From a virus, in IMG/VR virus record IMGVR_UViG_3300044491_003584, positions 1 to 27,178 of that record: a stretch of DNA of 27,178 nucleotides. One strand, 5' to 3'. Positions 1 to 27,178 of the stretch are shown one piece after another. Each line of letters starts with the position of its first letter. The first letter of the stretch is position 1. The translations under genes were made by a program, and so were the position numbers. The notes beneath the pieces were generated by a model. It was given only the letters and a program-made list of their open reading frames with translations. It made no database searches and was not told where the DNA came from.

Positions 1-32
1 TGTATCTCGTCAAATAATTCATCTTCCCACAT
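1..32 (-). CDS. Partial leftward gene, N-terminus only (MWEDELFDEI...)
   Basis: Only the first ten codons are inside the window; the gene continues past the left edge. The ATG shares one base with the TAA of the upstream gene (TAATG), and a strong Shine-Dalgarno AGGAGG lies a few bases before it, so translation is probably coupled. The visible peptide is acidic. No function can be assigned. Confidence 0.6.
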   Translation of the reverse strand, partial: MWEDELFDEI

Positions 33-205
33 TATACATCCTCCTCTTCTTCATCGTTGATAAAAAACTCATTGGAATGAGCCATGTCCGCCACGTCATC
101 CTCTGACATATACTTCAGGCACGACATAATCACCGTATCCCGGTCCAGGACGCCCTCCTCGACCATCTCCAATATCTTGTTGGTCGCTTGTCTAACGTCA
201 CTCAT
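32..205 (-). CDS. Small acidic protein, 57 aa, unknown
   Basis: This 57-residue reading frame begins MSDVRQATNKILEMVEEG and ends in a run of Glu/Asp residues. I do not recognise it. Its ATG overlaps the TAA of the preceding leftward gene by one base (TAATG), and its own TAA overlaps the next ATG in the same way, so it sits inside a translationally coupled leftward cascade. The pattern V-x-D-x-V around residues 19-25 and the predicted helical N-terminus suggest a small regulatory or adaptor peptide, but that is a guess. Very short acidic proteins in such cascades are typical of early phage genes that act on the host. Confidence 0.7.
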   Translation of the reverse strand: MSDVRQATNKILEMVEEGVLDRDTVIMSCLKYMSEDDVADMAHSNEFFINDEEEEDV

Positions 206-495
206 TATGCTGTCTCCTTCACATTAACTTTTTCACCGTTGATGTATCTCGTGACATCCTCCTGCTTCTCGGGTTCTAGTTCTTCACACTCCATGTCACT
301 CTCTAACTGGTCGCCACAACTTCCTTCTTCCCAATCACCCTCATCACAGGCCATCTCCTCGGCCAATGCTCTAGTGGCGATGGAATCATATTTTCCATCC
401 TTGTCATAGATAATCTTATCATCGGGTATCTCAATCTCCTGATAATATTCTCTTATCTCCGTTGACGTGTCTGTGACTAAAAATTTCCTTGGCAT
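205..495 (-). CDS. Acidic hypothetical protein, 96 aa
   Basis: The start is the ATG at 495 (MPRKFLVTDTSTEIREYY). It overlaps the upstream stop as TAATG and has GGGAGGAAG just before it, so the longer in-frame extension to 642, which would run inside the upstream gene, is rejected. The middle contains a stretch rich in Asp, Glu and Lys, and the C-terminal half is strongly acidic and ends near NGEKVNVKETA. The same short tail style (ING/VKG plus V-x-x-E) is seen at the end of the upstream neighbour, which may point to a shared C-terminal element. No known domain is recognised. It belongs to the leftward early-type cluster. Confidence 0.75.
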   Translation of the reverse strand: MPRKFLVTDTSTEIREYYQEIEIPDDKIIYDKDGKYDSIATRALAEEMACDEGDWEEGSCGDQLESDMECEELEPEKQEDVTRYINGEKVNVKETA

Positions 496-1118
496 TATAC
501 TTCCTCCCCTATGTTCATTGCTTTGCCTTTCACATACTCGTGGACATCTTCCTTCTCGGCTTCCTGTTCTGCTTCGTACTCCGCCATGGACTCCGTGATG
601 TTGAACATCTCGTCCAGATCTGCACCTATGCCGTCGTTCCACCAGTCGTCCGTGGACTTCAGTTCGCTTGGAGCATAACAGTCGTCGTCACCATTGTCCC
701 AACACCCCATGAAGTCACATCCACCTTCGTAGTAGTAGGCCTTGACAGAAACATCCTGTTTCTGTTCTGACATATTCATTATGAATGTTTCATATGCACC
801 GATCGGTGGTGACCAGGCCGAACTGAATCCAAATGATATCGTATCACCCTGTCTGTCCACACCGTAGAACTCTGATATGTCCCACTTGGTGCCCCACTTA
901 TCACAAGCCCAACCGTACCAGTCGGAGTATCCGTGCTTCTTGATCATCTCCTCGTCCTTGCTACCATCCGCCGTCGTGTCTCTCAACTCTGCTGGCATAG
1001 GACTCATATAATTTAAAAGACCGTTCGTGCTGTCTTCTTCATTTACAATCTTCTCTATCTTGTCTATCACAGAGTTTGGCCCCGTGATAGTGACTTGATT
1101 ATCGCACCAATTAGGCAT
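495..1118 (-). CDS. Api92-like ferredoxin-fold domain protein (DUF1281/YubB type), 207 aa
   Basis: The N-terminus MPNWCDNQVTITG is the signature of the ferredoxin-like domain of Api92/YubB-type phage and plasmid proteins, where M-P-N-W-C-x-N begins the first strand. The conserved central segment rich in Trp, Gly and Tyr (about residues 60-105, including WGTKWD and FSSAWSPP) also fits this family. The family is common on phages and conjugative plasmids and its biochemical role is unknown. The C-terminal 60 residues are very acidic. Its Shine-Dalgarno AAGGAGG lies inside the end of the upstream gene, which overlaps it by 8 nt. Confidence 0.85.
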   Translation of the reverse strand: MPNWCDNQVTITGPNSVIDKIEKIVNEEDSTNGLLNYMSPMPAELRDTTADGSKDEEMIKKHGYSDWYGWACDKWGTKWDISEFYGVDRQGDTISFGFSSAWSPPIGAYETFIMNMSEQKQDVSVKAYYYEGGCDFMGCWDNGDDDCYAPSELKSTDDWWNDGIGADLDEMFNITESMAEYEAEQEAEKEDVHEYVKGKAMNIGEEV

Positions 1119-1392
1119 TAACCGCCTCCTTGATCAATGTTAGGTGAGAACCGGGTACATTCCATCTCTGACCCCTGTCAGTTCTTACTAGAACATATTT
1201 GATCTTGATCTTTTCAACAGTACCCTTTTCAGTGATGCCGCCTCTGCCTTGGAATGACACTCTCTGACCTACTCTCAATGAGTGGGCTGATGCGAAGTGT
1301 AATTGATTTCTTCTCAACTTCACAGATGCCATGATTGATTCCAACTCATCAGCATTCATCTTGAAGATTGCTTCGTGTATGTCTATTTTCAT
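1111..1392 (-). CDS. Small SH3/KOW-like protein, 93 aa
   Basis: The start at 1392 (MKIDIHEAIFKMNADE) is preferred because GGAG lies eight bases upstream and the predicted sigma70 start site is only about 30 nt away; a start at 1422 would leave no leader. Residues 1-40 look helical. Residues 45-85 contain an alternating beta pattern (LRVGQRVSFQGRGG, then GTVEKIKIKYVLVRTD) like the small barrel of KOW or SH3-type nucleic-acid-binding domains, with G-x-V at the strand turns. A transcription or RNA-binding role is therefore possible but not shown. It is the first gene after the promoter at 1428-1455. Confidence 0.75.
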   Translation of the reverse strand: MKIDIHEAIFKMNADELESIMASVKLRRNQLHFASAHSLRVGQRVSFQGRGGITEKGTVEKIKIKYVLVRTDRGQRWNVPGSHLTLIKEAVNA

Positions 1393-1427
1393 TTGTTCAA
1401 CTCCTTTTGTTAATTGGTTCATAATTC

Positions 1428-1455
1428 AGTATAGCATGGATGGTAATACCGTCAA
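1428..1455 (-). promoter_or_regulatory. Sigma70-type promoter (leftward) for the 1392-to-1 cluster
   Basis: Reading leftward there is a -35 box TTGACG (1455-1450), a 16-nt spacer and a -10 box TATACT (1433-1428) with the extended TGC before it. The expected start site is near 1421, about 30 nt before the ATG at 1392. Fifteen bases around the -10 box are identical to the promoter at 2416-2443. Confidence 0.8.
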
Positions 1456-1490
1456 CCGCAAATGAGTCGCATAGAATGGAAGTTTTTCGC

Positions 1491-1727
1491 CTAGTTTTCC
1501 AGGTCGATCTCATTTTTCTGAAGTATTTCCTGGATGGTGTCCCTGTCTGAGTAGGTCCATACCGTGAACGATGCGGAATTCATCTCGTCACCGTCAACCA
1601 CACAATCAACACCTTCGTTCTTCAACACGGCCTTGATGCTGGGCACGATGCTCCTGTCCTGGTCTAGATCCCAGTCACCTATGTCGGCCACCCGGAAATG
1701 GTGCTTATGTGTTTCGTGTATGGTCAT
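1491..1727 (-). CDS. Small hypothetical protein, 78 aa
   Basis: The start at 1727 (MTIHETHKHHFRVADIG) has GGAGG about seven bases upstream and overlaps the upstream TGA as ATGA; the longer frame to 1793 would run inside the neighbouring gene. Two halves can be seen: a His-rich N-terminus, then a beta/alpha pattern (VDGDEMNSASFTVWTYSDRD). The W-D-L-D-Q-D-R-S motif is distinctive but I cannot link it to a family. This is the last gene of the operon that begins at 2309; it stops just before the next promoter, so the two leftward units are independent. Confidence 0.75.
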   Translation of the reverse strand: MTIHETHKHHFRVADIGDWDLDQDRSIVPSIKAVLKNEGVDCVVDGDEMNSASFTVWTYSDRDTIQEILQKNEIDLEN

Positions 1728-1924
1728 TTTCCTGCCTCCTTTATGGTGTCCTTCAATATCTGATATGACTCCTCGTGTAGGCTGGCCTTCCACTCCTTCT
1801 TCTCTGTCTTCTCCATGATCTTGGCCGTGGTGTTCAGTGCCGACAGTACCTTGGTGCTGGTGCTGGCAGTCTCGCTGGCACTGGCCAATGATAACAGTAG
1901 GCTGAATATGGTTTCTATGATCAT
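1724..1924 (-). CDS. Small hypothetical protein with hydrophobic N-terminus, 66 aa
   Basis: The chosen ATG at 1924 overlaps the upstream TGA (ATGA); an alternative GTG start lies at 1936. The first 18 residues (MIIETIFSLLLSLASASE) are hydrophobic and could be a signal peptide or short membrane anchor with a possible cleavage after Ala-Ser-Ala. The rest is polar and Lys/Glu-rich, probably helical. The next gene overlaps its stop by ATGA. Together with the neighbouring one-pass membrane peptide it may form an envelope-targeted early pair, but this is inference. Confidence 0.6.
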   Translation of the reverse strand: MIIETIFSLLLSLASASETASTSTKVLSALNTTAKIMEKTEKKEWKASLHEESYQILKDTIKEAGK

Positions 1925-2052
1925 CTCATCATCCACGGTCCAAACAATATCAGTATCAACATCGCTGGCACCACTATGGTCATTGGCCAGAATTCCAATA
2001 ACTCCAACCAGTCCTGTTTGGTCAATTTGTATTGTTTCTTTTTCTTCTTCAT
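1921..2052 (-). CDS. One-pass membrane micropeptide, 43 aa
   Basis: The start at 2052 (MKKKKKQYKLTKQDWLELL) overlaps the TGA of the upstream gene (ATGA). Residues 1-11 are strongly basic, and about residues 20-39 (FWPMTIVVPAMLILILFG) form one transmembrane helix, with the positive N-terminus expected inside the cell. The length and layout fit a small phage inner-membrane peptide. It is coupled on both sides by 4-nt overlaps. A longer frame reaching 2154 would lie inside the upstream gene and is rejected. Confidence 0.65.
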   Translation of the reverse strand: MKKKKKQYKLTKQDWLELLEFWPMTIVVPAMLILILFGPWMMR

Positions 2053-2309
2053 CTGAACTTGCTCTCCAAATGTGATAAATGGTCTCGGCACCACTCCTCG
2101 ATCTCCATCTTTGCGGGTATTATCTCGGCCTCCCTGTACCCGAACCCCATGCACACCGATTGGAACCTGTCCGCGAATCGCTTGGGACTCATCAGGGCGT
2201 CATCACCATCCCGTGTGTACCCTTCCAGGTAGTCGCCCAACATATAGGCCTCCGTCATCTCGTCCACGATCTCTTCTATGCTCCTCAATTTCAATGCTCC
2301 TTCTATCAT
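2049..2309 (-). CDS. Small hypothetical protein, 86 aa
   Basis: The start at 2309 (MIEGALKLRSIEEIVDEM) has an excellent GGAGGAG Shine-Dalgarno; an in-frame ATG at 2354 would add 15 residues but has a poorer site. The protein is mostly helical and acidic, with paired Cys residues (VCMGFG and EWCRDH) in the second half. No family is recognised. It is the first gene of the leftward operon that starts from the promoter at 2416-2443, with a leader of about 100 nt, and it is coupled to the membrane micropeptide by an ATGA overlap. Confidence 0.7.
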   Translation of the reverse strand: MIEGALKLRSIEEIVDEMTEAYMLGDYLEGYTRDGDDALMSPKRFADRFQSVCMGFGYREAEIIPAKMEIEEWCRDHLSHLESKFR

Positions 2310-2415
2310 ATCTCCTCCCTTGTAAAATTCGAGATCACCGCAGACGCCTCGCATTGACCACTGACGTGGCTTTTATAAATGGTCTTTGGAATCTGCAACC
2401 TTGTGATCATCCTTC

Positions 2416-2443
2416 AGTATAGCATGGAAACAGATGCGGTCAA
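2416..2443 (-). promoter_or_regulatory. Sigma70-type promoter (leftward) for the 2309-to-1491 operon
   Basis: Leftward -35 TTGACC (2443-2438), a 16-nt spacer and an extended -10 TGC-TATACT (2421-2416). The predicted start is near 2409, giving a leader of about 100 nt that contains a short inverted repeat (CCAC-gtca-GTGG). Apart from these two elements I see nothing in 2310-2566: no gene and no clear terminator for the upstream basic-protein gene. Confidence 0.8.
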
Positions 2444-2566
2444 CCTGGTGTGGTGTGTATAATATAAAGTGGCTGGGGTGAGGGTGACTAGATCGTACAC
2501 CGCGGAACAAGATCAACTACAGGATCCTGTGGTAATCAAACTCTCCAGAATACCTAATTTACCAAA

Positions 2567-3073
2567 TTACTTTGGTCTGACAATCTTTGACTTGATGGGT
2601 GTTCGGCTCTTCATGGGCGCCTTGAAGCTCTTGCCTCGCTGTGATGCCCGCTTGATCTGGGCACCCTTCAATCTCAGTGAACCCGCGCCTGATCGCTTGG
2701 TCTGTGCCGTCCTCTTGGCTATGATGCCGGCCTTGGCCAACCTCTTCTTACGGATCTTGGCACCCTTGCTGGGGTTCAGTTTCATGAAACAGGTGCTGGG
2801 CTTGGCCACTATCCTGCCCTTCCTTGGTCCCGATGTACACCTGAAGCCCTTGGAAACCGTGCCCTTCTTGGCACGCCTCAGGATCTGGCTCACTCCCTCC
2901 GCGATGGCGGAATGGTCTGGGTGCTCCTCGATAGTGCCTTCGAACCGTTCTGACACGACATTATGTGGCACTATATCTTGTGTCTGACTGCCGGTAACGG
3001 TACTAGATGTTGTGGCACTAGATCGTGTGTCTAATGCTTTGGTTGGCGCTAGGATTACTTCAGTGATCTTCAT
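2567..3073 (-). CDS. Basic phage protein with Cys-x(n)-Cys core, 168 aa
   Basis: The start at 3073 (MKITEVILAPTKAL) is fixed by a late-promoter motif ending exactly 5 nt before the ATG. The first 60 residues are Ser/Thr-rich and flexible. Residues 75-110 hold a conserved-looking core, RCTSGPRKGRIVAKPSTC, that I recall from many phage hypotheticals, followed by a Lys/Arg-rich tail with repeated K-x-K steps. The strong positive charge suggests binding to DNA or to packaged nucleic acid. The N-terminus M-K-I-x-E-V matches that of the divergent neighbour. No enzymatic role is visible. Confidence 0.75.
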   Translation of the reverse strand: MKITEVILAPTKALDTRSSATTSSTVTGSQTQDIVPHNVVSERFEGTIEEHPDHSAIAEGVSQILRRAKKGTVSKGFRCTSGPRKGRIVAKPSTCFMKLNPSKGAKIRKKRLAKAGIIAKRTAQTKRSGAGSLRLKGAQIKRASQRGKSFKAPMKSRTPIKSKIVRPK

Positions 3074-3078
3074 ATGGG

Positions 3079-3086
3079 TATTTATG
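3079..3086 (-). promoter_or_regulatory. T4-type late promoter CATAAATA (leftward)
   Basis: CATAAATA is followed by 5 nt (CCCAT) and then the ATG at 3073. By the T4 late geometry the transcript would start at or next to the A of the ATG. No Shine-Dalgarno is present. Confidence 0.65.
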
Positions 3087-3098
3087 GACCTGGACATA

Positions 3099-3140
3099 CC
3101 TAGTGCTAGACCTTATCCTTATCCTTATCCTAGTGCTGGA
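3099..3140. repeat. Short repeat cluster: CCTAGTGCTRGA pair around (CCTTAT)x3
   Basis: The 12-mer CCTAGTGCTAGA (3099-3110) recurs as CCTAGTGCTGGA (3129-3140). Between them the hexamer CCTTAT is repeated three times (3111-3128). The cluster lies in the divergent intergenic stretch 3087-3219, which also has a palindrome TAACAA-T-TTGTTA at 3163-3175. No gene is supported here. Confidence 0.7.
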
Positions 3141-3219
3141 ACTAGACCTAACCTAGAGCTGATAACAATTTGTTACGGTGCGTTACTCTGCACAAGATCA
3201 ACTCGACCCGGATGGATGT

Positions 3220-3227
3220 GTTAAATA
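3220..3227 (+). promoter_or_regulatory. T4-type late promoter GTTAAATA (rightward)
   Basis: GTTAAATA ends 8 nt before the ATG at 3236. It is the divergent counterpart of the late motif at 3079-3086, so the two basic proteins flanking this region would be expressed together late in infection. Confidence 0.5.
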
Positions 3228-3235
3228 CACGTGCG

Positions 3236-3472
3236 ATGAAGATATACGAGGTCTACAACACAGACGAGAACATAGGACCAGCACCCGCGGGCGCCTGCTC
3301 CCGACCCAAGAGCCAACTGCCAGCGTCATGGATATCAAGTTGTAAAAGCAAGGGCAGGATGAAACGCACGGGCGAACGAAAGCAGAAGATACGAGGCAAG
3401 ACACAGAAAGTGGCAGGCAAGCGTATCAAGGGCAAGAAGTACGGTGGTCCATTGCCAGACTACTCGGCCTAA
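3236..3472 (+). CDS. Small basic phage protein ending KYGGPLPDYSA, 78 aa
   Basis: The start at 3236 (MKIYEVYNTDENIG) follows a late motif; the longer frame back to 3170 has no support. Residues 25-35 contain S-Q-L-P-A-S-W-I-S-S-C-K, and the second half is a basic run ending in KGKKYGGPLPDYSA. I recall this pattern (small Lys/Arg-rich protein with a GGPLPD-type tail) from T4-like marine phages, where it has no assigned function. Its N-terminus M-K-I-Y-E-V resembles that of the divergent 168-aa protein. Packaging or nucleoid binding is possible; this is inference. Confidence 0.75.
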   Translation: MKIYEVYNTDENIGPAPAGACSRPKSQLPASWISSCKSKGRMKRTGERKQKIRGKTQKVAGKRIKGKKYGGPLPDYSA

Positions 3473-3491
3473 TAACCAGAAATCCAAAGAC

Positions 3492-3513
3492 CCAATAGCG
3501 AGCCAATAGCGAG
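3492..3513. repeat. Perfect 11-bp tandem duplication CCAATAGCGAG x2
   Basis: CCAATAGCGAG occurs twice head-to-tail (3492-3502 and 3503-3513), followed by a partial third copy (CCATA). It lies in the 56-nt gap between the small basic protein and the sugar dehydrogenase homologue. Confidence 0.85.
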
Positions 3514-3528
3514 CCATAACTATTAAGC

Positions 3529-4728
3529 ATGAATGAAATGCCTTTCACAAAAGAGTTTCCATGGGCGACTAAGGACATCCATGACTGGTCGATAGGTTTT
3601 ATAGGTCTAGGTAAACTGGGTCTGCCTTGTGCTGAGGCCATGGCCCAAAAAGGTTTTCAGGTAACAGGTTACGATGTGGTACCCAAGCACAGTGACAGTG
3701 TAAAGATCAAACAGACAATCAAAGACGCAGTGTTAGACAGAGACCTTATCTTTGTCTCGGTGCCAACTCCACACGAGGAAGGATACGACGGGAGAACACC
3801 TACCAGTGACAAACCGTTAAAGGATTTTGACTACAGCATCGTGGAGGAAACACTGAGTACACTGAATGAGATTTGCCGGAGGGATCAGATAGTGGTTCTG
3901 ATATCAACAGTGTTGCCGGGCACTTGTAGAAAAAAATTTGCATCGTTATGCCTCAAAATAGGCTTGGTGTATAATCCATATCTGATAGCCATGGGCACGG
4001 TTGCCCATGATATGCTGAACCCAGAGATGATCATGATAGGCACAGAAAGAGGTTGGCAAGGAACAAGGTGTGGACACAAGATGGAAGTTCTTTCTAAATT
4101 CTACAGAACAATATGTGACAATGTTCCCCGCATAGAGACAGGTACCTGGGAGGAGGTAGAATCAATGAAGATATTCTACAACACATTCATCAGCAACAAG
4201 ATCGCCTTGGTCAACATGATACAGGACGTGGCACAGCGATTGGGCAACATAGATGTGGACAGGGTGACAGAGGCACTAGGTAAGAGCACACAGAGGATAG
4301 TTAGCTCAAAATACATGAAAGCGGGCATGGGTGATGGCGGCGCCTGCCATCCCAGGGACAACATCGCACTGCGTTGGCTGGCACGAGAACTGAACTTAGG
4401 TTACGATCTCTTCGAAGGCATAATGACAGCCAGAGAGAAGCAGGCTGAAAACATGGCACAGGAAATACTTAAACATGGACATAACATACATTTCACGTCA
4501 GATAGTTACAAACCAGGAACAAATCTTGTCGACGGATCCTATAGTCTGTTGGTGCAACACTACGTGGTCAAGCATGGTGGCCAGATAGTGCATGGGTTTG
4601 ACAACCCAGTGGAGGTCATAGTGCGTGTGCATGAGTCAGATAAAATAACAGCAGATAATGAAACTGTGATATTTGATCCATGGAGATCCTATCCAAAGGC
4701 GTCTAATGTCATATATTATGGTAAATAA
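3529..4728 (+). CDS. UDP-glucose/GDP-mannose dehydrogenase family protein, 399 aa
   Basis: Members of this family oxidise nucleotide sugars to uronic acids in two NAD-dependent steps for surface polysaccharides. Visible here are the Rossmann motif G26-L-G-K-L-G31, the S-T-V-L-P-G segment with T127, the Lys/Asn pair K214 and N218 in the central helix, and the nucleophile C273 in GGACHPRDN. The usual N-P-E-F-L-R-E-G motif is changed to NPYLIAMG (149-156), which replaces both conserved Glu residues, so the reaction may be altered or lost. At 399 aa it is slightly short for the family. The start at 3529 has no clear Shine-Dalgarno; 3538 is an alternative. Confidence 0.85.
   Translation: MNEMPFTKEFPWATKDIHDWSIGFIGLGKLGLPCAEAMAQKGFQVTGYDVVPKHSDSVKIKQTIKDAVLDRDLIFVSVPTPHEEGYDGRTPTSDKPLKDFDYSIVEETLSTLNEICRRDQIVVLISTVLPGTCRKKFASLCLKIGLVYNPYLIAMGTVAHDMLNPEMIMIGTERGWQGTRCGHKMEVLSKFYRTICDNVPRIETGTWEEVESMKIFYNTFISNKIALVNMIQDVAQRLGNIDVDRVTEALGKSTQRIVSSKYMKAGMGDGGACHPRDNIALRWLARELNLGYDLFEGIMTAREKQAENMAQEILKHGHNIHFTSDSYKPGTNLVDGSYSLLVQHYVVKHGGQIVHGFDNPVEVIVRVHESDKITADNETVIFDPWRSYPKASNVIYYGK
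4720..4727 (+). promoter_or_regulatory. Possible late promoter GGTAAATA
   Basis: GGTAAATA covers the last codons and stop of the dehydrogenase gene, 29 nt before the ATG at 4757. The spacing leaves room for a leader with the Shine-Dalgarno GAGAGGA, as expected for a normal late transcript. Confidence 0.35.
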
Positions 4729-4756
4729 TGCTATAGAATTTAGAGAGGATTGAACA

Positions 4757-5107
4757 ATGCCAAACGCAGATAACACACACGGAACTTTCAATAAAATGAC
4801 AAAAATATTGTCTCAACTTGAAACACCTCCACGAAACTTTGCCAACGTTGACGAGGCCAAGGCCTATTTCTTGTCAAACGAAGCTCTAACTGTATTCAAC
4901 GAGTGTTGCACCGAATTGCAGTGGGCGGTTGTTGACAATCAAAAATTGAAATACACGATGACTTTTGGTATCAAGGATGATCGAAATACTGAGAGCGGGA
5001 ATGACTGGGCGATCCAATATAAAACTAGGGTTGATGCACTCAATAACGCCAACAATTTCCACGCATATGCATTCAGCGAAGAAGAGTCCTCAGACCATCT
5101 GTTCTAA
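4757..5107 (+). CDS. Hypothetical protein, 116 aa
   Basis: A good Shine-Dalgarno (GAGAGGA) precedes the ATG at 4757 by about eight bases. The protein begins MPNADNTHGTFNKMTKIL and has an E-C-C-T-E-L-Q-W segment near residue 54 and an acidic tail (EEESSDHLF). No domain, signal peptide or membrane segment is seen and I do not recognise the family. It follows the sugar dehydrogenase by 28 nt and ends 23 nt from a convergent SGNH hydrolase gene. Possible roles cannot be narrowed from sequence alone. Confidence 0.7.
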   Translation: MPNADNTHGTFNKMTKILSQLETPPRNFANVDEAKAYFLSNEALTVFNECCTELQWAVVDNQKLKYTMTFGIKDDRNTESGNDWAIQYKTRVDALNNANNFHAYAFSEEESSDHLF

Positions 5108-5130
5108 TCTGCACCAAAGATAGCGATTTT

Positions 5131-5859
5131 TTAGACAAGTTTCTTCAATATCATGTCAGCGAATAACTGATTAGTTCTTACGCCGGGGTGTGCTAGATCT
5201 CTCCCAAAGTCTTTGTATACGTAGTCCACTTCCATGACGTCCATACACAAGAACTTGATTTTATTTTTTGAACATAACATTTCCATGGCCAGTATGTTCT
5301 TCTCACGATTCAGTAGACAAAGCCTTTCATCAAAAAACTCTAGCGGACACTCCATATTATTATGTAAAAAAGGATCTCCCTCTCTGTGCTGTGGTGTGAT
5401 GTTGTGCGATAGGGATCCTTCAGCAGTATCTGAAAAAAGTTCGAAACGCCATGGAGCGGGAGAAGTAAGGATCACCATGGACGGTGTTTCTTTTTGCAAG
5501 TACTGTCGACACAATCTAAATGCGGTGTCGTTGGAAGAGCCGGGTATAGACCAATTGACGTTGTTCATCCCCAATGCGTCTGCCACGACATTGGTGAAAG
5601 AATCCTCATAATTTATACCAAGACCAAACGTTACACTACAACCCAAAAACAATATATCTTTTTCAAAATTGTTTTTGAGCTGTTTTCTAAAGCCTAGATC
5701 ATCAAACTGGTATTTGATCTCCCCTTTCGACCAACCGTTTTCCTCCAGCTCTTGTCTCCGAGTGTGTAAATTTTTCTTAAAGAGCTCCTTGGTGTCCATG
5801 GGAAGCCAGTCTAATATTTGGTTCTTGTATTTCGAACAAGGATGATATTTGATAAACAT
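5131..5859 (-). CDS. SGNH/GDSL-like hydrolase, 242 aa
   Basis: SGNH enzymes are serine hydrolases, often esterases or deacetylases acting on glycans. The block I nucleophile motif appears as GCSVTFG (73-79, Ser75), a block II glycine as IPGSSND (105-111), and the block V Asp/His pair as D221-x-x-H224, 22 residues from the C-terminus. The start at 5859 (MFIKYHPCSKYKNQ) is set by a late motif 5 nt upstream; the longer frame to 5892 would begin inside the terminator of the cold-shock gene. The substrate is unknown; surface or tail glycans are plausible. A second SGNH protein is at 24885-25703. Confidence 0.75.
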   Translation of the reverse strand: MFIKYHPCSKYKNQILDWLPMDTKELFKKNLHTRRQELEENGWSKGEIKYQFDDLGFRKQLKNNFEKDILFLGCSVTFGLGINYEDSFTNVVADALGMNNVNWSIPGSSNDTAFRLCRQYLQKETPSMVILTSPAPWRFELFSDTAEGSLSHNITPQHREGDPFLHNNMECPLEFFDERLCLLNREKNILAMEMLCSKNKIKFLCMDVMEVDYVYKDFGRDLAHPGVRTNQLFADMILKKLV

Positions 5860-5864
5860 ATAGA

Positions 5865-5872
5865 TATTTAAG
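5865..5872 (-). promoter_or_regulatory. T4-type late promoter CTTAAATA (leftward)
   Basis: CTTAAATA is followed by TCTAT and the ATG at 5859, the same 5-nt spacing as at 3079, 7222, 18152 and 20769. There is no Shine-Dalgarno. Confidence 0.6.
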
Positions 5873-5876
5873 TCAC

Positions 5877-5911
5877 AAAAAAAGGGCGACACATTTCTGC
5901 ACCGCCCCTTT
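5877..5911 (-). terminator. Rho-independent terminator after the cold-shock gene
   Basis: Leftward, the stem AAAGGGGCG pairs with CGCCCTTT (one bulged base) across a loop of about 14 nt, and a run of seven T follows. It lies 13 nt past the stop of the cold-shock gene and separates it from the late SGNH gene. Confidence 0.85.
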
Positions 5912-5923
5912 CATTATCTTGAT

Positions 5924-6124
5924 TTACGCTACTGATAGATTCACAGCGCTTGGACCCTTGGGACCATCCTGTGTTTCAAACGTAACGGTGTCACCTTCAT
6001 TCAACGAAGTCAGGCCTGCGGCCTCGACTGCCGAGATGTGTACGAAGACATCCTTGTCCTCGTGTGCGATGAATCCAAAACCCTTGGAGGCGTTGAACCA
6101 TTTCACTGTTCCTTGATTGCTCAT
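5924..6124 (-). CDS. csp: CspA-family cold-shock protein, 66 aa
   Basis: This is a full-length single cold-shock domain that binds single-stranded RNA or DNA and melts RNA structure. RNP1 is seen as KGFGFI (14-19) and RNP2 as VFVHI (26-30), with the usual start GTVKWFN and end GPSAVNLSV. Length equals that of bacterial CspA. Csp genes occur in many marine phages and could favour translation of phage mRNA. The upstream AAAGAG is only a weak Shine-Dalgarno. The 126 nt before it (6125-6250) hold no gene; I could not find a convincing promoter there. Confidence 0.95.
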
Positions 6125-6250
6125 GTTTGCTCTTTCTTTATTGTTAATGTTATGAGGTAGTCTGTATCTAAAATAGGGCGGGAGGTTTGTTAATTCTACT
6201 GCGTCTTGTCTTGTTACTCTTGTCTCAATTTTACTTATGCCTTAAAGAGA

Positions 6251-6270
6251 GGGCGATATCGCTATCGCCC
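6251..6270. terminator. Perfect 8-bp hairpin GGGCGATA-TCGC-TATCGCCC
   Basis: The inverted repeat lies 26 nt beyond the stop of the leftward 104-aa gene. No T-run follows on either strand, so it may be a transcript-end stabiliser or a weak terminator rather than a classical one. Confidence 0.5.
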
Positions 6271-6295
6271 ACTCCAACAACTTAACTATTGGGAA

Positions 6296-6610
6296 TTAAG
6301 CAGAGTAGTTGATTACTTTTCTGCCTGATTTCTTTAATAGAGAAATGATGTTTGACTTCATTGTCAAAGCAGAGGACTTAGGTGCTGTACCTAACACTTC
6401 TACTGTGAAGTCTAAACCTTTAGATAACAACTTGTTAGTCGCTGTTTTTCTAGCAGTTGTTTTCACGTTCAGATTTCTGAACTTGATTTTACCACCGTGT
6501 ACTTCACCGTTCACTTTGTACTGAGCGGCAGGCTCGGCGAATACACCGATCTGTTTAGCTCTAGATTTGAAGTTTCTAGTGTATACAACGTATTGTGTTG
6601 AGTTTGCCAT
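6296..6610 (-). CDS. Basic protein of unknown function, probably abundant, 104 aa
   Basis: The chosen ATG at 6610 (MANSTQYVVYTRNFKSRAKQ) has AAGGAAG about eight bases upstream. A second in-frame ATG at 6667, also with a Shine-Dalgarno (AAGGAAA), would add 19 residues. The protein is rich in Lys/Arg with beta-like segments and ends KKSGRKVINYSA. Its codons (AGA, TCT, GCT, ACT, TTA) differ from the AGG/CTG/ATA-rich neighbours and resemble only the gene at 20293, which suggests high expression. A consensus sigma70 promoter drives it, so early expression is likely. A nucleic-acid-binding role is possible but not shown. Confidence 0.75.
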   Translation of the reverse strand: MANSTQYVVYTRNFKSRAKQIGVFAEPAAQYKVNGEVHGGKIKFRNLNVKTTARKTATNKLLSKGLDFTVEVLGTAPKSSALTMKSNIISLLKKSGRKVINYSA

Positions 6611-6745
6611 GGTTTTTTCTTCCTTTTTAGTAGAAGGAAAAAGTGTATTGAACATACCTTGTAGCATATTGTTTCCTTTTCCTTGGTTTGTTAATAAACG
6701 ATCCGCCGGAGTTTCAATCTCTGTTATCCTACGTATCATGCTACA

Positions 6746-6774
6746 ATTATACACTAAGACGTGTGAAAGGTCAA
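6746..6774 (-). promoter_or_regulatory. Near-consensus sigma70 promoter (leftward)
   Basis: Leftward -35 TTGACC (6774-6769), a 17-nt spacer and a perfect -10 TATAAT (6751-6746). The expected start is near 6739, giving a leader of 70-130 nt depending on which ATG is used. This is the strongest sigma70-type promoter in the window. Confidence 0.85.
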
Positions 6775-6802
6775 CCGGCCGGGAAAGTCAATGAATACGC
6801 GA

Positions 6803-7216
6803 CTAGTTGTCCTTGTAGTCCGGCACCGCGAACAGGTCTATGCCCTCGTCCAACAGTTTATTGGTCTCTTCCTTGGTGGGCCTGCCATAGAACTTCTGGT
6901 CCCGCTTGCCTTTGTGGGCCTTCCTGGCCTCCCTGGCGAAGTTCTTACCAACGTCCTGGTAATCCTTCTTGATCTTCTTGTTCAGTTTCCGCAGTATCTG
7001 TTCAGCACTCTCGCCCATGACGAAGTAATCATCTGGTATCTGCTTCTTCTTGGAGGTCTTCACCGCTGGTGCCATGATGGCCTTGTCCACTGCCGTGCTG
7101 TCGCACATGGGACACTGTATCATGGCCTGGTTCTTCTGTCGGGTGTATTCCTTACTGCTGGGGAACCAACCCTCGAACTCGTGCTCACATCTACATCTCA
7201 GTTGGTACTTGATCAT
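6803..7216 (-). CDS. DUF1178 family protein, 137 aa
   Basis: The whole length matches the bacterial DUF1178 layout: start MIKYQLRC, EFEGWFPSS (14-22), a C-P-M-C pair (35-38), the conserved MAPAV segment (49-53), then a helical C-terminal half with VGKNFAREARKAHKG and FYGRPTKEE. Cysteines 8, 10, 35 and 38 could bind zinc. The family is frequent in Alphaproteobacteria and its function is unknown. The start at 7216 is fixed by homology and by both a sigma70 -10 box and a late motif just upstream; the longer frame to 7291 is rejected. Finding it complete in a phage is unusual. Confidence 0.85.
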   Translation of the reverse strand: MIKYQLRCRCEHEFEGWFPSSKEYTRQKNQAMIQCPMCDSTAVDKAIMAPAVKTSKKKQIPDDYFVMGESAEQILRKLNKKIKKDYQDVGKNFAREARKAHKGKRDQKFYGRPTKEETNKLLDEGIDLFAVPDYKDN

Positions 7217-7221
7217 AATAT

Positions 7222-7257
7222 TATTTACATTATACACTTGACCTTTAAATGTGTCTA
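7222..7257 (-). promoter_or_regulatory. Overlapping sigma70 and late promoters (leftward) for the DUF1178 gene
   Basis: A leftward -35 TAGACA (7257-7252), a 17-nt spacer and -10 TATAAT (7234-7229) are followed at once by the late motif TGTAAATA (7229-7222), which ends 5 nt before the ATG at 7216. The gene could therefore be read both early and late. Confidence 0.6.
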
Positions 7258-7264
7258 CTATAAT
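7238..7264 (+). promoter_or_regulatory. Sigma70-type promoter (rightward), interleaved with the leftward one
   Basis: TTGACC (7238-7243), a 15-nt spacer and TATAAT (7259-7264) point rightward to the tiny gene at 7273. The two promoters share the same 40 bp, so polymerase binding to one would exclude the other. Confidence 0.55.
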
Positions 7265-7272
7265 ATGAGTAC

Positions 7273-7416
7273 ATGGCATTACATAATTCATCAGGATACG
7301 TCAAAGGTCCAAAGAAAAAGACCTCGCAGGGCAAGAGTCATAGGAGAGTGAAGTTATCTTCCATGAACAAGTCCAAGAAGAGATCTTTCAAAATGTACCA
7401 AGGACAGGGCAGGTAG
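7273..7416 (+). CDS. Small basic phage protein with GPKKKTSQGKSHRR motif, 47 aa
   Basis: ATG at 7273 opens MALHNSSGYVKGPKKKTSQG and the frame ends at TAG 7414-7416 with KMYQGQGR. Fifteen of 47 residues are Lys or Arg. I recall small proteins with a KKKTSQG core and a (Y/F)xGQG tail as common in T4-like and other marine phages; their function is unknown. There is no room for a leader with a Shine-Dalgarno after the rightward promoter, so translation may be leaderless. It heads the rightward run to 8341. Confidence 0.7.
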   Translation: MALHNSSGYVKGPKKKTSQGKSHRRVKLSSMNKSKKRSFKMYQGQGR

Positions 7417-7417
7417 C

Positions 7418-7528
7418 ATGAACCGAGACCTATTGGAGGCTCTAGCTCGCCAAACACATCGACTATCTCGCACAAAATTTCTACAGTGTGCTTACTCGAG
7501 ATACATAGAACTACATGAAACAACCTAA
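7418..7528 (+). CDS. Very small ORF, 36 aa
   Basis: One base after the stop of the previous gene an ATG opens MNRDLLEALARQTHRLSRTK, and the frame ends at TAA 7526-7528 inside the start of the next gene (14-nt overlap). GGAG-like sequence is absent. The peptide is basic, with a helical first half and one Cys. Tight fit between two real genes supports it, but it could be chance. If it is not translated, this stretch is simply the leader of the oxygenase gene. Confidence 0.4.
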   Translation: MNRDLLEALARQTHRLSRTKFLQCAYSRYIELHETT

Positions 7529-8177
7529 AGACTTTACTAAAAGAAAGAAGCAGAGCGAATGGCACTGGGACTATTGGGACGATCGTGACGACAATCGCAT
7601 GTTCAAGTTGGTGGGCAACATACAAGGCAAATGGCCCAAACTGCCTAAAAGGACCAAACAAAATAAAATGGAATCCACGAATCCCTCAGTGATCGCACAA
7701 CAAGGCCATTATGGAGTAACTGTCAAACAAACATTTGATGCCATGTGGATACAAGGTAAAAACATGAAGAAATATGAGAAATTTATTTCACCACTTGGCT
7801 TGAAGGATCCGGTTGCCTACATCCACAATCAAAATCCAGGACAGATGACCATTATACACATGGACACTGCCCGAGCCAACAATAAACACCTAGACGAAAA
7901 CGGCAAACCCTTAACCGAAAAACAAAGACGGGAGAGAATAGCAAGGCTATTCATCATGCTAGAGGACTGGAAACCAGGACAAATCATGTTAATGGGCAGT
8001 AGACATTGTGTGCGTTGGAAGAAAGGTGACATTATCTATTTCAGTTGGCAACACTTGCCACATGGGACAGCCAACTTTGGTCATGACCCCAGACCCATGT
8101 TGTTTGTTCAAGGCGAAGTTACTGAAGAATTTAAGAAAATTCTAAATAGTAAGAAGAAAGTGACAATCAAAGCATGA
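7515..8177 (+). CDS. 2OG-Fe(II) oxygenase-like protein (Asp/Asn beta-hydroxylase type), 220 aa
   Basis: The C-terminal half has a double-stranded beta-helix pattern with the iron triad H115-x-D117 (in HMDTA) and distal H183 (LPHGTANFG), and with R193 (PRPML) placed to bind 2-oxoglutarate. The segment between them carries L-E-D-W-K-P-G-Q and W-K-K-G-D, strongly conserved in the two paralogues at 12918 and 18722. Such enzymes hydroxylate protein side chains or small molecules using oxygen and 2-oxoglutarate. The substrate here is unknown. The first 60 residues are basic and may bind the target. Confidence 0.75.
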   Translation: MKQPKDFTKRKKQSEWHWDYWDDRDDNRMFKLVGNIQGKWPKLPKRTKQNKMESTNPSVIAQQGHYGVTVKQTFDAMWIQGKNMKKYEKFISPLGLKDPVAYIHNQNPGQMTIIHMDTARANNKHLDENGKPLTEKQRRERIARLFIMLEDWKPGQIMLMGSRHCVRWKKGDIIYFSWQHLPHGTANFGHDPRPMLFVQGEVTEEFKKILNSKKKVTIKA

Positions 8178-8341
8178 ATGATAATAAAGATCTGAAACTT
8201 GAAATAAAAATGCTTAAAGCACAAATAGGCAACCTCGAATTCCAGAATGCAGAGTACTCGCAGATAGTAAAAGAGTTATCGGATAAATTGAGACTGTATG
8301 AAGAAATCAACGGTTCAGTGTTTAAATCCTCCAGAAAATAA
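8174..8341 (+). CDS. Short coiled-coil protein, 55 aa
   Basis: ATG at 8174 overlaps the TGA of the oxygenase gene (ATGA), so translation is coupled. The frame reads MNDNKDLKLEIKMLKAQIGN and continues with a heptad-like pattern of Leu/Ile through residue 43, ending in a short basic tail (FKSSRK). It is probably a parallel coiled coil that could act as an oligomerisation partner for the preceding enzyme; that is inference. No family is recognised. Confidence 0.7.
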   Translation: MNDNKDLKLEIKMLKAQIGNLEFQNAEYSQIVKELSDKLRLYEEINGSVFKSSRK

Positions 8342-8355
8342 AAATAAGTATTGGT

Positions 8356-9345
8356 ATGTTTGAACATGTACCCAAGCACCTGAGACACCAATACAATCTC
8401 TATGACAGGAAAGGTAAATGGGGGGTAACCACCAACAAGTGTAATCTTCCACACAAAACAGTGGCCATTGACGGATTTGGTAACTGTATGATATGTGAAT
8501 GCGATGGATGGTTACCGATCAGTGTCTGCAACATCATAGAAGTGGATACATTGGAGCAGATATGGCAGTCCCCCAGAGCCAAAACAATCCAAGGGAGTGT
8601 AGATCAAGGCAAGTTCACATGGTGCTCGGTGAACAGATGTGGGATATTGAAAGGAGACAAAGTCAGGCAGACCTACTATGTTTCGATCAATATCGACGAC
8701 AGTTGTAATTTGGCCTGTCCTAGTTGTAGAAAATCTAAGGTATACAGGACCAGTGGCGAAGAATTCAATTCGAGATATAAGTTAGTCGCACGATTACTGG
8801 ATCTTATCAATAAATTTGATTCACCAATTGAAATAATGATGAGCGGTAATGGCGATCCTTTCGCTTCTCTGATATATAGACCTTTGCTGTTAGGAATGAA
8901 ACCAAAGGAAAACATCAACATAAGGTTTTTAACAAATGGTTTGTTGTTGAAGAAGTTAATGCCCAAGATGAGTGTCAAACAAAGCATACGTCACCTAGAC
9001 ATATCGATAGACGCCGGTGACCGCGAGACCTACGAAAGAGTCAGATTGGGAGGCAAATGGGAAACTCTAATTGAAAATCTGGATTACGTGAAACACAACA
9101 TGGATTGCGAGGTCACTTTGAAGTTCGTTCTACAGAGAGATAATCTAGCCAGTCTAGATAACTTTGTTTCTTTAGTGGAAAGATATCAGTTCCGCGGTAA
9201 CATAATACCAATAGAAGATTGGGGGACCTTGGATAATTTTTCATCACACAACATATTCGATACATCTCATCCTGATCATAAAGTTCTAAAAGAAAAACTT
9301 GAAAAGCACAGGAAAAATCCCCTGTTGCACTTCCACTCTATCTAA
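8356..9345 (+). CDS. Radical SAM enzyme with N-terminal Cys cluster, 329 aa
   Basis: Radical SAM enzymes use a [4Fe-4S] cluster to split S-adenosylmethionine and start radical chemistry. The cluster motif C117-x3-C121-x2-C124 (CNLACPSC) lies unusually far in, because about 110 residues precede it. These contain Cys at 29, 44, 47, 49, 58, 90 and 95, like a SPASM/twitch auxiliary-cluster domain moved to the N-terminus. The S-I-D-A-G strand motif follows. AATAAGTA plus 5 nt precedes the ATG, a near-match to the late promoter spacing. The gene overlaps the convergent membrane protein by 4 nt. The substrate is unknown. Confidence 0.85.
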   Translation: MFEHVPKHLRHQYNLYDRKGKWGVTTNKCNLPHKTVAIDGFGNCMICECDGWLPISVCNIIEVDTLEQIWQSPRAKTIQGSVDQGKFTWCSVNRCGILKGDKVRQTYYVSINIDDSCNLACPSCRKSKVYRTSGEEFNSRYKLVARLLDLINKFDSPIEIMMSGNGDPFASLIYRPLLLGMKPKENINIRFLTNGLLLKKLMPKMSVKQSIRHLDISIDAGDRETYERVRLGGKWETLIENLDYVKHNMDCEVTLKFVLQRDNLASLDNFVSLVERYQFRGNIIPIEDWGTLDNFSSHNIFDTSHPDHKVLKEKLEKHRKNPLLHFHSI

Positions 9346-9782
9346 AAAGTAAAGTGAGTCAATCCAAACATCACAGCATCCTTGCGACGTCGGAACTTGA
9401 TGTGTTCATAGTCCACTATGTGGATGTTGATCCTACCACCATACCGCTTGAACAGTGCCTCGCTATCTAAAGGATATATTTTCACTTTGTCTTCATCTGG
9501 CAAACGTACACGGTATCCCCAGAACATGGGCCACCAGTGTAGGGGATTGAGAGAACCATATATCTCCTTCATGGCCAACAGAAAAATCAAGGGTGCCATG
9601 GTGAACGGTTCTACCCACCAAGGAATGATATTGAAGGTCAACCAGTCCAAGAGGTGTATAATGCCCGTCCACACCGCCACTATGACTGCCAGCACACCCA
9701 TCATGGGCCAAAAATCCTCGTCTATGCCCGGGTCCTCGAGGTGAGAGTACATCATCCGTATCTGTCTGGGACTCAGTTTCAT
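9342..9782 (-). CDS. Two-helix membrane protein, 146 aa
   Basis: Two hydrophobic helices are visible at about residues 27-49 and 51-71, separated by a short Pro/Trp turn (IIPWWVEP), followed by a soluble basic C-terminal half with a beta pattern (GGRINIHIVDYEHIKFRRR). It is convergent with the radical SAM gene (4-nt overlap). It stands divergently just before the TctA gene, but it lacks the four-helix layout of TctB, so calling it a TctB substitute would be speculative. The ATG has CATAATTA six bases away, a weak late-like motif. Confidence 0.7.
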   Translation of the reverse strand: MKLSPRQIRMMYSHLEDPGIDEDFWPMMGVLAVIVAVWTGIIHLLDWLTFNIIPWWVEPFTMAPLIFLLAMKEIYGSLNPLHWWPMFWGYRVRLPDEDKVKIYPLDSEALFKRYGGRINIHIVDYEHIKFRRRKDAVMFGLTHFTF

Positions 9783-9877
9783 ATAAATTAATTATGTCGG
9801 CAGATAATTACTAGCACATATATTGTTGTAACGCTCCCAGGGAAGTTCACAACATTACCAATCAAACAGACTAGAAC

Positions 9878-11314
9878 ATGGAACTTGCTATACTCATGGC
9901 GGGTATCGCTTATGGCTTGATCATCGGCCTGATACCAGCCGCTGGGGCGACCACTGGACTGATCACACTGTTTGGATTCATGCCGTACTTCGTGGGAGAT
10001 CCCTACCTGGGCGTGATATTCTGTGTGGCGGTGGTGGCATCCTCGACAACCGGTGATTCATTCAGTGGTGTGCTGTTAGGCATACCGGGAGCCAACTCTG
10101 CGGCCGCCACTATGGTGGACGGATTTCCAATGGCCAAGAACGGAGAGGCCACACGGGCATTGAGTGCCGCGATCACATCCAGTACAGCGAACGGTCTGTT
10201 GTGGGGATCATTGACATTCTTATTTTTACCCTATTACACTAAAGTCGTGATGTACATGGGCATACCCGAACTGTGGGCATTGGTGCTGTTGGCGTTCGTC
10301 ACTGTTGGGTTCCTCTCGACAAAGAAATATGTGAGGAGTGTGTTGGCGATCGTCCTGGGTATAACGCTGGGCTTGGTGGGAGTTGATGCCAACAATGTAC
10401 CTCGCTTCACCTTGGGCTGGAGATATCTCGAGGACGGAATACAGATACTGCCGTTCGTGGCGGGACTATTCGCTATACCTGAACTGTGGGATGGATGGTT
10501 CAACAGGAAGAACACAACAAACATCAAGGCCGAGCGTGGCAGTTGGCAGGATCTCAAACTAGGTATCCAAGACACCGTGAGGTGTTGGCGTGACAGCATA
10601 CGCGGTGGGGCGATAGGTTCTTTCATAGGACTGCTACCGGGACTGGGCGGTGCCATGGCGGACTGGTTGGCCTACGGAGCAACCGTGGCCGCGAATCCCA
10701 AGGAGAGGTTTGGTGATGGCAACGTCAGGGGCATAGTGGGTGCCGAGGGAGCCAACAACGCACAGAAGGCGTCCAGTTTCATACCCACGGTGCTGTTCGG
10801 CATACCGGGTGCACCATTCGCCGCCATACTGATGGGACTATTTTTATACCTGGGCATCGACCTGGGATCACCAGACACCTTCTACGATGATAGATTGTTC
10901 GACAGCATGACATTCGCTTTCCTAGTCGGGACGGCATTGACCGCTGTGATATGTTATGGTCTGGCCTACTTCGCTGGATGGGTCACACGCATACCATACG
11001 TGTACTACTTCCCTTTCATATTGGCCGTGATCATCTGGGCCACCCTACAGTACACGGGCGGATGGGAGGACATCGCGACACTGACGGCATTCTCGGTTTT
11101 GGGAGTGCTGTGTAAGAAATTCCAAGTCAGCAGGCCAGCACTGCTGATCGGATTCCTGTTGAGTGACAGGATATACAATCTCACTTACCAACTAACAACG
11201 CTCCACACGGTGACGGATCTGATAACAAGACCGATCTTTATTTCCATAATGATCAGTGTTATACTGTTGCTGTATTGGGGCACAACAAAAAGGAACAGAA
11301 TAGACTATGCTTAA
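9878..11314 (+). CDS. tctA: TctA-family permease of a tripartite tricarboxylate transporter, 478 aa
   Basis: TctA is the large membrane subunit that moves carboxylates such as citrate across the inner membrane with a periplasmic binding protein (TctC) and a small subunit (TctB). Both halves of the family signature are intact: GLIPAAG (17-23) and GIPGANSAAATMVDGFPMAK (68-87) in the first, GLLPGLGG (251-258), EGANNA (290-295) and GIPGAP (308-313) in the second. Many hydrophobic helices are present. At 478 aa it is about 20 residues shorter at the N-terminus than typical bacterial forms. The next gene, TctC, overlaps it by 8 nt. No TctB gene is present. Confidence 0.93.
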   Translation: MELAILMAGIAYGLIIGLIPAAGATTGLITLFGFMPYFVGDPYLGVIFCVAVVASSTTGDSFSGVLLGIPGANSAAATMVDGFPMAKNGEATRALSAAITSSTANGLLWGSLTFLFLPYYTKVVMYMGIPELWALVLLAFVTVGFLSTKKYVRSVLAIVLGITLGLVGVDANNVPRFTLGWRYLEDGIQILPFVAGLFAIPELWDGWFNRKNTTNIKAERGSWQDLKLGIQDTVRCWRDSIRGGAIGSFIGLLPGLGGAMADWLAYGATVAANPKERFGDGNVRGIVGAEGANNAQKASSFIPTVLFGIPGAPFAAILMGLFLYLGIDLGSPDTFYDDRLFDSMTFAFLVGTALTAVICYGLAYFAGWVTRIPYVYYFPFILAVIIWATLQYTGGWEDIATLTAFSVLGVLCKKFQVSRPALLIGFLLSDRIYNLTYQLTTLHTVTDLITRPIFISIMISVILLLYWGTTKRNRIDYA

Positions 11315-12353
11315 GAAAACGATAATGGCACTGCTGTTGATGACATCAGTCGCCGTGGCCGACTACAACCTGATCGTGCCACAGAAACCATCGGGTGGAA
11401 CATCCGTGTGGGCACAGATAGTTGTGGCCGAATGGGAGAAACACCTGGGAGAAAAGATCAACCTCGTCTACAAACCAGGGGCCAGGGACATACTGGGTCC
11501 TGATGAATTCCAGAACACACTGAGGTTCGATGACAAGACAATATTAGTATCACACGGGGGCAATGGCATATCATACCTGATAGAGCCAGTGGACTACAAC
11601 TACCTGGAATGGGAGTCCATAGGACAGATGAACCTCAACATAATAGTGGGCGCGAGGAATGATGCGGACACAGTGAATGGACCGATCAAGTTCCCTTCAG
11701 GATCGGGCATGACCCCAGAGATCATGGCCATTACCATGCTGTTGGGTGGACCGGGCGCGGACTACAACAAGGTGTTCGCGGAGAAGATCGTGTGGGTCAA
11801 GGGCATGAGTGGTTCGGAACGTAGGCTCGCATTCATCAGAGGAGACCTCAACGCCACCAGGGAGAACCCTGCCGCTTACAAGAAACACGTGGAGCCCATC
11901 GTGGGCAAAGGTGAGGCAAGCACATGGTTCCATCATGGACTGCTGAACGTGAACACGGGAGAGCATGATGCTGATCCCAACTTCGTGGAGCCCACATTCG
12001 AGGCACTGTATGAATTGATGCATGGTGCGGCACCAAGTGGTGACTTCTATGACGCATACAAACTGGTCAAGAGTTGGAGGGACGCACTACAGAAGGCCTT
12101 CTGGGTGAACAAGGGCAATCCCAACAAAGATAAACTCGTGGACGCATTGAACAGGATGATAAACGATCCTGTGTCACGTGCCGCCATAGAGAAGAACGTG
12201 GGCCAGTACGAATGGAGGACTGGGGCAGAGGGTGACGCCGCTGTGAGGACGCTGAAGAGTTTCATCACACCAAAGGCGTTGAAGACCCTGGCCGACTTTG
12301 GGAGTGAGCAACTGGGCTACAACACAGTGTACAAAGAGGAATTGACCAAGTGA
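11307..12353 (+). CDS. tctC: TctC-family periplasmic solute-binding protein, 348 aa
   Basis: TctC (Bug family) proteins catch small carboxylates in the periplasm and deliver them to TctA. The N-terminus MLKKTIMALLLMTSVAVA is a clear signal peptide with an A-V-A cleavage site before Asp19. The mature start LIVPQKPSGGTSVWAQIV matches the family's P-x-G-G-x-x-D region with changes at the ligand-contacting position, and the V-Y-K-P-G-A segment corresponds to the usual N-x-P-G-A. It is about 20 residues longer than most relatives and quite diverged, so the ligand is unknown. It is coupled to TctA and to the next gene (GTGA). Confidence 0.85.
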   Translation: MLKKTIMALLLMTSVAVADYNLIVPQKPSGGTSVWAQIVVAEWEKHLGEKINLVYKPGARDILGPDEFQNTLRFDDKTILVSHGGNGISYLIEPVDYNYLEWESIGQMNLNIIVGARNDADTVNGPIKFPSGSGMTPEIMAITMLLGGPGADYNKVFAEKIVWVKGMSGSERRLAFIRGDLNATRENPAAYKKHVEPIVGKGEASTWFHHGLLNVNTGEHDADPNFVEPTFEALYELMHGAAPSGDFYDAYKLVKSWRDALQKAFWVNKGNPNKDKLVDALNRMINDPVSRAAIEKNVGQYEWRTGAEGDAAVRTLKSFITPKALKTLADFGSEQLGYNTVYKEELTK

Positions 12354-12943
12354 CGTACATACTGTTCACAGGGGCGCCGGGATCAAAGTGGAGCAGTGTG
12401 GTCAAGAACATCTACTGGAGTTCGGACATCGACCACACTGACTACTCCGAGGCCAGGACCTACTGGCACGACGCCGACACCCCCGGACGCAGACAGCTCA
12501 TGCACATTGGAGCGTACTGGGATCCGGGCATGGAGTTCCGTACCACGAGGGACAACTGGGACCTGCCCTTCTCGGGCACGGGAAAGAGGATAGTGAAGGC
12601 ACACACGTTCGCACACGAACTGGAGCAACTCAAGAACCTGGGCTATCCCATAGTGATGGTGTACAGGAATGATCACGAGTGCCTGGAATGGTGGAAACTG
12701 TGTGGCGAGTTCACGATAACATATCCCAACTATCAACACTTCGGTGACCTAGATCTAATGTGGGGACACATACAGGCAGAGAACCGGGACACCATGCAGT
12801 TCATACACGACAACAGGGACAGGATACACAAACCAAAAGACAACGTGGACCTTTGTAGACTGCTGGAGATAAGTTTCCCAGACACCAAGGGCAGGATACA
12901 TAACTACGCACAGAAGGATGTACAGGTATATGTCTACAAGTAA
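12350..12943 (+). CDS. P-loop sulfotransferase-like protein, 197 aa
   Basis: The start is a GTG overlapping the TGA of tctC (GTGA). The N-terminus has a strand followed by a P-loop-like G-A-P-G-S-K-W-S (8-15), the place where sulfotransferases bind the phosphosulfate of PAPS. Later segments KRIVKAHTFAHEL and VMVYRNDHECLEWW resemble the 3'-phosphate-binding strand and helix of sulfotransferases (R-x-x-x-E/S). I recall related proteins in T4-like marine phages, normally listed as hypothetical. The acceptor is unknown; a kinase-like P-loop function is an alternative. Confidence 0.6.
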   Translation: MTYILFTGAPGSKWSSVVKNIYWSSDIDHTDYSEARTYWHDADTPGRRQLMHIGAYWDPGMEFRTTRDNWDLPFSGTGKRIVKAHTFAHELEQLKNLGYPIVMVYRNDHECLEWWKLCGEFTITYPNYQHFGDLDLMWGHIQAENRDTMQFIHDNRDRIHKPKDNVDLCRLLEISFPDTKGRIHNYAQKDVQVYVYK

Positions 12944-13586
12944 TTGGGAAGAGTCAAAAGCGAGGAGCGATTATCACTTCAACAAGTGGCACCGGGACAC
13001 CGACTGCGTCCAACACCTGGGCAGGTTCACAGGCGGCTGGCAGACCGAGATACAGTCAGTGATCGATGACGCCAAGCCACTGAACTGGGCCAACCGTAGG
13101 GAGGGCACGGGCAGGGAGAATGTCAACGTCAACGTGGAGGCCGAGGAGAATGACCTCAGGAACGCTGGCGCTGATCCCAAGATGACCATATACAGGGGAC
13201 TGGCGGACTTCACCAAGTGTCCCACGCTACAGAGGATGACGGAGTTCTTCGCACTGGAACCCGTGAAGTCCAAACTGCACATACAGTTCACTGGTGAGGT
13301 GTTGAACATGCACATAGACAAACTGTACGACCTGGACGCTGATCCCAACAACGTGGTGAGGATAATGATCATGCTACAGGACTGGGAGCCTGGGCAGTTC
13401 ATCATGTATGGTAATGAACAGTTCGACAGATGGCGTACGGGAGACATACATAAATTTGACTGGCGGAACATACCACACGCGACGGCCAACGCCAGCAACA
13501 AGCCTAGGCCAATGTTGGTGGTGACGGGTGTGATGACGGACAGGACCAGGGAAATACTGACCAAACCGATCAAGAAAAGAATATAG
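12918..13586 (+). CDS. 2OG-Fe(II) oxygenase-like protein, second paralogue, 222 aa
   Basis: The iron-binding triad is H132-x-D134 (NMHIDKL) and H187 (IPHATAN), with R197 (PRPML) for 2-oxoglutarate, and the L-Q-D-W-E-P-G-Q segment matches the paralogues at 7515 and 18722. The first 110 residues differ from those copies, so the target may differ. The frame overlaps the previous gene by 26 nt; an ATG at 12930 (MSTSNWEESK) would cut this to 14 nt and is equally possible. It is the last gene of the run that begins with tctA. Confidence 0.75.
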   Translation: MYRYMSTSNWEESKARSDYHFNKWHRDTDCVQHLGRFTGGWQTEIQSVIDDAKPLNWANRREGTGRENVNVNVEAEENDLRNAGADPKMTIYRGLADFTKCPTLQRMTEFFALEPVKSKLHIQFTGEVLNMHIDKLYDLDADPNNVVRIMIMLQDWEPGQFIMYGNEQFDRWRTGDIHKFDWRNIPHATANASNKPRPMLVVTGVMTDRTREILTKPIKKRI

Positions 13587-13621
13587 ACACGGGCACACTA
13601 TTAGTATAAAATAATAGACAC

Positions 13622-14281
13622 ATGAACAAGAAGATATTCGCACAACTGCTGACATACAGTCAAAACGATCTAGACAAAATAACACAACCATACATCCAAG
13701 AGACGTTTGGTGTGGCGGTGAAGAGATGTGAAACACTGGAAGAATACACGCGAGTCATAGACGACGCCTGCCTCCACAAGTACTTCTCCAAGTACTGGGA
13801 CAACGACATGAAGAAATGGAAGTACTCGGGACTGGCACTAGTGGAAGAAGTCAATGGGCTGAAACCACGTGCGGTGTTGGACGTGGGTTGTGGTTACAAC
13901 GAGTTCAAGGGTAAGATCAACAACCTCACAGGCATAGATCCCTACAATGACAGAGCGGACCTCGAGGTCAGCACACTGGACTACAAGACCGATCAGAAGT
14001 TTGACGTTATACTGTGTCTGGGTTCCGTGAACTTTGGTAGCAGGGAGAAAGTAATCGCAGAGGTTTCCAGATGTGTGAACCTGTTGGCAGAAGGTGGAAC
14101 CATGTTCTTCAGGGTCAACCCGGGAATACAGCATGACAAACCCGAAGCCAAATGGATAGAATTCTTCAGTTGGAACGTGCCATTCATCATAGAGTTGGCA
14201 GAGATGTTCAATCTACAGGTGTTAGACATCAGAGACGACACAAATTCACGCAAATACTTCGTTTATCGCAAGAAATCATAG
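13622..14281 (+). CDS. Class I SAM-dependent methyltransferase, 219 aa
   Basis: The Rossmann motif I VLDVGCGYNEF (85-95) binds S-adenosylmethionine, G-I-D-P-Y near residue 104 supplies the acidic residue after strand 2, and F-D-V-I-L-C-L-G-S-V-N and L-A-E-G-G-T-M-F-F-R-V correspond to motifs IV and V. The first 80 residues are helical and may hold the target-binding part. Upstream, TATAAAATA and a short inverted repeat (CTATTA/TAATAG) occupy the 35-nt gap, possibly a promoter. The target is unknown; glycan, protein or small molecule are all possible. Confidence 0.85.
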   Translation: MNKKIFAQLLTYSQNDLDKITQPYIQETFGVAVKRCETLEEYTRVIDDACLHKYFSKYWDNDMKKWKYSGLALVEEVNGLKPRAVLDVGCGYNEFKGKINNLTGIDPYNDRADLEVSTLDYKTDQKFDVILCLGSVNFGSREKVIAEVSRCVNLLAEGGTMFFRVNPGIQHDKPEAKWIEFFSWNVPFIIELAEMFNLQVLDIRDDTNSRKYFVYRKKS

Positions 14282-14309
14282 TAGACTTATGCTAGAATTG
14301 TGCTACAAT
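14282..14309 (+). promoter_or_regulatory. Possible sigma70-type promoter
   Basis: TAGACT, a 16-nt spacer and TACAAT with TG-C before it lie about 20-45 nt before the ATG at 14328. A late-like motif TGTAAATA (14314-14321) follows directly, ending 6 nt before the ATG. Confidence 0.4.
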
Positions 14310-14313
14310 AAAG

Positions 14314-14321
14314 TGTAAATA
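14314..14321 (+). promoter_or_regulatory. T4-type late promoter TGTAAATA
   Basis: TGTAAATA ends 6 nt before the ATG at 14328. The same octamer occurs before the DUF1178 gene. No Shine-Dalgarno is present in between. Confidence 0.5.
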
Positions 14322-14327
14322 CCTACA

Positions 14328-14627
14328 ATGCAAAAACACACACGAAGTTTACTAGAAGAATTGAGCTCGATGCCTCTCAAACGGGATAAGGAAGAGGTCG
14401 TGGAGAGCAGAGCATCTCACATACTGGAGAGTGCAATCAGGCTGATGTACTACATCAGGGAGAACTTTGACCAAGACACAGCATTCAAACTGGAGAAGAA
14501 ATTCAACTCGGCACTGAAGAACATGGATGCCAGCAAGTTCTCAAAAGGTGTGGCACGCATCAAGGAGAACAAAGACATCAAAGAGAACGTGCTGAAGATC
14601 CGAGACGGCGAATACAAAGAGGACTAA
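14328..14627 (+). CDS. T4-like marine phage conserved protein, 99 aa
   Basis: The pattern R-S-L-L-E-E-L near the N-terminus, K-R-D-K-E-E-V-V-E-S-R-A-S-H-I-L (19-34) and a helical remainder with K-F-S-K-G-V-A-R-I is one I recall from many T4-like cyanophage genomes, always listed as hypothetical. It is all-helical and charged. It is followed after only 3 nt by the ligase-like gene, and I recall the two families together in marine myophages, which suggests a shared role. Confidence 0.75.
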   Translation: MQKHTRSLLEELSSMPLKRDKEEVVESRASHILESAIRLMYYIRENFDQDTAFKLEKKFNSALKNMDASKFSKGVARIKENKDIKENVLKIRDGEYKED

Positions 14628-14630
14628 CCA

Positions 14631-15848
14631 ATGTTGATAGAAGATGTCCTTACAGAATTCAAGAGGACGCACCTAGAACACATCGAGGACATAGTGATCA
14701 CGGACGGCCACGAGGGTGGACGTGCTGTGATAGAATATTTCAGGGGACTGCTACTCACACTCAAAGGCACAAGCTCAGAGGCGGTGAAGGTCTCAGTGAA
14801 GTGGGACGGTGCACCGGCAGTGGTGTGTGGCATCAATCCAGACAATGGAAAGTTCTTCGTTGGTACAAAATCAGTTTTTGCCAAAGCGGCAAAAGTAAAT
14901 TACACAAAGAAAGATATAGCAAACAATCATGGAACGGACGACCTGGGACAGAAACTGTTGAAGTGTCTGGTGCATATCAAGAAACTGGGCATGACCGGGG
15001 TGTACCAGGGAGACCTCCTGTTCACGGACGAGGACATCACTCGTAAGAACATAGACGGCAAACCAAACCTAACATTCACACCCAACACCATCACATACGC
15101 GGTGCCTGAGCAGAGTGATTTGGGCAAACAGATAGACAGGGCAAAAGTGGGTATAATATTCCACACCACATATGTGGGCGACACGCTGGCCACCATGGAC
15201 GCACAGGCGGGAGCGGACGTTGACTCGTTCACACGGTCTCCAGACGTGTTCTTTGACAACGCCACCTACAAGGACGTGTCAGGTTCGGCCAAGTTCACGG
15301 ACGCAGAGACCAAACAGTTCTACAACGGCATAGAGAAACTGGAGGCACTGCTCAGCAACGTGCCAAGGAACCTAGCCAGTGTGTTGGGACAGAACCAAGA
15401 TTTCGTGCCCATGTTCCAGATGTACATCAACGCGATGGTCAAACAAGGAGAACTGCCAACAGATGTAAACAAGTTCCTACTAGGATTTAGAAACTTTTAT
15501 AACGACAGGATGACACAGCAGATGGCTGGACTCAAGGCACAACGGGCACTCGCCCTCAGACAGGACAAGATGAAACAGATGCCCATATTCCTCAACAGGG
15601 CCAAGAAGCCACTACAGGCCATGATGATGTTCTACAAGGCTGTGCAGACCATGAAATCATTCGTGCTACGAAAGATGAACCAGGCCATGGCCATAGGTTC
15701 ATTCCAACAGACCGACGGTGGACTGGAGGTCACGGAACCGGAGGGATTCGTGGCGGTGGACAAGTCAGGCAGTGCCGTCAAGTTGGTGGACAGGTTGGGA
15801 TTCTCACGTAGAAATCTAACAGCGGTCAATAAGTTCAAGAATAACTAA
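14631..15848 (+). CDS. Phage protein with nucleotidyltransferase/ligase-like motifs, 405 aa
   Basis: I recall this family from T4-like cyanophages, where it carries a DUF label (DUF6267, from memory). Its motifs resemble the covalent nucleotidyltransferase fold of DNA and RNA ligases: K57-W-D-G (motif I, K-x-D-G, with the Lys that would take AMP), VYQGDLLF (124-131, like motif III), KVGIIFHTTY (172-181), EGFVA (371-375, like motif IV) and V-K384-L-V (like motif V). About 170 mostly helical residues lie between motifs III and IV. This supports an ATP-dependent ligase or related activity, but it is unproven. Confidence 0.7.
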   Translation: MLIEDVLTEFKRTHLEHIEDIVITDGHEGGRAVIEYFRGLLLTLKGTSSEAVKVSVKWDGAPAVVCGINPDNGKFFVGTKSVFAKAAKVNYTKKDIANNHGTDDLGQKLLKCLVHIKKLGMTGVYQGDLLFTDEDITRKNIDGKPNLTFTPNTITYAVPEQSDLGKQIDRAKVGIIFHTTYVGDTLATMDAQAGADVDSFTRSPDVFFDNATYKDVSGSAKFTDAETKQFYNGIEKLEALLSNVPRNLASVLGQNQDFVPMFQMYINAMVKQGELPTDVNKFLLGFRNFYNDRMTQQMAGLKAQRALALRQDKMKQMPIFLNRAKKPLQAMMMFYKAVQTMKSFVLRKMNQAMAIGSFQQTDGGLEVTEPEGFVAVDKSGSAVKLVDRLGFSRRNLTAVNKFKNN

Positions 15849-15853
15849 CAGTA

Positions 15854-17137
15854 ATGAAATCTAAACCATTTCCTATCACACAGGGTATTCCGTGCCAGTT
15901 GAAGTGGAACCACTCCACGGTCTTCCTCACCATGGGTACCACCGCCAGTTGCCACAGGGTCACACACGATCCCTACGAGTTCAAGGACAACAAGATGAAC
16001 TTCCACAACATCAAAACTAAACTGGAAGCAAGAATAAAAATGCTGAAGGGTGAATGGCCCGGAAGAGGGTGCGAACATTGTAAAAGCACAGAGGATGCCG
16101 GAGGACACTCTGACAGGATGTCACACCTGAACATGCAAGGGGTAACAGCACCAAAAGAACTCGAGAAAGATACCACAGCAGTCGACGTAACTCCTACACA
16201 GCTGGAGATCTACTTCAGCAACACTTGTAATCTCAAATGTGTGTACTGCAATTCCAAATTTAGTTCAACCATTGACAACGAGAACAGGATCCACGGACAA
16301 TTCGACTATGGCTTCGAGGATAACCGAGTTGGAGAACCTGTTAGGGTATACGGCAAGATAGAAATCAATCCCAACATAAAGGAAGACACTGACAAGTTGT
16401 TCGCATGGTTGGAAGGACATATACACGAATTAAACAAGGTGATGATCCTGGGAGGAGAACCGTTCCTACAGAAAGAAACAGAAAGAATGGTGGAACTGCT
16501 AGAAAGAATGTCCAATCCCAATCTTACATTGGTTGTATTTTCCAACCTTACAGTCGATACGTACAGGGTACAAAAATGGCTGGCAAGGATGTGGCGTTTG
16601 GTAGAGCAAGGCAAACTTAATAATCTGCAGGTAGTGGGCAGTCTTGACTGTTGGGGACCACAAGCAGAATATGTAAGAAATGGATTGGATCTTAAAAAGT
16701 ACACGGAAAATTTTGAATTTATATTGAACAAGACTAGAATAACACCTAGCATTAATAGTGCTTTGATGGCGTTGACAGTACCCACACTACCTGATCTAAT
16801 AGTTCAAATGAACAGGTGGTCAAAAATCAGAGAAGTGTATTGGAGTGGAATGAAGGCCGGGGATCACAAGCGTCCTTACCTCAATCCAACTATTTTTGGA
16901 AAAGACATTGTTCCTTTGGGTCTACAAAAGGCTGTTGACGTTTTTGAAACACACGGAGACGTGATCAAGGAGGCACAACTTAACAACCTCATAGGAATCA
17001 AGACCGAGTGTGAAAAATCTGCACCTAATTTATGGGACCAAAAAATGCTGAGAGGCTACATCGAGGAACTAGATCGTAGGAGAGGGTTAGACTACAAAAA
17101 ATTGTTTCCTGAGATTGCCACTTTACTCAAAGCCTAA
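15854..17137 (+). CDS. Radical SAM enzyme, twitch/SPASM type, 427 aa
   Basis: The cluster motif is C125-x3-C129-x2-C132 (CNLKCVYC), with G-G-E-P-F (200-204) for SAM binding. Before it are Cys 14, 33, 73 and 76, with R-G-C-E-H-C resembling half of an auxiliary-cluster domain; the same layout occurs in the copy at 23615. This architecture (N-terminal twitch-like part, then radical SAM barrel) is known from marine phages without a defined substrate. The start lies 5 nt after the previous stop. The end overlaps the convergent glycosyltransferase-like gene by 15 nt. Confidence 0.88.
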   Translation: MKSKPFPITQGIPCQLKWNHSTVFLTMGTTASCHRVTHDPYEFKDNKMNFHNIKTKLEARIKMLKGEWPGRGCEHCKSTEDAGGHSDRMSHLNMQGVTAPKELEKDTTAVDVTPTQLEIYFSNTCNLKCVYCNSKFSSTIDNENRIHGQFDYGFEDNRVGEPVRVYGKIEINPNIKEDTDKLFAWLEGHIHELNKVMILGGEPFLQKETERMVELLERMSNPNLTLVVFSNLTVDTYRVQKWLARMWRLVEQGKLNNLQVVGSLDCWGPQAEYVRNGLDLKKYTENFEFILNKTRITPSINSALMALTVPTLPDLIVQMNRWSKIREVYWSGMKAGDHKRPYLNPTIFGKDIVPLGLQKAVDVFETHGDVIKEAQLNNLIGIKTECEKSAPNLWDQKMLRGYIEELDRRRGLDYKKLFPEIATLLKA

Positions 17138-18145
17138 AAAATCACAAACAGATTTTTGTGCTTCTTTTTGATATGCGGACTGCGACCAGAAATGATCATG
17201 GTTATGTTTTCTCAAATTCTGTGAAGATAGATATGCATCTTGCCAATTAAAATTTTTTAGGCTTTCTACAAGTTCCGTTATTTTATCAATCCTTTTTCTA
17301 ATGTCTACTTCTAGATCATAACTTTCATCAAAGTATTGTCCAAATGTTCTAAACCCAATCTCCCTAACTTTCTGCAGGTAAAGTGGATTTCCAAGCACTA
17401 TAAAAAAGTGTCCACACAATATTGGTTTCCACAACTTCTCTGTTATGAAAATTTCATTGTTGTAGTTTGTCTCACTTATCAGAGAACAGGCAGTGTGTTC
17501 ATATGGTTTGACATGTATGTCCTGATCTTTGCCGTATTTTGGATAGTTGTTTGGATCAACTCCCGGTAGTTCGTACTCTGGGTTCAATCGCACAGGTTCC
17601 TTCAGTCCAAGAAAAGATGTGAGACTGTTGTCCAGCAGTTGTTTACCAGTGAGTGCATTCCACCACCTTATCCTATGTGGTCTAGGCTGTTTGTTTAGAT
17701 AGAGATATTCATATGGTTTGTGAGAGTGATCACACTTGAAATTGTTCCCTTCATGTTTTTGCCTCATGAAAAACCAAAACCACGCGGTGCCACCAACCCA
17801 TTTCTTGTATTCGTATTTTTGGAGGACATTGTAAATCTTAGACCCAACTATATTTTCTTCACTCTCCCACGGATTTGCTAGTATGAATTTAAATCCGTTC
17901 TGTTGCAGAAGATCCATTCTATGGTGAAATTGCGAAACAAACTCCGGATTGTCCACATACCCGTCTTTGTGATCAATAATACAAAAAAGCTCGTCATACC
18001 TATCCCACTCGTAATTGTGAAGATTCCAGTAACTGGGCTCAAAGGTAAACTCCACATGATCAAAGCCTGCACTCTTAATGAAATTCTCGAAGTAAAGATG
18101 CTGTCCGGAAAACATCAGATCTGTTAGAATAAAAATCTTCTTCAT
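17123..18145 (-). CDS. Glycosyltransferase-like protein (GT10/exostosin-type C-terminus), 340 aa
   Basis: The C-terminal half has N-E-I-F-I-T-E-K-L-W-K-P-I-L-C-G (230-245) followed by a hydrophobic strand and G-N-P, as in the donor-binding region of fucosyltransferase-like and exostosin-like glycosyltransferases (F/Y-x-T-E-K). YLYLNKQPRPHR (148-159) also fits such phage proteins. It probably adds a sugar to a glycan or protein. The start at 18145 (MKKIFILTDLMFSGQ) is chosen because the longer frame to 18328 would enter the neighbouring gene. It looks A+T-richer than the phage-family genes around it. Confidence 0.7.
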   Translation of the reverse strand: MKKIFILTDLMFSGQHLYFENFIKSAGFDHVEFTFEPSYWNLHNYEWDRYDELFCIIDHKDGYVDNPEFVSQFHHRMDLLQQNGFKFILANPWESEENIVGSKIYNVLQKYEYKKWVGGTAWFWFFMRQKHEGNNFKCDHSHKPYEYLYLNKQPRPHRIRWWNALTGKQLLDNSLTSFLGLKEPVRLNPEYELPGVDPNNYPKYGKDQDIHVKPYEHTACSLISETNYNNEIFITEKLWKPILCGHFFIVLGNPLYLQKVREIGFRTFGQYFDESYDLEVDIRKRIDKITELVESLKNFNWQDAYLSSQNLRKHNHDHFWSQSAYQKEAQKSVCDFLGFE

Positions 18146-18151
18146 ATGTGC

Positions 18152-18159
18152 TATAAATA
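18152..18159 (+). promoter_or_regulatory. T4-type late promoter TATAAATA (perfect match)
   Basis: TATAAATA is identical to the T4 late consensus and ends 5 nt (TGGTT) before the ATG at 18165. This spacing favours 18165 over the in-frame ATG at 18159, which overlaps the motif. Confidence 0.75.
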
Positions 18160-18164
18160 TGGTT

Positions 18165-18725
18165 ATGCTTACACCATTTTTAAAGTATGTATCTGAGGGC
18201 CGGGTGATAAGGCGACATAGTGACTTAGAGAGATTTACCTTCCCGGAAGTCACGGAGAGGATATACCTCAGCCTGCTGGCACTTTCGGTGTTGAGCCAAC
18301 AGCAGAACACCCGATCATTTGCACACAACTACGGCGCACAGACCATGAGCTACGGCACGTTCGATCGTGTGAGGATGGTGTACAACGACCTGGCCAACAT
18401 GATGGCCATAGTGAGTGGGGATCCAGAGATAACCAAGAAGCTCAAGAACAAGAACCAGGCACAGGCCATGCGACAGAGGCAACCGGTGCCCGTGATGGCG
18501 GTGCGCAGGTACCTGAGGACCTGGGAGGACCACTACAGATTCCTCACACAACTGGAGAGGGCACTCAACATAACGGACGCCAACTACAGGAACATCAGGA
18601 GGAGGGTTACCGACTTCACGAACCTGGACGCCAAGACACGGACCAGCACGATAAAAAACCTACAACAACTGCTGAACAACAAGTTGCCCAACACGGACAT
18701 ACAGAGAAAGTTCAAGGAGTTATGA
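18165..18725 (+). CDS. Hypothetical phage protein, 186 aa
   Basis: The chosen start gives MLTPFLKYVSEGRVIRRHSD; an ATG six bases earlier would add two residues but lies in the promoter. The protein is mainly helical, with a Gln-rich segment (LSQQQNTRSFAHNYGAQ, about 43-59) and a basic stretch with R-Q-R-Q-P-V-P-V-M-A-V-R-R. No known domain. It starts the coupled run to 20194: its TGA overlaps the ATG of the next gene. A virion or assembly role is possible because of the late promoter, but this is inference. Confidence 0.7.
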   Translation: MLTPFLKYVSEGRVIRRHSDLERFTFPEVTERIYLSLLALSVLSQQQNTRSFAHNYGAQTMSYGTFDRVRMVYNDLANMMAIVSGDPEITKKLKNKNQAQAMRQRQPVPVMAVRRYLRTWEDHYRFLTQLERALNITDANYRNIRRRVTDFTNLDAKTRTSTIKNLQQLLNNKLPNTDIQRKFKEL

Positions 18726-19360
18726 TAGACTTTTTCAAAAACAGAACTGTCGCTCCCACGTGGGATGAAAAAGTGGGAGACTACTTCGCCAATGATTCCA
18801 GCGAATTCTATAGGGTCATAGCAAACATACAAGGTGAGTGGGACATCAACCCAGAGATCACAGATTTCTACGAATCTAAAAATCCTGGTGTGTTGAAACA
18901 AAACGCGAAATACAATCAAAATTTAAAGACAAGATTTGACCCAATGAAGTTAGATGGTAAAGAATCCGAGTACCATTCTCTGATCAAGGCCACAGGACTG
19001 GATATAGTTGAATCATTTATACACGTGCAGAAACCAGGACAGATGACAGTGATGCACTACGATGGCGCAAGGTGTGAGGGCAAGTTAGATTACATGACTG
19101 AAAAACAAAAAAGGAACACGGTTATCAAACTTTTCATTTTTCTCGATGATTGGAAACCAGGACACGTGACGTTAATGGGCAGTGATCATTTCGTAAAATG
19201 GAAGAAAGGTGATGTGTTTTGGTTCGACTGGCCTAACCTACCACACGGTACGGCAAACTTTGGTTTAGTTCCTAGGCCACTTTTGTTTATCGTAGGTACG
19301 AGGACTGCGAGATTCGACAGCATTTTTAACAGCAAGGAAAAAGTAAGGTTACAGGTATGA
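18722..19360 (+). CDS. 2OG-Fe(II) oxygenase-like protein, third paralogue, 212 aa
   Basis: The triad is H112-x-D114 (VMHYDGAR) and H175 (LPHGTANFG), with R185 (VPRPLL). The run LDDWKPGHVTLMGSDHFVKW (141-160) and the K-K-G-D that follows closely match the copy at 7515, including the final 'SKEKVRLQV'-like tail, so these two are the nearest pair. The ATG overlaps the previous stop (ATGA) and its own stop overlaps the next ATG. Its position just before two cysteine-rich peptides and a methyltransferase suggests a shared modification or metal-handling job, which is inference. Confidence 0.75.
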   Translation: MIDFFKNRTVAPTWDEKVGDYFANDSSEFYRVIANIQGEWDINPEITDFYESKNPGVLKQNAKYNQNLKTRFDPMKLDGKESEYHSLIKATGLDIVESFIHVQKPGQMTVMHYDGARCEGKLDYMTEKQKRNTVIKLFIFLDDWKPGHVTLMGSDHFVKWKKGDVFWFDWPNLPHGTANFGLVPRPLLFIVGTRTARFDSIFNSKEKVRLQV

Positions 19361-19473
19361 AGAAGGAGAAGTGCCACAGGTGCAACTGCAATCCACACTG
19401 CGATGAGGCGAGGTGCCCCAACTGTGAGAACTGCGAGGTGTGTGACTGTCACGAGTGCTTGGAGAGGTCATGA
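19357..19473 (+). CDS. Cysteine-rich microprotein A, 38 aa with 10 Cys
   Basis: ATG at 19357 overlaps the oxygenase TGA. The peptide MKKEKCHRCNCNPHCDEARC continues with PNCENCEVCDCHECLERS. Cys are at 6, 9, 11, 15, 20, 23, 26, 29, 31 and 34, mostly as C-x-C and C-x2-C, with three His. Ten Cys in 38 residues fits a metal-binding (zinc, copper or iron-sulfur-related) or metallothionein-like peptide. The next gene encodes a near copy with the same spacing. The coding direction, the exact overlaps and the repeat of the pattern argue strongly that it is real. Confidence 0.8.
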   Translation: MKKEKCHRCNCNPHCDEARCPNCENCEVCDCHECLERS

Positions 19474-19583
19474 TCAAATACATTTGTGAACAATGCGGAT
19501 GCGAACAGCACTGTGGTAGATCCTGCACCGAATGTAGGGACTGCCCGGACTGTGACTGCAAGGAATGTAAGGACTCCAGGTGA
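19470..19583 (+). CDS. Cysteine-rich microprotein B, 37 aa with 10 Cys
   Basis: The ATG shares ATGA with the stop of microprotein A. It reads MIKYICEQCGCEQHCGRSCT, then ECRDCPDCDCKECKDSR, with Cys at 6, 9, 11, 15, 19, 22, 25, 28, 30 and 33: the same spacing as its neighbour except for one residue less between the fourth and fifth Cys. This is a tandem duplication with little identity outside Cys. It overlaps the FkbM methyltransferase start as GTGA. The two may fold as a pair or bind one metal cluster. Confidence 0.8.
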   Translation: MIKYICEQCGCEQHCGRSCTECRDCPDCDCKECKDSR

Positions 19584-20194
19584 CCTATCCCACGGGCAGG
19601 GACTTCTGGGTGGCCTACAATGGCCAACACACAGAACCCACTTTCATAGAGAACGCCGGCGATGGACAGTCTGAGCTGAGGCGCGAGGCCTACAAACACA
19701 TAAAGGTATGGCGTGGTTGCGTGGATGCCGGTGCCAACGTGGGCATGTGGACCAGGTACCTGATGAAGGACTTCGAGCAGGTGCACTGCTTCGAACCCAA
19801 TCCCATATTCATAGAGTGCTGGAGGAAGAACACACCCCCGGACCAGAATGCGGTGCTACACGAGGTGGGACTGGGTGATTCCGAACACACAGCCACGTTC
19901 ACACAACCCATGGCACAGATGTTGGATCGCACACCCGGAGACATACAGATCCGGACGTTGGACAGTTTCGAGTTGGTGGACATAGACTTCATCAAGATAG
20001 ACGTGGACGGTTACGAGGACCTTTTGGTCAAGGGCGCACAGGAGACCATAGCACAGAACCTACCGGTGATCAACATTGAGATGAAGAGGGCCAAAAGACC
20101 AGGTATAGTGCGTGTGGCCGAGGATACGTTGAAAAAGTTGGGTTATAAACTCAAGATACGCACCAAAAGTGACGAAGTGTGGTTTAAACCTTAA
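19580..20194 (+). CDS. FkbM-family SAM-dependent methyltransferase, 204 aa
   Basis: The start is a GTG that overlaps the previous TGA (GTGA). Motif I is VDAGANVG (48-55), F-E-P-N-P follows at 71-75, and the family hallmark DFIKIDVDGYE (136-146) is complete, followed by L-V-K-G-A. FkbM enzymes usually methylate hydroxyl groups of sugars or polyketides. In phages they often lie among glycan-modifying genes, and here it ends the coupled run of an oxygenase and two cysteine-rich peptides. The target is unknown. Confidence 0.88.
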   Translation: MTYPTGRDFWVAYNGQHTEPTFIENAGDGQSELRREAYKHIKVWRGCVDAGANVGMWTRYLMKDFEQVHCFEPNPIFIECWRKNTPPDQNAVLHEVGLGDSEHTATFTQPMAQMLDRTPGDIQIRTLDSFELVDIDFIKIDVDGYEDLLVKGAQETIAQNLPVINIEMKRAKRPGIVRVAEDTLKKLGYKLKIRTKSDEVWFKP

Positions 20195-20222
20195 TATTAC
20201 AGCATAATTTACCAAACAGATC

Positions 20223-20230
20223 CATAAATA
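20223..20230 (+). promoter_or_regulatory. T4-type late promoter CATAAATA with a 62-nt leader
   Basis: CATAAATA lies 62 nt before the ATG at 20293. Unlike the close-spaced late motifs elsewhere, this one gives a normal leader that ends in a strong Shine-Dalgarno (AAAGGAGGA). Confidence 0.7.
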
Positions 20231-20292
20231 CATTTAACTTGATGCCTGAGCGGTATCATAGTCATTTAAATCAGAAAAAAGGAGGATTAAAA

Positions 20293-20700
20293 ATGGCAAT
20301 TAGTAAAAATAACTTCTCACTAAACCAAAACTACGAAGTTGGTTCAGTAGATGTAAAGTTCTTCACAGTAGACTTTATCAACACTATGGCGTCTGAGACA
20401 GGTGATGTATCATCTGGTTCAACAACTGCTGGTATCGATCTTGTGAGAAACACAATCAACCAATACGTGACTATCTTAGCAGAAGGTCCATTAACTGACA
20501 CTGGAACACAGAAAACTTTCATGGTTAGAGCGGACCAATTAGACGACTTGTCAGCCACTACAACTTTAGCGGCTTTACAAACGGCTATACAAGCGTTAGA
20601 TCAGTCTTCAGCGGCTTACCCTAACATCCAGGCTGACATCACAAGTGCTACAGTGACAGAAACCAAACTTGGTATCTTGACTGCGGCGGCTGTAAGTTAA
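20293..20700 (+). CDS. Probable abundant virion protein, 135 aa
   Basis: The ATG at 20293 (MAISKNNFSLNQNYEVGSVD) follows GGAGG by eight bases; the earlier in-frame ATG at 20239 has no such site. The protein is rich in Thr, Ser and Ala, contains only one Lys-rich spot at its N-terminus and no Cys, and looks like a beta/alpha structural subunit. Codons are unlike most of the window (AGA, TTA, GCT, GGT), as in the gene at 6296, which suggests high expression. Own late promoter and a strong terminator isolate it. I recall similar N-termini in T4-like cyanophages, listed as structural. Confidence 0.8.
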   Translation: MAISKNNFSLNQNYEVGSVDVKFFTVDFINTMASETGDVSSGSTTAGIDLVRNTINQYVTILAEGPLTDTGTQKTFMVRADQLDDLSATTTLAALQTAIQALDQSSAAYPNIQADITSATVTETKLGILTAAAVS

Positions 20701-20727
20701 TAGTCTACCGTAAGGTAACACTTTACC

Positions 20728-20765
20728 AAAAGGGCGGATCTTTAATTAGGTTCGCCCTTTTTTTA
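20728..20765 (+). terminator. Strong rho-independent terminator
   Basis: A 9-bp perfect stem AAAAGGGCG/CGCCCTTTT (20728-20736 with 20753-20761) with a 16-nt loop runs straight into further T residues. It ends the transcript of the abundant 135-aa protein. Confidence 0.92.
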
Positions 20766-20768
20766 TGA

Positions 20769-20776
20769 CGTAAATA
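20769..20776 (+). promoter_or_regulatory. T4-type late promoter CGTAAATA
   Basis: CGTAAATA ends 5 nt (TCATC) before the ATG at 20782, directly after the terminator. No Shine-Dalgarno is present, so the mRNA may be leaderless. Confidence 0.6.
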
Positions 20777-20781
20777 TCATC

Positions 20782-21252
20782 ATGCACGAGTACAGAGTAC
20801 ACACCCTGGTGGACATCACCGATAACGGAAACCTCCGACAGCCGTTCCCGTTCAAGACCAAGTCGGGCGAGATGATACACGACCGACATTCCCTGGCCAC
20901 GGCCCGAGACCAGAACTCAAACTTCAACACCATGTTGCAACTGCTACAGATGAGGGGAAACATCATGTGGGAGCAACCGCCCCACAGGATCACCGACACC
21001 ATAAGGAACCACGCTTTCGGATCATTCTACGAGGGCACACAGACCACGTGGCACTTCCAGTTCTTCACGGAGCAGTCGGGCATATATGGTGACGAGCAGG
21101 ATCCCACCGCGCAGTTGGTGGAGGACTTCCATCACGTGCCCATAGTGAGCTTCTGCAAGGAGACAGTGACGTTCCCACTCAGCACCTTCGACACGCAGGA
21201 CCTCCGCACTTTAAACACGTACTTTTCGTACGCTGGGCCCATAGATAAATAA
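20782..21252 (+). CDS. T4-like marine phage conserved protein, 156 aa
   Basis: The start MHEYRVHTLVDITDNG and the segment N-F-N-T-M-L-Q-L-L-Q-M-R-G-N (47-60) match a family I recall across T4-like cyanophages (Y-R-x-x-x-L-V-D-I-T and N-x-x-T-L-L-Q), usually placed near structural genes and without known function. The second half is aromatic-rich (WHFQFFTEQSGIYG) and ends in a beta-like run. A baseplate or capsid-associated role is plausible. It begins the late rightward block. Confidence 0.75.
   Translation: MHEYRVHTLVDITDNGNLRQPFPFKTKSGEMIHDRHSLATARDQNSNFNTMLQLLQMRGNIMWEQPPHRITDTIRNHAFGSFYEGTQTTWHFQFFTEQSGIYGDEQDPTAQLVEDFHHVPIVSFCKETVTFPLSTFDTQDLRTLNTYFSYAGPIDK
21244..21251 (+). promoter_or_regulatory. 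Late promoter GATAAATA
   Basis: GATAAATA overlaps the stop of the 156-aa gene and lies 53 nt before the ATG at 21305, leaving a normal leader, though without a clear Shine-Dalgarno. Confidence 0.45.
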
Positions 21253-21304
21253 TTGTACATTAAGGCACAAGAACAAAAACACGTTACCAAGGCTCATACA
21301 GGCA

Positions 21305-21619
21305 ATGCGACAGGCACAGTTCCAGGCTATAGGCGAAGAGATCAGAGAGATCAAAAAGGAATTGAGAGAATTTATAAGATTTATGAGTACAACAGATTTA
21401 GAGAAAACGAACCTAGAAGCACACGTGGACCTTTGCGCCGAGAGGTACAAGGGATTACACGACAGGCTTTCTGCGATCGAGATCAGACTGGCCAAGATGA
21501 ACGAGGACATGTCAGTCAGCCATAAGTCAACAACCAAGACAATCATAGCAACGGCGGGCACAGTGGTCGCGGGCTTACTATCAACAGTGGTGGTGATCCT
21601 GATGAAGATGCCGGGCTAG
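21305..21619 (+). CDS. Coiled-coil protein with C-terminal membrane anchor (XhlA/holin-like), 104 aa
   Basis: Residues 1-70 are charged and helical with heptad-like spacing (EEIREIKKELREFI and LSAIEIRLAKMNEDM), followed by a single transmembrane segment TIIATAGTVVAGLLSTVVVI (79-98). This is the layout of XhlA-type haemolysin or holin-associated proteins and of some tail-anchored phage proteins. A lysis role is possible; a virion membrane contact is an alternative. No lysin is visible nearby. Confidence 0.65.
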   Translation: MRQAQFQAIGEEIREIKKELREFIRFMSTTDLEKTNLEAHVDLCAERYKGLHDRLSAIEIRLAKMNEDMSVSHKSTTKTIIATAGTVVAGLLSTVVVILMKMPG

Positions 21620-21632
21620 TCCCAACCAACAC

Positions 21633-21866
21633 ATGTTCATACAGATAGCACCCCGAGTGAAGGTATATGTGACCGAAGATGACATGCTGTTCATAAGGTC
21701 ACACTCACACGACTCATTCAGGAGTGACCAACTCGCACCCGAGGATGCTGACCGTGCCAAGCGACTGGCCGACAAGGCCATATTCGTCAGGAAGAAACTT
21801 GACACCGGAGTCCAATATGCTTTAAATAGGAAGATAAGGATAGTCCGGGATGAGTGGAAAAAATAG
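21633..21866 (+). CDS. T4-like marine phage conserved protein, 77 aa
   Basis: The protein begins MFIQIAPRVKVYVTEDD, a beta-rich start, followed by helices (LAPEDADRAKRLADKAIFV) and a basic end. I recall this small family in marine T4-like phages directly before the 167-aa neighbour, as here. Its last 17 nt overlap the next gene. Function is unknown; position suggests assembly. Confidence 0.7.
   Translation: MFIQIAPRVKVYVTEDDMLFIRSHSHDSFRSDQLAPEDADRAKRLADKAIFVRKKLDTGVQYALNRKIRIVRDEWKK
21821..21828 (+). promoter_or_regulatory. Possible late promoter TTTAAATA
   Basis: TTTAAATA lies inside the end of the 77-aa gene, 21 nt before the ATG at 21850. Matching by chance in an A+T-rich codon run is possible. 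Confidence 0.3.
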
Positions 21867-22353
21867 ATCAGAACTGGTAAAACAGATCGAGGCTTACGGC
21901 CTCAAGAACAAGTTGGCGGACCTCGCACGACGAGAAGAAGCCAAGCGACCGTTCCGACACTTACCAAAACAGTTCTCCAAAGGCATCCTGATAGGCAACA
22001 TAGCCATTGTGCCCAAGAAGTACACCGGTACCAGATACGTGTACGTGATAGCGGACATGTTGGAGGCACGGATACTGCACGAGGACATCAACCTAAAACA
22101 GACCGCCATCCTGGTGGCGCACTACCTGGCTGACGGCAAGTCAGTGCCAAGAAACATACTGGACCTGGACAACAAGTTTGCGTCACAACTGTTCGACATA
22201 CAGAACGCCAAGCGCATGATCAGGGAGGCACAGAAAGATGAGGACGAGCTGACCGAGGACGTGTACTGGGACAGATTGGACGTCGCAAACCGCCTAGCGG
22301 ACGAGTGCAAGTCAAACATACAGCAGATCTTTAATGACACGTTCGGAGCATAG
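21850..22353 (+). CDS. Hypothetical phage protein, 167 aa
   Basis: It starts MSGKNRSELVKQIEAYGLKN, with a basic helical first third, a beta segment around 50-75 (GILIGNIAIVPKKYTGTRYVYVIAD) and a helical, Asp/Glu-rich remainder. No enzymatic motif is seen. The gene overlaps its upstream partner by 17 nt and is followed by a late motif and the scaffold-like protein, so it likely belongs to the same assembly block. Alternatives cannot be separated by sequence alone. Confidence 0.72.
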   Translation: MSGKNRSELVKQIEAYGLKNKLADLARREEAKRPFRHLPKQFSKGILIGNIAIVPKKYTGTRYVYVIADMLEARILHEDINLKQTAILVAHYLADGKSVPRNILDLDNKFASQLFDIQNAKRMIREAQKDEDELTEDVYWDRLDVANRLADECKSNIQQIFNDTFGA

Positions 22354-22355
22354 AT

Positions 22356-22363
22356 AATAAATA
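22356..22363 (+). promoter_or_regulatory. T4-type late promoter AATAAATA
   Basis: AATAAATA ends 8 nt before the ATG at 22372. The same octamer precedes the tailspike at 26425. Confidence 0.5.
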
Positions 22364-22371
22364 AACACAGT

Positions 22372-23229
22372 ATGAAGAGCTTAGACCTTACAAAACCGAT
22401 CACTACTGAATCATTATTGAAAGAATTCGAATCCAGGTTCAACCAGACCATGGATCTCGCACAGTTCACCAAGGAAGAACTGGAAGACTACGCGAACCAC
22501 GTGCGAACCAAGATACACGAGATCACACAGAACACGCACTTCGGCAGGGAACTGAAGGATGACAAGTACCAGAAGAGCCAGATGATGCTGGACATCATCA
22601 ACACGGCCATCTCAGAAAGAAAACTGGCTGAGTACGGTGGCACAATGGACCCGATGGCCAAGGTGGCCAACACGGCACTGTCAGCAAAGGCCAAGATCGA
22701 CAAGGGGCAGGCACTGGACCAAGAAGAGAAAAAAGTGGTACAGAAGATAATGACCAAAGAGGGAGTTGAGGAGCAATCAGAATTAATTTTAGCGGCCAAG
22801 GACATGATGGACAAAGTCACAGGTTTCTTGGAAGATCTAGCATCAATGAAGACAGAGGGCATGTTAGAACTAGCAGACAGAATCAGAGACGAGATGGGTG
22901 CCGACAAGGCGGACGCATTTCTACAGAAAATCCAACCAGCGATTGAACAGGCGGAAGCCACTTTAACAACTACTCGACAAGAGCTAGACAACGGTGTAAG
23001 AATTTTGACCGGAGAAGAAGTGGAATCAGACCCTATGGGCGCCGATGACACGATGGCAATGGACACAGACCTAGACTCACTGGACTCCGAAGGTGGAGAA
23101 GAGACAGACGAGTTTGGGGCCTCTGACGCCGCGGCGGGTGGCACGGAACCAGAAGGCCGTGAGCAGAGAGAATCACGAGAAGTGTTTGAAGCATCAAACA
23201 GATTGTACTCTAAACTAGCGGGGAAGTAA
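22372..23229 (+). CDS. Acidic helical protein, possibly scaffold or prohead-core-like, 285 aa
   Basis: Residues 1-200 are highly helical and charged (F-T-K-E-E-L-E-D-Y-A-N-H-V-R-T-K and D-D-K-Y-Q-K-S-Q-M-M-L-D-I-I), followed by an extremely acidic Asp/Glu/Gly segment (about 220-265) and a short helical end. I recall related proteins in T4-like marine phages listed as structural or hypothetical. The composition fits a scaffold, core or chaperone. The late motif and position among assembly-type genes agree. No capsid gene is in the window to confirm this. Confidence 0.7.
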   Translation: MKSLDLTKPITTESLLKEFESRFNQTMDLAQFTKEELEDYANHVRTKIHEITQNTHFGRELKDDKYQKSQMMLDIINTAISERKLAEYGGTMDPMAKVANTALSAKAKIDKGQALDQEEKKVVQKIMTKEGVEEQSELILAAKDMMDKVTGFLEDLASMKTEGMLELADRIRDEMGADKADAFLQKIQPAIEQAEATLTTTRQELDNGVRILTGEEVESDPMGADDTMAMDTDLDSLDSEGGEETDEFGASDAAAGGTEPEGREQRESREVFEASNRLYSKLAGK

Positions 23230-23233
23230 TCCC

Positions 23234-23590
23234 GTGAGATTCTTCGAATTCAACAAATCAGACAGCAACCTGGAGTCAGCGATCATCAACGTGTTGATGA
23301 ACATGAGGGGCGACGCGGACGACCGGGACCAACCATCAGACATCAGCATGGACGCGGTCAAGCAGATCATGAGCAATACAGGGTACCCAGCGTTCAACTA
23401 CGATGTGTTCAAGAGGATCTACGATCAAGACGGTGATCTGAAAAATGTTGTTGCAGACTTCGACCAAGACAAGATAGTGATCAAGACCGACCACGAGGCG
23501 GAGAAGGACCCCGCCATGGACTACGACGATCAGGGATCTACTGATGTGGTCAAGAAGATGGCCAGGTCGGCCATGAAGAGAAGACAATAA
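23234..23590 (+). CDS. Hypothetical phage protein, 118 aa (GTG start)
   Basis: The start is GTG at 23234, 4 nt after the previous stop, giving MRFFEFNKSDSNLESAIINV. The middle (about 45-85) has a helical domain ending in V-F-K-R-I-Y-D-Q-D-G-D-L-K-N-V-V, and the tail is basic (KKMARSAMKRRQ). M-R-F-F-E-F resembles the M-K-x-x-x-E-F starts of T4 internal proteins. Function is unknown. The next gene after it is the third radical SAM cassette, 24 nt away. Confidence 0.72.
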   Translation: MRFFEFNKSDSNLESAIINVLMNMRGDADDRDQPSDISMDAVKQIMSNTGYPAFNYDVFKRIYDQDGDLKNVVADFDQDKIVIKTDHEAEKDPAMDYDDQGSTDVVKKMARSAMKRRQ

Positions 23591-23614
23591 TCTCAAATCC
23601 TACTAACTATTAAT

Positions 23615-24910
23615 ATGAGCAAATCATTCTGTTCTTTGGTATGGAATCATCAGTACGTACACACCAATGGTGCCTTCAAGTATTGCTGTGCCACCAACGA
23701 CAAGATACTAGACAAAAAAGGCCATCCCTATCACATCAACAACTCATCTTTTGACAGTGTGTGGAACAGTGACCATATGAAAAATACAAGACTGCAGATG
23801 ATCAAGGGAGAAACCGTGCCTGCGTGTGTCAAGTGCGATGAACAAGAAGCACAGGGCTATCAATCCATGAGAAGTATCGATAACAAAGAAAACTATATAA
23901 AAGAGACCAACCCGGACGGGTCAGTGAATCATTCTCCTCACAGTGCAGAAATACATTTTGGTAACTTGTGTAACCTCAAGTGTAAGATGTGTTCACAAAA
24001 TTATTCGAACCAGATAGGAAAAGAGTTGATCGAGATGGGCGAAGAGGATCCAGAATGGTTGAACTGGGTCATGAAACAGAGCGGAAACGTCAACAACTGG
24101 ACCAATAATCTTTCGGTAGAATACAAGTGGTTCAAAAATCCAAAAATATCTCAAAAACTTGTAGAATGGGTCAGTAAAAATATAACCGAAATTACTATTT
24201 TAGGAGGCGAACCGACCATCATTCCTGAATTCTGGAACATTTTTGATCACTGCGAAAAGCAAGGAACTCTTGAGGACAAGAAAGTCACTGTAGTAACTAA
24301 CCTCACAAATGTAAACCCTAAGGTCAAACAATGGTTGCCCAAATTGAAAAATTGGACCATATGGGGTAGTATAGATGGCATAGGGGAACGCACGGAATAC
24401 ATAAGGTACCCTAGCAACTGGAACAAGGTCGTCGAAAACTTAAACTTCTACAAGAGTGTTATTGATCAAAAACCAAACGGCCAAATTGTGTTCAGTCCCG
24501 CCATATCAATACTCAACATCGATCAGTTGGATGACTTGCTGGCGTGGCAGTTAGAGTTTGCCGGGGGAAAATGGAACAACAACTATAACCTTTCATGGAT
24601 GGCGCAGGTATGGTATCCAAAGATGTTGAACTACGATGTGGCACCTCATGATTACCGATTAAAAATCGCGGACAAACTGGAAAAAAATAAATCAAAGTTT
24701 GACAACACATCAGAACAATTCAAGAATTACTATGATGGTCATATAAGAAATTTACGAGAAGATAAAATTCAAGCGGCCGAAAGAACACACCTGCTAAAAA
24801 GTTTCATAAGATATAATGATCAGCAGGACCGATTCCGAGGGAAGACCACATGGAGAAAACTTATCCCCGAACTAGAACAAAGTATTACAAAATACTTGTC
24901 GCAATCTTAG
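23615..24910 (+). CDS. Radical SAM enzyme, twitch/SPASM type, 431 aa
   Basis: The cluster motif is C119-x3-C123-x2-C126 (CNLKCKMC), with G-G-E-P (197-200). N-terminal Cys 6, 24, 25, 71 and 74 resemble an auxiliary-cluster domain, with F-x-S-V-W-N-S-D as in SPASM-containing proteins. It is a paralogue of the 15854 gene. The 24-nt leader has no Shine-Dalgarno. Its end overlaps the convergent SGNH gene by 26 nt. The substrate is unknown; peptide or glycan modification is the usual guess for this architecture. Confidence 0.88.
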   Translation: MSKSFCSLVWNHQYVHTNGAFKYCCATNDKILDKKGHPYHINNSSFDSVWNSDHMKNTRLQMIKGETVPACVKCDEQEAQGYQSMRSIDNKENYIKETNPDGSVNHSPHSAEIHFGNLCNLKCKMCSQNYSNQIGKELIEMGEEDPEWLNWVMKQSGNVNNWTNNLSVEYKWFKNPKISQKLVEWVSKNITEITILGGEPTIIPEFWNIFDHCEKQGTLEDKKVTVVTNLTNVNPKVKQWLPKLKNWTIWGSIDGIGERTEYIRYPSNWNKVVENLNFYKSVIDQKPNGQIVFSPAISILNIDQLDDLLAWQLEFAGGKWNNNYNLSWMAQVWYPKMLNYDVAPHDYRLKIADKLEKNKSKFDNTSEQFKNYYDGHIRNLREDKIQAAERTHLLKSFIRYNDQQDRFRGKTTWRKLIPELEQSITKYLSQS

Positions 24911-25703
24911 AAACCCAATCAATGTTATGAACCTTGCAAGGGTGCTCATTATCCACTGCACGATCTTGTGTGACTCCCATGTTATAAAGTGGAAGCATGT
25001 TGAAATTGTTATGCACAAGAAAATGTCTGGTTTGTTGATCCCAACTACTAGTGTATAAAGCAATGGATTTCTCCTCGCAATAATCTTTTATCCTGATAAT
25101 TTTTTCCTTGGAATATTTCTGTTCAGTGTCTAAAACAATTTGCCTCTTCACTTCTTCTATTTTGTCAATTATGAATGACCGGTCAAAATATTTCTGTGCC
25201 AAGAACTCATCAAATGGCCAAGATGAATGTGGTCCGATTGGCATCTGGAAATAAAAACCTTTTGATTGAAATCTCAACAACCTCCTGTGCATCACAGGAA
25301 ATAAAACAATGGCGATTTTTATCTTGAATTGATCGTAAGCATTGATAATGTTAGTAAGGCAGGCGTCCGCACCGCCACCTGGCACACCAAAATTACCTGT
25401 TTGCTTTTTTAAAGATTGTTGAAGCAAATATGGCCAAGTTGCATTTTCTTGTAGGTAACTTCCATATGTGAAACTACAACCAAAACAGCCAATCTCAGGT
25501 GAATTACTAATCACGTCATTAATTTTAAGATTTTGCCAATACCTTGGATTGTACTGCTGGCAATCTTCACTACATATAACATCGGGACACCTTCCATGCA
25601 CTCCGTTTTGGATTATGAAATCATCAGACACAGTGCTTATGCTGTAAGGAAACCATTGCTTTTGGCTCTCTTTGTCATACTTGTGGTTTACATTATGAGG
25701 CAT
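24885..25703 (-). CDS. SGNH-like hydrolase, 272 aa
   Basis: Ser77 sits in GCSFTYG (75-81), the block II glycine in GVPGGGAD (106-113), and the Asp/His pair D251-x-x-H254 lies 22 residues from the end, exactly as in the SGNH protein at 5131. A four-Cys pattern C39, C44, C48 and later Cys in the N-terminal part is extra. The gene is convergent with the radical SAM gene and visibly A+T-rich. It may act on the same glycan or acyl target as the first SGNH. The ATG lies beside a shared bidirectional promoter. Confidence 0.72.
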   Translation of the reverse strand: MPHNVNHKYDKESQKQWFPYSISTVSDDFIIQNGVHGRCPDVICSEDCQQYNPRYWQNLKINDVISNSPEIGCFGCSFTYGSYLQENATWPYLLQQSLKKQTGNFGVPGGGADACLTNIINAYDQFKIKIAIVLFPVMHRRLLRFQSKGFYFQMPIGPHSSWPFDEFLAQKYFDRSFIIDKIEEVKRQIVLDTEQKYSKEKIIRIKDYCEEKSIALYTSSWDQQTRHFLVHNNFNMLPLYNMGVTQDRAVDNEHPCKVHNIDWVSKIATSIL

Positions 25704-25721
25704 GTGCTGTATAATTATTAT
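25704..25721. promoter_or_regulatory. Shared A+T-rich divergent promoter region
   Basis: The 18 nt between the divergent ATGs contain TATAATTATTATA, which reads as a -10-like TATAAT in both directions. Extended TG-C-x precedes it rightward. No clear -35 box is seen on either side. Confidence 0.4.
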
Positions 25722-26426
25722 ATGAAAATACCCAAGGATGTCCTTATGGATAAAGGCATAACATATAATCAGAAGTATCCCTACGGGGAATTAGCGAGGG
25801 TCACCAAGGATCACAAGCGACACTACGAGACCCCAGACGGCAGGCAGGTGCCCAGCGTCACAACAGTTTTATCAGCCACCAAGGACATGACGCACCTACA
25901 CGCATGGCGCAAGAGGATCGGTGTGGAGAAGGCGCAACAGATAACCACGGAGAGTGCCAACATAGGAACTGTGATGCACCGTAGCCTAGAGCGGCACGTC
26001 AAGGGCGAGGACAGGACTCCAGGGTCAAATCTCATACAGCAGAAGGCACACACGATGGCCAATGTCATAATCGACAACGGCTTGAAAGATGTCTCAGAAG
26101 TGTGGGGATCGGAGGTATCACTGTACTACCCAGAACTGTACGCAGGCACCACTGACCTAGTTGGCGTGTACAAGGGTGAACCAGCAATCATGGACTTTAA
26201 ACAAGCGAGACGTCTTAAGAAGAAAGAATGGGTTGAGGATTACTATCTACAACTGGTAGCATACGCAGAAGCACACAACAAAATGTATGACACGCAGATA
26301 CAGACCGGTCGTATCTTTATATGCACACAGAACAACGAATATCAAACATTCGACATAGATAACTACGATCACTGGGTAGGACAGTGGTACGCCAAACTGG
26401 AGCAATACTACAAGAAGATACTGTAA
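25722..26426 (+). CDS. PD-(D/E)XK exonuclease (RecB/MGME1-like), 234 aa
   Basis: The nuclease core is clear: H86 and E131 before the motif, D145 in GTTDLVG, D158-F-K160 (the D-x-K half of the site) and Q177-x-x-x-Y181, as in RecB-family and MGME1-type nucleases that degrade single-stranded DNA ends. V-P-S-V-T-T-V-L (43-50) is a further family feature. The start at 25722 (MKIPKDVLMDKGITYNQ) is used because the longer frame to 25533 lies inside the SGNH gene. T4-like marine phages often carry such exonucleases, with roles in replication, recombination or host DNA breakdown. Confidence 0.85.
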   Translation: MKIPKDVLMDKGITYNQKYPYGELARVTKDHKRHYETPDGRQVPSVTTVLSATKDMTHLHAWRKRIGVEKAQQITTESANIGTVMHRSLERHVKGEDRTPGSNLIQQKAHTMANVIIDNGLKDVSEVWGSEVSLYYPELYAGTTDLVGVYKGEPAIMDFKQARRLKKKEWVEDYYLQLVAYAEAHNKMYDTQIQTGRIFICTQNNEYQTFDIDNYDHWVGQWYAKLEQYYKKIL

Positions 26427-26432
26427 TAAATA
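26425..26432 (+). promoter_or_regulatory. T4-type late promoter AATAAATA
   Basis: AATAAATA overlaps the exonuclease stop and ends 7 nt before the tailspike ATG at 26440. Confidence 0.5.
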
Positions 26433-26439
26433 ACAGTAT

Positions 26440-27178
26440 ATGCCGATAGTACAGATCTCAAGAATACAGCACAGACGTGGAAAAAGAACGGATCTACCGC
26501 AGTTAGCCGCGGGTGAGTTAGGATGGGTCATAGACGAACAGCGATTGTTCATAGGAAATGGCACAGTGGCGGATGGTGCCCCAGCGGTGGGCAACACGGA
26601 GATAGTCACGGCGGGCAGTTCAGCATTCACTACAGCACTGACACACACCTACAAGGGATACCTAGGAGATGCTACACCTATCGTTACTGGCACTTCTGGT
26701 GATGTGACCAGGACCTTACAAGCGGTATTAGATGATCACGCATCGGTCAAGGCGTTTGACGCCAAAGGTGATGACAGCACCAATGACACGGCGGCCATAC
26801 AGAGGGCCATAGATGAATTATACTCAGACACGGACGAGAATGACACGAGGTCCAGGAGGGTTCTCTTCTTCCCGGCCGGTGTCTACAGGATCAACGGTAG
26901 CATCACGATCCCACCCTACGCACACTTGGTGGGAGAAGGACCAGACAAGACAATCATAAGACAAGCGGGCGGAAACGCACCAGTGGCAGTCACAGAAGAT
27001 GATGATGGTAACACATATGATGTAGGGATAATTGGTACAGCAGGCGCCACTGTCCCAACACAGATACAGATAGAAGGTATTACATTTAGGAACGCGGAAG
27101 CCTATGGTGGAGTGTCCATAGACAACGCTACCATGGTCTATTTCAACAACTGTAAATTTCAAGGCACGTACGCCTCTG
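26440..27178 (+). CDS. Tailspike or fibre protein, partial: Mtd-type N-terminus plus pectate-lyase-like repeats
   Basis: The frame is open from ATG 26440 to the window edge (246 residues seen). The start MPIVQISRIQHRRGKRTDLP continues with QLAAGELGWVIDEQRLFIGNG, the N-terminal domain of phage Mtd-type receptor-binding proteins. About residues 90-240 look like a pectate-lyase-type right-handed beta-helix: V-K-A-F-D-A-K-G-D-D-S-T-N-D-T-A-A-I-Q, F-F-P-A-G-V-Y-R-I, L-V-G-E-G-P-D-K-T-I-I-R. It probably binds and may cut a host surface glycan. The C-terminal receptor-binding end lies outside the window. Confidence 0.88.
   Translation, partial: MPIVQISRIQHRRGKRTDLPQLAAGELGWVIDEQRLFIGNGTVADGAPAVGNTEIVTAGSSAFTTALTHTYKGYLGDATPIVTGTSGDVTRTLQAVLDDHASVKAFDAKGDDSTNDTAAIQRAIDELYSDTDENDTRSRRVLFFPAGVYRINGSITIPPYAHLVGEGPDKTIIRQAGGNAPVAVTEDDDGNTYDVGIIGTAGATVPTQIQIEGITFRNAEAYGGVSIDNATMVYFNNCKFQGTYAS

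Follow-up and report, generated by a model that had tools for sequence, protein, structure and literature searches.

Two very small overlapping genes, each carrying ten cysteine codons, lie in a run of coupled genes in a viral genome fragment (an IMG/VR virus record; the whole stretch of 27,178 bases that was analysed is called the window). They raise the question of whether such frames are genes at all and, if so, what their products would do for the phage. An earlier note on this DNA had taken them for a duplicated metal-binding peptide, read as one unit with an oxygenase before and a methyltransferase after, and perhaps metallothionein-like or an iron-delivery partner for the oxygenase. The features of the region are as follows.

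18152-18159, + strand: T4-type late promoter box TATAAATA, 13 nt before the ATG (18165) of the 186-aa gene
18165-18725, + strand: 186-aa gene that opens the unit, product predicted helical, uncharacterised (aligned homologues, AF2)
18722-19360, + strand: 2OG-Fe(II) oxygenase-like protein (PhyH match at E 0.029, weak and short of the curated cut-off)
19357-19473, + strand: CysA microprotein, 38 aa, ten Cys and the invariant His14, MKKEKCHRCNCNPHCDEARCPNCENCEVCDCHECLERS
19470-19583, + strand: CysB microprotein, 37 aa, ten Cys and the invariant His14, MIKYICEQCGCEQHCGRSCTECRDCPDCDCKECKDSR
19580-20194, + strand: FkbM-type methyltransferase, last gene of the unit (PF05050, E 1.7e-10; phrog_8156, E 2.3e-26)
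20223-20230, + strand: late-promoter-like box CATAAATA, starting the next unit (gene 20293-20700)

Both the two frames of 38 and 37 codons, with ten Cys each, and their coupled reading as one unit are present in the sequence as first described. CysA has the spacing C-x2-C-x-C-x3-C-x4-C-x2-C-x2-C-x2-C-x-C-x2-C, and CysB has the same spacing except for x3 between the fourth and fifth Cys. CysA starts on the stop of the 18722-19360 gene in a 4-base overlap (ATGA at 19357), a second such overlap joins CysA to CysB (ATGA at 19470), and GTGA at 19580 couples CysB to the FkbM-type methyltransferase. By a rough estimate, the chance of ten Cys codons being so placed anywhere in the window is ~1e-10. 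In a search of the window's own record, CysB as query recovered CysA at E 0.0013, and neither of these two proteins has a match in Pfam or PHROGs.

We scanned viral contigs for the Cys pattern, at first without and then with a His directly before the fourth Cys; poly-Cys repeat junk was removed by requiring this His and barring extra Cys. The x4 spacing matched 19 stretches, and matches to the x3 spacing are listed in part. With a profile search, family members were found in at least 137 loci, which were drawn from the matches listed and make the family total a lower bound: 135 other viral contigs, the window, and L211, an 8-kb MAG contig that is the sole non-viral locus among them. More than 130 marine virus fragments carry the family. 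A scan of 84,980 cellular genomes, which covered the x3 spacing alone, returned five matches; only L211 passed the family profile, and the four that failed it were discarded. Searches by tblastn with the short peptides against phages gave chance matches only, and the low-complexity filter may mask such Cys-rich queries, so that these searches say little about absence. In 12 whole phage records (cultured, complete or single-cell) the profile found nothing significant: there was one match (E 0.07, with an internal stop) in MH319766, a single-cell marine virus contig, and none in the other 11. A match in Melnitz was dismissed, as it sits within a larger annotated gene.

The alignment of 125 distinct homologues from the 137 loci follows the pattern Cx2CxCx2HCx3-4Cx2Cx2Cx2CxCx2C, in which ten Cys and one His are invariant throughout, with the reservation that the alignment was seeded by a pattern that enforces the ligand positions for most members. 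The His is an 11th invariant position that the earlier note did not include. It was already invariant in the first alignment of 18 sequences, and its invariance there is independent of the search, since the first pattern scans did not require it. While these 11 ligand columns stay fixed, the non-ligand columns vary. Departures from the strict pattern occur in 5 of 128 distinct profile members. At one locus (L070) a second copy lacks the first Cys, and at another (L075) two Cys units lie within one open frame. Selection on the Cys genes is strongly purifying, with pS 0.76 and pN 0.08 (pN/pS ~0.11) for type B and dN/dS values of 0.08 and 0.10 for type A (types defined below). A search for the Cys pattern in related phage genomes and a comparison of synonymous with non-synonymous sites had both been proposed as checks, and the retention of all ten Cys and the low ratios speak for real genes. 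Judged by the 125 homologues with invariant ligands together with the pN/pS of ~0.11, both frames are real genes.

Members can be assigned to type A (signature CHRCNC..HC), type B (MIKYICEKCGCEQHC..CPDC) and type C (MIEC.CE.CSCEHHC), and there are further types besides these. Two strict copies are present at 31 loci, in the order A then B at 27 and A then C at three, where the sorting rule also counted under B those members with an N-terminal arm (DDYxAY). Members with this conserved arm (LPxxxDDYxAYxA) before the Cys domain occupy other gene neighbourhoods. Within one locus, A and B share 7% identity at non-ligand positions, whereas identity is 40% between members of A and 56% between members of B, and on these values we rejected a recent tandem duplication. 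By these sequence identities A and B are two old classes, derived either from an old split or from separate recruitment. The description as a duplicated peptide therefore holds in the weak sense of paired relatives, but not in that of two recent copies.

We counted neighbouring genes within 1.5 kb of the Cys genes at the 137 loci; these counts are lower bounds because of contig ends, and include related contigs more than once. The main lineage has a DUF6267 gene and an antisense gene, followed by the 186-aa gene and by A, B or both; the FkbM methyltransferase usually comes next, and then small multicopy genes. Homologues of the small gene at 20293-20700 are found in 1-3 copies downstream of the Cys unit in other loci. 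The most constant neighbour is the 186-aa gene, with a homologue near the Cys genes at 97 of the 137 loci. An AF2 model of its product is helical (pLDDT 85, pTM 0.84) and resembles an uncharacterised protein of Agrobacterium phage Atu_ph07 (Foldseek, E 8.7e-7), with no fold match in the PDB. The flanking of the Cys genes by an oxygenase and a methyltransferase in one unit holds for the window; across the loci, a methyltransferase homologue is nearby at 89 of 137 and an oxygenase-like gene at 2 of 137.

By its DUF6267 gene, the nearest relative of the window phage is Pelagibacter phage HTVC008M (~42% identity), followed by cyanophages. Elsewhere in the window, a TctA-family gene (PF01970, E 1.3e-93) is followed by a probable TctC-like gene (by inspection, no Pfam match) at 9878-12353; together these would amount to a phage-borne tripartite tricarboxylate transporter, which is unusual as a set of auxiliary metabolic genes. 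There are three radical SAM genes (8356-9345, 15854-17137 and 23615-24910), one with a SPASM domain match, and radical SAM genes recur in related contigs. Three genes appear oxygenase-like by inspection, with no Pfam match above the cut-off (7515-8177, 12918-13586 and 18722-19360). The tail gene at 26440-27178, which is cut by the contig end, matches Mtd_N (major tropism determinant N-terminal) and also carries a pectate-lyase-like domain.

When would the Cys genes be expressed? The box at 18152-18159 is the sole exact TATAAATA in the window, and NATAAATA is the late promoter of cyanomyoviruses and marine T4-like phages (PMC2984593). At 91 of the 91 sites found, NATAAATA precedes the conserved ATG of the homologous 186-aa gene by exactly 13 nt. 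Since this gene is the first of the unit, the unit at 18152-20194 is probably a late operon and its Cys genes are probably expressed late. A late-type box (one mismatch to TATAAATA allowed) is also found 13 nt before the ATG in eight of ten type-C Cys genes, and other genes of these contigs favour the same box-to-ATG spacing. By T4 promoter geometry, a 13-nt spacing would have transcription begin at the start codon or close to it, and the late message would probably be leaderless or near-leaderless. The spacing raises the possibility of leaderless late mRNAs across this phage group. In the window, a late box set before an ATG in this way is seen at 18152-18167, and also at 3071-3085 on the - strand.

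The arrangement of the ligands offers a clue to function. Eleven ligands fall within 28-29 residues and the longest ligand-free stretch is four residues; because ligands are never further apart than this, one multinuclear metal-thiolate cluster per peptide is most likely, rather than separate zinc fingers. Ligand conservation and purifying selection are in keeping with the metal-binding, metallothionein-like design that had been suggested. In our preferred reading, to which we give even chances, the genes encode late phage microproteins that fold around such a cluster and buffer a soft metal, likely zinc, as metallothioneins do. CysA and CysB would each fold on a cluster with 11 ligands, ten Cys and one His, which by analogy with bacterial metallothioneins probably holds 3-4 Zn2+. 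Made late in infection, as virions are being built, the peptides would sequester soft metal ions inside the infected cell and buffer them; zinc is the likeliest of these ions. A bolder proposal, which we put forward only tentatively, is that of an undescribed phage metallothionein family: uncultured marine T4-like phages would use paired, non-interchangeable thiolate-cluster peptides from late (possibly leaderless) operons to capture the zinc of the host and buffer it late in infection. Among the possible roles we rank late metal buffering first, followed by a metal-stabilised adaptor or virion component, a methyltransferase partner and an iron partner.

The cluster may instead only stabilise the fold of a peptide that binds a protein of the virion or of its assembly, as a virion part or a chaperone among the late genes, a role that we consider possible but rather doubtful. 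It would be consistent with the late box before the unit, with the strict spacing and conserved class-specific residues, and with the conserved N-terminal arm of another lineage. In the f79 lineage (8-9 contigs), moreover, the Cys gene starts where the gene for a virion structural protein (phrog_5838, up to 1929 aa) stops. However, no single structural gene constantly adjoins the family, whose members in other lineages lie among proteins without known function, and the lack of a common non-ligand surface on A and B is unlike what one conserved docking protein would call for.

It is unlikely that the Cys peptide is a regulatory or substrate-carrying accessory domain of the FkbM-type methyltransferase, despite the frequency of this neighbour noted above. 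A type-A Cys domain is indeed fused to the N-terminus of the enzyme in L042 (2260-2367, - strand) and L244, which suggests, in that one population, a protein-specific role over free buffering. These two contigs are 98.8% identical, though, and the fusion is thus probably one event. Furthermore, no methyltransferase is nearby at 48 of the 137 loci (an upper bound on absence, given contig ends), and it is missing across whole lineages, namely type C, the type with the DDY arm and the f79 lineage.

A role as an iron or iron-sulfur partner, either of the adjacent oxygenase or of the phage radical SAM enzymes, is improbable in the extreme. The oxygenase adjoins the Cys genes in the window and these phages often carry radical SAM genes, but the oxygenase-like gene is found beside Cys genes in only the window and one other locus (L302). 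It is an insertion specific to the window phage and this one relative, and its adjacency is incidental; on this co-occurrence, we rejected the suggested iron delivery to the oxygenase. No constant metalloenzyme neighbour of the Cys genes was found among the 137 loci. As a rule, 2OG oxygenases are not known to need a dedicated chaperone for Fe(II) loading. A [4Fe-4S] ferredoxin was likewise rejected, as its motif C-x2-C-x2-C-x3-C is absent from the invariant pattern. Finally, that these Cys-rich frames arose by chance and are not genes has next to no probability, short as they are, being refuted by the conservation and selection described above.

If these metallothionein-like peptides bind zinc, they would open a way to study how phages handle trace metals where the ocean is poor in metals, and if they are true phage metallothioneins, they would represent an unrecognised phage control over the metal economy of ocean bacteria. 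We found no description of a phage-encoded metallothionein by title or abstract in the open-access literature, where the terms metallothionein and phage are seldom joined. Whatever its role, this is a strongly conserved, very small family in many marine virus contigs that is absent from the curated libraries searched, and its tiny fold and two diverged subtypes make it a suitable model for the study of metal-cluster folding.

How does the family compare with known systems? It is absent from the curated Pfam and NCBIfam libraries: the 125 members gave no match in NCBIfam, none to the metallothionein models of either library at E<=0.1, and a single marginal match in Pfam, to the RPAB4 zinc ribbon (1 of 125 members, E 0.06). 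In PHROGs, the one match was to phrog_16378, a phage family without assigned function (4 of 125, best E 0.011), and is marginal and not significant. An AF2 model of the Cys peptide, with metals omitted, is mostly coil with one short helix (pLDDT 84.6, pTM 0.52), and this metal-free model has no Foldseek match to a PDB fold. The CCHC zinc knuckle of retroviral nucleocapsid and AIR2 comes close in one respect, as the first half of type B is exactly C-x2-C-x4-H-x4-C. Yet this stretch encloses two extra invariant Cys (positions 11 and 15), type A differs by an x5, nothing in the knuckle corresponds to the Cys-rich second half, and profile matches reached E values of 1-8 only; we thus rejected this assignment.

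The fold of bacterial metallothioneins is of the GATA zinc-finger type (PMC10612145). There is no sign of this fold in the metal-free model, and we therefore propose that the peptides may work like a metallothionein, with no support for membership in any known metallothionein family. They differ from the bacterial proteins in being shorter (37-38 aa), in their ligand order, in having no Pfam match and in their phage late-operon context. Nonetheless, the likeness to bacterial metallothioneins of the SmtA/BmtA/PmtA type is extensive: both are small, very rich in Cys and poor in aromatic residues; both contain CxC and CxxC pairs, count His as a ligand, show no visible signal peptide, and have ligands dense enough to imply a multinuclear cluster. 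Across the family, Cys makes up 28% of residues (25-35% is expected of metallothioneins) and F+Y+W ~2%, and the 11 ligand columns are held invariant while the other residues drift, as the divergence of A from B illustrates.
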